Origin: Opitutus sp. GAS368
Lineage (GTDB): Bacteria; Verrucomicrobiota; Verrucomicrobiia; Opitutales; Opitutaceae
Direction of reading: 5' to 3'
Assembly: GCF_900104925.1 (NCBI RefSeq)
Contig: NZ_LT629735.1
Span: 3,765,001 to 3,829,000 of the forward strand
Length of the DNA: 64,000 nt
Made by a program: the position numbers and the translations under genes
Notes under the pieces: model-generated
Seen by the model: only the letters and a program-made list of their open reading frames with translations
Databases searched by the model: none
Told to the model about the DNA's origin: nothing
Shown here: positions 1 through 64,000 of the stretch, piece by piece
Layout: each line of letters begins with the position of its first letter
How positions within the stretch are numbered: position 1 is the stretch's first letter

Positions 1-324
1 CTCCAGCTTCTGGGTGAGCGGCGTCGGATAGAGCACGTAGAAGGTCTCGATGTGGGCGTCCCAGCCCCATTCCTGGAACTTCGCGAGGGTGAACTCGGCG
101 TTGAGTTTGTCGTGCGGGGAGCCGACGTGATTGGGCTCCGCCGCCATCGTCTCGAGCCAGCCGCGGAGATCGGCGGGATTGAGCTGGGCGTCGAATTTCG
201 TCTCAAGGCCCGCTTGGGCGGCAGCATGCTCGGGCAGGAAGCCGAGCAGGCCGGGCGCCGGTTCGGCCGCCAGGAGGGGAGCCGCGACGCAGGAGAGCAG
301 AACCAACAGGCGGGGGGATGTCAT
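1..324 (-). CDS. M28-family peptidase, glutamate carboxypeptidase II-like (N-terminal part)
   Basis: The frame reads leftward out of the window, so only the first 108 codons are present. It opens with a Sec signal peptide (hydrophobic LLVLLSCVAAPLLAA, residues 6-20). The stretch with EPNHVGSPHD followed by AKFQEWGWDAHIETFYV is typical of the N-terminal region of PSMA/glutamate carboxypeptidase II-like M28 zinc peptidases, where the metal ligands come later. The product is expected to be a periplasmic or outer-membrane exopeptidase. It starts 12 bp after the stop of the Ppx/GppA gene and probably shares its transcript. The zinc-binding domain lies outside the window, so catalytic competence cannot be judged. 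Confidence 0.75.
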   Translation of the reverse strand, partial: MTSPRLLVLLSCVAAPLLAAEPAPGLLGFLPEHAAAQAGLETKFDAQLNPADLRGWLETMAAEPNHVGSPHDKLNAEFTLAKFQEWGWDAHIETFYVLYPTPLTQKLE

Positions 325-336
325 GGGTGGATGCGG

Positions 337-1284
337 TTAGCCAAGGGAAGCCAGGGCCTCGGCGGCGAGTCCCCAGCGGAGATTGTGGAGCGAATGGTGG
401 AAGCGCGCAATATGCGCGTAGTCGGCCACCGTGACAATGGTGATCAACGCCGCGGGGAAGACGTCGGCGCGCGCGGCGGGCAGGCCCGGGATGGCCTTGC
501 GTTCCTCAAGGGTCATCGGTGCCACCTCGTCGAGCAGCTGGCTCAGCGTGTCGGTGCCGATGATGGCCGGCGTATTCTCGAGCGCCAGGCCGTGCCGGGC
601 GCCCTTGATGGCGCGCACGGTGGTCATGCTGCCGCCGGCGAAGACCGCGGCCGGGGCGATGACGGGAAAGCGAAAGCCGCTGCGCTTGAGTTCGTCCCAC
701 ACATGCCGGGCCAGGGCCTGGCCTTCGTGCGGCGGCAACGGACCGGCCGGGTCTTGGATGAAACGCTCGGTCAACCGCACACACCCGAGCTGGAGGCTCA
801 TGGCCTGTTGGATCTGGCGGTCGTGAAAGAAGAGGCACTCGAGGCTGCCGCCGCCGAGATCGAAAACATAGAAATCCTTCAGATCGGCGAGCGCGGGGTC
901 GCAGGTCAGGCCGCGACCGATGAGATTGGCCTCCTCGTCGCCGGATAGGATCCGGATATCGTAGCCGGTGGCGGCCTTGACCCGGCGGCGGAAGTCGGCG
1001 CCGTTGCCGGCGTCACGCACCGCGCTGGTGGCGACGAGGATGGTCTTGGCGGGAGCAAAGGGCGCCGCATCGGCCAGCAATTCCTGGACGGCGGCGAGGC
1101 CGCGGGCCATCCCTTCCTCCGTGAGCTGCGGCTTGGCCTTGCCGATGCCGGCGCTGATGCGGGCGTCGATGGTCCTGGATGTGAGCTCGGTGACGGCGCC
1201 CGACTTGTCGCGGGCCGCGACCAGCACCTTGATCGAGTTGCTGCCGATGTCGATGACCGCGACGGTGGGAGTGTTATTGACCAC
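337..1284 (-). CDS. Ppx/GppA family phosphatase
   Basis: A 315-residue protein of the ASKHA fold with the phosphate-1 motif IDIGSNSIKV near the N-terminus and the phosphate-2 motif FDLGGGSLE around residue 140. These are diagnostic of exopolyphosphatase/guanosine pentaphosphate phosphohydrolases. At this length it is only the catalytic Ppx/GppA domain, without the C-terminal HD-like region of long Ppx, so the substrate (polyP or pppGpp) is open. I chose the GTG at 1284 because the conserved domain begins about 8 residues later. An ATG at 1320 is also in frame, but the codons between lie in a dispersed palindrome arm (1277-1306). The GTG itself also lies in that arm, so the repeat may have supplied the start codon. 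No clear Shine-Dalgarno is visible. Confidence 0.88.
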   Translation of the reverse strand: MVNNTPTVAVIDIGSNSIKVLVAARDKSGAVTELTSRTIDARISAGIGKAKPQLTEEGMARGLAAVQELLADAAPFAPAKTILVATSAVRDAGNGADFRRRVKAATGYDIRILSGDEEANLIGRGLTCDPALADLKDFYVFDLGGGSLECLFFHDRQIQQAMSLQLGCVRLTERFIQDPAGPLPPHEGQALARHVWDELKRSGFRFPVIAPAAVFAGGSMTTVRAIKGARHGLALENTPAIIGTDTLSQLLDEVAPMTLEERKAIPGLPAARADVFPAALITIVTVADYAHIARFHHSLHNLRWGLAAEALASLG

Positions 1285-1458
1285 GGATTTCACGGATGGA
1301 CACGGATAAATGCCCCACACGGTTTGGTTGTCATTCTGAACGGAGTGAAGAATCCAGAATGATTTCCGCGGGCCAACATGATGCTGGATCCTTCGCTACG
1401 CTCAGGATGACAGACAGCGTTGATTTCATCCGTGATCATCCGTGCAATCCGTGGTCAA
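1277..1458. repeat. Nested palindromic element, intact copy (182 bp)
   Basis: The outer arms begin TTGACCACGGAT and end ATCCGTGGTCAA, each with two or three ACGGAT-type units. Between them sits an inner doublet (1330-1411). A second copy of the same nested design lies at 14102-15520; it is interrupted by an IS110 element and is 180 bp long once that element is removed. The left arm overlaps the start of the Ppx/GppA gene. The equal sizes suggest that the nested structure moves or is copied as one unit, which is inference. Confidence 0.8.
1330..1411. repeat. Inner REP-like doublet: two inverted 28-bp arms around a 26-bp loop
   Basis: The left arm (1330-1357) starts GTCATTCTGA and ends GAATCCAG. 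The right arm (1384-1411) is its imperfect inverse, starting CTGGATCCTTCGCTACG and ending AGGATGAC. Arms of this family recur at 14156-14166 joined to 15406-15413, at 15439-15466, and around the GIY-YIG gene at 36272-36300 and 36616-36643. The arrangement resembles REPIN/BIME doublets. The right arm is an unoccupied match to the predicted IS110 target. Confidence 0.85.
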
Positions 1459-1470
1459 AAAAGGCCTCGT

Positions 1471-2193
1471 TCAAGGCACAAAGTCTCTCGGGGCGATGAG
1501 CACGACGAACTCGCCCTTGAGGCTCATCTTCAGCAACCGGGCCAAGACGTCGCCGGCGAGGCCCACGAGGAACGTCTCGTGCAGCTTGGTGACTTCCTTG
1601 GCGATGCAGATCACGCGGTCGGCGCCGAGCACCTCGACGATCTCGGCGGCGAACTTGTCGATGCGGTGGCAGCTTTCGTAGAGAGCGAGGGTGTAGTCGA
1701 AGTCGCGGTGCTTCTGGAGAAAGGCGATGCGCGCGGCGGACTTGGGCGGCAGGAAACCGGCGAAGAGAAAGCCGTTGGTCGGCAGGCCGCTGGCGCTGAG
1801 CACCGCCACGAGCGCGCTGGGCCCGGGCACGGGCACGACGGGCAGGCCGCGGCGGCGGCAGGCGCGGACGACGCGGAAACCGGGATCACTCAGGCCGGGC
1901 GTGCCGGCGTCGCTCACGACGGCGACCGATTTCCCGAGCGAGATCTGTTCGGCCAGGCGTTCGGCGGCCTCGGTCTCGTTGTGCTCGTGGTAGGGCGTGA
2001 GTTCCCGGTGCAGGCCGAGGCGGGTGAGCATGGCGCCGGTGGTGCGGGTGTCTTCACAGGCCACCACATCGACGGCGCCGAGGATGGCGCGAGCCCGGTC
2101 GGTCAGATCGGCGAGATTGCCGATGGGCGTGGCCACGACATAGAGGTGGCCGGGCAAGGGCACCAGCGAGGGGTTGTCGGCTGGCGTGGTCAT
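1471..2193 (-). CDS. rsmI: 16S rRNA (cytidine-1402-2'-O)-methyltransferase RsmI
   Basis: A 240-residue SAM-dependent tetrapyrrole-methylase-fold enzyme. The family motifs are present: LYVVATPIGNLADLTDRA near the N-terminus, ACEDTRTTG around residue 45, VSDAGTPGLSDPG around 95 and VPGPSA around 125. RsmI 2'-O-methylates C1402 in the decoding centre of 16S rRNA. The protein is shorter than E. coli RsmI (286 residues) because it lacks much of the C-terminal extension. It is the last gene of a run with the coiled-coil gene (2379-3191) and a tiny lipoprotein gene (2224-2376). The right arm of the nested palindrome ends 13 bp after its stop. Confidence 0.93.
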   Translation of the reverse strand: MTTPADNPSLVPLPGHLYVVATPIGNLADLTDRARAILGAVDVVACEDTRTTGAMLTRLGLHRELTPYHEHNETEAAERLAEQISLGKSVAVVSDAGTPGLSDPGFRVVRACRRRGLPVVPVPGPSALVAVLSASGLPTNGFLFAGFLPPKSAARIAFLQKHRDFDYTLALYESCHRIDKFAAEIVEVLGADRVICIAKEVTKLHETFLVGLAGDVLARLLKMSLKGEFVVLIAPRDFVP

Positions 2194-2223
2194 GACGTCG
2201 CCGGAAGGACCGCAGGGGCGGCC

Positions 2224-2376
2224 TTACTTGCCCATGCCGGGGATGCGGCCTTCCCAGTCGGCAGGGCGGCTCCACGGAATCGAGGAGTCCTGCTTGGAGG
2301 GCCCGCAGCCGGTCAGGCCGGCGAGCGCCAGGAGGGACAGCAAGAACACAAAAAGAGCTTTGCGAGAAGAGGGCAT
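2224..2376 (-). CDS. Small lipoprotein (50 aa)
   Basis: A short frame of 50 codons that begins 2 bp after the stop of the coiled-coil gene and ends 30 bp before rsmI. It encodes a charged n-region (MPSSRK), a hydrophobic core and the lipobox LTGC, so lipidation at Cys24 is expected. The mature peptide is only about 27 residues and ends with a Trp-rich stretch, IPWSRPADWEGRIPGMGK. Aspartate is not at +2 after the Cys, so outer-membrane sorting would be predicted if Lol rules apply. The function is unknown. The tight spacing argues for cotranscription with both neighbours. Confidence 0.75.
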   Translation of the reverse strand: MPSSRKALFVFLLSLLALAGLTGCGPSKQDSSIPWSRPADWEGRIPGMGK

Positions 2377-2378
2377 GC

Positions 2379-3191
2379 TTAGGGGTTGAATACGACTAAA
2401 TCGCCGCTCTGCAACTGTCCTTTCAGGGTGCCGGGCAACACCTGGGCGAGGGAGAAACGGGGGCGGACATCGCTGATTTGAACCTGCGCCAGCTCGGAAG
2501 TTCCCCGCTGCAAACGAATAATGGCCTGGGGCCGGGCGCCATGCTCCGCGCCATAGTCCAGCACGACAAAGGTGCTGGCGGCTCCCACCCGAACGACCTG
2601 GTGTTGCACCGGTTCGGGTTCCGGCGGGAGAGCGACCGCCGGCTCGGTCAGGGCGCGGGTCAACAGCTGCGTCAATTGCTCCTCGAGTTGGGCGATCCGT
2701 TCCCGGTAGGGGCTGACATCAACGGCGGGCTCGGGGACGGGAATCGGAGCCGGCATGCTCGCGGGCGGGGTCGCCCGCGCTCCAATTGGAGCCGCGGCGA
2801 CCTCGCCGCGGGATGTCGCTGCGGCGGCCGGCGTCACTTTCTGCCGTAAATCAGTCAGCTCGGCCATGAGGGCGACCGCGCGTTGCTCGCGCTCGGTGAG
2901 CCGGCTCCTGGTCTCCGTCAGCTCGCGGGTGAGCTGGACGCTTCTGGCTTCGGTGGCCGTCGTGCGGGCCTTGGTTGTGCCGAGCTGGGAATCGAGTTCG
3001 ATCGCGCGCTGGCCGACTTCGGTCGCCTGCTTGCTGGCTTGCTTCACCTCGTAGCGCAGGTCGGCGTTCTGCCGGGTCAGGCGGGTGACCTGCGCAGCGA
3101 GTTCGCGGTGACCAGCATGTTCGCGCCATAGGCCGATAACCAGTCCGAGGGCGACCAGGCTGGCGATCACGGCGTAGATGCGGGCATTCAT
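2379..3191 (-). CDS. Membrane-anchored coiled-coil protein, unknown function
   Basis: 270 residues. There is one N-terminal transmembrane segment (about residues 5-21) followed by a long heptad-rich region (about 28-120, many Leu/Gln/Arg/Glu). Next is an Ala/Pro-rich linker and a short second coiled coil (about 163-185). A compact C-terminal domain (about 205-270) contains TFVVLDYGAEHGARP and ends LQSGDLVVFNP. The layout suggests an inner-membrane protein with a periplasmic rod. The C-terminal domain resembles small beta-rich domains, but I cannot name a family. It heads the run with the small lipoprotein and rsmI. Confidence 0.7.
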   Translation of the reverse strand: MNARIYAVIASLVALGLVIGLWREHAGHRELAAQVTRLTRQNADLRYEVKQASKQATEVGQRAIELDSQLGTTKARTTATEARSVQLTRELTETRSRLTEREQRAVALMAELTDLRQKVTPAAAATSRGEVAAAPIGARATPPASMPAPIPVPEPAVDVSPYRERIAQLEEQLTQLLTRALTEPAVALPPEPEPVQHQVVRVGAASTFVVLDYGAEHGARPQAIIRLQRGTSELAQVQISDVRPRFSLAQVLPGTLKGQLQSGDLVVFNP

Positions 3192-3206
3192 GACGGTGTT
3201 TTCAGG

Positions 3207-3283
3207 TGTAGGAGCCTGCTTGCAGGCGATTGGATGTGCGCTGCCGGTTTACGTTCTGAATCGCCTGCAAGCAGGCTCCTACA
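3207..3283. repeat. TGTAG-ended palindrome, GCCTGCTTGCAGGC type
   Basis: Inverted arms TGTAGGAGCCTGCTTGCAGG and the matching CCTGCAAGCAGGCTCCTACA surround about 37 bp. The element fills the gap between pgi and the coiled-coil gene. A sibling with the same arms lies at 34134-34191. Confidence 0.9.
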
Positions 3284-3293
3284 AAGAGAAGAA

Positions 3294-4886
3294 TCAACCT
3301 TGCCAGGTGTAGGTCGAGTCGGACCAGGGCTTCTGGGCGGTCTTGACCACCTTGCCGCCCGGGTTGGCCGCGAGATGCTCGAGCACCTTGAAGACGAGTT
3401 CGGTCCGGTCAGGGGCGCCCAGCCTGGCCGCGAGCGTCTCGGCGGTGAAACCGGTTCCCGGGGCGGCCTGGAGGGCGGCATCGATCTTGAGCTTGAGCGT
3501 GATGACGCCGCCGGCGGCCTTCTTGCCCGCCTCGACGCCGGGCTGGTGGTAGGCGTTGATGCCGACGAGCGAGGCGTAGAGGCCCACGGCGCGCTCGTAG
3601 AGGGCGATCAGCATGCCGATGGTCTTCGGTGAAACCTCATTGACCGTGATCGTGATCGAGTGGCGGTTCTTCTCGCTGAGCGCGTCCCGCGTGCCGAGCA
3701 GGAAACCCTGCAGGAAATCGCCGCTCGTGACGCCCGGCTCGACCTCGAGCGAGGTGTCGGCGCTGCGGTCCTTGAGGACCTCGATGAAGGTGACGAAGAA
3801 ATTGTTCACGCCCTCGCGGAGCTGCTGCACGTAGGCATGCTGGTCGGTCGAGCCCTTGTTGCCGTAGACGGCGATGCCCTGGTTGACCACATGGCCGGCG
3901 AGGTCGGTCTCCTTGCCGAGCGACTCCATGACGAGCTGCTGGAGATAGCGCGAGAAGAGCAGCAGGCGGTCCTTGTAGGGGAGGACAACCATGTCCTTCG
4001 TGCCGCGGCCGTCGGTGGCCCAATACCACATGAGCGCCAGCAGCGCGGCGGGATTGTCGCGGGAGGATTTCTTGCGCGTGACGGCGTCCATGGCCGCGGC
4101 GCCGGCGAGCATCTGGTCGATCTTGATGCCCTGCAGGGCGGCGGGCAGCAGGCCCACGGCGCAGAGCTCCGAGGTGCGGCCACCGACCCAGTCCCACATC
4201 GGGAAGCGGGCGAGCCAGCCTTCCTGCTGCGCGACCTGGTCGAGCTTCGAGCCCTCGCCGGTGACGGCGACAAAATGCTTCGCGAAGTCGAGCCCGGCGG
4301 CCTTGAAGGCCGCTTGCGCCTCGAGCATGCCGTTGCGGGTCTCGGCCGTGCCGCCGGATTTCGAGATGACGATCACGAGCGTCTGCTTCAGGCGGCGGCC
4401 GAGCGTCTTCAGGACGTAGTCGATGCCGTCCGGATCGGTGTTGTCGAAGAAGGAGACGCCCATCTTGTCGCGGCCGCCCTTGAGCCGGCCGAGGGCGTGA
4501 CTGACGAACTGCGGCCCGAGCGCCGAGCCGCCGATGCCAATGACGAGGACCTCCTTGAACCTGGCCCCGCCCGGCGCGGTGAGGGTGCCCTGGTGCACCT
4601 TGGTCGTGAAGTCCTTGATGGCGGCGAGCGTCGAGGTGATGGCGGTGCGCAGCTCCGCCGTCGGGGCGAGCTCGGGCGCGCGGAGCCAGTAATGGCCGAC
4701 CATGCGCTTCTCGTCGGGGTTGGCGATGGCGCCGGCCTCGAGGGCGGCCATGTCGGTGAAGGCTTGCTTGAGCTTGGGCTCCATCAAGCCCAGGAAATCA
4801 TCCGGGAAAGGCATGCGGCTGACGTCGAGCGACAGGCCGAGCTTCGGGTGGGTGTAGTAGAGTGACTTGAAGCGGTTCCAGGTCAT
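3294..4886 (-). CDS. pgi: Glucose-6-phosphate isomerase
   Basis: 530 residues with two SIS sugar-isomerase domains. Recognisable motifs are [27 protein letters not shown] (phosphate binding), [23 protein letters not shown] (region of the catalytic Glu) and [14 protein letters not shown] (catalytic His region). It interconverts glucose-6-phosphate and fructose-6-phosphate in the cytoplasm. The frame extends upstream to 5060, but that part translates a palindrome (4943-5009) and has no family similarity. The ATG at 4886, followed by [11 protein letters not shown], fits the family. Confidence 0.93.
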
Positions 4887-4942
4887 AGGTGGATAGAAGT
4901 AGCGGCAGGGCGGGGCGGGAGCTAGCCCGAAAAACGGCCTAA

Positions 4943-5009
4943 GCGCGGGGCGCTTCGTCGGGGCGACCCTTGTGGACGCCCGCGGGCGCCGACAAGCGGC
5001 GCCCCTACA
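4943..5009. repeat. TGTAG-ended palindrome upstream of pgi
   Basis: GC-rich arms (GGGGCGCTT ... AAGCGGCGCCCC) end in CTACA. The element sits between pgi and the divergent scpB, within the probable promoter region of both. Confidence 0.75.
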
Positions 5010-5074
5010 CAATCGAACCATGTTTTCGGGATTGCTAGGGCGACGCGGGGGCCCAATCACTAAGGGCTTAAAGC

Positions 5075-5890
5075 ATGGCCTTTGATCTCAAACGTGTCTT
5101 GAAAGTGATGCTGTTCGCCTCGAACGGGCCGCTTTCGGTGAAAGATATCCAGACGGCGATCAGCCGTTTCCACGAGCAGGCAACAACGCTGCCGCTGGTC
5201 GAGCCGGGAGCAGGGAGCGGGGAGCAGCGGGACAACCCTGAAGCCGCCGCTCCGGCCCCTGCCGAGCCGGAGGAGCCCGTGCTGCCCGCCGCGGTCGAAG
5301 ACGATGAATTCTACCGCGACGTGCCGGCCCTGGTCACGACCGCCCAGATCCGCGAGGCGATCGACAGCATCTCGCTGGAGTTGCAGGCTGCGGCCAGCGA
5401 GATCGTGCTGGTCGAGGGTCACAACGGCTGGCGGCTGGTCACGCACCCGCGCTTCGCCCGCTGGGTGCGCCTGCTGCGCAACGAGCCGCCGCCGGTCAAG
5501 CTGAGCCCGTCGTCCCTCGAGACCATGGCCGTGATCGCCTACCGTCAGCCGGTGACGCGCGCCGAGATCGAGCAGATCCGCGGCGTGTCCGCCGAGGCCG
5601 GTCTCAACAAATTGCTCGAGCGCGACCTCGTCTACATCGTCGGACGCGCCGACCTGCCGGGCCGGCCGATCCAATACGGCACGACCGACGCCTTCCTCGA
5701 GTTTGTCGGCATCAAGTCCCTCGACGAGCTGCCGGCCTCGGACGTGCTCTCGCCCCGGCAGATTGACGCCTGGCTGCAGACCTCGAACAACCCGCGGGCG
5801 GCCGGTGACGCCGACATGGGGCTCGACGAGACCGAGGAGCAACAGATGTCGCTCGAACAGGCGGCGGCGCCGGAGCAACCGGCCTCATGA
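5075..5890 (+). CDS. scpB: Segregation and condensation protein B
   Basis: 271 residues. It has the two winged-helix domains of ScpB: the first begins [20 protein letters not shown], and the second holds the conserved [22 protein letters not shown] stretch (residues about 149-170), then [17 protein letters not shown]. ScpB dimers bind the ScpA kleisin of the SMC complex that compacts and segregates chromosomes. An Ala/Pro-rich acidic insertion (about 45-80) and a Gln/Glu-rich tail are not conserved. scpA is not in this window. The stop overlaps the start of the following oxidoreductase gene (ATGA), which suggests translational coupling. Confidence 0.92.
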
Positions 5891-6978
5891 GCAAGCCCGT
5901 CCGCATCGGGGTCATCGGCGCCGGGGGCAACACGCGGACGCGGCACATTCCCGGTTTCAAGGCCATCCCCGGGGTCGAGGTGGTGGCGGTGTGCAACCGG
6001 ACCCTGGCGTCCGGCGAAAAGGTCGCCAAGGAATTCGGCATTCCCAAGGTTACGGACAACTGGAAGGAGATCGTCGAGGCGCCGAACATTGATGCCATCT
6101 GCATCGGCACGTGGCCGAATCTGCACGGCAAGCTGACGGTGGCGGCGCTGCGCGCCGGCAAGCACGTGCTGACCGAGGCGCGGATGGCCCGCAACCTGGC
6201 CGAGGCCGAGCTGATGCTGGCCGAATCCAAACTGCATCCCCGGCTCGTGGCGCAGATCGTGCCGGCGCCGCTATCGCTGCCCTTTGACGCCACGATCATC
6301 GATCTGCTCCAGGCCGGCACGCTCGGCACGCTGCGGGAGGTTTTCCTGACGGCGACGACGGACGGGCTGGCCGACAGCGCGCTGCCGCTCAGCTGGCGGC
6401 AGAACCTGACCCTGAGCGGGAAAAACACCCTCTACCTCGGCATCTATTACGAAATGATCCTGCGCTGGCTGGGGCGCGCCGTGACCTCGCTGGTGGCCGA
6501 CGCGGCCATCTTCTCCAAGGAGCGGAAGGACGAGGAAGGCGTCCCGCAAGCCACGACGATTCCGGAAAGCGTGACGGTGCTGGGCAGTTACGCGGCGGCC
6601 ACGGCGCCCACGGCGGCCACCAATGCTCCCTGGGCGGTCAACTGGCAGCCCACCGGGGCCCGGTTGGTCGCCCATTTCAGCGGCGTGGAAACCTCCGCGC
6701 CGCGCGCCGAGATCCGGGTCAACGGCAGCAAGGGCGGCCTGCGGCTGGATCTGGCCAAGGGCGAGCTTTGGCTGCGCCTGCGCGGCGAGGCGGAAAAACC
6801 GGTGGTCATCGCCCCGGAGAAGCGCGGCGCCTGGCGGGTCGAGGCGGATTTCATCGACAGCATCCGCGACGGGAAGCCGGTCCGGCTGACGGATTTCGAG
6901 ACCGGCGTGAAATACATGCAGTTCACCGAGGCCGTCTGGGAGTCGTGGAGCAACGGCCGCTGGCGCGTGACGCTGTAG
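5887..6978 (+). CDS. Gfo/Idh/MocA-family NAD(P)-dependent oxidoreductase
   Basis: 363 residues. The N-terminal Rossmann fold shows IGVIGAGGNTRTRHIPG, with the GxGGN dinucleotide signature. The usual EKP motif is replaced by TEARMARN (about residues 98-105), so the catalytic Lys of classical members is missing. The C-terminal half has the alpha/beta domain of the family. Such enzymes act on sugars or related polyols, and the substrate is not predictable here. The start overlaps the scpB stop by 4 bp. The stop codon TAG is the TAG of a TGTAG-ended palindrome. Confidence 0.85.
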   Translation: MSKPVRIGVIGAGGNTRTRHIPGFKAIPGVEVVAVCNRTLASGEKVAKEFGIPKVTDNWKEIVEAPNIDAICIGTWPNLHGKLTVAALRAGKHVLTEARMARNLAEAELMLAESKLHPRLVAQIVPAPLSLPFDATIIDLLQAGTLGTLREVFLTATTDGLADSALPLSWRQNLTLSGKNTLYLGIYYEMILRWLGRAVTSLVADAAIFSKERKDEEGVPQATTIPESVTVLGSYAAATAPTAATNAPWAVNWQPTGARLVAHFSGVETSAPRAEIRVNGSKGGLRLDLAKGELWLRLRGEAEKPVVIAPEKRGAWRVEADFIDSIRDGKPVRLTDFETGVKYMQFTEAVWESWSNGRWRVTL

Positions 6979-7050
6979 GGCGGGATCACCGTATCCCGCC
7001 TCGAACGCGATATCCTTTTCGAACGAAGGCGGGATGCGGTGATCCCGCCC
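6974..7050. repeat. TGTAG-ended palindrome, GGCGGGATCACCG type
   Basis: Arms GGGCGGGATCACCGTATCCC and the inverse GGGATGCGGTGATCCCGCCC flank a short loop between two convergent genes. It begins in the last codons of the oxidoreductase gene and supplies that gene's TAG stop. A related short hairpin lies at 62000-62025. Confidence 0.85.
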
Positions 7051-7057
7051 CACACGC

Positions 7058-7393
7058 CTACTGCCGGCGGAGATAGAAAAGGTAGATCGTCCCGACAACC
7101 AGCAGGAAGGTGCCCAGCGCCACGAAGAAATAGGCGTAGCAACCGCGCTTGACGTTCTTCGCCGTGCTGCCCGGCGGCGTTTGATACTGGGCGATGATCT
7201 CGTCGGCGGCGCGGGCCGCGGCCGCGGACATTTCCCTGGGCGCAGCAGCCACCGGGGCGGCGGGCGTCGCGGGGAGCGGAGCCGGCGCAGCCGGGGCCTG
7301 GCCCGATTCCCGGGCGATCTCGCGGTCCAGCCATGCAAGCTGCTCCTGGGCGAGGGCGCGCTGGCGTTGGAGTTCGGAGAGGCGGTCGGACAC
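7058..7393 (-). CDS. Small membrane protein, unknown function
   Basis: 111 residues. A short N-terminal amphipathic/coiled segment (residues 3-30) is followed by an Ala/Pro-rich linker, a conserved-looking patch (ADEIIAQYQTPPGSTAKNVKRG) and one C-terminal transmembrane helix (about 88-107) ending in LRRQ. The layout suggests a tail-anchored protein. I recognise no family. It stands alone between palindromes at 6974-7050 and 7437-7499. Confidence 0.6.
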   Translation of the reverse strand: MSDRLSELQRQRALAQEQLAWLDREIARESGQAPAAPAPLPATPAAPVAAAPREMSAAAARAADEIIAQYQTPPGSTAKNVKRGCYAYFFVALGTFLLVVGTIYLFYLRRQ

Positions 7394-7436
7394 GGGGGAA
7401 GGAAAGGGGAAAGTGTCCCGGCGTGCAAGGATGGGG

Positions 7437-7499
7437 TGTAGGGTCGTCGCTTGCGACGACCTCGATTGCGTTCAGGTCGCCGCAAGCGGCGACCCTACA
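7437..7499. repeat. TGTAG-ended palindrome, GTCGTCGCTTGCGACGAC type
   Basis: TGTAGGGTCGTCGCTTGCGA at one end and GCAAGCGGCGACCCTACA at the other, each end holding its own small hairpin. The same type occurs at 44546-44618 and, in frame, inside uvrA at 30942-31011. Confidence 0.9.
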
Positions 7500-7505
7500 G
7501 GATAC

Positions 7506-7533
7506 AAAAAAGGCGCACCTTGCGGTGCGCCTT
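7506..7533 (-). terminator. Rho-independent terminator of rplU-rpmA
   Basis: On the minus strand an 8-bp stem (GGCGCACC/GGTGCGCC) with a GCAA tetraloop is followed at once by six T. It lies 24 bp after the rpmA stop. Confidence 0.92.
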
Positions 7534-7556
7534 GGAATTGATGCGGGATCGTCAGC

Positions 7557-7796
7557 TCAGACGACGTTCACCTTGCGGTGGGCCTTGTCGAACTCGACGG
7601 TGCCGTCGCGGAGCGCGAAGAGCGTCCAATCGCGGCCGGTGCCGACGCCCTTGCCGGCGTGGTGCTTGGAGCCGCGCTGGCGGATGATGATGCCGCCGGC
7701 GAGGACCTTCTGGCCGCCAAAAATTTTGACGCCGAGGCGCTTGGACGCGCTGTCGCGGCCGTTGCTGGAGGATTTTTGACCTGTTTTATGTGCCAT
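7557..7796 (-). CDS. rpmA: 50S ribosomal protein L27
   Basis: 79 residues beginning [16 protein letters not shown], with [10 protein letters not shown] and the [22 protein letters not shown] core of L27. It has a short N-terminus with no cleavable extension of the Firmicutes type. L27 reaches the peptidyl transferase centre. It is cotranscribed with rplU 12 bp upstream and followed by a strong terminator. obg, often the next gene in other bacteria, is absent here. Confidence 0.97.
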
Positions 7797-7808
7797 GGCA
7801 GTGGTTCC

Positions 7809-8123
7809 TTAGGCTTTGATGGACTCGATCTTGATGACAGAGAGCTCCTGACGATGGCCGCGCTTGCGCTTCGAGCCCTTGCGCTTGCGCATCTTGAAAA
7901 CGATGACCTTCTTGCCGCGCTTGTTCTCGAGGACCTTGGCCTTGACCGAGGCGCCGGTGAGGAAGGGGGTGCCGACCTTGAAATTCTCGCCTTCGCCCGC
8001 GGCGAGGACTTCGTTGATTTCGACCGTGGAGCCGGCTTCCGTCTTGGGATAGCGGTCCACGATGAGGATATCGCCCTCGCTGACCGAGAACTGCTTCCCC
8101 TGTGTTTTGATAGTGGCTTTCAT
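7809..8123 (-). CDS. rplU: 50S ribosomal protein L21
   Basis: 104 residues starting [18 protein letters not shown]. The conserved C-terminal part has [17 protein letters not shown], rich in rRNA-binding basic residues. L21 binds 23S rRNA near L20. An upstream in-frame ATG at 8168 adds 15 residues without family similarity, so the start at 8123 is preferred. It forms the usual rplU-rpmA operon. Confidence 0.97.
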
Positions 8124-8172
8124 AAGTTCAAAGGGGCGAAATAAGGGGAGTCGGCGGAGGGTAATCAAGGCT

Positions 8173-9597
8173 TTATTTTAAACGGCGGCGCGAATCGGCA
8201 TCCGCCGGCCTCACAAAGAGATAATTGACGAAAAAACTCAAGCCCAGCACCCCGCTCAGGGTGCGGATGTTGCGCATGGCTCCGACCACGCTGCCCAGCG
8301 GACTGGAGGCGGGCTCCTCTATGCGCAGCAACAAGATACAACCAAGCAGGGAAACGGCCGGCTGCAGCAAAAAGACCACGTGATAGACATCGAGCGGCGC
8401 ATAGCCTTGGGCGAACAGCCGGGCCAGCACTTCGCCACCGATGATCGGGGATACCGCCGCCACGATCGACGTGACCGCCAGGTTCAGGCCGATGGCCAGG
8501 CTGCGGGCCTCGGCCGGGATCAATTTCAGCAGGATCGTGAACTGCCCGAGGATGAATCCCGCGCTCAGGGCGCCGCCCCAGAACCACATGCCGTAGAGGA
8601 TCGCGCTGTTGCCGGGGGTCAGGAAGCACCAGAGGAAATTCGGCCCCTGCCACAACCCGAGCGCCACCGCCATGCAGGCCTTGTTGCCATAGCGGTCGAG
8701 CAGGCCGCCCCAGATGGGCAGGGAAATGATCCCGCCCAAGGCCGTCAGCGTGGCCAGGAGGCCGACCTGCAGGCCGGAGAAATCCAGCTGCTCGAACATG
8801 AAGACGTGGTAGAACGGGCCGAAGCAGTTCGAGGCGAAGTTCCACACGGCGCCGAACGCGATGAAGAGCAGCAGCGAGTGCGACCGGCGCACCACGGCGA
8901 CCTGCTGCCGCAACGGCAGCGTGGCGGGTCCCGGCGCGTGCGTCTGCGGCCCGCGGTCGGGCATCCGTGCGAAGTAGAACAGCGACGCGACCCGGCACAG
9001 ACACGCGACGGCGATGATCGCCTGGAAGGTGCGGGCCGAATAGCCGCCCCACGACAGCGCGCAGCCGGTGCCGAGGACAAACACGAGCGTCGCGCCCTGG
9101 ATGAGGCGGTTGCGCTGGCCGAAATACCGGCCGCGCAGCCGCGCGGGCACGATCTCATGCATCCAGCCGTTCCACACGACGCTCAGCACGGCGTTGAAGA
9201 GCGAGGCGATGAAGACCCAGAGGAGCAGAAACCGGCCGGTGGCGACCGGGTCGGCGGGGGAGAGAAACGGCAGCTTCCAGCCGAGCCAGGCCCAGCAGCC
9301 GGTGTGCAGGGCCGCCGCGATGATGGCCGTGGGCCTGGCCCGGGCCCGGCGGGTCACGAGCGGCGTGATGAACACCTGCAGGAAATTGCACGCAAACGGC
9401 AGCGAGCTGGCGCCGCCGATGTCCGGCTTGGACAGCGGGAAGCCCTTCGCGACCAGCGCCGTCATGAAAATATTCACCGGGAGCGACATCGTCACGACCG
9501 GCGTGGCCAGCACGCCTTCCGCCACGCTGGCCCGCAGGCCCTGCCGCAGGATCGCGCGATTCTGGGCCAGCGAGGGCCGGGCGGGAGTTGCGTTCAT
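8173..9597 (-). CDS. MFS transporter
   Basis: 474 residues with about 12 hydrophobic helices, such as [20 protein letters not shown] and [16 protein letters not shown]. The loop [12 protein letters not shown], between helices in the second half, matches the MFS loop motif (GxLxDRxGxK). A second sign is [16 protein letters not shown] after helix 4, like the A-motif region of solute exporters. The substrate is unknown. It is divergent from the glycosylase gene, with 25 bp between starts. Confidence 0.82.
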
Positions 9598-9622
9598 GTA
9601 GTTCGTTCGCAGATATCAGGCC

Positions 9623-10180
9623 ATGCGCCGCACCGTTAAAGCGAAATCTCTCCAGGACCGCCGGACCGTGACGCTGGCGCGCGGCTTGGTGGGCAAGGTG
9701 CTCGCCCGGCGTCACGCCGACGGCGCCGTCACGCGGCATCGCATCACCGAGGTGGAGGCTTATGACGGGGAAAGGGATCTCGCCTGCCACGCTAGCAAGG
9801 GCCGCACCAAACGCACCGAGGTCATGTATCGGCCGGGCGGCATCTGGTATGTTTATCTGTGCTACGGCATGCACGAGATGCTGAATCTCGTGACCGGTCC
9901 GGCGGACTATCCGGCCGCAGTCCTGATTCGTGGAGTCGAGGACATCAGCGGCCCGGGCCGGCTGACGAAACGGTTGAGCATCGGCCGGCAGTTGAACGGA
10001 GCCGCGGCGGCGCGAGTCTCGGGGCTCTGGCTCGAGGATGACGGCTTCAAGGTGCCGCGTAGAGCATTGCGGGTCAGCGCCCGCATCGGCGTGGACTATG
10101 CCGGGCCGGTGTGGGCGCGGAAGCCGTGGCGGTTTTGGATGGAGGCAGGGGCGCTTGCCCCCAAGCGCCCGGGCCGTTGA
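9623..10180 (+). CDS. DNA-3-methyladenine glycosylase (AAG/MPG family)
   Basis: 185 residues. The family core is present: ITEVEAYDGERDLACHASKG, with the catalytic Glu in EVEAY, then RTEVMYRPGGIWYVYLCYG and MLNLVTGPADYPAAVLIRG. Family enzymes flip out and excise alkylated purines (3-methyladenine, hypoxanthine) to begin base-excision repair. The last nine or so residues and the stop codon are encoded by a palindrome (10146-10196), so the native C-terminus seems to have been replaced by repeat sequence (tail AGALAPKRPGR). Confidence 0.92.
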   Translation: MRRTVKAKSLQDRRTVTLARGLVGKVLARRHADGAVTRHRITEVEAYDGERDLACHASKGRTKRTEVMYRPGGIWYVYLCYGMHEMLNLVTGPADYPAAVLIRGVEDISGPGRLTKRLSIGRQLNGAAAARVSGLWLEDDGFKVPRRALRVSARIGVDYAGPVWARKPWRFWMEAGALAPKRPGR

Positions 10181-10196
10181 GGGCAACGGCCCCTAC
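10146..10196. repeat. Palindrome pair at the 3' end of the glycosylase gene
   Basis: Two adjacent hairpins (GGGGCGCTTGCCCCCAAGCGCC and GGCCGTTGAGGGCAACGGCC), the second ending CCCCTAC. The element codes for the C-terminal tail and TGA of the glycosylase and abuts the stop of the convergent DUF3108 gene. Confidence 0.85.
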
Positions 10197-10967
10197 CTAT
10201 TTCGTCGCGGCCGAGAGAGTCGCCGGAGCCTTGTAATCGCTCAGCAGCAGGGTCGCGGTGCCGAAGTTCAGCTTGAGCTGCATCTTCACGGGCAGGTTGC
10301 TGGCGTCCTGGGAAATCCAGACCTTGATCTCGCCGCCCTTCTTGAAGAGGCCCTTGGGGTCCTTCTCCATGCGCGGCACCAGCACGAGGGTCCGGTAGGT
10401 GCCGAGGGGCGTGCGCACCTCCTCGTAGGCCTCGGCCTTGATGCTCAGCGGGTAGAAATCGCTGCCGAACTGCACGATCACGTCCCGCTTTTCCCCGGGC
10501 TGCAGATTCCAGTCGCGCGTCTGCACCAGGGCGCTGATGAGGTCGACGGGATTTCCCTCCGGGATGGGAACCACTTCCGAGCGGTCGGAGCGGACGCGAT
10601 CGATGTATTGGGCCACGCGGGCCTTGTAGTCGAAGGTGATCTCCGTGTCGGTGGCGCGCTTCGGGTCGGCCCCGCTTTCCTTGACGTGCAGCATGCGGCC
10701 CGAGGCCTTGTCGATGAGGACCTCGGCCTTGTTGTCGAACGCGTAGACGGCGCGGACAAATCCATGCGACCTCGTGTCCGTGGTCACCCGCACCACGTCC
10801 GCCCCATCCTTCTTTTCGTCGTGGGCCGAGATGACAATGTCGCCTGCGCGGCCGAAGATGGCGAAACCGACCTTGTAGGTGAAGGTTTCGCCGTCACGGA
10901 AGGCGGTGAACGGTGCGGCGCCGGCGAGCGCCGGCAGGCCAAGGAGGAGGAAGGCGGGAAATTTCAC
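10197..10967 (-). CDS. DUF3108 domain protein, secreted
   Basis: About 256 residues from a GTG start. The N-terminus KFPAFLLLGLPALAGAAPF is a Sec signal peptide. The rest matches the DUF3108 pattern of periplasmic beta-rich proteins: FTYKVGFAIFGRAGDIVIS early, then an FDNKAEVLID segment and PLGTYRTLVLVPRM with KVWISQD near the C-terminus. The molecular function is unknown. The start is uncertain: an ATG at 11081 is in frame, but the codons between include a repeat arm (11039-11166). The GTG at 10967 directly before the signal peptide fits best. Confidence 0.8.
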   Translation of the reverse strand: MKFPAFLLLGLPALAGAAPFTAFRDGETFTYKVGFAIFGRAGDIVISAHDEKKDGADVVRVTTDTRSHGFVRAVYAFDNKAEVLIDKASGRMLHVKESGADPKRATDTEITFDYKARVAQYIDRVRSDRSEVVPIPEGNPVDLISALVQTRDWNLQPGEKRDVIVQFGSDFYPLSIKAEAYEEVRTPLGTYRTLVLVPRMEKDPKGLFKKGGEIKVWISQDASNLPVKMQLKLNFGTATLLLSDYKAPATLSAATK

Positions 10968-11038
10968 AGGGTAGAAGGACAGCACCAATGAGCGAAAGTG
11001 CGGCCGGCGTCGAGTGTTTGCCGGGGGGACTGAACGAA

Positions 11039-11166
11039 ACCACGAATGGACACCAATGAGCACGAATATGACCCAAGCCACAGATCAGCAGCGGAACGTA
11101 TTTTTGGCTGGGTCGGCCTGGAGGCTCTGCTCAAAAAATTCGTGCCTCTTTGTGTCCATTCATGGT
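11039..11166. repeat. CCACGAAT-type inverted repeat
   Basis: The left arm CCACGAATGGACACCAATGA and the right arm TTCGTGCCTCTTTGTGTCCA (then TTCATGG) are imperfect inverses separated by about 70 bp. This fills most of the 206-bp gap between the DUF3108 and beta-CASP genes. Nothing else is visible there. Confidence 0.7.
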
Positions 11167-11173
11167 TAATCGC

Positions 11174-12154
11174 TCAGAGCGCCAGGTCCATCTGATTCTG
11201 CTGGCCGATGGCCCAGGCCTCGGTGCCGCGGGCGCGCAGGGTGGCGGCGAACTCCTTGGCGAAGCCGTGCAACGTGTAGACGAGCTTCGGCCGGACCCGG
11301 TCCACGAGGGCCAGCAGGTCCGGGAAATCGGCGTGGTCGGACAGCGGGAAGGCGGCATCGCACTTGTTTTGATAGATGGCACCGTGGTCCATCGCCCAGC
11401 CGGTGGCGACGGCGGTGCGTTTCGGGTGGATCCAGGTCAGCGGCTCGAGGTGGTTCATCATGGGCGGGGCGATGACGACGTGACCGGCGTGCCCCTTGGT
11501 CTCGAGCAGCGCATAGGGCGGCAGTTTCATGCCCAGCTCGGTGTAACGCCGGGTCACCTTGTAACTGGTGGCGTGCAGCATGACGGGCAGGCCGGCGCCG
11601 CCGACGATCTGCAGCAGCTCCTGGGTTTTGCCCAGGCTGTAGGCATAGAGCACGGGCGTCACCTTGTCCGCCAGCGCCTGTCGGCAGAAGTCGACGATGT
11701 CCCGCTCGATCTCATGCTGTGGCGGAAAGACGTAGCGCGGCAGGCCGAAGGTGGTCTCCATGATGAGCACGTCGGCCCGCGGCACGACGCAGGTTTCCGC
11801 GCCGGGGCTCGGGCGGAGCTTGAAGTCACCGGTGTAGAGCAGGCGGCCGTGCGCGGTGGTGGCGTGAAACATGGCGGAGCCGAAGATGTGGCCCGCCGGA
11901 TGGAGTTTCACCTCGCAGCCGAAGTCCGCCGTCCAAGCCTGGTCGAAGGCGAGGATGTGCTCCTGGCGTTTGCCGCCCATCCGCAACCGCATCAGGCTGG
12001 CCGTCTCGCGGGTCGCGAGGATCTCCCGGTGCGAGGCGATGTGATCCGAGTGGGCGTGGGAAACAAAGGAGCGGGCCTGGGATTTCTGCGCGTCCAGCCA
12101 CCAGCCAATCTGGGGCAGATGGACGCCGTGCTTGAAATTGACCACCCAGGACAT
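11174..12154 (-). CDS. Metallo-beta-lactamase-fold exonuclease, DNA-ligase-associated (beta-CASP) type
   Basis: About 326 residues. The metal-binding motif is FVSHAHSDHIASH (residues about 30-42), followed by HPAGHIFGSAMF, LLYTGDFK, an ETTFG segment, the beta-CASP region YSLGKTQELL and a late SDHADFPDLL. The length and motif set fit the bacterial DNA-ligase-associated exonuclease group (COG1236-like) better than RNase J. No ATP-dependent DNA ligase or Lhr helicase gene lies nearby, so the usual partner is missing here. An in-frame ATG at 12217 would add 21 unconserved residues. Confidence 0.82.
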   Translation of the reverse strand: MSWVVNFKHGVHLPQIGWWLDAQKSQARSFVSHAHSDHIASHREILATRETASLMRLRMGGKRQEHILAFDQAWTADFGCEVKLHPAGHIFGSAMFHATTAHGRLLYTGDFKLRPSPGAETCVVPRADVLIMETTFGLPRYVFPPQHEIERDIVDFCRQALADKVTPVLYAYSLGKTQELLQIVGGAGLPVMLHATSYKVTRRYTELGMKLPPYALLETKGHAGHVVIAPPMMNHLEPLTWIHPKRTAVATGWAMDHGAIYQNKCDAAFPLSDHADFPDLLALVDRVRPKLVYTLHGFAKEFAATLRARGTEAWAIGQQNQMDLAL

Positions 12155-12887
12155 GAGGCCTCCCAGCAAGGCGGCAACCGAGGTGAAGTCAAAGCCGCGG
12201 CCCGGCCCTGCTGACAACCCCTGTCAGGAGAGGTTTTCTGCCCGGGCGTCGGGATGAGCGGGCGCAGGCTTGGCCGATGGAAATGAGGACCTCTTTTGCC
12301 GGCTGCCCGGAGACGCCATTTAAGCCGGACGGACCAATATCAATTGCCAAACGGCATCGGATTTTTCACACGAAGATGCCAAGGACACAAAGCACCTGAT
12401 CGTTTGGGCATGAATCCGCTCCGCGTTCTTTGCGATCTTGGGGTAAAATCTCATCGCAAATCGTAATTGGTATAAGGCGGGTTTTTCAAAATGGGGGAAC
12501 CAGGTGGCAGGTAACGGGTCGGAGCCGGGGCTTGGATTTGAACGGTCGCCGGGCAAACCCCACGCCGCTGCGCGGCGGTCGGTTCCGGCCCACCAGTAAG
12601 AATGAACGCTGCCGCCACCCCCAAGGATAGCGCAAGGGCAGCGCCAAGATAGCGCAAGGATGCAGTAAGATGCAGTAAGGAAGAGCGAAGGAACTGTTGA
12701 GCTTCGCGCATCAGCCTGACGGTAGGGCGCACCGGCCCGGTGCGCCGAGGGATGGGCTGTTACGCTCGCGACGGAGCGGGCCGCTCCGCCCTGCCTCATG
12801 CAGCGGCAACGACCGGCCAATTGATGATTGGCCTCGATGCCGCCCCGACTGTCTGTCCGGCGCCCGGGAAGGCGGGTCTGCGGTCGC
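12155..12887. other. Repeat-rich intergenic region (733 bp), no supported gene
   Basis: From left to right it holds a 6-bp-arm palindrome (12211-12227), a 137-bp hairpin element (12337-12473), a stretch with short direct repeats (two AAGATAGCGCAAGG-like units and two ATGCAGTAAG units, about 12625-12680) and a hairpin GTAGGGCGCACC/GGTGCGCC (12722-12746). A minus-strand frame of 93 codons (12451-12732) runs into the hairpin element and has no family features, so I do not call it a gene. Confidence 0.7.
12337..12473. repeat. Hairpin MITE-like element, copy 1 (ATA..AATT/AATTGGTAT ends)
   Basis: The ends approximate ATATCAATT and AATTGGTAT. Inside are long imperfect inverted arms, ACACGAAGATGCCAAGGACA against TTCTTTGCGATCTTGGGGT. 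Copies lie at 22113-22237 and 22312-22442. Confidence 0.8.
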
Positions 12888-14027
12888 CTACGCGGCGAAA
12901 TACTTGCGCCGGACAAAGCGCCAGGCCGTGACGAAGAACGCTGTGAGCGGCACTGCCAGCATCATGCCGAGCACGCCACCGAGCGCCTTGCCCCAGAAAA
13001 ACACGGCCACGATGATCACCACCGGGTGCAGCCCGGTCTGCTTGCCCATGATGCGCGGCGTGAGGAACCAGCCTTCGATGGCTTGCACCGCCGCGAAGAC
13101 GCCGAGGCAGACCCCCAGCATGGTCAGGCCGCCGCCGTCCGGCTGCAGGTAGGCGAGAGGCAATGCCACGCTCAGGCCGAGAATGCTGCCGAGGTAGGGC
13201 ACGATGTTGAGCAGTCCCATCAGCAGGCCGATCGCCAGACCGAACTTGAGGCCGGCGAGGGAGAACCCGGTGGCGAAGAAGAGGCCCATGATCAGGCCGA
13301 TAAGCAGCTGGCCACGGAAAAACGCCACCAAGATGCCGAGGAACTCGCGCACGAGGAACACGACGTCGTCACGGTGTTCCTTTTGCAGGAAGGGCAGGTG
13401 CTCGGGCAGGGCCTGCGTCGGGTCGTCGTTTGAAAGCAGGAAGAAGAACAGGTAGACGGGGATGATGGCGAGCGACGCCGCGAATCCGAAGAGTCCGAAA
13501 ATGCCCGCGCCGGCCGACTTGAGGGTGGGGGCCAGGTTGCCGAGCAGGTCCTGCGCCTGATGGGTCAGGCCGTCGAGCGTGGCCTTGACGGTGGGGTTGT
13601 CGAGATAGGGTCGCACGATTGCCAGCCATTCGGGGAAATGCTGTTCACTCCATGCCACCGTCTTTTGCCACAGGGTCGGCAGGTAGGCGATGAACTCGAG
13701 GATTTCGGAGACGAGGACGGGCAGGAAAGTGACCAGCAGCCCCGCGACCAGCAGCAGGAAGACGAGGTAGAGCAGCACGACGGCCACCGGACGCTTCACC
13801 TTGAGCCGGTGCTCGAAGACCGTGACCACCGGCCGCATGAGCAAGGCGAGTATGCCCGCGACCGCCAGCGGCCAGATGACGACCGAGAACGCGCTGATGA
13901 AGCTGGCGACGCCCGCCAGCAGCACGTAGAGCAGCCAGCCGATGGCGCAGAGCGCCGTGAAACCCAGCGCGAAACCCACCAGTTTGCGCTGGGCGGGCGA
14001 GAGGAGGGGGGTGGGCTCGGAAGACAT
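12888..14027 (-). CDS. AI-2E family transporter (PerM/YdiK type)
   Basis: 379 residues with about eight transmembrane helices. The C-terminal half carries the family signature: a hydrophobic LLMGLLNIVPYLGSILG stretch around residue 270, then QAIEGWFLTPRIMGKQTGLHPV. Members are inner-membrane proteins variously linked to export of autoinducer-2 or to sodium/proton antiport; which applies here is unknown. The ATG at 14027 is chosen because upstream codons translate a purine-rich repeat (14036-14060) and an ACGGAT arm. Confidence 0.88.
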   Translation of the reverse strand: MSSEPTPLLSPAQRKLVGFALGFTALCAIGWLLYVLLAGVASFISAFSVVIWPLAVAGILALLMRPVVTVFEHRLKVKRPVAVVLLYLVFLLLVAGLLVTFLPVLVSEILEFIAYLPTLWQKTVAWSEQHFPEWLAIVRPYLDNPTVKATLDGLTHQAQDLLGNLAPTLKSAGAGIFGLFGFAASLAIIPVYLFFFLLSNDDPTQALPEHLPFLQKEHRDDVVFLVREFLGILVAFFRGQLLIGLIMGLFFATGFSLAGLKFGLAIGLLMGLLNIVPYLGSILGLSVALPLAYLQPDGGGLTMLGVCLGVFAAVQAIEGWFLTPRIMGKQTGLHPVVIIVAVFFWGKALGGVLGMMLAVPLTAFFVTAWRFVRRKYFAA

Positions 14028-14174
14028 CGGAGGACGGATGACAGAGAACAGAGGACGGAAGAGGCAGCAAGCCCGGGGATGGTGGAAAGGCGGCCGATTA
14101 TTTGACCACGGATTGCACGGATGAACACGGATGACCCCGATGCCTGTCATCCTGAGCGCAGAGAAGCAGCGGTG

Positions 14175-15131
14175 TCAGCCGACAAGGGTAAAGTGTGGGT
14201 CTTTGAGCATGCGGTTGAGCACGACAATCATTTTGCGCATGACGGCGAGCAGGCAGACGTTGGCGGGTTTGCCGGCGGCCTGGAGTCGCTGATAGAACAG
14301 CGACAGGACCGGGTTGTGCTGGGAGGCACTGACTGCGGCCATGTACAGGACGTTGCGGACCTCCACGCGGCCACCGCGGGCATGGCGCGGCCGGGAGGTT
14401 TCGCCGCTGTCGTGGGCATGCGGGGCCACTCCGACCAAGGCGGCGATGCGCTTGTCGTCCTCTTCGCCCAGTTCCGGCAGGTACGCCAACAGCGTCGTCG
14501 CCAGCACCGGACCGACCCCTTGCAACTGCTGCATCCGCTCTGCCTTGGCCCGCAGGGCGGGATGCGCCCGCACCTGCTGCGCCACCAACTCGTCGGCCTT
14601 GGCCAGGGCGGCGGCTTGTTGCTCGCGTTGCGCCTGCAGCAAGGCCTGCAAGGTCGGGCCTGCTGTTTCCAGCCGGTTGGCCGTTTGCGTGCCTTGATCT
14701 ACCAGCTGCCGGCGATAATCCAGCAGCTCGCGCAACGCGGTTACCTCGGGCAGCGGCGGCTTCTCCACGCGGGGATGCATCGCGCAAGCGTAGCGATAGA
14801 TCAGCCCCACATCAATCTTGTCGGTTTTGGCCAGCGTGCCCTCCGCCCGGGCGAAGTTACGCACCCGCCCGGGCTGCAAGCGGCAGACCGGTACGCTCGC
14901 TTGGTGCAGCTGCTCCAGCAACCGGCGTTCATACCCGCCCGTCGCTTCGCATACCACGCGCACTCCCGGCAGCGGCTGGACGAGGGTGATCAGCGTGGCA
15001 ATGCCCGCTGCCGTGTTCGGGACCTGCCGGCACTTCTGGCCGGCAATGGTGTAGTCCAGGCGCGCCTTGGAGATATCCAAGCTGACGTACCGCACAGGTT
15101 CGGTCGACTCTACCTTGTAATACGAGTTCAT
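14175..15131 (-). CDS. IS110-family transposase (DEDD serine recombinase)
   Basis: 318 residues. The N-terminal RuvC-like DEDD domain has D19 (SLDISKA), E62 (VCEATGGYE), and D104 and D107 (KTDKIDV). The C-terminal Tnp domain has a helix-hairpin-helix region (LQGVGPVLATTLLAYLPE) and GVAPHAHDSGETSRP with the conserved nucleophile Ser near 242. These spacings match IS621-type recombinases closely. The ATG at 15131 is preferred over one at 15167 because the added residues overlap the predicted target-loop stem. No frameshift or stop interrupts it, so it looks functional. Confidence 0.95.
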   Translation of the reverse strand: MNSYYKVESTEPVRYVSLDISKARLDYTIAGQKCRQVPNTAAGIATLITLVQPLPGVRVVCEATGGYERRLLEQLHQASVPVCRLQPGRVRNFARAEGTLAKTDKIDVGLIYRYACAMHPRVEKPPLPEVTALRELLDYRRQLVDQGTQTANRLETAGPTLQALLQAQREQQAAALAKADELVAQQVRAHPALRAKAERMQQLQGVGPVLATTLLAYLPELGEEDDKRIAALVGVAPHAHDSGETSRPRHARGGRVEVRNVLYMAAVSASQHNPVLSLFYQRLQAAGKPANVCLLAVMRKMIVVLNRMLKDPHFTLVG

Positions 15132-15402
15132 GACTCTTTCAGCGGTTCGAGGTTTGACCAGGCACAAGACCGCGACCCGGCTTCACTACGGGCTCGAGGG
15201 CCCAAGGATCCAGCGATCTGTCGGTCTTGCCGTCCACCGTGCGGCCTGCACGGCGAACGCCCTGGTGGGCGGCCTCCAGTCAATCCACCCGGACTGACTT
15301 GGCAACCCAGCCCAAGCCGGCCTCCTCCGACGAGCCATCGGGCCCATTCTCGGAGCCCGGCTCGGGCCAAACCCTTTTCAACTTTCATCGCCCAAGACAT
15401 AC
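15132..15402 (-). ncRNA. Candidate bridge RNA of the IS110 element
   Basis: In the transposase sense the leader folds into a target-binding loop at 15231-15161. It has a basal stem GGCAAGACCG with CGGTCTTG(TG)CC. The left guide CTGGATCCTT (15213-15204) equals ten bases of the left target flank. A short hairpin GGGC...GCCC follows (15203-15190), then the right guide GTAGTGAAG (15189-15181). The right guide pairs with the consensus right flank CTTCGCTAC with one G-U wobble. Two further hairpins lie upstream in the RNA. The donor loop is not convincingly identified: a match ACCGCTG to the element's right end lies at 15146-15140. RNA ends are guesses. Confidence 0.65.
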
Positions 15403-15538
15403 AAGGATCCAGAATGACGCAGGCCGACTGACAGTGCACTGGATTCTTCGCTCTGCTCAGAATGACAAGCAAAGTGAGAAGGTGGTGTATTCGTGAATAT
15501 CCGTGTCATCCGTGGTCGAAACCTTCTCGCCTTGACAA

Positions 15539-15566
15539 TCTAGGGGAGAGGCGGCTCTCTCCTAGA
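15539..15566. promoter_or_regulatory. Palindromic candidate operator upstream of padR
   Basis: TCTAGGGGAGAG-GCGG-CTCTCTCCTAGA: two 12-base arms with one mismatch, centred about 32 bp before the padR start. A TTGACA hexamer (15532-15537) touches its left edge, but no convincing -10 follows. PadR proteins usually bind palindromes at their own promoters, so autoregulation is plausible. A transcript hairpin is the alternative. Confidence 0.45.
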
Positions 15567-15584
15567 AACTCTAGGCAAGCGCCC

Positions 15585-15917
15585 ATGACTCACAACAAAG
15601 CCGACCTCCTGCAGGGCACCCTCGACCTGCTTATCCTGAAATCGCTCCAGAACGAGCCCATGCACGGCTTTGGCATCGCCGTCCGGATCGGGCAGATGTC
15701 GAAGGACATGCTGACGGTGGAGCAGGGTTCGCTCTATCCCGCGCTCTACCGGCTCGAGGACCAAGGGTGGATCAAGGCCGAGTGGGGCGTCTCGGAAAAC
15801 AACCGGAAGGCGAAATTCTACGCGCTGACGGCCGCGGGCCGGAAACAGCTCGCGACCGAGGAGCAGAGCTGGGCCAAGCTCTCGACGGCGATCAACCTCG
15901 TGCTGGGCGGCGCCTGA
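15585..15917 (+). CDS. PadR-family transcriptional regulator
   Basis: 110 residues, a compact winged-helix protein. It begins MTHNKADLLQGTLDLLILKS, followed by MHGFGIAVRI and the recognition-helix region VEQGSLYPALYRLEDQGWI, then the wing ENNRKAKFYALTAAGRKQL. This is the short PadR type found next to MacB-like orphan permeases in Acidobacteria and Verrucomicrobia. The ATG at 15585 fits the family; an upstream in-frame ATG at 15462 would add repeat-encoded residues. It probably represses the two permease genes that follow. Confidence 0.9.
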   Translation: MTHNKADLLQGTLDLLILKSLQNEPMHGFGIAVRIGQMSKDMLTVEQGSLYPALYRLEDQGWIKAEWGVSENNRKAKFYALTAAGRKQLATEEQSWAKLSTAINLVLGGA

Positions 15918-15931
15918 GCGCCACTCATTCA

Positions 15932-16008
15932 CGTTCTCCTAATCTTTCTCTTTCTCAAAACGGAGCAACGAACGGGGAGAACGATTACGAGCAAGAGAAT
16001 GAGAACGA
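15932..16008. repeat. CGTTCTC-type inverted repeat
   Basis: The left arm CGTTCTCCTAATCTTTCTC and the right arm GAGCAAGAGAATGAGAACG are imperfect inverses lying between padR and the first permease gene. The hairpin may affect read-through between them. Confidence 0.6.
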
Positions 16009-16024
16009 CCTGAAATCCAGACTC

Positions 16025-18778
16025 ATGACCCTCGTTCGCAGACTCCGTTCGCTGTTCACTAAAAATAAACTCGAGACCGAGATGACGGAGGAGATGCGGC
16101 ACCACGTGGAGCTGCAGACGGAGCTGAACGGCAAAGCGGGAATGTCGCCGAAAGAGGCGCGTTACGCCGCGCTGCGGCAATTTGGCAATGTGGCAAACAT
16201 CCAGGAGCAGACGCGGGAAGTGCGCGGCGGGGTGTGGTTGGAGCAATTGGCGCAGGATTTCCGGTATGCGGTCCGCTCGTTGTGCAAGAGTCCGGGCTTT
16301 GCCGCGGTGGCGGTGCTTTCCCTGGGCCTCGGCATCGGAGCCAATACCGCCCTTTTCAGTCTCGTTGACGAGGTTCTGCTCCGTTCCCTGCCGGTCGGAA
16401 AACCGCAGGAACTTGTGATCTTTCGTTGGCTTTCCAACAACGCGCCATTCGAGGGCCTTGTGGGGCGCCACGAGCGCGATCCGGAGACGGGCTTGAACAG
16501 CGACACGGTACTCTCGTACCCGATTTTCGAGCGATTGCGGAGTCGCGCCTCGATGATGAGCGAGCTTTTCGCCTTCGCGCCGCTCTACGGCATCACCGTG
16601 ACGGTCGACCATCGGACCAAACCTGCCGCCGGCCAGCTTGTCACGGGAAATTATTTTTCCGCCCTGGGCGTTCTGGCCTTCCGGGGGCGAATGCTTACCG
16701 CGGACGATGATCGCGCCGCTGCGGCCCCGGTTGCGGTGCTGTCTTTTCGCTATTGGCAGCAAAATTTGGGCGGCGACGAAGCGGTGCTCGGCAAGGTGAT
16801 CAAGGTGAATCAGGTTGCAGCCACCATCGTGGGCGTCATGCCGCGGGACTTCATCGGGGCGCTGCAGGCCGGGGAGGCGCCCGATGTCACGCTGCCACTG
16901 AACTGCGAACCGCGACTGCGGAGCGGCGTCTATTCGTTTTTCGGGCGCCCGTTGATCTGGTGGCTGCATGTCATGGGCCGGCTCCGGCCGGGCGTGGACA
17001 TTACCCAGGCCGAGGCGCAGCTCGAACCCGTCCTGATCGCCGCCGCCCGCGATGCCTGGAACCAGGGCGGGGCGAAGCAGGCGGGAAAGGCCGAGCGCCG
17101 CGACATGCCGCGCCTTCGGCTCGAGCCCGGCGGGCAGGGGTTGATGGACAGCCGGCGCTCCTACGCCCGGCCGCTGGCGATCCTGGTGGGAATGGTCGGC
17201 CTCGTTCTGCTTCTCGCGTGCGTCAACGTCGCCAATCTCCTGCTCGCCCGGGCGGCCACCCGTCGCCGGGAAATGGCGGTGCGTCTTTCCGTAGGTGCCA
17301 GTCGCGGGCGGATCATCCGGCAGTTGCTGACCGAGAGCGCGGTGCTGGCGCTGGCCGGCGGAGCACTCGGCGTGCTGATCGCCTGGTGGGGCCGGGCCGG
17401 CTTGCTGCATCTGTGGCCGGTGGGCGACGGCGGGGCGCTTTCTCTCGACGGCCGGATTCTTGGTTTCACGGTCGGGCTTTCCCTGGTCACGGGACTGCTT
17501 TTCGGCCTGGCCCCGGCTTGGGGATCGACCCGCGTGGATTTGAATTCTGCGCTTAAGGGAGCCGGCGGAAATGAAGACCGGCGGACGCGTCCCGCCTTGC
17601 GCGGAGGTCTCACGGTGGCCCAGGTCGGGCTTTCGATGCTCCTGCTCATCGGCGCGGGTCTGTTCCTCGGCACCCTGCGCAACCTGCGCAGCATTGATGC
17701 CGGGTTTGACCGGAGCGGACTGGTACTTTTTCAAGCCAGTGCGGGGCCGGCGGGATATTCGGATACGCAGGCGGCGGGCCTTTTCGAACGGATCCGGGAA
17801 AGGATCCAGGTCATTCCGGGGGTGGAGGCGGTGGCTTTCTCGAACTATGGCCTGCTCACCGGACAAGAGTCCAGCGGTTCGATCGTGGTCGACAACCCGC
17901 GGCTGCCGGCGGGCCTGTATCACGGCGCCACGGCCAACAGCGTCAGTCCTGAATATAGGCGGACCATGGGGATTCCTCTTCTGCTGGGCCGCGACCTGTC
18001 CGCAGTCGACCGGGGCGGCGGCCGCGCGGTCGTGCTCGTCAACGAAGAGTTTGCCCGGACCTATTTTCCCGGAGAAAGTCCGCTGGGCCGCCGCATTACG
18101 TTTCCCGGCCGGGCGTCAATTGGTTCAACGGATCTAAGGGCCGAAATCGTGGGCGTGGTCGGCAACGCCCATTCCGCCGAGCTGCGCACGAAGATTGCGC
18201 CGACGGTTTTCACGGCTTTTGCCCAAGTATCGTGGGGCGGCGACGCCTGTTTTGCGGTGCGCACGACGATTCCTCCGGAAGCACTGGCAGACGCCATTCG
18301 GGCCGCGGTGCGCGAGGTTGAACCGGCCCTGCCGGCCTATGACCTGCGCACACAAGAGGAACAGGTTGACCGCCTCTTTGCGCAGGAACGCCTCTTTGCA
18401 GTGCTTTCGTCGTTGTTTGGTGGACTCGCCCTGGTTCTCACCTGTATCGGCCTTTACGGCCTGCTGGCCCACGAGGTGACGGCCCGCACCAAGGAAATTG
18501 GCATCCGGCGGGCGCTGGGCGCGCAGCTGCATGAGATTCTTGGGCTCGTCATGCGACGCGGTTTGGGACTCGCCGTGCTGGGCTGCCTGATCGGAATCGG
18601 CGGCGCATTCGCGCTGACCCACCTAGTCAGCCCGTTTCTATTTGGGGTCGTCCCGACCGATTCGCTCACTTTCCTGGCCGCCACGGTCGTCCTGCTGGTG
18701 GTAGCGGGTATCGCATCCTGGCTGCCCGCCCGCCGGGCTGCGAAAGTCGATCCCACCATCGCGCTGCGCGCTGAATAA
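16025..18778 (+). CDS. MacB-like ABC permease, orphan duplicated type (first copy)
   Basis: 917 residues. An N-terminal cytoplasmic prefix has the motifs ETEMTEEMRHHVELQTE and ARYAALRQFGN. It is followed by two tandem units, each a MacB periplasmic core plus an FtsX-type membrane domain. The hydrophobic segments include AVAVLSLGLGIGANTALF (about residue 100), VGLVLLLACVNVANLLLARA (about 390) and a last pair before the terminal RRAAKVDPTIALRAE. This is the architecture of the acidobacterial duplicated orphan permeases. No ATPase gene is adjacent, so either a distant MacB-type ATPase is shared or the proteins act without one. The gap to the next gene is 4 bp. Confidence 0.9.
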   Translation: MTLVRRLRSLFTKNKLETEMTEEMRHHVELQTELNGKAGMSPKEARYAALRQFGNVANIQEQTREVRGGVWLEQLAQDFRYAVRSLCKSPGFAAVAVLSLGLGIGANTALFSLVDEVLLRSLPVGKPQELVIFRWLSNNAPFEGLVGRHERDPETGLNSDTVLSYPIFERLRSRASMMSELFAFAPLYGITVTVDHRTKPAAGQLVTGNYFSALGVLAFRGRMLTADDDRAAAAPVAVLSFRYWQQNLGGDEAVLGKVIKVNQVAATIVGVMPRDFIGALQAGEAPDVTLPLNCEPRLRSGVYSFFGRPLIWWLHVMGRLRPGVDITQAEAQLEPVLIAAARDAWNQGGAKQAGKAERRDMPRLRLEPGGQGLMDSRRSYARPLAILVGMVGLVLLLACVNVANLLLARAATRRREMAVRLSVGASRGRIIRQLLTESAVLALAGGALGVLIAWWGRAGLLHLWPVGDGGALSLDGRILGFTVGLSLVTGLLFGLAPAWGSTRVDLNSALKGAGGNEDRRTRPALRGGLTVAQVGLSMLLLIGAGLFLGTLRNLRSIDAGFDRSGLVLFQASAGPAGYSDTQAAGLFERIRERIQVIPGVEAVAFSNYGLLTGQESSGSIVVDNPRLPAGLYHGATANSVSPEYRRTMGIPLLLGRDLSAVDRGGGRAVVLVNEEFARTYFPGESPLGRRITFPGRASIGSTDLRAEIVGVVGNAHSAELRTKIAPTVFTAFAQVSWGGDACFAVRTTIPPEALADAIRAAVREVEPALPAYDLRTQEEQVDRLFAQERLFAVLSSLFGGLALVLTCIGLYGLLAHEVTARTKEIGIRRALGAQLHEILGLVMRRGLGLAVLGCLIGIGGAFALTHLVSPFLFGVVPTDSLTFLAATVVLLVVAGIASWLPARRAAKVDPTIALRAE

Positions 18779-18782
18779 TGGC

Positions 18783-21482
18783 ATGAACTTCCTCGCGAAA
18801 CTCCGCCTGTTGTTCCGCAAGGGAAGACTCGACACCGAAATGGCCGAGGAGATGCGGCATCATGTCGATTTACAGACGGAGCTGAACCGGAAGACCGGTA
18901 TGAGCCCGGATGAAGCGCGCTATGCCGCGCTGCGACAGTTCGGCAACGTAGCCGTCATCCAGGAGCAGGCAAGGGAGGGAAGGGGCTGGGTGTGGCTGGA
19001 GCAGTGCGGGCAAGATCTGCGCTACGCGGTGCGGCAATTGTGGCGGAGCCCTGGGTTTGCCGTGGCGGTTGTGCTCACCCTGGCCCTCGGTATCGGGGTC
19101 AACACCGCGGTCTTCAGCATCGTTGACGCATTGCTGTTGCGCCCCAAGCCAGTGCGGGCGGCATCGGAAGTGTGGTCCATCGGGTTTCGCGATCCGGAAC
19201 GCGGCGCGCTTAATCAAAACATTTCCTACCCGTTCTATTGCGCGTATCGGGACGGCACCACGACATTCGCGGAATTCTTCGGGTTTGCGGGCGCCCGGGT
19301 GTCCTTGCGCGAAGGCGCCGAGCGCACGCCGGTCTACGCACAATTGGTGACGGGCAGGTATTTTTCGGGACTTGGCGTAACGCCCGCGCTCGGTCGGCTC
19401 CTTGTTAAAGAAGACGATGAGACGCCGGAGCACACCATGGTGGCGGTCATCAGCCAAGAGCTCTGGCAAAGCCGCTGGGCGGGCTCGGCCGAGGTGCTGG
19501 GGCAGCCATTGGTGGTGAATGATGTGAAGCTGACTATCGTCGGCGTCGCGCCGCCGGAGTTCGATGGACTTAATGCATTCGGGGGGGTGCGCCCCGCGTT
19601 CTGGGCTCCGGCGAGCCTGTGGAAGCTGATCAAGGCTGATCCGGTATACCAAATGGCTGGGCGTCTGACTCCGGGAACCAGCCCGGAGCAGGCAATGGCG
19701 GAACTCGATGCGATCACGCTCCGCCTGAGCACAGAGTATAAGCAGAAGGCGCCGGTGGGCTACGAACGGTATGGCATCATGCCGGCCAGATACCGCACAT
19801 TCCTGTTCAGATCCGCCCTGGGAAACATGGGCCTGCAGTTTGGTGGACGCGAGCAAGTCGCACGGTTGGCCACGCTGTTCCTGGCGGCGGTGGGTTTGGT
19901 GCTGCTCATCGCCTGCGGCAACGCTGCGAATCTGCTGCTGGCGCGGGCGCTCCGGCGGCGACGGGAGATCGCCGTCCGGCTGGTGCTCGGCGCCACGCGC
20001 GGCCGCCTCACGCGCCAGCTGCTGATCGAAAGCCTGCTGCTCTCTCTGCTCGGCGCGGCGACCGGGCTGCTGCTCGCTCACTGGGGCACCGATGCCCTGC
20101 TGGCCTTGCGAACGGGTGCGCTGAAATATCTGCCCGTCGAGGGAGTTCGGCTGGACGGACGGGCACTAGGTTTCACCCTGTGCCTGTCGGGCTTGACCGG
20201 CCTTGTGTTTGGCCTGGTGCCGGCCTGGCAGATGTTCCGTGTTGAACTCGCGCCGGGTCTGAAAACCGATGCGGTGAGTGCGACAACATGGCGGCGGGGC
20301 CGGTTCACGTTGCAAAACTTTCTGCTCGTCGGCCAGGTGGCGGCCTGTGTTGTCCTGCTGTTGTGCGCCGGGCTCTGCGGGCGCAGTTTCGGGAAACTCG
20401 TTTCCGTCGACGCCGGGTTTGAGTCGCAGCACGTGCTGGTGGCGACAGTGGCATTGGAACGGGAAAAATACTCCAACGAGGCTACCGCGGCTTTTATCGA
20501 GCAATTGATCGCGCGAATGCGTGCGCTGCCCGGTGTCGTGGCCTGCGCGACGTCGGATGAAGTGCTGCCGCTCGGAGGGCAATATGCGATGGGAGGGCTC
20601 GACACACTGGAAGGCTTCGAACTCCGGCCGGGGGAACGTATTTCCTATATAATGAGCGCAGTTGGCCCAGGCTATTTTCGTCTGCTGGGGATTCCGCTGG
20701 TGGCCGGTCGGGAGTTCGATCTGCAGGATCTCACGGCCAGCCGTGGACCGGTGGCCGTAGTCAACCAGAGTTTTGTGCGACGCTATTGGCCGAACCAGAA
20801 CCCTCTCGGCAAGCATATCAACAAGGCGGAGGTGGTCGGGGTCGTTCGTGATATCCGCATGTTGCAACTGGGCAAGGAGCCGGAGCCGCAGGTGTCTTTC
20901 GGGCTGTTGTCGGGTAGTGAGCTGTTCCGGTTCTCTTCTGACCGGAGTTTCATCCTGCTGTTGAAATTGGAGCGCCCGCTGGAGTTGCTTGTGACTCAAC
21001 TGCAGCACGAGCTCAGCGCCATGGATACCACGGTGAAGCTTGTCCGCACGGACAGCCTGGAGCACATCCGTGCAGAGTCGCTCGCCGGCCAGCGAGGGCT
21101 GATGCAGGTCCTGACGGTGCTTGGCGGCGGCGCCATCGTGATGGCCATGATCGGACTTTACGGGGTGCTGGCCTATTCGGTCATGCAGCGAACCAAAGAA
21201 ATCGGGGTGCGGATCGCGATCGGAGCGCGCCCGCAGGACGTTCAATGGCTGACGCTCCGCCAGGGAATGAGTGTGTTCGGCGTCGGCCTCGCGCTCGGTC
21301 TGTCGGTCGCGGCACTGGTAACGCGGGGCATGCAGGCCTGGCTCTACGGCACGAGTCCGACCGATGCCGGAACATTCCTCGGCGTTTCCCTCCTTTTCGG
21401 CGTTGTGGCCGCGCTCGCCTGCTGGCTGCCCGCCCGGCGGGCGGCGAAGGTTGATCCGGTGATTGCCCTGCGGGCGGAGTGA
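18783..21482 (+). CDS. MacB-like ABC permease, orphan duplicated type (second copy)
   Basis: 899 residues with the same layout as its upstream neighbour: the prefix DTEMAEEMRHHVDLQTEL, two MacB-core/FtsX units, and the C-terminal signature ARRAAKVDPVIALRAE. The two copies are clearly homologous but have diverged strongly in the periplasmic cores, which suggests different substrates or a heteromeric pair. It begins 4 bp after the first permease stop, so the genes are cotranscribed and probably controlled by padR. A purine-rich GTGAAAGTGAG repeat follows its stop. Confidence 0.9.
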   Translation: MNFLAKLRLLFRKGRLDTEMAEEMRHHVDLQTELNRKTGMSPDEARYAALRQFGNVAVIQEQAREGRGWVWLEQCGQDLRYAVRQLWRSPGFAVAVVLTLALGIGVNTAVFSIVDALLLRPKPVRAASEVWSIGFRDPERGALNQNISYPFYCAYRDGTTTFAEFFGFAGARVSLREGAERTPVYAQLVTGRYFSGLGVTPALGRLLVKEDDETPEHTMVAVISQELWQSRWAGSAEVLGQPLVVNDVKLTIVGVAPPEFDGLNAFGGVRPAFWAPASLWKLIKADPVYQMAGRLTPGTSPEQAMAELDAITLRLSTEYKQKAPVGYERYGIMPARYRTFLFRSALGNMGLQFGGREQVARLATLFLAAVGLVLLIACGNAANLLLARALRRRREIAVRLVLGATRGRLTRQLLIESLLLSLLGAATGLLLAHWGTDALLALRTGALKYLPVEGVRLDGRALGFTLCLSGLTGLVFGLVPAWQMFRVELAPGLKTDAVSATTWRRGRFTLQNFLLVGQVAACVVLLLCAGLCGRSFGKLVSVDAGFESQHVLVATVALEREKYSNEATAAFIEQLIARMRALPGVVACATSDEVLPLGGQYAMGGLDTLEGFELRPGERISYIMSAVGPGYFRLLGIPLVAGREFDLQDLTASRGPVAVVNQSFVRRYWPNQNPLGKHINKAEVVGVVRDIRMLQLGKEPEPQVSFGLLSGSELFRFSSDRSFILLLKLERPLELLVTQLQHELSAMDTTVKLVRTDSLEHIRAESLAGQRGLMQVLTVLGGGAIVMAMIGLYGVLAYSVMQRTKEIGVRIAIGARPQDVQWLTLRQGMSVFGVGLALGLSVAALVTRGMQAWLYGTSPTDAGTFLGVSLLFGVVAALACWLPARRAAKVDPVIALRAE

Positions 21483-21511
21483 GATTAAGAGTGAAAGTGA
21501 GGGTGAAAGTG
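21483..21511. repeat. Purine-rich GTGAAAGTGAG repeat
   Basis: Degenerate tandem units (AAGAGTGAAAGTGAGGGTG) directly after the second permease gene. The same motif recurs at 25850-25880, where it encodes part of the YCF48 signal peptide on the other strand. Confidence 0.6.
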
Positions 21512-21525
21512 GCAGACTGAGAGGC

Positions 21526-22083
21526 ATGCCGAGGAATCCTTCGCCTGGAGTGGGGCTGACGGTGGTTCTGCTTTCAGCGGCCGGCTGCCGGCATGTGCCG
21601 CCGCCGGACACGGGGGCGAGTTCTTTCGTGGTGGTCGAGGCGCAGCGGGTGGCGTCGGACAAGGTCATTGTGGGCGATGTCGGTGAGCCCAGTGCGGCAA
21701 AGTACTCGGAGGATTTCCGGCAGGCGGTGCCGCTGAAAGCGACGGTCGTGCTGCCCGTTTATCCGGCCAAGGCGCTCAAAGCAAAAGCCGGTCGGGCCAC
21801 GGTGGGCGTGCAGGTCACGGTGGACACGGCCGGACGAGTGACAGACATCGGGCCGAGCCTCCTGACCTACAATACACCGGGCCCCTATGCCGAGGATTTC
21901 CACGAAGCGGTGAGGGTGGCGGTGCGCCAGTGGCGCTTCGCGCCGGCCGAGATCCTGCAGATGGAAACGGCCAGGTCCGGGGACTTCACCTATCAGCGGA
22001 TCGCGCGCAGCACCAAGACGGAGACCAAGCTGGATCTGGCGTTCACGTTTACGGCCAGCGGTGGGGTCGAAACGTGGAAGTGA
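21526..22083 (+). CDS. Lipoprotein with TonB C-terminal-like domain
   Basis: 185 residues. The N-terminus GLTVVLLSAAGCRHVPP carries a lipobox (SAAGC), so lipidation at about Cys20 is predicted. The C-terminal half has the TonB_C pattern: YPAKALKAKAGRATVGVQVT, VDTAGRVTDIG, then AVRVAVRQWRFAPAEI. In many bacteria a free TonB_C-like domain of this kind interacts with envelope partners rather than ExbB/ExbD. The ATG at 21526 places the lipobox correctly; an in-frame ATG at 21463 would extend into the permease gene. Its function in this neighbourhood is unknown. Confidence 0.75.
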   Translation: MPRNPSPGVGLTVVLLSAAGCRHVPPPDTGASSFVVVEAQRVASDKVIVGDVGEPSAAKYSEDFRQAVPLKATVVLPVYPAKALKAKAGRATVGVQVTVDTAGRVTDIGPSLLTYNTPGPYAEDFHEAVRVAVRQWRFAPAEILQMETARSGDFTYQRIARSTKTETKLDLAFTFTASGGVETWK

Positions 22084-22112
22084 GCAAAGGACAGGTCTGG
22101 TATGGAGGGCTC

Positions 22113-22237
22113 ATACCAAACACCCAAAGCTTTTACACGAAGGCCGCAAAGAACGCAGAGATATTTCCCATCGCAGAATCTGCTTCGCGGTCTTGGCGAC
22201 CTTGGTGTAGAGTGTAGTAGCTTGAGGCGATTGGTAT
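22113..22237. repeat. Hairpin MITE-like element, copy 2
   Basis: Perfect 7-bp ends ATACCAA and TTGGTAT. Internal arms ACACGAAGGCCGCAAAGAAC and CGGTCTTGGCGACCTTGGTGT pair imperfectly. Same family as 12337-12473 and 22312-22442. Confidence 0.85.
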
Positions 22238-22251
22238 CAGCTCCAGCTAAA

Positions 22252-22524
22252 CGGCCCGCAGGGACACGGACCCTCCAAAAGACGGTCTGCCGACAAGCGT
22301 CACCCTACTTGATAACAATCGGTATCGGATTTTTCACACGAAGGTCGCCAAGGACACAAAGCGCTCAATCGTTTGAGCATGAATCTGCTCTGCGTCCTTT
22401 GCGATCTTGGTGTAAAATATTATCTCAAACCGTAATTGGTATGACGAGCGTGGGTCCGCCAGAAACGGCCCGCAGGGACGAGGGCCCGCCAAAAGACGGT
22501 CCGCCGACAAGCGGCGACCCTGCA
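22252..22524. repeat. Direct repeat pair flanking hairpin copy 3
   Basis: The block CGGCCCGCAGGGAC...CCAAAAGACGGTC...GCCGACAAGCG...GACCCT occurs at about 22252-22308 and again at about 22466-22522, with the hairpin element in between. A part also occurs at 44627-44652. The whole gap of 22084-22524 is repeats; I see no gene in it. Confidence 0.7.
22312..22442. repeat. Hairpin MITE-like element, copy 3
   Basis: The right end AATTGGTAT is the same as in copy 1. Arms ACACGAAGGTCGCCAAGGAC and GTCCTTTGCGATCTTGGTGT pair over 20 bases with few mismatches. Confidence 0.85.
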
Positions 22525-24867
22525 TCAGCTTTCCGGCGGCGCCGCCGGCTTGAGCCGGCAGGCCAGCTTGTCGCGGAACAGCCAGCGGCCGAGGGCGGGC
22601 ATGAGCAGCATCGCGCCGAGCATGTTGAAGAAAAAGAGGAAGGAGAGCAGGATGCCCATGTCGGCCTGGAACTTCAGCGCGGAGAACGCCCAGGTGCCCA
22701 CGCCGACGGCCAGCGCACTGCCGGTGAACATGACCGAGGTGCCCATGGTGGCGAAGGCGAAGCAGAGCGCGTCTTCGAAGGTATCCCCGATCCGCAATCG
22801 TTCGCGGATGGCCGAGAAAAGATAGATGCCGTAGTCCACGCCGATGCCGACACCGAGGGCGATCACCGGCAGGGTCGAGGTCTTCAAGCCGATGTGCAGG
22901 TGATACTTCATCGCGTAGCCGAGGTAGGAAACGACGATCAGTGGCGCAATGACGCACACCGTGCCGCGCCACGAACGGAAGGAGAGCAGGCAGAGCACGA
23001 TCACGGCGGCGTAGACCCACAGGACCATGGGCGTCTGCGCGGCCGCCACGACCTCGTTGGTGGCGGCCATCACGCCGACGTTGCCGGTGGCGAGCTTGAA
23101 CCGGGCGCGGTCGGAGTCGTGGATGGCGCGAAACTCCTTCACGGCGGCGACCACGCGCCTGATGGTCTCGGCCTTGTGGTCCTGGAGGTAGATCATCACC
23201 GGGATCACGCTGCCGTCGTTGTTCAGCAGCCCGCTGGCCGTCTCCACCGGCGAGACGGACTGGGCGAGCGCGGCCGGGTTGCGGGCGATGACGCGCCACT
23301 TGAGGCTGCCCTCGTTCCAGCCGGCGTTGATGGTTTTCGCGAGGTCGGCGAGCGACAGGGTGGACTGGACGCCCTCGACGTTGCGCATGTGCCAGCCAAA
23401 GCGGTCCACCAGCGCCATGATGTCGTGATCGATCACCGCGTTGGGCACGGTCTCCACCAGCACGGTGATGACGTCGACCCCGATGCTGAACTCGCGCGTG
23501 ATGACCGCGCTGTCGCGGTTGTAGCGGGAATCCTGCCGCAGTTCGGGCACCCCGGCGTAGAGGTCGCCGATCTTGACCTCGTGCGACGCGACCCAGCCGT
23601 AGGCGAGCAGGATGGTCGAGACGACGATGATGACGACGGAGCTGCGCGGGCCGGTCGTGAAATTCGCCAGCCGGCGCCAGTAGGGCTGCAGGGCGAAGCG
23701 CCGGAAGTTGACGCGCTTCCGGAATTCCGGGGGCACCCGGAGGTAGGAGATGAGCACCGGGAGCAGGAAGCGGTCGGTGAAGATGATCAGGAACACGCCG
23801 AGGCTGGCGGTGATGGCCAGCTCCTGGATGGTCGGCACGGTCACCAGGTAGATGGTGCTGAAGCCGACGGTGCCGGTCAGGATGGCCACGCAGCCGGGGA
23901 CAAAGAGATTGCTGAAGGAGGCGCGGGCGGCGGCGAGCCCGTCCTTGCCCAGGTTGATCTCGTAGCGGAACGACCGCAGCATCTGCGTGGCGTGGCTCAG
24001 CGCGATGGCGAACACCAGGAACGGCACGAGGATGGAGAGCGGGTCGATGCCAAACCCGAGCAGGTTGAGGATGCCGAATTGCCAGACGACGGCGCAAAAC
24101 GAGGTCAGCAGCGGCAGCACCGTGAGCATCAGCGACTGCGAGAAGTAGAAAAGCAGGATCGCGGAGATCACGAGCGCGATGCCGAAGAACACCAGCACGC
24201 CCTCGGCGCCCTCGGTGATGTCGCCGATGACCTTGGCGAAGCCGATGATGTGAATGCTGATCCGGTCGCTCTGGTATTTGTCGCGGATGTTCTTTTCCAG
24301 CGCCGCCGCGACCTGGGCGTAGTCGAGCTTCTGCCCGGTGGACGGGTCGACCTCGAGGAGGGATACAATGACGGCCGCGCCGGTGAAATCGTTGGCCACC
24401 AGCATGCCCACGTGGCCGGACTTGATGATGTTCTGCCGGACCTGCGCCAGGCCGGCGGCATTGGGGGAAAAGTCCGCCGGGATGACATTGCCGCCCGCCA
24501 GGCCATCCTCGACGACCTCGATGTAGCGGACATTGGGCGTGTAGAGGGAGGTGACCTGGGCCCGGTCGACGCCCGGCAGGTAATAGGTTTCGTCCGTGAC
24601 GGCCTTGAGGGTTTTGAAGAATTCCGGGGTGAAGATGTCGCCCTGCCGGGCCACGAGGGCGATGACCACGCGGTTCGCGCCGCCGAACTGGGTGCGGTAC
24701 TTCTTGAAGGTCTTGATGTATTCGTGCCCGGTGGGCAGCTGCTTGTCGAAGCTGGCGTCGATCCGCGTGCGCGCCGCGAAGAAGCCGAGCACGGCGGTGA
24801 TCAGCACGAACACCGTGAGGGTGACCGGGCGGTGCCGGAAGACGAATTCCTCAAGGCGCGCGATCAT
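22525..24867 (-). CDS. MMPL/RND-family transporter
   Basis: 780 residues in the hydrophobe/amphiphile exporter style. There is an N-terminal helix (about 15-31), a large periplasmic loop, then a membrane bundle of about five helices (about 225-375). A second periplasmic loop and a second bundle (about 620-760) follow. Characteristic motifs are VFAIALSHATQML in the first bundle and ALGVGIGVDYGIYLFSAIRERL in the second, an RND GxGxDY-type site. It completes a four-gene set with YCF48, DUF1329 and DUF1302 proteins. Such sets are thought to move hydrophobic cargo between the membranes, but the cargo is unknown. Confidence 0.88.
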   Translation of the reverse strand: MIARLEEFVFRHRPVTLTVFVLITAVLGFFAARTRIDASFDKQLPTGHEYIKTFKKYRTQFGGANRVVIALVARQGDIFTPEFFKTLKAVTDETYYLPGVDRAQVTSLYTPNVRYIEVVEDGLAGGNVIPADFSPNAAGLAQVRQNIIKSGHVGMLVANDFTGAAVIVSLLEVDPSTGQKLDYAQVAAALEKNIRDKYQSDRISIHIIGFAKVIGDITEGAEGVLVFFGIALVISAILLFYFSQSLMLTVLPLLTSFCAVVWQFGILNLLGFGIDPLSILVPFLVFAIALSHATQMLRSFRYEINLGKDGLAAARASFSNLFVPGCVAILTGTVGFSTIYLVTVPTIQELAITASLGVFLIIFTDRFLLPVLISYLRVPPEFRKRVNFRRFALQPYWRRLANFTTGPRSSVVIIVVSTILLAYGWVASHEVKIGDLYAGVPELRQDSRYNRDSAVITREFSIGVDVITVLVETVPNAVIDHDIMALVDRFGWHMRNVEGVQSTLSLADLAKTINAGWNEGSLKWRVIARNPAALAQSVSPVETASGLLNNDGSVIPVMIYLQDHKAETIRRVVAAVKEFRAIHDSDRARFKLATGNVGVMAATNEVVAAAQTPMVLWVYAAVIVLCLLSFRSWRGTVCVIAPLIVVSYLGYAMKYHLHIGLKTSTLPVIALGVGIGVDYGIYLFSAIRERLRIGDTFEDALCFAFATMGTSVMFTGSALAVGVGTWAFSALKFQADMGILLSFLFFFNMLGAMLLMPALGRWLFRDKLACRLKPAAPPES

Positions 24868-24871
24868 GGGC

Positions 24872-24942
24872 TGTAGCGGCGGTCTATGACCGCCGTTGAG
24901 CGTAACGTGGCTATCGAACGGCGGTCATAGACCGCCGCTACA
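24872..24942. repeat. TGTAG-ended palindrome, CGGCGGTCTATGACCGCCG type
   Basis: TGTAGCGGCGGTCTATGACC at the left and GGTCATAGACCGCCGCTACA at the right, with perfect 20-base outer arms. It lies between the YCF48 and MMPL genes. A sibling is embedded in the YCF48 coding start (25894-25952). Confidence 0.92.
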
Positions 24943-24970
24943 GAGTTTTCTCCGTTTGGTGTCGGCGAAC

Positions 24971-25972
24971 TCATGGCACAGTGACGCGAATCGCGCCAGC
25001 CTCGCCGACGGTGAGCAGGGTGCCATCGCCGGCATCGATGACGTCGGCCACGCTGGTGCCGAAATCGGCCGGCTGCCAGGGGCTGAACACGCGGCCGCCA
25101 TCGCGGCTCACGAAGAAGTTGCCGCCCTGGCCGGCGAGCACGATGAGGCCGGCGGGCAGCCGCACGCCGCCCATGATGAGGACCTGCACGGCGCTGTTTT
25201 GCGGCTCCCACCTGGCCCCGTGGTCCTCCGAGCGCAGGATGTGACCGCGCAGGCCGTAAACGATCACGCGGCCGTTATCGAGGGGCAGGGCGCCGAAGAG
25301 CGAGCCTTCGTAAGGCACCTCGGATTTGATCCACGCCTTGCCTCCGTCATGGGACACCAGCAACAAGCCGCCCTCACCCGCGAGGTAGAGATAACCGTCA
25401 AGGCCCTCCGTGATCCGGTTGTAGTGCACCTCGTCTGCGGATGGCTTGGCCGTGGTCCAGGTTTTTCCGCCGTCCGTCGTCGCGACGAACTTGCCATAGG
25501 CCCCAACGGCAAACCCATGGGTCGCGTTGCGGAAAAGCACGGAGAGGTAGACGGTCTCGAGGTCCTTGCCAGTGTCCTGTCGCGTCCAGGTCAAGCCGCC
25601 GTCGCCGGTCGCGAGGATGACGCCATCATGGCCGACGGCCCAACCGTGCTGGGCGTCGGGGAAGGAGACACCGGTCAACAGGGCGCGGGTCGGGGCGAGG
25701 CTCTGCGTCCAGCTGCGGCCCTGGTCGGCCGAGAGCAGCACGTGCCCCCGCTCGCCGACGGCGACGAGCCGGTCCCCGGCGTAGGCGACCGCGAGCAGGA
25801 GTGACTTCGAGGCCAGCGGGGCCAACTCCGAGGTCTCGGCGGCGCCCGAAGTGAGAGTGAAAGTGAGAGTAAGGGTGAGAAACAGCCATGCCCTGTAGCG
25901 GCGGTCTATGACCGCCGACAAACGGAAACGGCGGTCACAGACCGCCGCTACAGGATTCGACTGGCTCGGCAT
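24971..25972 (-). CDS. YCF48/BNR-repeat beta-propeller protein, secreted
   Basis: 333 residues. After the signal peptide come about six propeller blades with recurring Asp-box units such as SADQGRSWTQS, TGDGGLTWTRQ, TTDGGKTWTTA, SHDGGKAWIKS and SRDGGRVFSPW. This is the YCF48/HCF136-like fold seen beside DUF1329/DUF1302 genes. The N-terminus is odd: codons 7-26 are an in-frame TGTAG palindrome, and the hydrophobic core (LTLTLTFTLT) is encoded by a purine-rich repeat. The ATG at 25972 is a guess; another lies at 26011. A terminator upstream (26015-26042) means it needs its own promoter or read-through. Confidence 0.82.
   Translation of the reverse strand: MPSQSNPVAAVCDRRFRLSAVIDRRYRAWLFLTLTLTFTLTSGAAETSELAPLASKSLLLAVAYAGDRLVAVGERGHVLLSADQGRSWTQSLAPTRALLTGVSFPDAQHGWAVGHDGVILATGDGGLTWTRQDTGKDLETVYLSVLFRNATHGFAVGAYGKFVATTDGGKTWTTAKPSADEVHYNRITEGLDGYLYLAGEGGLLLVSHDGGKAWIKSEVPYEGSLFGALPLDNGRVIVYGLRGHILRSEDHGARWEPQNSAVQVLIMGGVRLPAGLIVLAGQGGNFFVSRDGGRVFSPWQPADFGTSVADVIDAGDGTLLTVGEAGAIRVTVP
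25894..25952. repeat. TGTAG-ended palindrome inside the YCF48 coding start
   Basis: Same type as 24872-24942, with outer arms TGTAGCGGCGGTCTATGACC and GGTCACAGACCGCCGCTACA. The frame stays open through it and yields residues rich in Arg, Val and Ala just before the signal-peptide core. Confidence 0.88.
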
Positions 25973-26014
25973 GGCTGAGTGAATGATTCTCCGTGGGGCC
26001 GAATGACACACAAG

Positions 26015-26042
26015 AAAAAGGGCGGCCGGTGAGGGCCGCCCT
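26015..26042 (-). terminator. Rho-independent terminator after DUF1329
   Basis: On the minus strand GGGCGGCC-CTCAC-CGGCCGCCC is followed by five T. It lies 16 bp after the DUF1329 stop and upstream of the YCF48 gene, so it splits the envelope cluster into two transcripts. Confidence 0.88.
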
Positions 26043-26057
26043 TGGGCTTAAGTTGGG

Positions 26058-27446
26058 TCAGCGCACACCTTCCTGGCGCAGGGTGGCCGGGGTGTAATCC
26101 GCCGGGGTGCGGACCAGGCTGAAGTCATACATCTTGGCCTCGTTGTCGAGACCGATGGCGAGATAGCGGCCGGCGAGCAGGTCGGTGTGGACCTCCAGCG
26201 TGCTCCAGAAGGTCAGGGCATCATAGTAGTTGATGCAGTGGGCCTCGGAGACGCGCCACAGCTGGCCGCGACTGTCGTATTGGTCGACCGCGAGGATCTG
26301 CCAGCTGTCCTCGTCGACATAGAAGGTGCGCCGGCTGTAAACGTGGTTGGTGCCGGCCTTCAGGGTGGCGTCCACGACCCACACGCGGTGGAGCTCATAG
26401 CGGGTGAGGTCCTGGTTGATGTGGAGGGGCTTCAAGATGTCGCTGTATTTGAGCGAATCGCTGTGCAGCTTGTAGGAATTGTAGGGCACATACATTTCCT
26501 TTTTGCCGACGAGCTTCCAGTCGTAGCGGTCGGGCGCGCCGTTGAACATGTCGAACTGGTCGGACGTGCGCATGTTGTCGGCGGCGGTGCCGGGATTGTC
26601 GTAGGCGACATTGGGCGCGCGGCGGACGCGGCGCTGGCCGGTGTTGTAGAGCCAGGCGCGGCGCGGCTCCTTCACCTGGTCCATCGTCTCGTGCACGACG
26701 AGGATGGAGCCGGCGAGGCGGGCGGGCGCGATGACGGCCTGCTTGAAGTAGATGAGGACGTTGTCGAGGTCCTTCTCGTGGATGCCATCGCGAACGTAGT
26801 TGAAAAGGAACTCGTCATCGAAATTCACGAGGTTGTAGCTGCCGTTGCGCTGCGGGGCCGCCTGGCTGATGTGGCGGCTGGCCGCGACGCCGCGGTAGCG
26901 GGTGAGGTGGTTCCAGATCACCTCGAGGCCGTTCTGCGGGATCGGGAACGGGATGCCGATGACGGCGCCGGTGATGCCGTTGCCGCCCGCGGTGAGCGCG
27001 GCGGTGGTGGCGTATTGCTTCGTGGCGTCGTAGATGCGCTGTGGGTTCGAGGCGCTGCGGTGCGTCGGGTAGACCGGCATCTTGTAGTCCGCATATGCCT
27101 TCAGCAGGGCGAGTTGGCCGGCGGTGAGCTTGTCGGCATATTTGTCCGCGTTGGCCCCCGTGATGGTGAAGAGCACCGCGTCGTCCTTGTAGGGATCGGG
27201 GTGGTGCATGCCCGGGGTGTAGCCGGCGGGCGGGGTGGTGATGCCGCCGGTCCAGGCAGGGATGGAGCCATCGGCGTTGCCGGCCTTCTCGCCGCCGAGG
27301 GGCGTAAGGTCGTTGCCGAGGCGGCTGGCGTCGGCGGCGGAGATGCCGGCGTGCAAACTGAGAGCGACGGACCCGCCTACGCACAGGAGTGCTACGGCGA
27401 GGCTGCGCAGAAGACAGAGGACGGACAGAAGATTTTTCGTTTTCAT
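26058..27446 (-). CDS. DUF1329 outer-membrane lipoprotein-sorting-like protein
   Basis: 462 residues with a Sec signal peptide (about residues 10-34). The mature part carries the DUF1329 features: LGNDLTPLGGEKAGNADGSI near the start (gene family hallmark), PAWTGGI, then RRAWLYNTGQRRVRRAPNVA around residue 270 and RRTFYVDEDSWQILAVDQYD around 380. The fold is LolA/LolB-like, suggesting periplasmic carriage of a hydrophobic ligand. The start of the signal peptide reads through a repeat related to 14036-14060. It begins 19 bp after the DUF1302 stop and ends at a terminator. Confidence 0.92.
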   Translation of the reverse strand: MKTKNLLSVLCLLRSLAVALLCVGGSVALSLHAGISAADASRLGNDLTPLGGEKAGNADGSIPAWTGGITTPPAGYTPGMHHPDPYKDDAVLFTITGANADKYADKLTAGQLALLKAYADYKMPVYPTHRSASNPQRIYDATKQYATTAALTAGGNGITGAVIGIPFPIPQNGLEVIWNHLTRYRGVAASRHISQAAPQRNGSYNLVNFDDEFLFNYVRDGIHEKDLDNVLIYFKQAVIAPARLAGSILVVHETMDQVKEPRRAWLYNTGQRRVRRAPNVAYDNPGTAADNMRTSDQFDMFNGAPDRYDWKLVGKKEMYVPYNSYKLHSDSLKYSDILKPLHINQDLTRYELHRVWVVDATLKAGTNHVYSRRTFYVDEDSWQILAVDQYDSRGQLWRVSEAHCINYYDALTFWSTLEVHTDLLAGRYLAIGLDNEAKMYDFSLVRTPADYTPATLRQEGVR

Positions 27447-27465
27447 GTAGTGAGGGGTCGGCGGG

Positions 27466-29451
27466 TTAGAACGAATACTTCAGGTTGCAGGAGACGTAAT
27501 CGCGGTCGCTGAGCAGATTGTAGCGGCCGGCGCCGAAGAAGCTCACGTAGCGCAGCTCGACGCCCCAAGAGTCCTGGAAGTTGAAGTCCGCGCCGAGGGT
27601 GATCGTCTTGCGCCCGTGGATGAAGTTGCCCATCGGCAGCGGCGTGTTGCCGCCGACGTCGTGGCTGAAGACCAGCAGGGGCGATACGTTCACGCCTTTG
27701 AAGGCGTTGTTGTAGTCGAGGCGGCCCACCAGCTGGTAGCCCCACGAGAAGGTGTCGGCGAAGGCCGAGGCCGGCTCGGACAGCGGCAGGACGCCCGAGG
27801 CGTTGCTGCCCGAGTTGTTCATATAGTTGATGTCGCCGCCGACGAAGGTGCCGGAGCCGTCAAAGCGCAGCGTGCTTTTGCTCGGCAGGTCGGCTTTCAC
27901 GAACCCGACCTCGCCGATGAAGGTGCTCTGGTCGGCGCCGAAGAAGCCGCGGGTGACCTTGGTGGCCGTCATCTGGCCGGTCCAGACCTTGGTGCGGCGG
28001 AAGCCGGGGATGTAGGTGTTGAGGGCATAGGCGCCGAGCTGGTTGTTGGCGCCGAAGCGTGCGCTGAGCGGGGAGAGCGCGGCGAAGAGGAGTTCGACGT
28101 CATCCACCTGCAGCGGCTGGTTGTCCCGGTAGCTGATCTCACCCTGGATCGCGACGCCCTTGACGCTGGTGTTGAAGCTGGCGCCCCAGAGGTGAATGTC
28201 CGGCGGGAATTCGATGATGTACTGGCCGGTGGCGGCGGCGACGAGCAGTTCGCGCTGCCCGATCTGTCCGGTGACGCCCGCGACCGTGGGCAGCAGCGCC
28301 TGCAGGGGCGTGAGCACGGCGAGCGTCTGCGTCGCGGTCGGATCACCGAGCGAGGCGCCGATGAGGACCTGGAGCGCGAGGGCCGGCGGCACGCCCGCGG
28401 CGGTGGCGGACGGCACCAGTCCGCCCATGAAGGCGGCGTTGCCCAGGAGGGCCGCGGCCGAATCGGACACGACCTTCGCGCCGTTGACCGGCACTGTCGG
28501 CGTCATGGCGGAGATGACCGGCAGACGGCTATGGTAGTTCATGTAGTAGAGGCCGAACTCCGTGTCGCCGAGGCCATGGGCCAGCCACTTGAGGTTGAGT
28601 CCATACTGGCCGGCGTTGCCCGGCTCGCGGTCCGTGCCGCGATAGATGGCGCCAAGGCCGGAGCTGTCCCCGATGGCCCCGAAGCCCAGGTAGACCTTCG
28701 TGCCACCCTGGGCGACAAAATCGTTGGTGCTGAAATAGGTGCCCGGCGGATCGATGCGGGTGCGCTGCCAGTCGAAGAGGTAGAAGGCCTCGGCGCTGAG
28801 CGATTCCGTCAGGGTGATCGAGCCGGAGGCCATCATGAGGGGGCGCAGTGCCTCCTTGAGCTCGGAGCCGGGGGTGCGGAGCTTGGCGACGTCGATCGGG
28901 TTGATGGAATTGACGCCATTGGGGATGAAGGTGCTCTCGCCCCAGCTCAGCACCTGGCGGCCGACGCGGAAGCTCACCGGCATGCTGCCGATATTCGCGT
29001 TGAAGTAGGCGTAGGCGTCGAGCAGCTCGGCGCCCGCGCCGACGACTTTCTGCGCCTGATCGGTCAGCTGCGTGTGCGGGCGGACGCCGTTGGAGTTCAT
29101 GAGGTCGTTGAAATAAAACCCCCGCACGAACAGGCCGGCCTGCTGGTATTTGATGAGCAGGTCGTGGTTGGCCTTCACCAGGAAGGAGTCAAAGCCCTGT
29201 TTGTAGTTGAGGTCGCCGTCGTCGGCGTTGACCGAGCGCTGGAGGCCGCCGTTGGCGAGGCCGTAGAAGTTCGGGTCGGGGGCATTCAAACGGAAGAGGC
29301 TGCCGACCGAGATGGTCGTGTCGAAGCTGCCTTTGGCCTCGCCGAGCTCGAAGAGAAACGCCCGGGCGGTGGGCGCGATGCCGAGAGCGAGGATCAGGCT
29401 GACGGCGACCGGGAGGCGCAGGCAACGGGGGGTGGCTTTGCGTAGGTTCAT
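27466..29451 (-). CDS. DUF1302 outer-membrane protein
   Basis: 661 residues. The signal peptide (about 1-31) is followed by FELGEAKGSFDTTISVGSLF and a series of amphipathic strands ending in KYSF, with a terminal Phe as in outer-membrane beta-barrels. Family signs include VRVGRQVLSWGEST-like text (SFRVGRQVLSWGESTFIPNG, about 157-176) and NPIDVAKLRTPGSELKEALR. DUF1302 barrels are consistently encoded with DUF1329. It is the first gene of the minus-strand set and is divergent from uvrA. Confidence 0.92.
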   Translation of the reverse strand: MNLRKATPRCLRLPVAVSLILALGIAPTARAFLFELGEAKGSFDTTISVGSLFRLNAPDPNFYGLANGGLQRSVNADDGDLNYKQGFDSFLVKANHDLLIKYQQAGLFVRGFYFNDLMNSNGVRPHTQLTDQAQKVVGAGAELLDAYAYFNANIGSMPVSFRVGRQVLSWGESTFIPNGVNSINPIDVAKLRTPGSELKEALRPLMMASGSITLTESLSAEAFYLFDWQRTRIDPPGTYFSTNDFVAQGGTKVYLGFGAIGDSSGLGAIYRGTDREPGNAGQYGLNLKWLAHGLGDTEFGLYYMNYHSRLPVISAMTPTVPVNGAKVVSDSAAALLGNAAFMGGLVPSATAAGVPPALALQVLIGASLGDPTATQTLAVLTPLQALLPTVAGVTGQIGQRELLVAAATGQYIIEFPPDIHLWGASFNTSVKGVAIQGEISYRDNQPLQVDDVELLFAALSPLSARFGANNQLGAYALNTYIPGFRRTKVWTGQMTATKVTRGFFGADQSTFIGEVGFVKADLPSKSTLRFDGSGTFVGGDINYMNNSGSNASGVLPLSEPASAFADTFSWGYQLVGRLDYNNAFKGVNVSPLLVFSHDVGGNTPLPMGNFIHGRKTITLGADFNFQDSWGVELRYVSFFGAGRYNLLSDRDYVSCNLKYSF

Positions 29452-29649
29452 AGCGGATTACACAATGCGCCTCAGGGGAGGCGGGGTTAGGGTGGGGTGG
29501 GGAACAAGCCGACCGGCGGCTTGGATTTTGCTGGCGGCCATGAAGCTGGCTTTAGACCGTGACTTCAAGTGCTAAACCGCAGCCAGGCAGGGGCTTCTTT
29601 TTTGATTAGCCTTTTGACGCCCGGCTCAAAACGACAACCTTGGGAGGCC

Positions 29650-32556
29650 ATGGACGCCACGACGCACCTCCACATCAAGGGAGCCCGGGAGCACAATCTC
29701 CGGAACCTGGAGCTGCGCATCCCGCGGGGCAGGCTCGTCGTGCTCACCGGGCCCAGCGGCTCGGGCAAATCGTCGCTGGCGTTCGACACGATCTACGCCG
29801 AGGGCTACCGCAAATACATGGAGAGCCTCTCCGCGTCGGCGCGCCAGGTCCTCGAGCAGCTCAAGCGGCCCGATGTCGACTTCATCCACGGCCTGTCGCC
29901 CGTGCTGGCCATCGAGCAGCGCACCGGCGGCGGTTCGCCCCGCAGCACGGTGGCGACGGTCACCGAGGTGGCCGACTACGCGCGCCTGCTCTGGGCGCTT
30001 TGCGGCGAACAGCGCTGCCCGAAGGACGGCGGCCGCGTGGAGAAACGCTCGCTCGACGACTGCCTCAACCAGCTTTTCCGCGACGCTCCCGGCGAACGCG
30101 CCATCATCCTCGCTCCGTGGATGACCGCCAAGCCATCGGTGTTGCGCGACGAACTGCCGCGCCTCCACCAGCGGGGCTTCCAACGCGTGCGCATCGCCGG
30201 CGAGATCAGGTCCCTCGACGAGCCGCGCCTCGTGCCCAACGGCGCGGAGGAGCTGGTGGTGGAGCTCGTCGTCGACCGCGTGCAGGTCACGGCCGAGCAG
30301 CGCAGCCGGCTGGCCGACTCGCTCGAGCTGGCCTTCCGGGAGGGCGGCAACCGCGCCCTCGTGCTGGCGCAAAAGGGCCCCGACGCGCCGTGGCGCGAGA
30401 TCAATCTCAGCCAGAGCCTCAGCTGCGCCATCTGCGGCGACGTGTTCGAGCCGCTCACGCCGCGGCATTTTTCCTTCAACCACGCCGAGGGTGCCTGCGA
30501 GACCTGCGGCGGACTCGGCCGGCAGATGACGTTCAGCGAGGAGCTGATCGTGCCGAAACCGGAGAAGTCCGTGCGCGAGGGCGCCATCAAGCCCTGGCGC
30601 ATCGGCGGCCGGAACCTGATCATCCGCCACAGTTCCATTCTGAAGCAGCTCGCCGAACAGCTGCCCTACAACCCGGAGACGCCGTGGCAGGACCTGCCGG
30701 CGGAAATCCGGCACACGCTCCTGCACGGCGCCGGCGAGCGGCTGTTCAGCTTCCGGGTGCGCCGCACGCAGCGGGCCGAGTCCAGGCCGTTTCCCGGGGT
30801 CATCGCGCTGCTCGAGGCCGGGCGGCGCGAATCGCGCAGCGACGGCTACCGCGCCCGCCTCGCGACCTTCATGACGAGCGGCGACTGCCCGTCGTGCCAC
30901 GGCCTGCGGCTCAACGCCCGCAGCGCGGCGGTGCGCCTGGGTGTAGGGTCGGCGCTTGCGCCGACCGCGCTTCCAGCTGCAGGCAAGGTCGTCGCAAGCA
31001 ACGACCCTACAGGGATCGGTTTCGCGCAGTTCATGGCGCTCGATATCCGGCATGCGCTGCAATTCACACAAGGCCTGCGGACCGTCCTGCCGGCCACCGA
31101 CGCCGTGCGCGAGGTGCTGGACGGTGTGACCCAGCGGTTGCACTTCCTGGACGAGACCGGCCTCGGCTATCTCACGCTCGACCGCGAATATCCCACGCTC
31201 TCCGGTGGCGAGGCGCAGCGCGTCCGGCTGGCGACACAGCTCGGCATGGGTCTGGTCGGCGTGATCTACGTGCTGGACGAGCCCAGCATCGGCCTGCACG
31301 CCCACGACAACCAGCGGCTGCTGGCCACGCTGCGCGAACTGCGCGATCGGGGCAACACGGTGCTGGTGGTCGAGCACGATGCCGACACGATCCGCATCGC
31401 CGACGAACTGATCGAACTCGGGCCCGGCGCGGGCACCGAGGGCGGCCAGATCCTTTTCCAGGGCTCGCCGGCCGACTGCGCGAAGCTGCCGGCGTCGGCG
31501 TCGCGCACGGGCGCCTATCTGGCCGGCAAGCTCGGCGTCGTGAAAGACGGCAAGACCAAGCCGCCCGACGACCGCTGGCTGACAGTCAAGGGCGCGACCG
31601 AGCACAACCTCAAGAATGCCGAGGCGAGATTTCCCGTCGGTTTGCTGACCTGCGTCACGGGCGTCTCCGGCTCGGGCAAAAGTTCCCTCGTGAACGACAT
31701 CCTCGCCACCGCCGCCGCGCGGAAGCTCAACGGCGCGAAGACGCTGCCGGGCCGCCATCGCGGCCTCACCGGGCTCGAGTATTTTGAAAAGGCGGTGGTG
31801 GTGGACCAGGAGCCCATTGGTCGCAGTCCGCGCTCCAATCCGGCGAGCTACGTCGGCCTGCTCGACCTCCTGCGCGATCTGTTCGCGAAGCTGCCCCTCG
31901 CCAAGGTGCGCGGCTACAAGGCGAACCGTTTCAGCTTCAATGTGCGCGGCGGCCGCTGCGAGCGCTGCCAGGGCGACGGCCAGATCAGGTTGGACATGCA
32001 GTTCATGGCCGACGCCTACGCGCCGTGCCCGAGCTGCGACGGCCGGCGTTTCAACCGCGAGACGCTGGAGGTGCGCTTCCACGGGAAGAGCATCGCCGAC
32101 GTGCTGGCCCTGACGGTGCGCGAGGCGATGGAGCTGTTCCGCGCCGTGCCGCGCATCATAGAGAAGCTGGCAACGCTCGACGCCGTCGGCCTCGGCTACC
32201 TGCAGCTCGGCCAGTCCGCCACCACGCTCTCGGGCGGCGAGGCGCAGCGCATCAAGCTCTCGCTCGAGCTGAGCAAGCGCGAGCAGGGCACCACGCTCTA
32301 CATCCTCGACGAACCCACGACGGGGCTGCACTGGACCGACATCCAGCGCCTGATGGACCTGCTCTTCAAGCTGCGCGACGCCGGCAACACGCTGGTCGTG
32401 ATCGAGCACAACCTCGACGTCATCAAGCTGGCCGATTGGGTCATCGACCTCGGCCCGGGCGGCGGCCCGGACGGCGGCGAGATCGTGTATGCCGGGCCGG
32501 TGGATGGACTTGCGAAGGAGCCACGCTCCCTGACGGGGCGGGCGGTGAAAGGGTAG
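29650..32556 (+). CDS. uvrA: Excinuclease ABC subunit A
   Basis: 968 residues. Two ABC ATPase units: Walker [15 protein letters not shown] (about 35) and [13 protein letters not shown] (about 650), two LSGGEAQR signatures, and DEPSIGLH and DEPTTGLH. Two zinc fingers are visible: C-x2-C...C-x2-C around CAICGDVF and CETCGG, and CERCQGDG with CPSCDG. It recognises DNA lesions for nucleotide excision repair. Residues about 431-454 are an in-frame TGTAG palindrome with no counterpart in E. coli UvrA, lying between AAVRL and [15 protein letters not shown]. The stop TAG belongs to the next palindrome. Whether this is the main UvrA or a second paralogue cannot be told. Confidence 0.93.
30942..31011. 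repeat. TGTAG-ended palindrome inserted in frame in uvrA
   Basis: TGTAGGGTCGGCGCTTGCGC and GTCGTCGCAAGCAACGACCCTACA, each with its own small hairpin. Same type as 7437-7499 and 44546-44618. It adds about 24 codons without closing the frame. Confidence 0.9.
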
Positions 32557-32607
32557 GGCGAATCCTCCGGATGAGCCGCGGCTCGTCGAGGACGACTCGC
32601 CCTACCC
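32551..32607. repeat. GGGTAGGGCGA palindrome after uvrA
   Basis: GGGTAGGGCGAATCCTCCGG at the left and GAGGACGACTCGCCCTACCC at the right. The left end contains the uvrA TAG stop. Confidence 0.85.
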
Positions 32608-32681
32608 ATAGAACCCTGCAACTTTGGGCCCGGCGGCGGTGTGCTAGGGGAGTCGCAACGTTCTCCCCAACCCAATCCGCC

Positions 32682-33263
32682 ATGAAAAACCTGATCCGTT
32701 CCGCCTTTGCCGCCGCGACCCTGTCGCTGGCTTTGACCGCGTTTGCCTCCGCCGCCGAAGTTGAAACCGGCGCCATCGATATCGGCCAGCTGATGCCCTC
32801 CGCCAAGGGCAAGTTCGTCGAGATCAACCTTTCCCCGGCCCTGCTCAAGTTCGCGGCCCGCATCGCGGCCCGCCAGGAGCCCGAGACCGCCGAGCTTATC
32901 CGCAACCTCAAGAGCATCCGCGTCAATGTCGTCGGACTCGATGACTCCAACCGCGCCGCCACCACCGAGCAGATCGAGGGTGTCCGACGCAAGCTGGAGA
33001 CGCAGGGTTGGACCAAGATGGTCACCGTCCGCGAGCAGGACGGCGGCGACAACGTCGACATCCACGTCAAGCAGCACGGCGAGGAATCCATCGATGGCCT
33101 GGTCGTCACCGTGCTGGACAAGAAGGGCGAGGCCGTCTTCGTGAACATCGTCGGTAACATCAACGCCGACCAGCTCGCGCAGATCGCCGACAAGTTCGAC
33201 ATCGAGCCCCTGCGCAAGCTTCACCTGAAGATCGAGGCCAAGAAGAAGGCGAAGGAAGTCTAA
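32682..33263 (+). CDS. DUF4252 domain protein, secreted
   Basis: 193 residues with a Sec signal peptide (AAATLSLALTAFASAAE). The mature part fits DUF4252: a helix with NLKSIRVNVVGLDD, EGVRRKLETQGWTKMVTVRE, then DNVDIHVKQHGEESIDGLVV and AVFVNIVGNINADQLAQI. These are small alpha/beta periplasmic proteins of unknown role. The next gene (33361) shares the order of these segments, so the two may be distant paralogues. Confidence 0.85.
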   Translation: MKNLIRSAFAAATLSLALTAFASAAEVETGAIDIGQLMPSAKGKFVEINLSPALLKFAARIAARQEPETAELIRNLKSIRVNVVGLDDSNRAATTEQIEGVRRKLETQGWTKMVTVREQDGGDNVDIHVKQHGEESIDGLVVTVLDKKGEAVFVNIVGNINADQLAQIADKFDIEPLRKLHLKIEAKKKAKEV

Positions 33264-33267
33264 TTCA

Positions 33268-33350
33268 GAAACCTGAAACCTGACTTTCCTTACACCGAGC
33301 GACGCGCTTGAAGCCATCCTCAGGTCTCAGGTTTCAAGTTTCAGGTTTCT
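33268..33350. repeat. CAGGTTTC hairpin
   Basis: AGAAACCTGAAACCTGA at the left and TCAGGTTTCAAGTTTCAGGT at the right form a long imperfect hairpin between two similar genes. Confidence 0.85.
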
Positions 33351-33360
33351 CCCCACTACC

Positions 33361-33987
33361 ATGAATCCTCCGCCCCAAGCTCCCGCGCCCCGCCGCCCTG
33401 TCTGGCGGTGGGTGTTGCTCGGGGTCGGCATCTGCCTCGCGCCCTTTCTGGTGCTCGGCGCCGTGGCCCTCAGCTACCTGACGCTGGACAGTGACGTGCG
33501 GGTGCTGCGCCAGCACCTGATGGCTGCGACCGATGCCAGCTGGCACACCAAAGTCCAGATGAGCCTCGGCCGGGCCACCCTGGGCGCGATCGGGCAGGGG
33601 CTGCGTTTTGTCCACGCCAAGGACGTGGCCGACGCCCGGCTGGCCCTGCGCGCCGTCCAACACGCCAGCGTGGGGGTCTATGAGCGCACTTCCGGCGGAA
33701 CCGACTGGTCCCGTGAGCGGCTTTTCACGGAGACCGACCGCGCCATGCAAAAACGCGGCTGGTCCCGCCTGGTGGGCGTCGTCGACCAAAAGGAAACCGT
33801 GCTGGTCTACGTCCAGAATGACTTGGCCGACGACGAACCGGTGGAAATCTGCGTGGCCGTCGTCAAGGACAAGGAAATGGTCGTGGCCTCCACCACGGTG
33901 GACGCGACCGCCCTGGGCGAACTGGTGGCGCAGCACACGGGCACCGATGTGAAAGGGCGCCTTCGCTTCGCGAAGCTCGGGTTTTAA
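33361..33987 (+). CDS. Membrane-anchored protein with DUF4252-like tail, unknown function
   Basis: 208 residues. A Pro-rich N-terminus and one transmembrane helix (about 18-40) precede a periplasmic region. Residues about 120-185 (DRAMQKRGWSRLVGVVDQKE, TVLVYVQNDLADDEPVEICV, ATALGELVAQHT) mirror the order of the DUF4252 core in the upstream gene: helix, GW turn, Val-rich strands, then a helix. Homology is inferred from pattern only. Confidence 0.55.
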   Translation: MNPPPQAPAPRRPVWRWVLLGVGICLAPFLVLGAVALSYLTLDSDVRVLRQHLMAATDASWHTKVQMSLGRATLGAIGQGLRFVHAKDVADARLALRAVQHASVGVYERTSGGTDWSRERLFTETDRAMQKRGWSRLVGVVDQKETVLVYVQNDLADDEPVEICVAVVKDKEMVVASTTVDATALGELVAQHTGTDVKGRLRFAKLGF

Positions 33988-33988
33988 T

Positions 33989-34045
33989 GGGTAGGGCGCG
34001 GACTCCGTTCCGCGCCGCGGCGGGCAAGGGACTGCCCGCCCTACC
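33989..34045. repeat. GTAGGGCGCGG compound palindrome
   Basis: Two hairpins, GGCGCGGACTCCGTTCCGCGCC and GGCGGGCAAGGGACTGCCCGCC, within outer GGTAGGG/CCCTACC ends. The first hairpin recurs at 47795-47816 without the second. Confidence 0.85.
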
Positions 34046-34133
34046 TTGATATCCGCGAAGGACGCCAAGTTTTGCGAAGGCCAGTCAGTGCAGGGCGGGG
34101 TCGCTCTGCCCCCGCCTTTGTTTTTGGCCTCCT

Positions 34134-34191
34134 TGTAGGAGCCTGCTTGCAGGCGATTGTTTATTGATTCGCCTGCAAGCAGGCTCCTACA
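34134..34191. repeat. TGTAG-ended palindrome, GCCTGCTTGCAGGC type, second copy
   Basis: Perfect outer arms TGTAGGAGCCTGCTTGCAGG and CCTGCAAGCAGGCTCCTACA. It ends 11 bp before the dinB start, so it occupies the place of the ribosome-binding region. Confidence 0.92.
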
Positions 34192-34202
34192 AAAGTGGTT
34201 CC

Positions 34203-35372
34203 ATGCTCCCGCTGCCGACCATCGTCCACCTCGACGCCGACGCGTTCTTCGTGTCGTGCGAGCTGTCGCTGAAGCCCGAGCTGCGCGGCACCAAGTGCGC
34301 CGTGGGCGGCCGCGAGCGGGGCATCATCTCCTCGGCGAGTTACGAGGCGCGGGCTTGCGGGGTCTACACGCCGATGCCCACCAAGCTGGCGCTGAAGGTC
34401 TGCCCCGACCTGATCCTGCTGCCGCACACCGCCGGCATCTACAGCAAGAAGTCCCGTGAGATGTTCGACCTGTGCGAGACGCTCACGCCCGTCGTGCAGC
34501 GGAATTCCGTCGACGAGGGTTACCTCGACATCGGGCCGTGCGGCTTCAAGACGCTGCCGGAGATCGAGCGGCGCGTGCGCGCCCTGCAGCAGCGCATCTG
34601 GGACGACCTGCAGATCCCGACCTCTTTCGGTATCGCCGCCAACAAGCTCGTGTCCGCCATCGCCAGCAAGGCCCGCAAGCCGCGCGGGTTCACGGTCGTG
34701 CCACCCGGGGAGGAAGCGGCGTTCCTGGCGCCGCTGAAGATCAGTGTGATTCCCGGCGTGGGCAAGAAGAGCGAGGAACGGCTGGCGGCGTCCGGCATCC
34801 GGCTCGTCAGCGACGTGCTTACGCGGAGCGAGCGCGAACTGAAGAACCTCTTCGGCAGCGGCTGGGAGGAGATGTTGCGAACCGCCCGCGGCGAGGACGA
34901 CCGGCCGGTGCATACCGACCACGAGGACGCGAAGTCTTATTCGGTGCAGGAGACCTTCGGCGAGGACATCAGCGACTTGGCCGAGATTGAGCGCATCGCC
35001 AAGCGAATGATCGACGAGCTGATGCCCGCCATCCGCGGCGATGGGAAACGGGTGAAGACGATGACGGTCAAGGTGCGCTACCCCGGCATGGAAAACAGCA
35101 CGGCCGGCCGAAGCCTGGCCGAGGCCACGGACCTGGAGGCGCCGTTTTATCCGCTGGTGCAGCCGCTGTTGAAGGCGGCGTGGACGCAGCGCCGGCCGTT
35201 GCGCCTGGTGAGCGTGCGGTTTTCCGGCGTGGAGGAGAAGGGCAGCCAGCTCGAGATGTTCGCCCAGACCGACGAGAAGAAACGCCGGTTGGCCGCGGTC
35301 ATGGACAAACTGAACGCCAAGGGCCAGGCCGGCATCGTCCGCCACGGGCATCAAATACAAAAAGAAGATTAA
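34203..35372 (+). CDS. dinB: DNA polymerase IV (Y family)
   Basis: 389 residues. The catalytic core has HLDADAFFVSCE with the metal-binding Asp, the palm motif NSVDEGYLDIG and the steric region SYEARACGVYTPMP. Next is KLVSAIASKARKPRG and the helix-hairpin-helix SVIPGVGKKSEERL. A little-finger domain follows, and SQLEMF near residue 355 resembles the beta-clamp binding pentapeptide. It performs low-fidelity translesion synthesis. The ATG at 34203 is used because the earlier in-frame ATG at 34164 lies in a palindrome. No LexA box is recognisable upstream. Confidence 0.94.
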   Translation: MLPLPTIVHLDADAFFVSCELSLKPELRGTKCAVGGRERGIISSASYEARACGVYTPMPTKLALKVCPDLILLPHTAGIYSKKSREMFDLCETLTPVVQRNSVDEGYLDIGPCGFKTLPEIERRVRALQQRIWDDLQIPTSFGIAANKLVSAIASKARKPRGFTVVPPGEEAAFLAPLKISVIPGVGKKSEERLAASGIRLVSDVLTRSERELKNLFGSGWEEMLRTARGEDDRPVHTDHEDAKSYSVQETFGEDISDLAEIERIAKRMIDELMPAIRGDGKRVKTMTVKVRYPGMENSTAGRSLAEATDLEAPFYPLVQPLLKAAWTQRRPLRLVSVRFSGVEEKGSQLEMFAQTDEKKRRLAAVMDKLNAKGQAGIVRHGHQIQKED

Positions 35373-35446
35373 CCACGACGACACGACGTCACCACGAGCT
35401 TTTAAGCTTGGTCTTAGGAGCGTCGTGCCGTGGTGTCGTGGTGGTG
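35371..35446. repeat. ACCACGAC-type hairpin between dinB and the phosphatase gene
   Basis: ACCACGACGACACGACGTCACC at the left and the imperfect inverse CGTGCCGTGGTGTCGTGGTGG at the right. It begins at the dinB stop (TAA of TTAACCACGAC) and ends on the probable GTG start of the next gene. Confidence 0.8.
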
Positions 35447-36235
35447 AATGAACTAGATCAACGTATTGCCACCGCCAAGCAGGTCGTCATGGCCGAGACG
35501 GCGCTGCTGCACCGGGAATTCGGGCACGCCAAGCCCGTCATCAAGCACGACGGCACCAAGGTCACGCCGGTGGACATTGCCATCTCGCAGCACCTGCAGG
35601 ACGCCATCACCCAGGCCTTTCCCGCCGACCAGTTTTTCAGCGAGGAGCTGACGCCCACCGCGGTGCCGGTGCCGCTCACGTCCCGCTTCTGCTGGGTGTG
35701 CGATCCGATCGACGGCACGAACAATTACGCCAACGGCATCATCTACTGCGCCATCTCACTCGCGCTGCTGGAAAACGGCACACCCATCTACGGCATCATC
35801 TACGACATGGCGCGGCGCGTTCTCATCCACGGCGGTCCCGGCCGCGGCGTGTGGGACGGCGACAAGCCGGCGAAAGCCCGGGCGGAGGCGCCGAACAGCC
35901 ACAGCCTGGTTGGGTTTCATTCCCCGGTGGAAAAGGTCTATGCGGCGGAAGGCAAGAAGCTCATCGAAAATTTCAAGATCCGCGGGCTCGGCAGCAGCAC
36001 GCTGCACCTGGCTTATGCGGCCATCGGACTGCTCGACGGGGTGGTGGACCACAACAACAAGGTCTGGGACATCGCCGCCGCCTGCGCGCTGCTGACGGAG
36101 GCCGGCGTCGAGATCCACTACCTGGAAAACCCGCCGTTCCCGATGACGGAGTTCACGCTCAAGGCCAAGCGCATCCAATACGCCGCGGGCAATCCGGCGA
36201 TGGTGGCGAAGCTGCGGGAAGTGATCGGGAGATAG
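35444..36235 (+). CDS. Inositol monophosphatase family protein
   Basis: About 263 residues. The metal-binding motifs are DGTKVTPVDIAIS (residues about 35-47), SEELTP, WVCDPIDGTNNYANG (the WxxDPIDGTxN signature, about 83) and WDIAAACALLTEAG near the C-terminus. Family members dephosphorylate inositol phosphates, 3'-phosphoadenosine phosphates or sugar bisphosphates with Mg2+; the exact substrate is open. The first conserved residues follow a run of GTG codons contributed by a palindrome (35371-35446), and no ATG is available close by. I chose GTG 35444, but 35441 is equally possible. Confidence 0.88.
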   Translation: MNELDQRIATAKQVVMAETALLHREFGHAKPVIKHDGTKVTPVDIAISQHLQDAITQAFPADQFFSEELTPTAVPVPLTSRFCWVCDPIDGTNNYANGIIYCAISLALLENGTPIYGIIYDMARRVLIHGGPGRGVWDGDKPAKARAEAPNSHSLVGFHSPVEKVYAAEGKKLIENFKIRGLGSSTLHLAYAAIGLLDGVVDHNNKVWDIAAACALLTEAGVEIHYLENPPFPMTEFTLKAKRIQYAAGNPAMVAKLREVIGR

Positions 36236-36271
36236 GATACTCGGGGGACTGGAGCTATCAGCTCCTGCCTT

Positions 36272-36643
36272 GTCATTCTGAGCGAAAGCGAAGAATCCAG
36301 TCGTGGGCCGACGCAATGACTACGCATGCTTACTGGATCTACATTCTGACTAATCGCTGGAATGGCACCCTCTATGTTGGCGTAACCAACGACCTGAAGC
36401 GCCGCATTTGGGAACACAGGGCCGGTGCGATTCCGGGTTTCACCAAGCAGTATGGATTGAAGAGGTTGCTTTACTATGAGGAATTTCGCGATGTGCGCCG
36501 AGCCATCGACCGCGAGAAGCACCTCAAAGGATGGAACCGGCAACGAAAGCTTGAGCTGATCGAGAGAGGGAATCCCGATTGGAAGGACCTGAGCACTGAT
36601 TGGTTTAGCGAAGGACTGGATTCTTCGCTGCGCTCAGAATGAC
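36272..36643 (+). mobile_element. Candidate GIY-YIG element framed by inverted REP-like arms
   Basis: The left arm 36272-36300 (GTCATTCTGAGCG...GAATCCAG) and the right arm 36616-36643 (its inverse, CTGGATTCTTCGC...AGAATGAC) enclose a 108-codon GIY-YIG nuclease gene. The arms belong to the same family as the doublet at 1330-1411, in the same relative orientation. The right arm encodes the last residues and the stop of the nuclease. That this is a mobile unit is inference. Confidence 0.5.
36316..36642 (+). CDS. GIY-YIG nuclease superfamily protein (YhbQ/COG2827-like)
   Basis: 108 residues. The motif pair is YWIYILTNRWNGTLYVGVTN (YxYIL...LYVGxTxD). It is followed by DLKRRIWEHRAGAIPGFTKQ with the conserved Arg, LKRLLYYEEF, and REKHLKGWNRQRKLELIERG with the metal-binding Glu region typical of small stand-alone GIY-YIG proteins. 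The C-terminus (EGLDSSLRSE) and the stop are encoded by a REP-like arm. Possible roles range from DNA repair to mobilising the flanking palindromes. GC content is lower than in neighbouring genes by eye, which may point to transfer. Confidence 0.9.
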   Translation: MTTHAYWIYILTNRWNGTLYVGVTNDLKRRIWEHRAGAIPGFTKQYGLKRLLYYEEFRDVRRAIDREKHLKGWNRQRKLELIERGNPDWKDLSTDWFSEGLDSSLRSE

Positions 36644-36702
36644 AGGCCGAGGAACTTGAACCTACAGCGAATGCCGACCAGCGGTGCTGAGCGATTTCTC
36701 TG

Positions 36703-38061
36703 TCATACCTGATACGTCTGGAGCGGAACCGGGTCGAGGATCTTGGACTTCGGCATCTTGGCGGTGAGCTGCTCCATGAACCAGGCGCGGGCCGGCGGGT
36801 CGCCGTGGGTCAGGACGATGGAACGGGCCTGCGTTTTCACCGCGAAATTGAGGAGTTCGTCGCGCGTGGCGTGGCCGCTGAACTCGAAGCGCTCGATGTG
36901 GGCGCGGACGCGGGTCTTCACGTTGACGGCGTCGAAGAGGAACTGGTCGCCGTTGTTGGCCGCCAGCAGGTGGCCGCCGGGGGTGTCGGGGTCGCAGTAG
37001 CCGACGAACAGGATGCTGTGCTTGGCGTTGCCGAGCAGGCAGGAAGCGATGGTGTAGGAGGGCGTGTTCTCCGCCACCATGCCGGCGCTGACGACGTAGA
37101 TGCCCTGGATGGGCGGCTCCTTGCCGGGCTTGAGGTCGCGGGGGGCTTTCTTGGCCTTGAGGTCCTTGAGGATGCTGCGGGTGAAGTGGACCATGCCCGT
37201 CTTCTTGCTGATCTGGTCGAAGTAATCGGCGATGTCCATGCCCAGCCCGGAGACGAAGATCGGGCACTCGGCGAGGCGGTCGAATTTCCGGGCGTCGTGG
37301 AGGATGGCCATGATCTCCTGCATGCGGCCGAGCGCGAAGACCGGGATGAGCACCGAGCCGCCGCGCTGGATGGTGGCGTTGATCGTTTCGACGAGGCGGA
37401 TCATCTCCTTGGAGCGGGTGATGCCCGGCGGCTTCTCGGTGGCGCCGTGGGTGGTCTCGGTGACGAGTGTGTCGAACTTGCCGGTCGGGAACTTGGCGCC
37501 GGCGAGGATGCGCTGGACCTGGAAGAGGACGTCGCCCGTGAAGAAGATGCGGCGGTGCTTGTGGTGGATCTCGATGCCGGCGGCGCCGGGCACGTGCCCG
37601 GCGGGATGGAAGGTGAACTCGATCTCATCGCGCGCGCCGGCGAACTTCTTCGGACTGTTGAAGGCGAGGGGATACATCCGCGGCGCGACGCGGTCGATTT
37701 CCTCGTGGGTGAAGAGCGGGTAGTCGGGGATGTTCTTCTCCTCCTTCTCACGCAGCATGACGTTGGCGGAGTTGTGCAGCATGCGCTCGATCAGCATGTG
37801 GCTCGGCTGCGTCATGATCACCGGGGTGTTCGGGTAGGCGCGCATCAGCAGCGGCAGCGAGCCGATGTGGTCCAGGTGGCAGTGCGTGATGAGGATGAGG
37901 TCCAGCTTCACACCCTGCAGCGGGCGGAGGTTTGGCGCGGCGACGCGGCCGATCTTCTTCGGGTGCAGGCCGCTGTCCACGACGAGGTGGAAATCGCCCA
38001 GTTGGACGTAGAGCGAATTGGCGCCGATGCCGCCGTCCGCGTTGAGGTCGATAATCTTCAT
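36703..38061 (-). CDS. Beta-CASP metallo-beta-lactamase ribonuclease (CPSF/YSH1-like)
   Basis: 452 residues. Motifs: LITHCHLDHIGSLPLL (HxHxDH with Cys in place of Ala), HPAGHVPGAAG, FFTGDVLFQ, ETTHGATEKP, the beta-CASP segment VLIPVFALGRMQEIMAIL, SAGMV, and the RMMBL-type end RFEFSGHATRDELLNF with LTHGDPPA. Homologues are mRNA 3'-end processing-type exo/endonucleases in archaea and several bacterial phyla. It differs from the shorter enzyme at 11174-12154, which lacks the RMMBL part. It lies alone and is preceded by a cruciform-like repeat (38123-38321). Confidence 0.88.
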   Translation of the reverse strand: MKIIDLNADGGIGANSLYVQLGDFHLVVDSGLHPKKIGRVAAPNLRPLQGVKLDLILITHCHLDHIGSLPLLMRAYPNTPVIMTQPSHMLIERMLHNSANVMLREKEEKNIPDYPLFTHEEIDRVAPRMYPLAFNSPKKFAGARDEIEFTFHPAGHVPGAAGIEIHHKHRRIFFTGDVLFQVQRILAGAKFPTGKFDTLVTETTHGATEKPPGITRSKEMIRLVETINATIQRGGSVLIPVFALGRMQEIMAILHDARKFDRLAECPIFVSGLGMDIADYFDQISKKTGMVHFTRSILKDLKAKKAPRDLKPGKEPPIQGIYVVSAGMVAENTPSYTIASCLLGNAKHSILFVGYCDPDTPGGHLLAANNGDQFLFDAVNVKTRVRAHIERFEFSGHATRDELLNFAVKTQARSIVLTHGDPPARAWFMEQLTAKMPKSKILDPVPLQTYQV

Positions 38062-38122
38062 TAGGTCAAGATGAGACAGGCGGGATGCGTTGGCGGGTGC
38101 AAGAGAAAGGTGGTTTTTGAGA

Positions 38123-38321
38123 GGCCACTAATGGGATTCCGCCAACGGCGGAATCTACTTTCACTGCTCCGGCTAATCGCCTCCGCCGACAGGTTCAGGG
38201 GGCGGCTGATCGCCGCCCTCTCTCTGCCCGCGATTAGCGGGCCCCCGAAACCCACCGTGCAGGCGATCAGCCGGAGCGGTTTCCGTGGATTTCACCTTTG
38301 GTGAAATTCCATTAGTGGTCC
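38123..38321. repeat. Large multi-arm palindrome (199 bp)
   Basis: Outer ends GGCCACTAATGG and CCATTAGTGGTCC. Just inside are two hairpins, GATTCCGCCAACGGCGGAATC at the left and ATTTCACCTTTGGTGAAAT at the right. Further in is a long pair, GCTCCGGCTAATCGCCT with AGGCGATCAGCCGGAGC, around GC-rich hairpins. It fills most of the 293-bp gap between apaG and the ribonuclease gene. Confidence 0.88.
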
Positions 38322-38354
38322 TTTTCGGAGGTTTGAAGACACATCCTGGTGATT

Positions 38355-38738
38355 TCAATCGCTCGGCGGAATCTCCATCTCAAACGCTGGGATGCGAACA
38401 AAGACGCGGCGACCCTGGTCGTCGAGGCCGTGGAAGCTGCCGTGGGCCCGACCGGGCTGGCCGGACACGTGGTAGCTGTTGTAGGAGAAGTGTCCGCCGG
38501 GGGCCAGGGTGGGGGTCTCGCCGACGATCTTGTCGCCCTCGACCACCAGGCGGGTGCCGTCGGCGTGCTCGATGACCCATTTGCGGCCCAGCAGGGTGAC
38601 CGTGCGCTCCGAATCGTTGCGGATGGTCAGGTAATAGACGAAGGCATGCGGCTGGTCGGGCGGCAGGTTGCCCCCGTGGTGATAGACGAGCTTGTCCAAT
38701 TCGACCTTCAGGCCGGGCAGTTCGAGCGGAGCAGACAT
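38355..38738 (-). CDS. apaG: ApaG domain protein
   Basis: 127 residues, a stand-alone ApaG/DUF525 immunoglobulin-like fold. It has FVYYLTIRNDSERTVTLLGR, KWVIEHADGTRLVVEGDKIV, ETPTLAPGGHFSYNSYH and MEIPPSD at the end; all are hallmarks of ApaG. The E. coli protein is linked to cobalt/magnesium homeostasis and the family binds pyrophosphate-type ligands, but the biochemical role is still unsettled. It appears monocistronic. Confidence 0.92.
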   Translation of the reverse strand: MSAPLELPGLKVELDKLVYHHGGNLPPDQPHAFVYYLTIRNDSERTVTLLGRKWVIEHADGTRLVVEGDKIVGETPTLAPGGHFSYNSYHVSGQPGRAHGSFHGLDDQGRRVFVRIPAFEMEIPPSD

Positions 38739-38805
38739 GTGGTGGGACTGACTTGAACCACGAAGGCACGAAGGGCACGAAGAAAATACCGGCAGGCTTT
38801 TTTAA

Positions 38806-38886
38806 CCACTAATCCACACTAATAAGTCACTAATTAAGCCGGGTTGGGCAGTCTGGGATTAGTGCCTCATTAGTGTGGATTAGTGG
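38806..38886. repeat. CCACTAATCCACACTAAT palindrome upstream of purH
   Basis: CCACTAATCCACACTAATAA at the left and ATTAGTGTGGATTAGTGG at the right, with a second inner pair. It ends 69 bp before the purH start. The sequence to its left (38756-38786) holds a half-site of an ACCACGAAGGCACGAAGG repeat. Confidence 0.9.
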
Positions 38887-38955
38887 TGCCAAGCCTTGGG
38901 GATAAACTTTCCCGCTTGCCGCGGAAAAGCCCGGGGCGCACAAAGGCCTGATTCT

Positions 38956-40503
38956 ATGGAAAAGCTCGCCCTGCTTTCGGTCAGTGACAAACGCGGCTTG
39001 GTGGAATTCGCCACGGCCCTCGTCAAGCAGCACGGCTACCGGTTGCTGTCCACCGGCGGCACCGCCAAGCTCCTGGCCGAGGCCAAGCTGCCCGTGACCG
39101 AGGTCAGCGCGCATACGGGTTTCCCCGAAATGATGGAGGGCCGCGTGAAGACGCTGCATCCGAAGATCCATGGCGGTTTGCTTTGCCGGCGCGACAAGGC
39201 CGACCATCTGGCCGCGGCGAAGCAGCACGGCATCGACCTGATCGACCTCGTGGTGGTGAACCTCTATCCCTTCGAGCAGACGGTGGCCAAGCCGCACGTC
39301 GAGTTCGAGGAGGCGATCGAGAACATCGACATCGGGGGACCGTCCATGCTGCGCAGCGCGGCCAAGAACCATGAGAGCGTCACCGTCGTGTGCGACCCGG
39401 CGGACTACGATCCGGTGCTAGCGGCCTTGGCGGAGCCGGCGAAACTCAGCGAGCTCCGCCGCAAACTTGCGCTGAAGGTCTTCCAGCGCACCGGCGCCTA
39501 CGACACGGCCATCGCGAAATATCTCGAGGGCCAGCAGGCCGAGCCCGATCTCGAGGCGCTCAGCGGCTTTCCGGCGAACTTCAGCCTGTCGCTCAAGAAG
39601 GCCCAGAGCCTGCGTTACGGAGAGAACCCGCACCAGAAGGCCGCGCTCTACGGCACCTTCCACGAACATTTCTCGCAGCTGCAGGGCAAGGAACTCAGCT
39701 ATAACAACATTCTCGATATCACGGCGGCGACCTACCTGATCGGCGAGTTCGAGCGCCCGACGGTCGCGATCCTCAAGCACACCAATCCCTGTGGCGTCGG
39801 CAGCGCCGATACGCTGCTCGAGGCGTGGGAGAAGGCCTATGCCACGGACCGGCAGGCGCCCTTCGGCGGCATCATCATCGTCAACAACACGCTCGATGGC
39901 GCGCTGGCGAAGATCATCAGCGAGATCTTCACCGAGGTGATCATCGCCCCGCGGTTCAGCGACGAGGCGCGGCAGATTTTCGGCAAGAAGAAGAACCTGC
40001 GGCTCATGATCGCCAAGGAGGGCCTCGGCGCCGACGCGCTGCAGGAGGTGCGCTCCGTGGTCGGCGGCGTGTTGGTGCAGGATCGCGACCGCTCCATGGA
40101 AAAACCCGCCGGCTGGAAAGTGGTGACGAAGCGCCAGCCGACGGCGGAGGAGATGGCCGCCATGCTGTTCGGCTGGAAGGTCGGCAAGCACGTGAAGTCG
40201 AACGCCATCGTCTATTGCCGGGGCGAGCAGACGCTGGGCATCGGCGCCGGCCAGATGGCGCGGGTGGACAGCTCGCGCATCGCGGTGTGGAAGGCGGGGG
40301 AGGCCAAGCTGGACCTGAAGGGCTCCGTCGTGGCCAGCGAGGCGCTGTTCCCGTTCGCCGACGGCCTGATCGCCGCCGCCGAAGCCGGGGCCACCTCAGC
40401 GATTCAACCCGGTGGCTCGGTGCGCGACGAAGAGGTCATCAAGGCCGCCGACGAGCGCGGTCTGGCGATGGTCTTCACCGGCGTCCGGCACTTCAAGCAC
40501 TAG
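38956..40503 (+). CDS. purH: Bifunctional AICAR formyltransferase/IMP cyclohydrolase
   Basis: 515 residues. The N-terminal MGS-like cyclohydrolase domain begins [16 protein letters not shown] and contains STGGTAKLL and [15 protein letters not shown]. The C-terminal transformylase domain has [44 protein letters not shown] and [11 protein letters not shown]. It catalyses the last two steps of de novo IMP synthesis. The ATG at 38956 matches the family start. The 3' end overlaps the convergent DUF2167 gene by 11 bp. Confidence 0.96.
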
Positions 40504-41440
40504 CCGGGGGCGGCGGGGTGGGCGCGGCGGCTTCCTCCGCTTTGCGTCCGCGCATCCAGTTCCAGAGTTTCTTCAGGGAACTGGCGGCCGCGACCAGCGC
40601 GAGAAGAATGACCTTCTTGAACGCGAGGATGCCCACCCAGAGCAACTTGAAGAACCCGGCCTTGGCCGCGAGGCCTCCAGCCACCAGCGCGGCCAGGCCG
40701 TAGGTGGCGACCTTGTCGGTGCTGGTGTTGAAGTCGGCGTAACGGTGGCCTTCCTGGAAGTCCACCATGGCGAGCAGGGCGGGGGTGGCCGCCTCGACCA
40801 CCTTCAGCTGCGGCATCACCGCCACGACGTTGAGCACGAGCACGCCGCGGCGCCCCAGCATGCGGATGTTGTAGTTCAGCGTGTGCTCTTTCTCGTCGCC
40901 AAACTTGATTTCCTTGGCCCAATACAGCTTGTGGGTCGAGGCGTCGTAGCGCGGCGGCGCCGCCCAGCCGATCAGCTCGATGGGCGGGTAACCGGCCTCG
41001 GTGCGCTCCTTGTTGGCGCCCGTGGTGTCCTCCTTCATCTTCTTCAGGAGGTCCGCGTAGTCGATCTTGGCCGCGTCATCGTCCTTCACATAACCGTCGT
41101 CGCTGAAACTCAGGACCACGGCCCAGTCGGCGCCGCCCAGCGGGTCGAAGCCCGCCGGCACGATCATGCCGAGCGTGGCGCCGCCGCCGGGATTGCCCCA
41201 CAGCTTGGTCAGCAGGGTCTCGGTGTCAGCCGGGTTGAGGTAGCGGTAATTCTCGGGCAGGCTGATCCGGGCGAGGCCGTCGCGCAGGGTGATCACGCCC
41301 TTTTCATACTTGAGCGTGGCGGCGAGTTTCCCGGCCTTTTCCGCGGCGGCGGCCGGGTCGGGCGGCGGGGCGTCCGCGGCGAAAAGGGCGTTGGCGGCGA
41401 AAAGGCCGAGCAGGGCGGGGACGAGACGCAGGTTTCTCAT
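40493..41440 (-). CDS. DUF2167 membrane protein
   Basis: 315 residues. There is a signal peptide (about 1-22), and a periplasmic domain with [29 protein letters not shown]-type text (here split around residue 45-75) and [20 protein letters not shown], the DUF2167 core. Two C-terminal hydrophobic helices (about 243-290) are followed by a basic and Pro-rich tail. The function is unknown. The stop overlaps the end of purH. It is 3 bp from the M50 peptidase stop upstream and cotranscribed with it. Confidence 0.88.
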
Positions 41441-41443
41441 GGG

Positions 41444-42142
41444 TCAATAATGGATCGACGGATAGATCACGCTGGCGGCCCCCAGCAGCAACCTTGGCAG
41501 GATGGGCGAAACGATCCGCGAGGCGAGCAAAATGCCGGCATACCGGAGCCACGGGCTGCGCATCACGGCGGAATATTTCTCCGCGGCCGCGGGCGGCAGC
41601 AGGAGCAGCGGGGCGCTGCTGCCGTCGAGCGGCGGCAGGGGCACGAGGTTGAAAAGGGCCAGCAGCAGGTTGAGCGAAAGCAGGACGCTCAGCAGCGGCG
41701 CCAGGATCCCGCCGGGACCATCGTGTGCGGCCACGGCCAGGTGGGCGGCGGAAAGCGAGGAGGGCGCCCGGAAGAAATCCCATTCGTAGCCGACGCGGAT
41801 CAGCAGCGCGGCGCTGGCGGCCAGGAGCAGGTTGGTGGCGGGCCCGGCCAGGGCCATGAGCGCGGCGCGGCGGGGATATTGCCGCGCCCACTGGGGATCA
41901 TACGGGGCGCTCGCCCAGCCGAAGAGCCAGCCGCCGGCCAGCCAGGAAAGAATGGGCACCACCACCATGCCGAAGGGTTCGCGCCGGATGTGGGGCACCG
42001 GATTGAGGGAGACCTGACCGCCCCGCGCGGCGGTGTCATCGCCCAGCTTCAGTGCGCTCCAGGCATGGGCCGCTTCGTGACAGATCGTGGAGAAAAGAAA
42101 GACGCCATACCAGAGGAGGCCATCCGCCAAGTTGGGTGTCAT
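41444..42142 (-). CDS. Site-2 protease family (M50) membrane metalloprotease
   Basis: 232 residues with about six hydrophobic helices. The zinc motif HEAAHAW (residues about 22-28) lies in the first helix, and the third-ligand motif FNLVPLPPLDGSS is near residue 172. GPATNLLLAASAALL matches the family's GPxxN element. No PDZ domain is present. Such minimal rhomboid-sized S2P homologues cleave transmembrane substrates or act in stress signalling. It is the first gene of a pair with the DUF2167 gene and is divergent from the M48 gene. Confidence 0.9.
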   Translation of the reverse strand: MTPNLADGLLWYGVFLFSTICHEAAHAWSALKLGDDTAARGGQVSLNPVPHIRREPFGMVVVPILSWLAGGWLFGWASAPYDPQWARQYPRRAALMALAGPATNLLLAASAALLIRVGYEWDFFRAPSSLSAAHLAVAAHDGPGGILAPLLSVLLSLNLLLALFNLVPLPPLDGSSAPLLLLPPAAAEKYSAVMRSPWLRYAGILLASRIVSPILPRLLLGAASVIYPSIHY

Positions 42143-42245
42143 CGCGCAGAGGCTACGGGTGGCTTTGGCGGCGTGGGAAGCAAAAACCGGGACGCGCAGG
42201 CGAACTTTGCCTTGGAGCCGGCGGCGGATGGGCTAGGGTCGGCGC

Positions 42246-43031
42246 ATGAAGTCGCGCTTGGGCCTGGGTCTGCTGACGGGAGTCCTCTTGCTGGCGGGTT
42301 GTTACACGGTGCCCGAAACCGGCCGCAGCTCCTTTATCATGCCCTTTGTCGACGACGTGGCCCAGGGCACGGCGGCTTTCACCGACCTCAAGGCCAGGGA
42401 AAAGATTTCGGACGACCCGGCGGCCAACGAGCGCGTCGCCCGGATCGGCCGGCGGATCGCGGCTGCCGTGGGCGACGCCCTGCCGGGCGCCAAGTGGGAG
42501 TTTGTGGTGTTTGACGCACCGAAGACCGTCAACGCCTTCGCCCTGCCGGGCGGCAAGGTGGGCGTCTATTCCGGTCTGCTGGCGCTGACCGATTCCGACG
42601 ATGAGATCGCCATCGTCATGGGGCATGAAATCGGGCACGTGACCGCCCGCCACGGCGCCGAACGCATGAGCAAGGGCGTGGCGGCGGCCCTCCTCGGCGT
42701 GGCGCTGGATGTCGGCCTGAAAGAGAATCGGAACCACGACCTGCTGCTGGTCGCCTACGGCGTGGGTGCCGGCGGCGCGATGCTGAAGTTTTCCCGCGAC
42801 AACGAGAGCGAGGCCGACTTCATCGGCATCCGCTACGCCGCCAAGGCCGGCTATGACCCGCGCGCGGCGGTCAGTTTCTGGCAGAAAATGGAAAAGCAGG
42901 GTTCGTCCGGCGCGGTGCCGGCCTTCCTTTCGACGCATCCCACGCATGAGCGGCGGGTCGCCGACCTCCAGGGCTGGATGCCGCAGGTGCTGCCGCTCTA
43001 CGAGGCGGCGAAACTGAAGTATGGGAATTAA
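42246..43031 (+). CDS. M48-family metalloprotease, lipoprotein
   Basis: 261 residues. The N-terminus GLGLLTGVLLLAGCYTVPETG carries a lipobox (LAGC), so it should be lipid-anchored. The catalytic motif is MGHEIGHVTARHGAERMSKG (HExxH, residues about 125-144) and the third ligand is in NESEADFIGIRYAAKAGYDP. STHPTHERR near the C-terminus is typical of the family. It resembles LoiP/BepA-like quality-control proteases of the envelope but lacks a TPR domain. It stands beside two other peptidase genes. Confidence 0.92.
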   Translation: MKSRLGLGLLTGVLLLAGCYTVPETGRSSFIMPFVDDVAQGTAAFTDLKAREKISDDPAANERVARIGRRIAAAVGDALPGAKWEFVVFDAPKTVNAFALPGGKVGVYSGLLALTDSDDEIAIVMGHEIGHVTARHGAERMSKGVAAALLGVALDVGLKENRNHDLLLVAYGVGAGGAMLKFSRDNESEADFIGIRYAAKAGYDPRAAVSFWQKMEKQGSSGAVPAFLSTHPTHERRVADLQGWMPQVLPLYEAAKLKYGN

Positions 43032-43115
43032 GAAGTAAGAATGAAGAATTAGGAAATTAGACCCCGGCTTTGGATTGTCTGATCGAGCATACTTCTTAAT
43101 TCGTAATTCATCCTT
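43029..43115. repeat. AAGAAGTAAGAATGAAGAATT hairpin
   Basis: AAGAAGTAAGAATGAAGAAT at the left pairs imperfectly with ACTTCTTAATTCGTAATTCA at the right. It is AT-rich compared with its surroundings and begins inside the M48 stop. Confidence 0.75.
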
Positions 43116-43164
43116 CCACCTTTAATTGGCTAGCGCCGCGGGGAGAGTTGGTGCAACCTGCGGC

Positions 43165-44535
43165 ATGTTTGACCCTGTTGAAAAGCTCAAGGAATACGTC
43201 CGCCAAGGCAGCGTCTCGGCCGACCCGCAGTTCAAGGCGGGCATGGCGGGCGCCCAGCAGTTCCTGACCAGGCTGCTGACGGAAATCGGCTTCAAGGTGG
43301 AGCTGGTGCCCACCGCGCTGCATCCGGTGCTGCTCGCCAAGCGCGGCGACAACCCGGCCTGGCCGCATGTCATCATCTACGGCCACTACGACGTGCAGCC
43401 GCCCGACCCGCTCGACAAGTGGGTCACGCCGCCGTTCGAGCCGACCATCCGGGGTGAGCGCATCTACGGCCGCGGCACGGCCGACAACAAGGGCCCGCTG
43501 CTGGTGCACATCACGGCCGTCGCGCGCCTGCTGGAGAAGAACCCCCACCTGCCGCTGCGCCTGACCTTCATGGTCGAGGGCGAGGAGGAAATCGGGAGCA
43601 AGAATTTCAAAACCTTCCTCAAGGAGAACAAGGAGAAGCTCCGCGGCGACTTCATCTATATGTCGGACAACGGTATTCTTTCGCCCGACCAGATGATCAT
43701 CACCGTCGGCCTGCGCGGCATGCTGGCCTTCGAGATCGAGCTGACCGGGCCGAACTCGGACCTGCACTCCGGCATGCACGGCGGCGTGCTGATGAATCCG
43801 CTGCAGGCGCTGGCCGAGCTCTGCGCCTCGCTGCACACGCCGGACGGGCGGGTCAACCTCCCGGGCTTCTACGACGCCGTGGTCCAGCCCGAGCCCTGGG
43901 AGCGCGAGCAGCTCGCCAAGGCGGGCCTCCAGGAGAAGGACTACGCGGCCTTTCTCGGCATCAAGGAATTCCACACGCCGCCCGGCTACACGCCGTTCGA
44001 GGCCATCCGCTTCCTGCCGACGCTCGAGTTCAACGGCTTCAGCGGCGGCTACCAGGGCGAGGGGACCAAGACGGTCATCCCGAGCAAGGCCAAGGTGAAG
44101 ATCACCTGCCGCCTCGTGCCGAACCAGACGCCGGACAACATGAAGGAAGCGGTCTTCAACGCCATCAAGGCGCGCTGCCCGAAGGGCGTGACGATGGCCA
44201 TCACGCCGCAGCACAATGCCACACCCTACGTGGTCATCCCGCCCGACCGGTCGAACACGCCGAAGAACCAGTCGCCGGCGCTGGCGAAATGCTTCCGCGC
44301 GGTGGACAAGGCGGCGACCGAGGTCTTTGGCAAGCCGCCGATCTATCTCCGCGAGGGCGGCAGCGTCGGCCTGCTCGCCGACCTGAAGGAAGTGCTCGGG
44401 CTCGACGCCGTGATGATGGGGCTCTTCCTGCCGGAGGACAACCTGCACGCGCCGAACGAGAGCTTCCACCTCGGCGTGATGAAGAAGGGCATCGATACCT
44501 CCGAGCGCGTGCTGGCCGAGCTGGCGAAGGGGTAG
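43165..44535 (+). CDS. M20-family dipeptidase
   Basis: 456 residues. Zinc-binding elements are IIYGHYDVQPPDP (residues about 70-82), GRGTADNKGPLLVH (bridging Asp), FMVEGEEEIGS (catalytic Glu-Glu), YMSDNGILSPD and a late PEDNLHAPNESFHLG with the last His. The dimerisation domain begins GLRGMLAFEIELTGPNSDLH. The length and motif set match the cytosolic dipeptidase/carnosinase-like branch. The ATG at 43165 fits; codons upstream to 43126 are unconserved. Confidence 0.93.
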   Translation: MFDPVEKLKEYVRQGSVSADPQFKAGMAGAQQFLTRLLTEIGFKVELVPTALHPVLLAKRGDNPAWPHVIIYGHYDVQPPDPLDKWVTPPFEPTIRGERIYGRGTADNKGPLLVHITAVARLLEKNPHLPLRLTFMVEGEEEIGSKNFKTFLKENKEKLRGDFIYMSDNGILSPDQMIITVGLRGMLAFEIELTGPNSDLHSGMHGGVLMNPLQALAELCASLHTPDGRVNLPGFYDAVVQPEPWEREQLAKAGLQEKDYAAFLGIKEFHTPPGYTPFEAIRFLPTLEFNGFSGGYQGEGTKTVIPSKAKVKITCRLVPNQTPDNMKEAVFNAIKARCPKGVTMAITPQHNATPYVVIPPDRSNTPKNQSPALAKCFRAVDKAATEVFGKPPIYLREGGSVGLLADLKEVLGLDAVMMGLFLPEDNLHAPNESFHLGVMKKGIDTSERVLAELAKG

Positions 44536-44545
44536 TTTTTCCGGA

Positions 44546-44618
44546 TGTAGGGTCGTCGCTTGCGACGACCTTTGATTTGAATGCCGCGGGTGAGGTCGCC
44601 GCCAGCGGCGACCCTACA
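44546..44618. repeat. TGTAG-ended palindrome, GTCGTCGCTTGCGACGAC type
   Basis: TGTAGGGTCGTCGCTTGCGA at the left and CCGCCAGCGGCGACCCTACA at the right. It is followed by a GGCCCGCAGGGACGCGGGCC hairpin (44629-44648) shared with the repeats near 22.3-22.5 kb. Confidence 0.9.
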
Positions 44619-44655
44619 GACGAAGCCGGCCCGCAGGGACGCGGGCCCTCCAAAT

Positions 44656-44682
44656 AAAAAGGCCGCGGATTGCTCCGCGGCC
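44656..44682 (-). terminator. Rho-independent terminator of pal
   Basis: On the minus strand GGCCGCGGA-GCAA-TCCGCGGCC is followed by TTTTT. It lies 26 bp past the pal stop. Confidence 0.92.
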
Positions 44683-44707
44683 TTTGAAATTTGATCTCGC
44701 CCGACGC

Positions 44708-45253
44708 TTACTGCTTCTTGAGCTCGATGAAGTCGACGCGACGGTCCTTCTGCCACTCGGATTCACCGCCGCCCTGCTTGGCGTCGGTCGAGCCCTTCGA
44801 GAGGGTCTCGAGGCGCTTGGCGTCGGCGCCCATGGACTCGAGGAAACGCTTCACGGAATTCGCGCGGCGGTCACCCAGGCCGAGGTTGTATTCGGCGGTG
44901 CCGCGCCAGTCGCAATGGCCGACGAGCACCATGTTTTTCTCGGGATTGTCTTTCAGCCACTTGATGGCGGCAGCCAGCTTCGGGCGCTCGGCGGGAGCGA
45001 CGGCGGCGCGATCGAGGCCGAAGAAGACGGAGTCAACAACGCTCTTGTTCTCGCTGTCCGGGGTGCCTTCGTTGCGCTGAGGAATGGGAGTCTGGTCCGG
45101 AGCAAAGGCGACCGCGTTCGGGTCGATCGTGTTGCTTGGGCCGCCCGTCGCGGGGAGCGTCGAGGCGTCACGGACCGGCTTCTTTTTGCAGCCGGAAAGG
45201 ACGAGGGCGGAGAGGGCCAGCGTGAGGCCGAGGAGTTTGGCGAAGTTCTTCAT
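44708..45253 (-). CDS. pal: Peptidoglycan-associated lipoprotein Pal
   Basis: 181 residues. The signal peptide ends in the lipobox LSGC, with Lys at +2. A Pro-rich linker is followed by an OmpA-like domain: VVDSVFFGLDRAAVAP, the peptidoglycan-binding MVLVGHCDWRGTAEYNLGLG and DRRANSVKRFLESMGADAKR, with a final RRVDFIELKK. It anchors the outer membrane to the cell wall and works with the Tol system. No tol genes are present here. It is followed by a strong terminator. Confidence 0.93.
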   Translation of the reverse strand: MKNFAKLLGLTLALSALVLSGCKKKPVRDASTLPATGGPSNTIDPNAVAFAPDQTPIPQRNEGTPDSENKSVVDSVFFGLDRAAVAPAERPKLAAAIKWLKDNPEKNMVLVGHCDWRGTAEYNLGLGDRRANSVKRFLESMGADAKRLETLSKGSTDAKQGGGESEWQKDRRVDFIELKKQ

Positions 45254-45323
45254 GTAAGTGCAGGGAAAGAGTGGCCTCGTTATTGGTTAATCCCCGAGGG
45301 CGGGCAAGAACGAATCTTCAAGC

Positions 45324-46052
45324 TCACCACGTCTGGGCGCGGTGGTCGATGAGGCCGATCTCCAGGGCGTAACGGGTGAGGCTGGCGACGTCGTGGAGGT
45401 TGAGCTTCCGCATGAGGTTCGTGCGGTGGTTGTCCACGGTCTTGACGCTGATGCCGAGCTTCTGGGCGATTTCCTTGGTGCTGTTGCTCTCGGCGACGAG
45501 CTTGAGGATCTCGCGCTCGCGGTCGGTGAGGGTGTCGACGCCGGAGGCCGGGCTGTTGTTGGCGACGACGGTGCGAAGCAGGGCGGCCACGCCGGGGCCG
45601 AAATAGGTGCCGCCGTTGGCAATGGTCTCGAGGCCCTTCTTGAACTCGCCCAGGCCGGCGGTCTTCTCGACAAAACCGTGGGCGCCGGCCTCGAGCATCT
45701 CGCGGACGAGGGCGGGGCTCTCGTAGGCGGAAAATACCAGCACGCGGGTGTTTTTGAGCTGCTTGCTGATGCGGCGGAGGATGTCCACGCCGCTGAGGCC
45801 CGGCAGGCGGGCGTCGAGCACGAGCAGGTCGGGCTTCAGATCGAGGCAGAGCTGGCAGGCCTGCTGGCCGTCGCCGCTTTCGCCGACAATCTTATAGGCC
45901 GGGTCGATGCGGAGGATTTCCGCCAGCATCTCGCGGATGGCGGTCTGGTCCTCGATGATGACGATGCGTTTGGCTGAAATGAGTGTGGGCACAGGTGACG
46001 GAGGGAAGGGCGGCGGGACAGGAGTGGCGCGACTTTTGGCCATCCGCGGCAA
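45324..46052 (-). CDS. NarL/FixJ-type response regulator
   Basis: 242 residues. The receiver domain (about 25-145) has the acidic pair in [11 protein letters not shown], the phospho-acceptor Asp in [13 protein letters not shown] (about residue 80), the Thr/Ser position in [11 protein letters not shown] and Lys in FVEKTAG. The LuxR-type HTH (about 170-235) reads [20 protein letters not shown] and [17 protein letters not shown]. No histidine kinase gene is adjacent, so it is an orphan. The first 25 residues are Pro-rich and unconserved, so translation may start later than 46052. Confidence 0.9.
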
Positions 46053-46213
46053 AACTCAACCCCGATTAGTAAAAAGAGGGCCATGGGTAAAAAAGCCACG
46101 AATGCCGGGCTGGCCTGCCAGCCGTAGCCACTCGGGGGCGAGCGGAAGTGAAATGTCCTCCTTCGCCCAGGCTTCGGAGGACAGCCTCCGCCCTCGCTTC
46201 GCTTGGCGTAGGC

Positions 46214-46288
46214 TGGTGGGGCGACTGGGATTCGAACCCAGAACCAATTGCTTAAAAGGCAACTGCTCTACCATTGAGCTATCGCCCC
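46214..46288 (-). tRNA. tRNA-Lys (anticodon TTT)
   Basis: 75 nt including an encoded CCA. The acceptor stem GGGGCGA pairs with TCGCCCC, and the discriminator base is A. The D arm is TAGCTCAATGGTAGAGCA. The anticodon stem GTTGC/GCAAT holds the loop CTTTTAA, with TTT at 34-36. The T arm contains GGTTCGAATCC. It is flanked by a GC-rich repeat on the 3' side and unannotated spacer on the 5' side. Confidence 0.96.
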
Positions 46289-46480
46289 AGCTAGAACCCA
46301 AGGGCGCAGATAGTTTTTCGCTTGGGCGGCAAGGCAAGGATTAATTGCACCGGCGGGCCCCGGGCGGTCCCGGCCAAGCGAGCATTGACCGCCGGGTCGG
46401 GGATGGTGCAATCTGCCCACCAACTAGCGACTTTCGTGGGAACAATCCTCAAATTTCCGGATCAGAACGAGCCTGATCCT

Positions 46481-47086
46481 ATGACTGCCAAAGCCCAGGA
46501 AGTAGCCTTGGACCGCCTGCTGGTCGACCGCTTCAAAGGCGGCGACGCCACCGCCTTTGACCAACTGGTCACCCGATATTGGGACCGCATCTATGCGATG
46601 ACCAACCAGCTCCTGCGCAACCAGCAGGACGCCGAGGAAGTCACGCAGGACGCCTTCATCCGCGCCCACCGCGGGCTGGTGAATTTCCGCGGCGACTCGG
46701 CCTTTTCGACCTGGCTCTACCAGATCGCCACCAACCTGGCCCGCAACCGGTATTGGTATTGGTGGCGCCGCAAGCGCGACAAATCCATCTCCTTCGAGGC
46801 CCCGGTCAGCGGCGAAAACGACACCACGCTCGCCGAACTCATCCCCGCCGAGCAGGAGACACCCGAGGACGCGACCGTCACGCAGGAGTTCGTCAACCGC
46901 GTCGCCGAGTGCATGGAGGAGCTGAACGAGAAACACCGGGAGATCCTGATCCTGCGCAATGTCCAGAATCTCGCCTACGAGGAGATCGCCGAGATCCTCG
47001 GCATCAGCGTCGGCACCGTCAAAAGCCGCATCGCCCGCGCCCGCGAGAGCCTGCGCGAGAGACTGGGCCACGAATTTCAGCCATGA
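46481..47086 (+). CDS. ECF-type RNA polymerase sigma factor
   Basis: 201 residues. Region 2 spans about 15-85, with DQLVTRYWDRIYAMTNQLL, DAEEVTQDAFIRAHRGL and STWLYQIATNLARNRYW. Region 4 spans about 140-190, with LNEKHREILILRNVQNLAYE and EIAEILGISVGTVKSRIARA. No region 1.1 or 3 is present, as expected for the extracytoplasmic-function class (RpoE-like). Its stop overlaps the start of the next gene (ATGA), which fits a sigma/anti-sigma pair. The ATG at 46481 is used; 53 in-frame codons upstream are unconserved. Confidence 0.93.
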   Translation: MTAKAQEVALDRLLVDRFKGGDATAFDQLVTRYWDRIYAMTNQLLRNQQDAEEVTQDAFIRAHRGLVNFRGDSAFSTWLYQIATNLARNRYWYWWRRKRDKSISFEAPVSGENDTTLAELIPAEQETPEDATVTQEFVNRVAECMEELNEKHREILILRNVQNLAYEEIAEILGISVGTVKSRIARARESLRERLGHEFQP

Positions 47087-47784
47087 AAGACCAACGCTTC
47101 ATTGAATTGGTGAACCTGTATATCGACCGGCAGATCACCGTTGCGGAAACCGCCGAGCTTGAGGCGGAAATCCAGACCAGCCCGCGCCGCCGCGCGGTCT
47201 ACCGGCAGTATTGCCAGCTGCACAGCGCCACCAAGCAGGTCTATGACAGCTTCCGCACCAGCGCCGCCAGCCCGCAGCCCGGTTTGCCGGCCGGCCGGGC
47301 GGTCCTCACCGATTTCAAACCCCGTTCGCGGTCGAACTGGATCCATTATGCCGGCGGCCTGACGGCCGCGGCGTGCCTCACCGTGGTTCTGATCCGCTTC
47401 AATTCCAACTCCCGGCCCGCCACAGATACGCCGGTCAAGGCCGGGTCGGTGCCGGCCGTCCAGGTGGCGGCCGTGGCCCCGGCGGTGCCCGTCGTCGCGA
47501 CGCCGACCGTGCCCACCGCCACTCCCGCAGCGCCGGGCATCACCAGCCTGCGCAGCAATCTGAACGTCGAACCCGATTATGCGGCCATGCTCGCGGCGCT
47601 GCGCCGCGAAGAGCAACGGTCCTTCGCCAACGGCGAGATCCAGAACAGTCGGCTGCCGTCGTTGTTTGATGACGGGGTGTTTGAGGCCCGCCCGTTTTCC
47701 CCGGCGAACAACCCGCGGACCTTCCGCAGCAAGCAGGTGCCGGCGCAGCCGGCGGAGTTCACCGCCTTCGAGTTCCGCCACTGA
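47083..47784 (+). CDS. Putative anti-sigma factor
   Basis: 233 residues, translationally coupled to the ECF sigma gene. The N-terminal 60 residues (FIELVNLYIDRQITVAETAE, SPRRRAVYRQYCQLHSATKQ) resemble the helical sigma-binding domain of anti-sigma factors but lack the HxxxCxxC zinc site. One transmembrane helix lies at about 88-104. The outer part is Ala/Pro/Val-rich and of low complexity, with a conserved-looking C-terminal FEARPFSPANN stretch. The role is inferred from position and layout. Confidence 0.7.
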   Translation: MKDQRFIELVNLYIDRQITVAETAELEAEIQTSPRRRAVYRQYCQLHSATKQVYDSFRTSAASPQPGLPAGRAVLTDFKPRSRSNWIHYAGGLTAAACLTVVLIRFNSNSRPATDTPVKAGSVPAVQVAAVAPAVPVVATPTVPTATPAAPGITSLRSNLNVEPDYAAMLAALRREEQRSFANGEIQNSRLPSLFDDGVFEARPFSPANNPRTFRSKQVPAQPAEFTAFEFRH

Positions 47785-47788
47785 GGAT

Positions 47789-47816
47789 GGGTAGGGCGCG
47801 GACTCCGTTCCGCGCC
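47789..47816. repeat. GGTAGGGCGCGG hairpin
   Basis: A single hairpin GGCGCGGACTCCGTTCCGCGCC preceded by GGGTA. It is a half-copy of the compound palindrome at 33989-34045. Confidence 0.8.
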
Positions 47817-47850
47817 TTTCTGCCGGTGCAGGGACTCACCACCTTGCCGC

Positions 47851-48453
47851 TCAGCCCAGGGCTTTTTTGATCAGCGCCTCGGTTGAGGCCGCGGCGCCCA
47901 GGGCAACCCAGGCCTGCCGGACGGCCTTGTCCGCATCCGGGGCCTTGTAGCCCAGCGCCGTGAGAGCGAGCACCGCATCGCGGATCTTGTTCTCGGCCGC
48001 GGGCGGCGTGCCTTCCCCCCTGGCCGGTGCCACGTGACCCAGCTCGGCGGGGTTCAGCTTGTCGCGCAGCTCGATGACCAGCCGCTCGGCGGTCTTCTTG
48101 CCGATGCCCGGGCATTTGGCCAGCAGGCCGACGTCGCCGGCGGCAATGGCGCCCTTGAGGGTGGGGAGGGAGAGCTTGCTCAGGACACTGAGGGCCATCT
48201 TCGGGCCGACGCCGGTGACCTTCTCGACGAGCAGGCGGAAGAAGTCGCGCTCCTCCTCGGTAGAGAAGCCGTAGAGGGTCGCCGAATCCTCCCGGTAGAC
48301 CGCCAGGGTGTGGAGCTTGACCGGCTTGCCGGGCACGGGCAGGCGCTCGGCCGTGGTGACCGGGATGTGGAGCTCGTAACCGAGGCCGCCGGCCTCCACG
48401 ACCGCCGTCAACGGGGTGGCCGCAACGAGGGTGCCAGAGACGCTGGTGATCAT
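47851..48453 (-). CDS. ruvA: Holliday junction branch migration protein RuvA
   Basis: 200 residues. The N-terminal OB fold begins MITSVSGTLVAATPLTAVVE, domain II has two helix-hairpin-helix motifs (VTGVGPKMALSVLS and CPGIGKKTAERLVIELRDKL), and a C-terminal three-helix domain III ends ALIKKALG. RuvA tetramers bind four-way junctions and load RuvB. ruvB and ruvC are not in the window. The start overlaps the dapB stop by 4 bp. Confidence 0.95.
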   Translation of the reverse strand: MITSVSGTLVAATPLTAVVEAGGLGYELHIPVTTAERLPVPGKPVKLHTLAVYREDSATLYGFSTEEERDFFRLLVEKVTGVGPKMALSVLSKLSLPTLKGAIAAGDVGLLAKCPGIGKKTAERLVIELRDKLNPAELGHVAPARGEGTPPAAENKIRDAVLALTALGYKAPDADKAVRQAWVALGAAASTEALIKKALG

Positions 48454-49181
48454 TTGAGGCCGAGCACGTCCTGCATGTCGTAGACCCCGGGCTTCTGCTT
48501 CACGACCCAATGCGCGGCGCGCACGGCGCCGCGGGCGAAGATGGCCCGGTCGCTGGCCTTGTGAATCAGCTCCACGCGTTCGCCGAGCGCGGCGAATAAA
48601 ACCGTGTGTTCCCCCACGACGTCGCCGCCGCGCAGCGCATGCACGCCGACCTCGGTCGGCGGGCGTTCACCCGTGATGCCGGAACGGCCGTGCCGCAATG
48701 CGTCGGCGGTCAGCTTGCGCTCCTCGAGGATGATCTCGAGGAGGCGGGCGGCGGTGCCGCTCGGGGCGTCCTTCTTGAAGCGATGGTGCATCTCGACGAC
48801 CTCGGCGTCGTAATCGGCGCCCAGCACCGCGGCGGCGCGCCGGGTGAGGGCGAAAAGGAGGTTCACGCCGACGGAGAAATTGCCGGCCCAGACGCACGGC
48901 ACCTTGGCCGCCAGGGCGAGCAGTTTTTTCTTCTCGGCGGCGCCATGGCCGGTGGTGCCGATGACGATGGGCTTCTTCTTCGCCACCGCGAGCTCGAGCA
49001 ACCGGCCGGTCGCGGAGTGAGAACTGAAATCGATGATCACGTCGCAGCCGGCGAGGTGCGCGGCCGGGTCGTCGCCGGCATCGGTGGTGGCGCGGATGGC
49101 AGCGTCCATTTCACCGGCGAGGCCGGCGATGGTCCGGCCCATGCGGCCTTTGGCGCCATTGAGGAGGATCTGGAGCGGCAT
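48450..49181 (-). CDS. dapB: 4-hydroxy-tetrahydrodipicolinate reductase
   Basis: 243 residues. The Rossmann motif is LLNGAKGRMGRTI, followed by VIIDFSSHSA, IGTTGH, and the substrate-binding EMHHRFKKDAPSGTA with the catalytic His-His and Lys. GVHALRGGDVVGEHTVLF completes the family pattern. It reduces the DapA product on the lysine/diaminopimelate pathway. It lies 4 bp after dapA and overlaps ruvA, so the three genes form one transcript. Confidence 0.95.
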   Translation of the reverse strand: MPLQILLNGAKGRMGRTIAGLAGEMDAAIRATTDAGDDPAAHLAGCDVIIDFSSHSATGRLLELAVAKKKPIVIGTTGHGAAEKKKLLALAAKVPCVWAGNFSVGVNLLFALTRRAAAVLGADYDAEVVEMHHRFKKDAPSGTAARLLEIILEERKLTADALRHGRSGITGERPPTEVGVHALRGGDVVGEHTVLFAALGERVELIHKASDRAIFARGAVRAAHWVVKQKPGVYDMQDVLGLK

Positions 49182-49185
49182 GGCG

Positions 49186-50079
49186 TCAGCCCTGGCGGAA
49201 GGCAGCGAGCGAGGCGAGCAGGGTCTTGCGGTTGACGGCGCCCATCGGGCAGAGCGGCGACCGCACCTCTTCGGAACCGATGATGCCGGCCGCGACCATC
49301 GCCGTTTTCACCGGCGAGGGATTCGACTCGATGAAAAGCGTCTTGAACACCGGGTAGAGCCGGCGGTGCAGCGCGCGGGCCTTCGGGTAGTCGTGGGCCA
49401 GGGCGAGCGAGACGAGCTTGCCGACTTCCTTCGGGTAAAGGTTGCTCGCCACGCTGACCACGCCTTGGGCGCCGACCGCCATGAAGGGCAGGGTGAGACT
49501 GTCGTCGCCGCTGAGCACGGTGACCGAGTCGCCAAGCGCGGAGATGATCTGGTCGACGCGGTCGACGCTGCCGCCGGCCTCCTTGATGTGGGCGACGTGG
49601 GGATACCTGGCGCGGAGGCGCTCGATGACCGGCACGCTGATCTCGATGCCGCAGCGGCCCGGGATCGAGTAGAGGATGATGGGCTTGTCGGTCGCCTCGG
49701 CAATCTGCGCGAAATGCTGGAACAGGCCCTCCTGGGTGGGGCGGTTGTAGTAGGGCGCCACGAGGAGCATGCCATCAGCGCCGGCGGCGTCGGCCGCCCT
49801 GGTCAGGTCGATGGCCTCGTGCGTGGAATTGGAACCCGTGCCGGCGATGACCGGCACCCGGCCCCGGGCGGCCTCGATCGTGGCCCGGATGATGTCCAGG
49901 TGTTCCTCGTGGGTGACCGTGGGTGACTCGCCCGTGGTGCCGACCGGCACGAGGCCGCTGATGCCGGCCTTGACCTGGAACTCCACCAGTTTCTTCAACT
50001 CGTCATAGGCGACGGTGCCGCGCCGGAAGGGCGTGACGAGGGCGGTGTAGGTGCCGGTGAAGGTGCGGAGACGATTCAT
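49186..50079 (-). CDS. dapA: 4-hydroxy-tetrahydrodipicolinate synthase
   Basis: 297 residues, a class I aldolase TIM barrel. GLVPVGTTGESPTVTHEEHL holds the Thr-Thr proton relay, VAPYYNRPTQEGLFQHF the Tyr region, and HIKEAGGSVDRV the Schiff-base Lys near residue 163. It condenses pyruvate with aspartate semialdehyde, the first committed step to lysine and diaminopimelate. It is the first gene of dapA-dapB-ruvA. Confidence 0.96.
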   Translation of the reverse strand: MNRLRTFTGTYTALVTPFRRGTVAYDELKKLVEFQVKAGISGLVPVGTTGESPTVTHEEHLDIIRATIEAARGRVPVIAGTGSNSTHEAIDLTRAADAAGADGMLLVAPYYNRPTQEGLFQHFAQIAEATDKPIILYSIPGRCGIEISVPVIERLRARYPHVAHIKEAGGSVDRVDQIISALGDSVTVLSGDDSLTLPFMAVGAQGVVSVASNLYPKEVGKLVSLALAHDYPKARALHRRLYPVFKTLFIESNPSPVKTAMVAAGIIGSEEVRSPLCPMGAVNRKTLLASLAAFRQG

Positions 50080-50091
50080 AGGAAAGTTACC

Positions 50092-50120
50092 TTGAACGAT
50101 GCAAAGAGACGCTGTATCGA
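50092..50120 (+). promoter_or_regulatory. Candidate sigma-70-type promoter of the pilT-like gene
   Basis: TTGAAC (50092-50097) and TATCGA (50115-50120) with a 17-bp spacer, about 38 bp before the ATG. It lies between the divergent dapA and pilT-like genes. Confidence 0.35.
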
Positions 50121-50157
50121 AAGCACAGCTTTAAAGCCGGTTCACGCATAAAATTCC

Positions 50158-51255
50158 ATGAGCACGACGACACTTCATACCGAAATTATCAACGATCTGC
50201 TTAAACTGGCCGTGGAAAGCGGCGCCAGCGACATCGTGATCAAGTCCGAAAAGCCGGGTTACCTGCGCATGGGTGGCAAGCTCAGGGCGGTCGAGATGGA
50301 CGCCATCACCTGCGATACCGCCCAGGCCTGGGTCGACGAGCACGTGCCGCGGGTTTTCAAGCCCAAGTGGGAGAAGGATGCGCAGGTGGACTTTGCCTAC
50401 GCGGCGGACGAAGTGGGGCGTTTCCGCGTCAATGCCTTCCACCAGCGAGGTCTGGTGAGCATCGTGCTCCGCCACATCAAGAGCCGTCCGCCCACCTTCG
50501 AGGACCTGAAAATCGAGCCGGACACGTTCATCAAGATGGCGCAGGCCAAGGACGGCATCCTGCTGGTCTGCGGCGCCACGGGCTCCGGCAAGAGTTCGAC
50601 GATGGCCGCCATGCTCAACTGGATCAACCAGAACATGGACAAGCATATCGTGACCATCGAGGACCCGATCGAATACACTTTCAGCGATGAGAAGTCCCTG
50701 TTCCAGCAGCGCGAAATCGGCCTCGACGTGCCGAGCTTCGAGCTGGCGATCAAGTCGGTGCTGCGCCAGAACCCCGACATCATCCTGATCGGCGAAATGC
50801 GCGACCGGGAGACCTTCGAGACCGCCATTTCCGCGGCCGAGACCGGCCACTTGGTCATCTCGACCATGCACGCCGCCACCGTGAAACAATCGCTGACCCG
50901 CCTGTTCGAATTTTTCCCGCCGGAGCAGATCGAGCAGGCCCGCCGGCAGATCGCCGGCACGCTCCGGGGTTTTATCTGCCAGAAACTCATCCCGGCGCTC
51001 GAGGGCGGCGGCCGCTTCGCCGCGCACGAGATACTCATGGCCGACGCCACGGTGAGCAACCTGATCCTCGACGGCCATAACGACAAGATCCAGCAGCTCC
51101 TGGAGTCTTCCAGCGAGCAAGGTTCGAAATCCTTCAACAAGGATCTCTACCGGCTCATCAAGGAGGGCAAGATCAGCAAGGCCGACGGCTTGCGCTTCTC
51201 CCCGAACGCCCCGGCGTTGGAGATGAATCTGAAGGGTATCTTCTTCAAAACCTGA
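50158..51255 (+). CDS. Type IV pilus twitching ATPase, PilT/PilU-like
   Basis: 365 residues. The N-terminal domain begins INDLLKLAVESGASDIVIKS. The ATPase core has Walker A GATGSGKSSTMAAML (about residues 140-154), the Asp box TIEDPIEY, Walker B NPDIILIGEMRDRETF and the His box GHLVISTMHAAT, then LTRLFEFFPPEQIEQARRQI. It powers pilus retraction. The PilT-specific AIRNLIRE tail motif is not present, so it may be a PilU-type accessory retraction ATPase. No other pilus genes are nearby. Confidence 0.88.
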   Translation: MSTTTLHTEIINDLLKLAVESGASDIVIKSEKPGYLRMGGKLRAVEMDAITCDTAQAWVDEHVPRVFKPKWEKDAQVDFAYAADEVGRFRVNAFHQRGLVSIVLRHIKSRPPTFEDLKIEPDTFIKMAQAKDGILLVCGATGSGKSSTMAAMLNWINQNMDKHIVTIEDPIEYTFSDEKSLFQQREIGLDVPSFELAIKSVLRQNPDIILIGEMRDRETFETAISAAETGHLVISTMHAATVKQSLTRLFEFFPPEQIEQARRQIAGTLRGFICQKLIPALEGGGRFAAHEILMADATVSNLILDGHNDKIQQLLESSSEQGSKSFNKDLYRLIKEGKISKADGLRFSPNAPALEMNLKGIFFKT

Positions 51256-51272
51256 CGCCAGTTTGCTGCGTG

Positions 51273-51295
51273 GGCCGCCCGGAAACCGGGCGGCC
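51273..51295 (+). terminator. GC-rich hairpin after the pilT-like gene
   Basis: GGCCGCCCGG-AAA-CCGGGCGGCC, a perfect 10-bp stem 17 bp past the stop. It is followed by GGGGCGCGG rather than a T run, so termination would not be a classical intrinsic one. Confidence 0.4.
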
Positions 51296-51360
51296 GGGGC
51301 GCGGGAAATTTTAGGGCTTGGTTTTTGGACGGCGGGCCGGTTTAACCGCTCCTTTCATCT

Positions 51361-52266
51361 ATGTCACTCGCTCTGATTTTCGCCGGTCAAGGTGCCCAAA
51401 AAGTGGGCATGGGGAAGTCTCTGTATGAAGGTTCCGCCGCGGCCAAGGCCCTCTACGACGAGGCCAACACGGTGTTGGGCTGGGACTTGAGGAAGATCAG
51501 CTTCGAGGGTCCGGAGGCGGACCTGACCCAGACCAAGGTCTGCCAGCCGGCGCTTTTCGTGCACGGGCTGGCCGTGGTGGCCGCACTGCGGGAGGCGGGC
51601 AAGCTGCCGGCCGTGAAATTCGCCATGGGCCTGAGCCTGGGCGAGGTCACGGCGCTGACGGCTGCGGGGGTTTTTGATTTTGCGACCGGCCTCAAGGTCG
51701 TCGCCGAGCGCGGCCGGCTCATGCAGCTGGCGTGCGAGAAGTCCGTCGGCGGCATGGCCGCCATCATCGGCGAGGAACGCCCGCGGGTCGCGGAGCTGTG
51801 CGCCGAGTTCGGCATCGAGGCCGCCAATTTCAACGCTCCCGGCCAGATCATCGTCTCGGGCGAGAAGGCCAGGGTGGACGCGCTGGTCGCCGCGGCCAAG
51901 GACAAGGGTCTGAAGCGCGTCATGGCCCTCAACGTCGCCGGCGCCTACCACAGCCGCCTGATGGAGCCGGCGCGCGCCGCGTTTGCCGCCTTCCTGGCCG
52001 GCGTGAACTTCCATCGCCCCCAATTCACGGTCTTCAGCAATACCACCGGCCAGGCCGTCAGCGAGCCCGCGCAGGTCCGCGAGGCGCTGGTCAGGCAGGT
52101 CGTGTCCTCGGTGCTGTGGGAGGACTGCATGCGGGCCTGCGCGGCGGCCGGCGCGACGGAGTTCTGGGAGTGCGGTCCGGGCGGCGTGCTCGCCGGCCTG
52201 GCGCGGCGCACCGAGAAGGCGTGGGTCGTGAAGTCATTCGCCGAGTTCGCCGACACCGCCGCCTGA
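51361..52266 (+). CDS. fabD: Malonyl-CoA:ACP transacylase
   Basis: 301 residues. FAGQGAQKVGMGKSLYE at the N-terminus, the nucleophile elbow GLSLGEVTAL (Ser about residue 87), an active-site Arg in AERGRLMQLAC, and the His in GAYHSRLMEPA (about residue 197). It supplies malonyl-ACP for fatty-acid synthesis. It is transcribed away from the lipid operon at 55.5-63.6 kb but could serve it. It lies 1 bp from lepA and is probably cotranscribed. Confidence 0.95.
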   Translation: MSLALIFAGQGAQKVGMGKSLYEGSAAAKALYDEANTVLGWDLRKISFEGPEADLTQTKVCQPALFVHGLAVVAALREAGKLPAVKFAMGLSLGEVTALTAAGVFDFATGLKVVAERGRLMQLACEKSVGGMAAIIGEERPRVAELCAEFGIEAANFNAPGQIIVSGEKARVDALVAAAKDKGLKRVMALNVAGAYHSRLMEPARAAFAAFLAGVNFHRPQFTVFSNTTGQAVSEPAQVREALVRQVVSSVLWEDCMRACAAAGATEFWECGPGGVLAGLARRTEKAWVVKSFAEFADTAA

Positions 52267-52267
52267 G

Positions 52268-54067
<1,800 letters not shown>

Positions 54068-54082
54068 CCCCGACCATTCCCC

Positions 54083-55444
54083 GTGTTCAGCTTCCTTTAC
54101 TCCCAGGAAAAGAAAATGCGGCAGAATGCCGCCAACTGGCTGGAGGTGGCGGACCGGGTCTACAGCTTCCGTCGCGACCAGCTGACCGACGTCCAGAACC
54201 AGCGGCTGGTGGGCGCGACCACGGCGGTGAAGCTGCGGCTCAAGGAGAAGGCCGACGTCAGCAAGCTCAAGCTGGCGGTCGAGGCTCTGGAAGGGGTGTT
54301 GCGGGACACGGGCGGCAAGATCTACCCCCAGTCGTCGCTGGTGGAGAACGTCGAGTTTTTCCTGGTCGCGGCCATCGTCATCCTCGGCCTGCGGGCGTAT
54401 TTCATCCAGCCGTTCAAGATCCCGACGAATTCGATGTGGCCGAGCTACTACGGCATGACCTCCGAGGTCTTCAAACCCGGCGAACAGCCCGGGGTGCTGG
54501 GCAAGGCGGCGCGGCTCGCGACGCTGGGGGCGAGCAATTACACGCTGACGGCGCCGGCGGACGGGGAAGTCATGATCCCGGTCTTCGGCAACGGCATAGC
54601 CGCGTATACCGAGAAACCGGGGCGCACGATGTGGGTGTTTCCCGCCTTGATGCGCGAATATACGCTCGCGGTCGGTGGGCAACCGGTGCGCGTGACCGCG
54701 CCGGCGGATTGGGCCCAATCAACGGACTTCGGCTTCGAGGATGTGATGGGCAGGACGTTTTTTGGCGGTGATCGCACCGGAATCTATCGCGCGTTCGAAG
54801 CCGCGCGCGGCGCGCGGCAGCTTGAGTCCTCGACCATGCAGGTGACCCTCGGCGCGCGCAGTGGCGAGACGCGTGTTTACTGGGTCCCTACGGGCAAGAT
54901 GGTCCGCAAGGGCGATCCGATCATGTCATTCGACGTCCTGACCGGCGATTTGCTGTTTGTGGACCGGTTCACCTATAATTTCATCGCGCCGGGAGTTGGC
55001 TCGGGGTTTGTGTTCCGGACGGGCAACATCAAGAGCCCAGTCATACAGACTGCCACAGGTGGCGTGAGCCAGTATTACGTGAAGCGGCTGGTGGGCACAC
55101 CTGGTGATACGATCGAAATCAAGGAGCCGGTGCTGTATCGCAACGGCAAGCCGATCGAGGGCTCCGACGCATTTGGCAAGAACGCGCGCCGGGAGGGCTT
55201 GTATCCCGGCTACAGAAATAACACCGCAGGTCCGGTGCTGGGCGACGGCGTGCAGGCCAGCGACGGGATGTTGCCGCTCGGCGGCAAGGTTACCGTGCCG
55301 GCGCATTCCTATTTTGCGCTGGGGGATAATTCGCCCAACAGCCTCGACAGTCGCTTCTGGGGCTTCGTCCCGGACAAGGAAGTCGTGGGGCGGCCGTTGT
55401 TCATCTATTTCCCGCTGACCAGCCGCTGGGGCCCGGCTCGTTGA
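54083..55444 (+). CDS. lepB: Signal peptidase I, enlarged
   Basis: 453 residues from a GTG start. A long cytoplasmic, partly helical N-terminus (1-88) precedes one transmembrane helix (about 91-107). The catalytic Ser is S117 in IPTNSMWPS, and the general-base Lys is K334 in YYVKRLVGTPGD. The late box GDNSPNSLDSRFWGFV is intact. Between Ser and Lys lie 217 residues, against 55 in E. coli, with two beta-rich stretches (about 155-210 and 250-300), so the non-catalytic domain is much larger. It cleaves signal peptides of exported proteins. Confidence 0.93.
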   Translation: MFSFLYSQEKKMRQNAANWLEVADRVYSFRRDQLTDVQNQRLVGATTAVKLRLKEKADVSKLKLAVEALEGVLRDTGGKIYPQSSLVENVEFFLVAAIVILGLRAYFIQPFKIPTNSMWPSYYGMTSEVFKPGEQPGVLGKAARLATLGASNYTLTAPADGEVMIPVFGNGIAAYTEKPGRTMWVFPALMREYTLAVGGQPVRVTAPADWAQSTDFGFEDVMGRTFFGGDRTGIYRAFEAARGARQLESSTMQVTLGARSGETRVYWVPTGKMVRKGDPIMSFDVLTGDLLFVDRFTYNFIAPGVGSGFVFRTGNIKSPVIQTATGGVSQYYVKRLVGTPGDTIEIKEPVLYRNGKPIEGSDAFGKNARREGLYPGYRNNTAGPVLGDGVQASDGMLPLGGKVTVPAHSYFALGDNSPNSLDSRFWGFVPDKEVVGRPLFIYFPLTSRWGPAR

Positions 55445-55452
55445 GGCGGGCG

Positions 55453-55533
55453 AACTTAAGTTCTTAGGTTTATTATCCGCACAATATATATTATGTCTAT
55501 AATATATCTACGCTGGAATGCAGTCACTTAAGT
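55453..55533. other. AT-rich nested palindrome between convergent lepB and oleB
   Basis: An AT-only hairpin with 9-bp arms, ATATATTAT-GTCT-ATAATATAT (55486-55507), is framed by AACTTAAGTT (55453-55462) and ACTTAAGT (55526-55533). It contrasts sharply with the GC-rich surroundings. A terminator for both genes is one reading, but T-runs are short. Confidence 0.55.
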
Positions 55534-56405
55534 CACGTTAGAAACGCATCAATCTCCCGCAGGCATTCCTGCCCCGCATCCTCGAGCACATAGTGCCCCG
55601 CTTCCTCTAGATAGTCGGCATTCGCCCCCGGCAGCAGTACCCGCCACCGGTTGTAGTAGTGCCGGTTGAAGCAAAAGTCCTGGCCACCCCACAGAATCCG
55701 GACCGGGTGGTCGCGCAGCAGGCCCAGCTTTGATTCCACCCCGGCCAAGGCCCGGTCGCTGGCGCTGCCCTTGCCCGACGGGATATCCACTACGAACCGG
55801 TGCGTGGCGATCCGGTTGGCCCAGTTGTCGTAGGGATAAAGGAAGCCGCGCTTCACGTCCGGGGCCAGCGGCTGTGTCACGGACATCCAGGTCGCCGGCC
55901 AAGCAAAGCCGTTAAAACCGCGCACCAGCCACTCGCCGATCACCGGCGCCCGGCACAACTGGATGCGCCACGGCACCACCGTATCGGCAAAAGCGGCCGT
56001 ATTGAGGATGACCACCCGATCGAGCTGCTCCGGCCTGGCCAGCGCCGTGCCCAGCCCGATCGGCCCGCCCCAATCGTGCACGATGAGATGGATTTTCCGC
56101 AGGTTCAGGCTGTCGAGCAGCTCTCGCAGGTTCTTGATGTGCTCGGCCAGCGTATAATCGAAGCCCGGCGGTTTGTCCGACAGCCCGCAGCCCAGATGGT
56201 CCGGCACGATGCAGCGGATCTTCCCGCGCAGCCCCAGCACCAGGTTCCGGTAATAAAACGACCAGGTCGGGTTGCCATGGACCATCACAACGGCCTCGTC
56301 GCCCGACCCCTCGTCCAGGTAGTTCATCATCCCGCGACCGGTATCAAACCGCTTCGGTTCGAACGGATACAGGGTGCGCAGCCAGTCTGGCAGTGGGCTG
56401 CTCAT
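55533..56405 (-). CDS. oleB: Alpha/beta hydrolase, OleB/haloalkane-dehalogenase-like
   Basis: 290 residues. The oxyanion region is VHGNPTWSFYYRN, the nucleophile elbow is VHDWGGPIG with Asp111, and the catalytic His is about residue 271 in EEAGHYVLEDA. An Asp nucleophile plus WGG is the pattern of haloalkane dehalogenases and of OleB, which decarboxylates beta-lactones to olefins. It follows oleA by 1 bp, so OleB is the better call. oleC (beta-lactone synthetase) and oleD (reductase) are not in the window. Confidence 0.8.
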   Translation of the reverse strand: MSSPLPDWLRTLYPFEPKRFDTGRGMMNYLDEGSGDEAVVMVHGNPTWSFYYRNLVLGLRGKIRCIVPDHLGCGLSDKPPGFDYTLAEHIKNLRELLDSLNLRKIHLIVHDWGGPIGLGTALARPEQLDRVVILNTAAFADTVVPWRIQLCRAPVIGEWLVRGFNGFAWPATWMSVTQPLAPDVKRGFLYPYDNWANRIATHRFVVDIPSGKGSASDRALAGVESKLGLLRDHPVRILWGGQDFCFNRHYYNRWRVLLPGANADYLEEAGHYVLEDAGQECLREIDAFLT

Positions 56406-56406
56406 C

Positions 56407-57441
56407 TCACCACTCCACGGCCAGCATCAGGCTGTTGATGCCGCTGCCGATGCCCAGCAGCGCGGCCTTGTGGCCCGGTTTGACCACGCCCCGGTCCACC
56501 GCCAACGCCAAGGCGGTCGGCAGCGCGGCCGACCCGGTGTTGCCGAGGGTTTCAAAGGTCGAGAAGTCCTTCGCCAGGTCCAGCCCTACGGTTTCGTAGA
56601 GCTTCCGGCGGTGCGTGCTGCCCACCTGGTGGCAGATGAAATGGTCCGGCGTCGCGCGATTCCAGCCCGTCTCCTGCTCGAATTTCTGCCAGGTCTCGCG
56701 GGCGACCTCGACACCGGCGACCAGCAGTTGCTCGGAATCCGTCTCCATCTGCAGACCCTGGCCGGACGTATCGCCCTGACAGAGCTCGCTGTGCTGGGTG
56801 GCCGACAGATACGCCCCGGCCAGCAACCGGTGCTTGGGGCCGGCCGGCAGCAGGTCCTCGTGGCACACGATCGCGGCCACGGCCCCCGATCCGATGGTCA
56901 GGTTGGCGAAGAACGGCTTGATCTCGTTCCGGTTCAGCGGCGCCGTCAGCAGGTGCTGCACGGTCTGTTCCACCAGCGGCCGGCCGTTCTCGCCCGCCAC
57001 GACCATGCCGCACTTGATCTGGCCGGAGTCGATCATCGCCCCGAGCGTCACGAGGCCGTTGAGAAAACCGAGACAGGCGTTCAACAGGTCGAAAATCTGG
57101 CAGGAGGCGCCCAACCCGATCTTGTGGTGCGCGAACGACGCCGTCGCCGGCTCGAGCATGTCGCGCGACACGGCACAATGGATGAACACTTCCACCTGCT
57201 CCGCCTTCAGACCCGAGCGCTGCAGGACCGCTTTGCCGGCCTTGGCGCTGGCGTCGGACGGCTTCGTGCCCGCCGGCCACTGGCGGCGCTCCCGGATGCC
57301 CGTCATGAGCTCGAGGCGCCCGGCCGGCAGTTTCAGGCGCTCATACAGCGGCCGCAGGCGTTCCTCGATCGAGGCCGAGGTCCAGGTCTCCTCCGGCAGC
57401 ACCGTGGCCAGGGACTCAATGCAAACATGGGCGAATTTCAT
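56407..57441 (-). CDS. oleA: OleA-like thiolase-fold acyl-CoA condensing enzyme
   Basis: 344 residues. The catalytic Cys is C123 in LLNACLGFLNG, His is H271 in ICHQVGSTHR, and Asn is N301 in LGNTGSAALP. VSRDMLEPATAS carries Glu97, matching the Glu that in OleA reaches into the partner's active site and separates OleA from FabH. OleA joins two fatty acyl chains head-to-head to a beta-keto acid. The ATG at 57441 is chosen; an ATG at 57462 lies in a hairpin repeat. Confidence 0.85.
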   Translation of the reverse strand: MKFAHVCIESLATVLPEETWTSASIEERLRPLYERLKLPAGRLELMTGIRERRQWPAGTKPSDASAKAGKAVLQRSGLKAEQVEVFIHCAVSRDMLEPATASFAHHKIGLGASCQIFDLLNACLGFLNGLVTLGAMIDSGQIKCGMVVAGENGRPLVEQTVQHLLTAPLNRNEIKPFFANLTIGSGAVAAIVCHEDLLPAGPKHRLLAGAYLSATQHSELCQGDTSGQGLQMETDSEQLLVAGVEVARETWQKFEQETGWNRATPDHFICHQVGSTHRRKLYETVGLDLAKDFSTFETLGNTGSAALPTALALAVDRGVVKPGHKAALLGIGSGINSLMLAVEW

Positions 57442-57451
57442 TCGCAAAATT

Positions 57452-57528
57452 CCAAAGGCCAATGACCAAACGCCAAACTGCTTCCGACGGACTTCATTTT
57501 GGCGTTTGGGCTTTGGCCTTTGGCGTTT
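57452..57528. repeat. CCAAAGGCCAA/TTTGGCCTTTGG hairpin
   Basis: CCAAAGGCCAATGACCAAAC at the left and GTTTGGGCTTTGGCCTTTGG at the right. It lies between the enoyl reductase and oleA and encodes the last dozen residues and the stop of the reductase. Confidence 0.85.
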
Positions 57529-58333
57529 CCGGTCTCATCGCCAGCCGGATGATGTCCTTGTCGAAGAAATTGGAACCCAGCCCGGCGTCGACGACCAGCG
57601 TCGTGCCGTTCAGGCCGCTGCTCCGCTCGCTGAGCAGGAACAGCGTGGCGTTGGCCACCTCCTGAGTGTCGAGATTGCGCTTCCGGAAGGTCAGCTTCTC
57701 GGCGTAAAGGTAGCTCTCGAGGTAGCCCGGGATGCCGGCCGACGCGCTGGTCTTGAGCGGTCCCGCCCCGATCACGTTGAAGCGCACGTCGCTGTCGGCG
57801 CTGAACGACTTGGCCAGGAAGCGGCTGCTCGACTCCAGCGCGGCCTTGATCGGCCCCATGTAGCCGTAGTTGTCCGGCGTAACCTGGAGCGACGAGATGC
57901 CGATGGTCACGACCGACGCGTTGCGCGCCAGGTGCGGCTTCAGGGCGTTGGCGAGCTCGACCAGCGAGAAGGCCGAGATGGCCGTGGCCTGCAGGAAATC
58001 CTTCCGCTTCGTGCCGTGAAATGGCTTGAAGCCCTCGCTGTAGTTGGCGAAGGCGATCGAGTGCACGACGCCTTGCAGCGGTGCGAAGCCCGCCGCGGCG
58101 ACCTCGGCCGCCAGCTTCTCGCAGGCGCCCTCTTGCTCGACGTCGCAGATAAAGATGGGCTTGCCGGCCAGCAGCGTCTCGAGCGATTTCTTCCGGGCCT
58201 CGGAGCGGACGCTGCAGACGACGCGGGCGCCCTGCTCCTCCAGCGACTTGGCGATGAACCAGGCTACGCTCTTCTTGTTGGCGACGCCCATCACGAGGAA
58301 GGTCTTGCCCGAAACCTGGAGGAAGTCGCTCAT
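57494..58333 (-). CDS. fabI: Enoyl-ACP reductase, FabI type
   Basis: 279 residues, a short-chain-dehydrogenase fold with FabI features: VMGVANKKSVAWFIAKSL (NADH site), SIAFANYSEG, and the catalytic Y156-x6-K163 in DNYGYMGPIKAALE. VVDAGLGSNF replaces the usual VDGGY end. It reduces the 2,3 double bond of enoyl-ACP. The C-terminal tail (RPETPKAKAQTPK) is encoded by a repeat hairpin (57452-57528). The start overlaps the dehydratase stop (ATGA), so both are coupled. Confidence 0.9.
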   Translation of the reverse strand: MSDFLQVSGKTFLVMGVANKKSVAWFIAKSLEEQGARVVCSVRSEARKKSLETLLAGKPIFICDVEQEGACEKLAAEVAAAGFAPLQGVVHSIAFANYSEGFKPFHGTKRKDFLQATAISAFSLVELANALKPHLARNASVVTIGISSLQVTPDNYGYMGPIKAALESSSRFLAKSFSADSDVRFNVIGAGPLKTSASAGIPGYLESYLYAEKLTFRKRNLDTQEVANATLFLLSERSSGLNGTTLVVDAGLGSNFFDKDIIRLAMRPETPKAKAQTPK

Positions 58334-58776
58334 GCAGTGGTAACCTGGCCGTCGGGTTTCTTCCACGCGACGGAGAAATCGACGTTCATCACGCGTTTGT
58401 CGCCATTCTTCATGCTGCCGGCCATGAAATGGAAATCGCCCATCGTCTCCTTGCGCCGCACCTCGATGGTGACGGTGTCGCCGGGATAGACCGGCAGGCG
58501 GAAGCGGACGTCGCTCACCTTGGTGAGGAGTGGCACCCCGCCCTGCCCGCCCGGGGCGTTCAGGAGCTTGGCCATGAGCAGTGCACCGGTCTGGAACACC
58601 GCCTCGCACAGCAGCACGCCGGGCGTGATGGGCGCGCCGGGATAGTGTCCTTGGTAGAAATACTCGTCGGCCCGCCAGGTGCGTTTGGCCACCAGCACCT
58701 CGCCGTCGTGCGAGACGATTTCGTCCACGAACAGGAACGGCGGGCGGTGCGGGATGAGTTTTTCGACTTCGGTCAT
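58330..58776 (-). CDS. 3-hydroxyacyl-ACP dehydratase, FabZ/FabA-like hot-dog protein
   Basis: 148 residues. IPHRPPFLFVDEI near the start and the catalytic pair in FYQGHYPGAPITPGVLLCEA (His44, Glu58) are diagnostic. The C-terminal half has the VRFRLPVYPGDTVTIEV strand of FabZ-like dehydratases. It would dehydrate 3-hydroxyacyl-ACP before FabI acts, or leave a double bond in place for polyene products. It is coupled to fabI by a 4-bp overlap. The ATG at 58776 is the family start. Confidence 0.88.
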   Translation of the reverse strand: MTEVEKLIPHRPPFLFVDEIVSHDGEVLVAKRTWRADEYFYQGHYPGAPITPGVLLCEAVFQTGALLMAKLLNAPGGQGGVPLLTKVSDVRFRLPVYPGDTVTIEVRRKETMGDFHFMAGSMKNGDKRVMNVDFSVAWKKPDGQVTTA

Positions 58777-58829
58777 GGAAGATTCAGCAGGATGCAGAGG
58801 GCACAGGGATAAAGGGTGGTCTCCATGGC

Positions 58830-60281
58830 TCAGGCGGTGGCGCCCACGGCGGCGCGTTTCCGGGCGGCGAGGGCTTTGTCGATCTGGTTGGCGACGATGA
58901 CGCCGTAATTGATGGTGCCCAACCAGCCCGACATGATGATGCCGACCGAACCGGCGTGGTAGAGCCCGGGCAGCTGCGCCGGCAGATCCATCGAGACCTT
59001 CAGGCCCTCGAATTTCGTGCCGAACGACGTGCCGGCCCAGTGGCGCGTGTAGCGCTCGATCGTGCGCGGGGTCGCGGCCTCCTTCCACTCGATCTTGCCG
59101 CGCACGTCGGGAATGTATTTTTCCAGCGCGGCGATCGACTCGTCGATCAGGCGCTGTTTCTCCACGACATACTGTTCCGGTGTCAGGTTGTTCCAGTCGT
59201 CATACTTCGCATTGATCGAGACGACGACGGTGTAGCGGTCCGAGCCCGGGCGCGTGTCCGGGTAATACATCGAGAACGTCCGGCTGGTCGTGTGCAGGTC
59301 GACCAGCTTCTCGCTCGAGAAGACCGGTTCCTCCGAGGTGAACACCAGGTCGCCGATGTGTGGGAGGGTCTCGCCTTTCCGGATGCCGAGGTAGACCTGG
59401 CAGGAGCTGCTGTTGACGCGGACGGCCTTGGTCTGCGCCACGAACTCGGGCGGGAAGCTCTCCGCGCCCGCGAGCCGCAGCACGGTGTTCTTGATGTTGG
59501 AATTGGACAGGACGATGTCGCAGCGGATGGTGCGGCCGTTGGCGACGACCCCGGTGACCTGCTTCCGGCCGTCGCGCTCCTCGGTGAGGATCTTCTCGAC
59601 GACGACGTGCTTGCGCACCTCCACGCCGCTGGCCTTGAGCTCGGCGCCCATCTTCTTGATCAGCACGTCGGAGCCGCCCTGGAAGGTGTAGACGCCCTTG
59701 CTCATGAAGTTCGAGAACACGATGCCGAACGTGATCGCCGGGTCGTCCAGCGTGGAGCCGTTGGCGTAGGCGATCGGCTCCATCAGCAGGCGCTGCACGT
59801 CATCCCGCCCCGGGAAATAGCGGGCGAACATCTGGCCGGTCGTTTCCTGGCTGTTGTCGTAGAAGTTCATCGCCCGGAGGTCGGTGAAGAAGCGTTCGAC
59901 GGTCTCGGCCGGGACCTTGAATTTATCGACCAGCTGGCGCGTGAAGTCCTCGCGGTCGAAGGTCGTGTCGATCGAGAACTGCGGATTGATGAACCGCACG
60001 CCCTTCAGCTGGACGATGGAGTTGGCGATGTCCTGGCTCCAGTATTTGCGGATGGATTTGATCATCCCGATCGGGAAACCGTGCAGGGAAATGTCGAAGA
60101 TATGGCCGCCCTTCCGTGTGAACCAGGTGGCGAGGCCGCCGAGCTGGTAATGGTGCTCCAGCAGCAGCACCTTGTGGCCGCATTTGGCCAGGACATTGGC
60201 GCCGGTCAGGCCGCCCAAGCCGCTGCCAATCACCACGATGTCGTAGTGGTCTTCGATTCCTTTGAGCCAGTCGTAAGCCAT
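58830..60281 (-). CDS. Phytoene-desaturase-like FAD oxidoreductase (second of two)
   Basis: 483 residues. The dinucleotide fold is [20 protein letters not shown] (residues about 15-34) followed by [16 protein letters not shown], as in CrtI/CrtN and related FAD-dependent desaturases and isomerases. The C-terminal FAD motif is in [21 protein letters not shown]. It is clearly homologous to the neighbouring 481-residue enzyme, but only moderately similar. No carotenoid synthesis genes accompany the pair. With ACP, ketosynthase and dehydratase they more likely act on acyl chains. Confidence 0.85.
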
Positions 60282-60337
60282 GCGAGCCGCCCAATCAAGT
60301 TTGGCGCCCGGGAAAGCGCAACGCGGAATTGTGGATG

Positions 60338-60420
60338 GGTGGAGCCCACGCTCCGCGTGGGCTTAACCTGCGCGGAGCGCAGGTTCCACCTACGGCGGCG
60401 AAGGGACTCGCCGCCCTACC
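60338..60420. repeat. Compound palindrome between the two FAD oxidoreductase genes
   Basis: Two joined units: GGTGGAGCCCACGCTCCGCG...TTCCACC, and TACGGCGGCGAAGGGACTCG...CCGCCCTACC. The right end contains the TAG stop of the upstream oxidoreductase gene. Confidence 0.85.
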
Positions 60421-61861
60421 CTTTGGCCTGCAGCACGTGGTAATTGGCCATCGAAATCCCGCTCAACATGGCGCCGACGATGCCCAGGAAGCCCTGGTCG
60501 GTGCCGCACAGGTAGAGGTTCTGCAAGTGGGTCCGCCCGTTGCGGATTTTGTGCGGGGCGCCGTAAATCGCGCCGTTCAGATGGCCGGTGAACTTCCGGA
60601 TCGTGCGGGGCGTGAACATGTCGGTTGTGAGCTGCGCTTTGGCCAGTACGTCATCGCTCACCGCCGGCAGGAAGCGCCGCGCGCTGGTCACGGCCGCGGC
60701 GAACCAGCGTTTTTTGTCGGCCTGATACTGCTCCTCCGGCAGGTGCGCCCAGCGGTCGTAATTGGCCAGGCAAGTGACGCGGAAGAGGCCCTCGGGCAGC
60801 TGCGCGCCGGCGAAATCGAAATTGTTGGGCAGGCAGATGACGCCGCTGCGGATGTCGACTTGCTCCTTTGCCTGCGCATACTCGAAGCGGGCGGAGTCGT
60901 TGAAGAAGATGATCGTGTCGTCGCCCCATCCCCACTCCGCCGGCTGGCGGTTGAACACGCTGATGGTCTCGATGAACGAGAGTTGGCCGACGTTCTGTAG
61001 GTCGGGGTTTATCCCCGACGGGTCGAGCGTTAAGCCCGACCTACATAGGGCCATCGTTTCCGGGTAGCCGATGGAGGAGATGACATGGCCGGCGGTAATC
61101 TCCGTGCCGTCGTCGAGCAGCAGCCGGGCCGCCCGGCCCTGCTCCTCGATGATCCGTTGCACGCCGCATTTCATCCGGCGCTCGCCGCCGGCCGAGCGGA
61201 ACTTGTCGAGCAGCACGCGGATGATGACGCGCACGCCCTCCAGCGGCCGGGCGAAGCCCTCGAGGTAGAGCGCCTTGAACATGATGACGAACTGGCCGAA
61301 CTCCATGTCCCGCTCCTGGGCGCTGCCGTAATACATCACCGGGCAGAAGATCATGTCGGTCAGCAACGGGTCGGTGATGTGGCGGCCGACCACCTCGCGC
61401 GCCGACAGCGGCTGGGCGTCGAGCGAAACATCGTCGTAGGTCTTCACGAGCCCGACCAGCCGGCGCCACCCGTCGGCCTGGACCGGAAACTTGGCGGCGA
61501 CCTCGGCGTCGAGCACCGCGAAGTCGTTGGTGAACTTCAGCGTCGTCTCGCCGCGCGGACCGAACGAGACCCTCGATTGCTTCTGCGGGCAGAGCGCGAA
61601 TTCCTCGCGCTCGATGCGGAGCTGGCGCAGCAGCTTGCCGAGCGGCGTGCCCTTCACGCCGGGCGCCACGTAGTTGGTCATGGCGTGGAGGCCGACGTCA
61701 TATTTGCGGCCACCGAGGCTGTAGAAGCTGTTCAGGCCGCCGGGCGCGTTATGGCGCTCGAAGATGCAGACTTTCCGGCCGAAATGGGCCAGCCGTATGC
61801 CCGCGGCGAGTCCGGACATGCCGGCGCCGATGATGGCAACGTCGTAGTGGGAGTCCTTCAT
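60416..61861 (-). CDS. Phytoene-desaturase-like FAD oxidoreductase (first of two)
   Basis: 481 residues. The fold begins DVAIIGAGMSGLAAGIRLAH and continues CIFERHNAPGGLNSFY, the Rossmann and second GG motif of CrtI-like enzymes. The C-terminal FAD site is in NLYLCGTDQGFLGIVGAMLS. Residues about 272-288 (CRSGLTLDPSGINPDLQ) are encoded by an in-frame TGTAG palindrome, and removing them joins ETMAL to NVGQLSF. The stop is supplied by the next palindrome. Position between ACP and dehydratase genes argues for an acyl-chain substrate. Confidence 0.85.
   Translation of the reverse strand: MKDSHYDVAIIGAGMSGLAAGIRLAHFGRKVCIFERHNAPGGLNSFYSLGGRKYDVGLHAMTNYVAPGVKGTPLGKLLRQLRIEREEFALCPQKQSRVSFGPRGETTLKFTNDFAVLDAEVAAKFPVQADGWRRLVGLVKTYDDVSLDAQPLSAREVVGRHITDPLLTDMIFCPVMYYGSAQERDMEFGQFVIMFKALYLEGFARPLEGVRVIIRVLLDKFRSAGGERRMKCGVQRIIEEQGRAARLLLDDGTEITAGHVISSIGYPETMALCRSGLTLDPSGINPDLQNVGQLSFIETISVFNRQPAEWGWGDDTIIFFNDSARFEYAQAKEQVDIRSGVICLPNNFDFAGAQLPEGLFRVTCLANYDRWAHLPEEQYQADKKRWFAAAVTSARRFLPAVSDDVLAKAQLTTDMFTPRTIRKFTGHLNGAIYGAPHKIRNGRTHLQNLYLCGTDQGFLGIVGAMLSGISMANYHVLQAKG
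60996..61045. repeat. TGTAG-ended palindrome inserted in frame in a CrtI-like gene
   Basis: TGTAGGTCGGGGTTTATCCC at the left and GTTAAGCCCGACCTACA at the right, about 50 bp. The coding frame passes through it uninterrupted and gains about 17 codons. Confidence 0.9.
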
Positions 61862-61872
61862 GCGCTATTTTT

Positions 61873-61981
61873 GAGACAGTTGGGACACAGAGGACACTGA
61901 GACGAAGCAAGAGGCCACCGAGAAATACCGGCCATGCCTTGCTCGGTGAACTCTTTTCTTTCTCCGTGCACTCCGTGTCTA
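61873..61981. repeat. GACACAGAGGACACTGAG-type inverted repeat
   Basis: The left arm GGGACACAGAGGACACTGAG and the right arm TTTCTCCGTGCACTCCGTGTCT pair imperfectly, with an inner pair CACCGAGAAA/CTCGGTG. It lies between the ACP and first oxidoreductase genes. Confidence 0.7.
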
Positions 61982-61992
61982 AAATCGGGAAT

Positions 61993-62025
61993 AAAAAAAG
62001 GCGGGATCAGTGATCCCGCCCTACA
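61993..62025 (-). terminator. Terminator-like hairpin after the ACP gene
   Basis: On the minus strand GGCGGGATCACTGATCCCGCC is followed by seven T, 21 bp after the ACP stop. The hairpin is a TGTAG-family palindrome. If active it would separate ketosynthase-ACP from the six downstream genes, or attenuate the operon. Confidence 0.7.
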
Positions 62026-62045
62026 AAATCAGGCGAAGCCCAAGC

Positions 62046-62300
62046 TCAGGCCTTGGTGGCGAACTTCGGGGTCAGGTATTCCGCGCAGCTCTCCAGCGAG
62101 GCGAGGTGCGAATAGTCGGCCTCGGGCACCTCGATGCCGTGGCGCTTGCGGAGTTCCATGACGATGTCGAGGAAGTCCATCGAATCCAGCTGCAGCTGGT
62201 CGCGCAGCTTGATCTCCGGCTTGATGGCCGTGAGGTCCTCGTCCGGGGCGATATCGGAGATGATGTCGATAACCAGCTTCTTGCAGTCGTCTTTCGTCAT
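62046..62300 (-). CDS. Acyl carrier protein
   Basis: 84 residues. The phosphopantetheine site is QLQLDSMDFLDIVMELRKRH with Ser40 in LDSMDF. The helix pattern before and after fits an ACP, but the sequence differs from housekeeping AcpP (DSLDT-EL-VM), which suggests a dedicated carrier. It lies 15 bp after the ketosynthase gene. Confidence 0.9.
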   Translation of the reverse strand: MTKDDCKKLVIDIISDIAPDEDLTAIKPEIKLRDQLQLDSMDFLDIVMELRKRHGIEVPEADYSHLASLESCAEYLTPKFATKA

Positions 62301-62315
62301 GATGTGTGGGCAGAG

Positions 62316-63554
62316 TTAGGCGGCGAATCGCTTGATAATCAATGTGGAATTTATCCCGAGCATGCCGAAGGAATTGTTCAGGATCACGTCCATGCGTTTT
62401 GCCTTAACCGGTTGATTGATAACCAGACCGGGAATATCACACTGGGGATCCAGTTCGTCGATGTTGATGGTCGGATGCACGACAAGGTCGTCGAAGCTGG
62501 GCAGGTTGCCGGCCAGTTCGAGCGCCCCGGCGGCCCCCATGGCGTGGCCGATGAAACTCTTGGTGTTGTTGATATGCGGCGGGGTGCTCCGGCCCTTGAA
62601 AACCTCGGCGATGGCCTGGCACTCCTGGATGTCGCCCTGGGGGGTCGAGGTGGCGTGCGTGTTCACCAGGTCGATGTCCTCGATGGTCATGCCGGCGTGG
62701 GCGATGGCCTTGCGGACGCACTCGGCCTGGCGCTCCGGGTTGGGCAGCACATAGTCGGTGGCGTCAGAATTGACATGGTAGCCGGCGATCTCGCCGTAGA
62801 TCCTGGCGCCGCGGGCCTGGGCGTCTTCCAGCCGCTCCAGCGTGTAGATGCAGCCGCCCTCCGAGATCACGATGCCGTTGCGGGCCTTGTCGAACGGCCG
62901 GCTGGCCTTGGTCGGGTCGGCGTGCGCCGCGAGGGCGTTCTGGCTCTTGAAACCGGCGAAGATGCCGAAGGTCTGCGGACTCTCGCTGACGCCGCCGCCG
63001 AGGGCGAAGTCGATCTCGCCGAGCCGCAGCATCTGCGCGGCGTGGATCAGGCCCATGTTGCCGGCGGCGCAGGCGGCGCCGATGGTGTAGGCCGGGCCGG
63101 TGATGCCGAGGTTGAGCGACACCTCGCCCGCCGGGTTGTTGGCCACGGTCCGCGGGTTGTGGTGGTGCGTCCAGAACTTCGTGTCGTATTTGAACTGCGA
63201 GATGTTGTAGACCTCGTTCTCGGTCTCGACGTTGCCGTGCTCGGTGATGCCGAGGTAGATGCCGACGCGGCTGCGGTCGCGGGCCTCGAGGTTCACGCCG
63301 GCGTCGGCCAGCGCCTCCCGGGCGCAATAGATGCTGATGCCGCCGGCCCGCGTGCCGATGCGGACGTCCTTCTTTTTCTGGTATTTCAGCGGGTCGAAGG
63401 TGCACATGCCCGCCGGGTGGCGGCCCATGAAGCGGACGTCGACGGTGGTGATGCCGGACACGCCGTTCAGCAGGTTTTTCCGGAACTCGGCCAGCGAGTT
63501 GCCGTTCGGGGCGGTGAGCCCGACGCCGGTGATGACAATGCGGCTTTGCTTCAT
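62316..63554 (-). CDS. Beta-ketoacyl-ACP synthase, FabF-like
   Basis: 412 residues. The triad is C162 in TIGAACAAGN, H300 in NTHATSTPQGD and H337 in SFIGHAMGAAGALELAG, at FabF-like spacing. The C-terminal LNNSFGMLGINSTLIIKRF is usual (NSFGFGG in FabF), but with MLG instead of FGG. The context suggests a specialised elongating enzyme rather than the housekeeping FabF. It is the first gene of the eight-gene minus-strand run. Confidence 0.92.
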   Translation of the reverse strand: MKQSRIVITGVGLTAPNGNSLAEFRKNLLNGVSGITTVDVRFMGRHPAGMCTFDPLKYQKKKDVRIGTRAGGISIYCAREALADAGVNLEARDRSRVGIYLGITEHGNVETENEVYNISQFKYDTKFWTHHHNPRTVANNPAGEVSLNLGITGPAYTIGAACAAGNMGLIHAAQMLRLGEIDFALGGGVSESPQTFGIFAGFKSQNALAAHADPTKASRPFDKARNGIVISEGGCIYTLERLEDAQARGARIYGEIAGYHVNSDATDYVLPNPERQAECVRKAIAHAGMTIEDIDLVNTHATSTPQGDIQECQAIAEVFKGRSTPPHINNTKSFIGHAMGAAGALELAGNLPSFDDLVVHPTINIDELDPQCDIPGLVINQPVKAKRMDVILNNSFGMLGINSTLIIKRFAA

Positions 63555-63621
63555 GCGTGTTTCTCGAAAGGAGCCGATTTACCTAGCCATGGGAAATCGA
63601 AAAGCAATAGAAGTCTGCCCC

Positions 63622-64000
63622 ATGAAAGTGCTCGTCGCCGGCGGAGCCGGATACATCGGAAGTCATTGCGTCCGCCAGCTTACCGCCGCGGGCCACGAGC
63701 CCGTGGTCCTCGACAACCTCGCCTACGGCCACCGCTCCGCCGTGCCGGCGAACGTCAGGTTCCTCGAGGCGAATCTCGGCGACACCGTCGCGCTCGACCG
63801 GATCTTCGCCGCGGAGAAATTCGACCTGGTGATGCACTTCGCGGCCTTCTGCTACGTCGGCGAGTCGGTCAAGGCGCCGATGAAGTATTACATCAACAAC
63901 TGTTCCGCCACCTACGCGTTGCTCGAGACGATGATGCGGCACGGGGTGATGAAGTTCGTCTTCTCCTCCACCTGCGCGACCTTCGGCGTGCCGGCGAAGC
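63622..64000 (+). CDS. galE: UDP-glucose 4-epimerase (N-terminal part)
   Basis: 126 codons are visible before the window ends. MKVLVAGGAGYIGSHCVRQL is the GxxGxxG NAD site of extended short-chain dehydrogenases; VVLDNLAYGHRSAVP and VMHFAAFCYVGESV follow as in GalE, with the catalytic Ser region SSTCATFGVP at the edge. The YxxxK motif is outside the window. It is divergent from the ketosynthase gene, with 67 bp between the starts. Confidence 0.93.
   Translation, partial: MKVLVAGGAGYIGSHCVRQLTAAGHEPVVLDNLAYGHRSAVPANVRFLEANLGDTVALDRIFAAEKFDLVMHFAAFCYVGESVKAPMKYYINNCSATYALLETMMRHGVMKFVFSSTCATFGVPAK

What the first reader, a model, noticed from the sequence alone, without database searches (positions are those of the whole stretch)
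15132..15402. IS110 leader folds into a bridge-RNA target loop whose guides match the REP-like host palindrome
In the transposase sense, a basal stem (15231-15222 with 15172-15161) closes a loop. Its 5' arm CTGGATCCTT equals the left target flank over ten bases, and its 3' arm GTAGTGAAG is complementary to the right-flank consensus CTTCGCTAC with one G-U wobble. A GGGC/GCCC hairpin separates the arms. Order and strand logic (5' guide pairs with the bottom strand of the left target, 3' guide with the top strand of the right target) agree with the published IS621 bridge-RNA model. The right guide fits the family consensus (as at 1391-1399) better than the occupied site. The element would then be RNA-guided to a multi-copy palindrome. 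The donor loop was not found with confidence.
Basis: partly seen in the sequence, partly recalled or inferred. Interest (0 to 1): 0.88.

Follow-up and report, generated by a model that had tools for sequence, protein, structure and literature searches.

The report
REP-targeting IS110 element with bridge RNA
A jumping gene carries its own guide RNA that appears to base-pair both with a repeated host palindrome and with the element's own ends, which would explain why every copy in this genome sits in that palindrome; it is a new example of a recently discovered system rather than a new kind.

Summary
Window 14167-15405 (minus strand) is an IS110-family insertion sequence. Six near-identical copies lie in the closed 4.15 Mb genome, and 6 of 6 split the same REP-like palindrome at a CT core. 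The leader's target loop covaries in 14 relatives. In distinct relatives the right guide is the reverse complement of the right target over all seven bases in 38 of 53. With one element per distinct guide, 131 of 150 non-core bases match (permuted mean 44, maximum 70). The left guide covaries more weakly. Genomes with REP-guided relatives hold 105-190 REP arms; three with re-guided relatives hold 0-17. This is an IS621-like bridge-RNA element in Opitutaceae. Of interest: natural reprogramming of a 7-nt right guide, and a donor loop that contains the transposase start codon in several relatives. Unexplained: 3 of 6 occupied sites carry a T that mismatches the guide. Transcription, RNP formation and catalysis were not tested.

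The parts
14167..15405 (-). IS110-group insertion sequence, 1239 bp counted with one CT core
   Evidence: Boundaries from comparison of six copies
15406..15411 (-). Left target TGGATC (half of a REP arm)
   Evidence: Same in 6 of 6 copies
15404..15405 (-). Left CT core
   Evidence: Shared by both junctions; the right guide and right donor guide keep AG opposite it in nearly all relatives
15397..15405 (-). Right donor CTTGTATGT (core plus left end of the element)
   Evidence: Conserved in relatives; TATGTC is also a possible -10 box, with TTGTCG 17 bp upstream across the circle junction (by eye, not tested)
15310..15367 (-). Conserved 5' stem-loop of the bridge RNA
   Evidence: Covarying helix in 14 relatives
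15164..15230 (-). Target-binding loop with basal stem 15230-15222 / 15172-15164
   Evidence: 9 of 9 pairs changed on both sides in some relative
15204..15213 (-). Left target guide CTGGATCCTT
   Evidence: 9 bases equal to the left flank in 6 of 6 copies, 10 in 4 of 6; covaries in relatives
15190..15203 (-). Hairpin GGGC-CCTCGA-GCCC between the target guides
   Evidence: Covarying helix; the own row is one base out of register in the alignment
15181..15187 (-). Right target guide AGTGAAG (7 nt working part of GTAGTGAAG)
15101..15160 (-). Donor-binding loop, closed by TGGTC 15160-15156 with GACCG 15105-15101
   Evidence: Helix 4; coordinates
15140..15146 (-). Left donor guide ACCGCTG, identical to the right end of the element
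15124..15136 (-). Donor hairpin GAGT-CATGA-ACTC, whose loop holds ATG 15131
   Evidence: Helix 5, 100% of cells paired
15114..15123 (-). Right donor guide GTAT-T-ACAAG
   Evidence: Complementary to CTTGTATG with one interrupting base and a G-U pair
14175..15131 (-). Recombinase gene (318 aa from ATG 15131; GTG 15095 is an alternative start)
   Evidence: PF01548 and PF02371 above cut-off; nearest solved relative IS621
14167..14173 (-). Left donor ACCGCTG (right end of the element)
14160..14166 (-). Right CT core and right target CTTCTCT at this copy
   Evidence: T at position 5 mismatches the guide
14146..14166 (-). Remaining half of the interrupted REP arm
   Evidence: Same family in 6 of 6 copies; 184 arms within 2 mismatches in the genome

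Best explanation
An IS110-group insertion sequence whose leader encodes a bridge RNA with a 5' stem-loop, a target-binding loop and a donor-binding loop. By analogy with IS621 (inferred): the element leaves as a circle, the joined ends rebuild a promoter, and the RNA is made and bound by the DEDD/serine recombinase. [quoted passage not shown] Because the target guides spell a REP arm present more than 100 times, copies collect in REP arms. Shown here: anatomy, site choice of six copies, guide/target covariation, helix covariation, and guide/donor matches with examples of covariation. Inferred: transcription, RNP formation, catalysis.
For: Six of six copies in one palindrome at CT, with the guide-matching LT variant in 6 of 6 against 36 of 101 intact arms. 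Right guide versus right target: 38 of 53 exact over 7 bases, 46 of 53 at least 6, at most 1 of 53 when displaced by 1-6 bases; per distinct guide 131 of 150, permuted maximum 70 in 20,000, 19 of 30 exact in all five non-core bases. Left guide 153 of 198, permuted maximum 126 in 3,000. Helices: 63 cells changed on both sides against 21.7 shuffled and 7-13 slid. Donor guides match both ends and covary in examples. Handshake bases: C after the right target guide in 53 of 54, facing G each time, and T facing A in the other. DEDD and Ser positions kept. REP-guided relatives in REP-rich genomes.
Against: Three of six occupied sites have T at right-target position 5, against 1 of 101 intact arms. 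The left guide matches all six non-core bases in only 11 of 46. The left donor guide does not pair with the core, and L046 departs from the left-donor match; right donor positions do not follow the guide in L127, L129-L131. No permutation test was run on the donor guides. No Rfam family; single-sequence fold of the loop not significant. No RNA data. Permutations do not correct for kinship beyond collapsing identical guides.
Confidence: 0.93

Rival explanations
1. Protein-guided site choice: the transposase itself recognises the REP palindrome, and the leader similarities are remnants of target or end sequences.
For: Many insertion sequences choose sites by protein alone (recalled); REP arms are hairpin-forming; three own sites mismatch the guide at position 5.
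Against: The right guide is complementary, not identical, to the right target, sits inside a covarying loop at one register, and changes with the target in 30 distinct guides.
Confidence: 0.04
2. The seven bases after the right end belong to the element rather than to the target, so their match to the leader is an internal repeat.
For: Eleven Candidatus Synoicihabitans rows share CTTCTGT after the right end.
Against: In the own genome these bases vary among copies (CTTCTCT, CTTCACT, CTTCGCT) and run on into a REP half; joining the flanks at one core restores a REP pair.
Confidence: 0.02
3. The leader is a cis-regulatory structure (attenuator or start-codon occlusion) and not a guide.
For: Donor hairpin and closing stem surround the start region.
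Against: It does not predict loop arms that track flanking DNA outside the element. It could be true in addition.
Confidence: 0.01

Closest known systems
IS621 of Escherichia coli (IS110 group; PMC11208160, PMC11208158)
   Same: Recombinase homologue (E 2.7e-28); bridge RNA in the long left end in the order 5' stem-loop, target loop, donor loop; CT core; REP target; discontiguous right donor pairing; handshake positions.
   Different: Right guide of 7 nt rather than 4 (passage); left end of 274 nt against about 190 nt in L149 (by eye); different REP sequence; left donor guide without core pairing; donor loop containing the start codon in some relatives, whereas the IS621 ATG follows the closing stem.
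seekRNA elements of the IS110 and IS1111 types (PMC11187229)
   Same: RNA-directed site choice and natural reprogramming between relatives (passages).
   Different: IS1111 elements carry the RNA in the right end; here the right end is 8 nt and the RNA lies in the left end.
ISCro4 transposase (PDB 9t56)
   Same: Second solved-structure match of the recombinase, E 2.4e-26.
   Different: Not compared at RNA level here.

Membership tests
IS110 family, IS110 group | DEDD RuvC-like domain and C-terminal domain with catalytic Ser | tested here: met
   PF01548 and PF02371 above cut-offs; D19, E62, D104, D107, S242 aligned with IS621 D11, E60, D102, D105, S241 (the PDB chain is numbered two higher, taken as a tag)
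IS110 family, IS110 group | Long non-coding left end, short right end | tested here: met
   274 nt with core versus 8 nt if ATG 15131 is the start
IS110 family, IS110 group | CT core at both junctions | tested here: met
   Six of six copies
Bridge-RNA systems (IS621 type) | Target loop whose two arms match left bottom and right top target strands and covary with them | tested here: met
   the left side is weaker
Bridge-RNA systems (IS621 type) | Donor loop matching the joined element ends | tested here: met
   Own match and covarying examples; no permutation test
Bridge-RNA systems (IS621 type) | Core dinucleotide included in all four guide pairings | tested here: not met
   Kept in the right target and right donor guides, not in the left donor guide and not in all left target guides; a detail of IS621 as described
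Bridge-RNA systems (IS621 type) | RNA transcribed from the circle junction and bound by the recombinase; RNA-dependent recombination | not testable with these tools
   Needs RNA sequencing and assays
REP-targeted IS (as IS621) | Insertion in a multi-copy palindrome | tested here: met
   Six of six copies; 184 arms within 2 mismatches, reversed control 0
IS1111 group | Long non-coding region and RNA in the right end | tested here: not met
   Right end is 8 nt; subterminal inverted repeats not tested

The most novel reading that the evidence does not exclude
In this lineage the donor-binding loop doubles as the translation start region of the recombinase, so one RNA would be either guide (loop folded or RNP-bound, start hidden) or message, a built-in autoregulation. 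In L015, L012, L122 and L011 a stop codon lies just upstream, and the ATG/GTG/TTG starts before the first catalytic Asp lie inside the donor loop (L012 also has a GTG directly before that Asp). A change of target that alters the donor handshake base could also move the start: own and L118 have handshake G facing left-target C where relatives have the A of ATG, and an ATG in the hairpin loop instead.
Probability: 0.35. Interest if true: 0.6.

Novelty: new member of a known kind. Interest (0 to 1): 0.38.

Why it matters
It adds a naturally reprogrammed set of bridge-RNA elements, largely from Verrucomicrobiota; words beginning with Verrucomicrobi or Opitut do not occur in the main texts of PMC11208160 and PMC11187229. 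Its 7-nt right guide lets the right half of the target be read from the RNA in most relatives. Thirty distinct natural right-guide/target pairs are a ready test set for specificity, and a donor loop that contains the start codon makes a guide-versus-message switch testable.

Tried and rejected
Single-sequence folding of the 140-nt region gave no significance (z -0.31), so comparative evidence was used. Rfam gave no match up to E 1 for window 14000-15600. A search for exact repeats between leader and left flank found clear pairs in many relatives but also chance repeats; the column-based test with permutation replaced it. Pairs 85-88 with 99-101 of A1 were left out of the counted structure because the 3' side is invariant guide sequence; columns 1-7 with 299-306 of A3 are read as the RD/RDG complementarity, not as an RNA helix. 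In A1-A3 the own row of the guide hairpin is one base out of register, which makes some of its cells 'unpaired'. The handshake test used a pattern that misplaced the right donor guide in L020, L025, L026, L041 and L042 and missed L022, L138 and L143; the five misplaced rows stay in the 33. L119 (69% identity, right target CTTCGCTG) was dropped from the set because too little leader precedes its anchor. Rows without a right end (8 of 62) or with a truncated one (L020) are not in the right-guide counts; 46 of 62 rows are in the left-guide count. A syntenic empty site was sought: L153 has no REP pair at that place, so it neither supports nor refutes. No REP arm within 3 mismatches was found in the 3.4 kb around the two best of nine Y1-transposase places; the other seven were not looked at, so the REP family is not assigned to a RAYT. 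Structure prediction was not run because solved homologues exist.

Full report
What is there. Window 14167-15405 (minus strand, with one CT core) is an insertion sequence of 1239 bp. The ORF from ATG 15131 encodes 318 aa with PF01548 and PF02371 above their cut-offs. Its solved relatives at E up to 0.01 are IS621 (8wt6, E 2.7e-28) and ISCro4 (9t56, E 2.4e-26). D19, E62, D104, D107 and S242 align with the IS621 catalytic residues. The closed genome of 4.15 Mb holds six copies, identical over the element except for one position inside the gene. The nearest named relative is in an Oleiharenicola sp. MAG, 89% identical.

Insertion sites. Six of six copies read TGGATCCTT at the left, and at the right CACCGCTG, then CTTC-N-CT and the rest of a REP arm ending in YTCAGGATGAC or CTCAGGATGAC. 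Each therefore lies at the CT of one arm of TGGATYCTTCNCTNCGYTCAGRATGAC. That arm occurs 92+92 times within two mismatches, against 0 for the reversed pattern; many listed arms form inverted pairs. Exact intact arms are 36 TGGATCC and 65 TGGATTC; 6 of 6 occupied arms are TGGATCC, the variant that the left guide spells (Fisher p 0.003). Joining the two flanks at one core gives a REP pair. The syntenic relative L153 lacks the REP pair, so it gives no empty-site test.

The target loop. In 14 close relatives, 25 pairs in five helices were counted: 93.7% of cells paired (shuffled 78.4), 63 cells changed on both sides (shuffled 21.7; partners slid by 1-3 columns 7-13), and all nine basal-stem pairs changed on both sides in some relative. 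The whole leader adds a conserved 5' stem-loop and a further hairpin; RNAalifold predicts 74 pairs, 47 with changes on both sides. Alone, the 140-nt loop region does not fold better than shuffles (z -0.31); the 302-nt leader does (z -4.55). The order 5' stem-loop, target loop, donor loop is the one published for IS621.

Guides follow targets. Relatives came from one scan of genome contigs (best 80 of 134 kept) and a search of 189 related genomes (loci of the 30 best). Of these 110 loci, 70 had a left-donor-guide anchor with enough leader, 62 of them distinct. The right guide was taken by alignment column and the right target from the element's right end. All 7 bases match in 38 of 53 and at least 6 in 46 of 53; registers displaced by 1-6 bases give at most 1 of 53. 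Identity per position 1-9 is 0.98, 1, 0.96, 0.96, 0.94, 0.79, 0.91, 0.11, 0.19, so the guide is 7 nt. Eleven rows are copies from one Candidatus Synoicihabitans genome. With one element per distinct guide (n 30), 131 of 150 non-core bases match, against a permuted mean of 44 and maximum of 70 in 20,000 permutations; 19 of 30 match in all five. Left guides, with register free by plus or minus 3, match 153 of 198 (33 distinct; permuted mean 111, maximum 126 in 3,000); 11 of 46 rows match all six bases. The left side is thus weaker, and neither test corrects for kinship beyond collapsing identical guides.

The donor loop. It lies just 3' of the target loop. ACCGCTG (15146-15140) equals the right end of the element (14173-14167). 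GTAT-T-ACAAG (15123-15114) pairs with CTTGTATG at the left end with one interrupting base and a G-U pair; IS621 also pairs discontiguously there. Hairpin GAGT/ACTC separates the guides and TGGTC/GACCG closes the loop. Examples of covariation: CCT-N-ACAAG with CTTGTAGG in L128, L019 and L044; CTAG with CTAG in L057 and L036; ATAAG with CTTAT in L012; ACCACTG in L015 and L016, ACCGTAG in L031 and ACAGTTG in L037 on the left side. Against: L046 does not match on the left side, and L127 and L129-L131 do not follow at the outer right-donor base. No permutation test was run here. The base after the right target guide is C in 53 of 54 rows, facing left-donor G, and T facing A in the other. The base after the right donor guide pairs with the last left-target base in 20 of 33 (permuted mean 9.8, p 5e-5, with five misplaced guides left in). 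These are the handshake positions of PMC11208158 (passages).

Genome-level prediction. Genomes whose element carries a REP-spelling right guide have many arms within one mismatch: G012 105, G014 140, G113 190. Genomes whose element carries another guide have few: G066 1, G044 0, G011 17. G003 without a transposase match has 6, and G124 with a distant relative 0. These eight genomes were chosen by me, and kinship is a confounder.

What does not fit. Three of six occupied sites have T at right-target position 5, a mismatch to the guide, found in 1 of 101 exact intact arms (Fisher p 0.0004). Gene conversion between copies, whose flanks are themselves REP sequence, could spread such a base; this was not tested. 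The left donor guide does not pair with the core.

Start codon. In own, ATG 15131 lies in the loop of the donor hairpin, and a GTG at 15095 follows the closing stem; which is used is open. In L015, L012, L122 and L011 a stop codon lies just upstream and the ATG/GTG/TTG starts before the first catalytic Asp lie in the donor loop (in L012 with a further GTG directly before that Asp). In L016 and L120 there is none after the loop, but upstream starts were not excluded. In IS621 the annotated ATG directly follows the closing stem. So the donor loop contains the start in part of this family. A guide-versus-message switch is inference. One search for papers with 'bridge RNA', 'start codon' and 'insertion sequence' since 2024 found none; supplementary files and ISfinder could not be read.

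Literature seen. PMC11208160: outline and abstract, sections 5, 6, 7, 12 and 20, and passages. PMC11208158: passages. PMC11187229: passages. PMC3733652: passages; it calls O. terrae, of the Verrucomicrobia, highly enriched in GTAG-type REPs. Listings only. That IS110 elements insert in REPs is stated in the section read.

Verdict. It is a new member of a known kind with a local variation worth testing.

Noticed in passing
L001, L003, L006 right flank; window 14162: Right-target position 5 is T in 3 of 6 occupied sites but in 1 of 101 exact intact REP arms. Unexplained; gene conversion between copies is one guess.
   Followed up: partly
window 15131-15093; L015, L012, L122, L011: Transposase start codons lie inside the donor-binding loop in part of the family.
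   Followed up: partly
L127, L129, L130, L131, L142, L146: These relatives sit before CTGACCC; in L142 the flank shows repeated GGCCTGACCCCTTCTGCATAAC, perhaps another multi-copy host repeat used as a target.
   Followed up: no
L012, L013, L014, L033, L038, L045, L046, L069, L079, L081, L083: One Candidatus Synoicihabitans palmerolidicus genome holds at least eleven copies with near-identical right guides at CTTCTGT sites; several open frames end early, so many copies look decayed.
   Followed up: no
own genome; window 1330-1356 (-) with 1385-1411 (+): REP arms often come as inverted pairs with about 28-32 bases between them, a possible REPIN or BIME arrangement. Nine Y1-transposase places exist in the genome; no arm was found in the 3.4 kb around the two best.
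   Followed up: partly
L153 1270-1420: At the syntenic intergenic place a same-genus genome has other inverted-repeat-like sequence instead of the REP pair, suggesting turnover of intergenic repeats.
   Followed up: no
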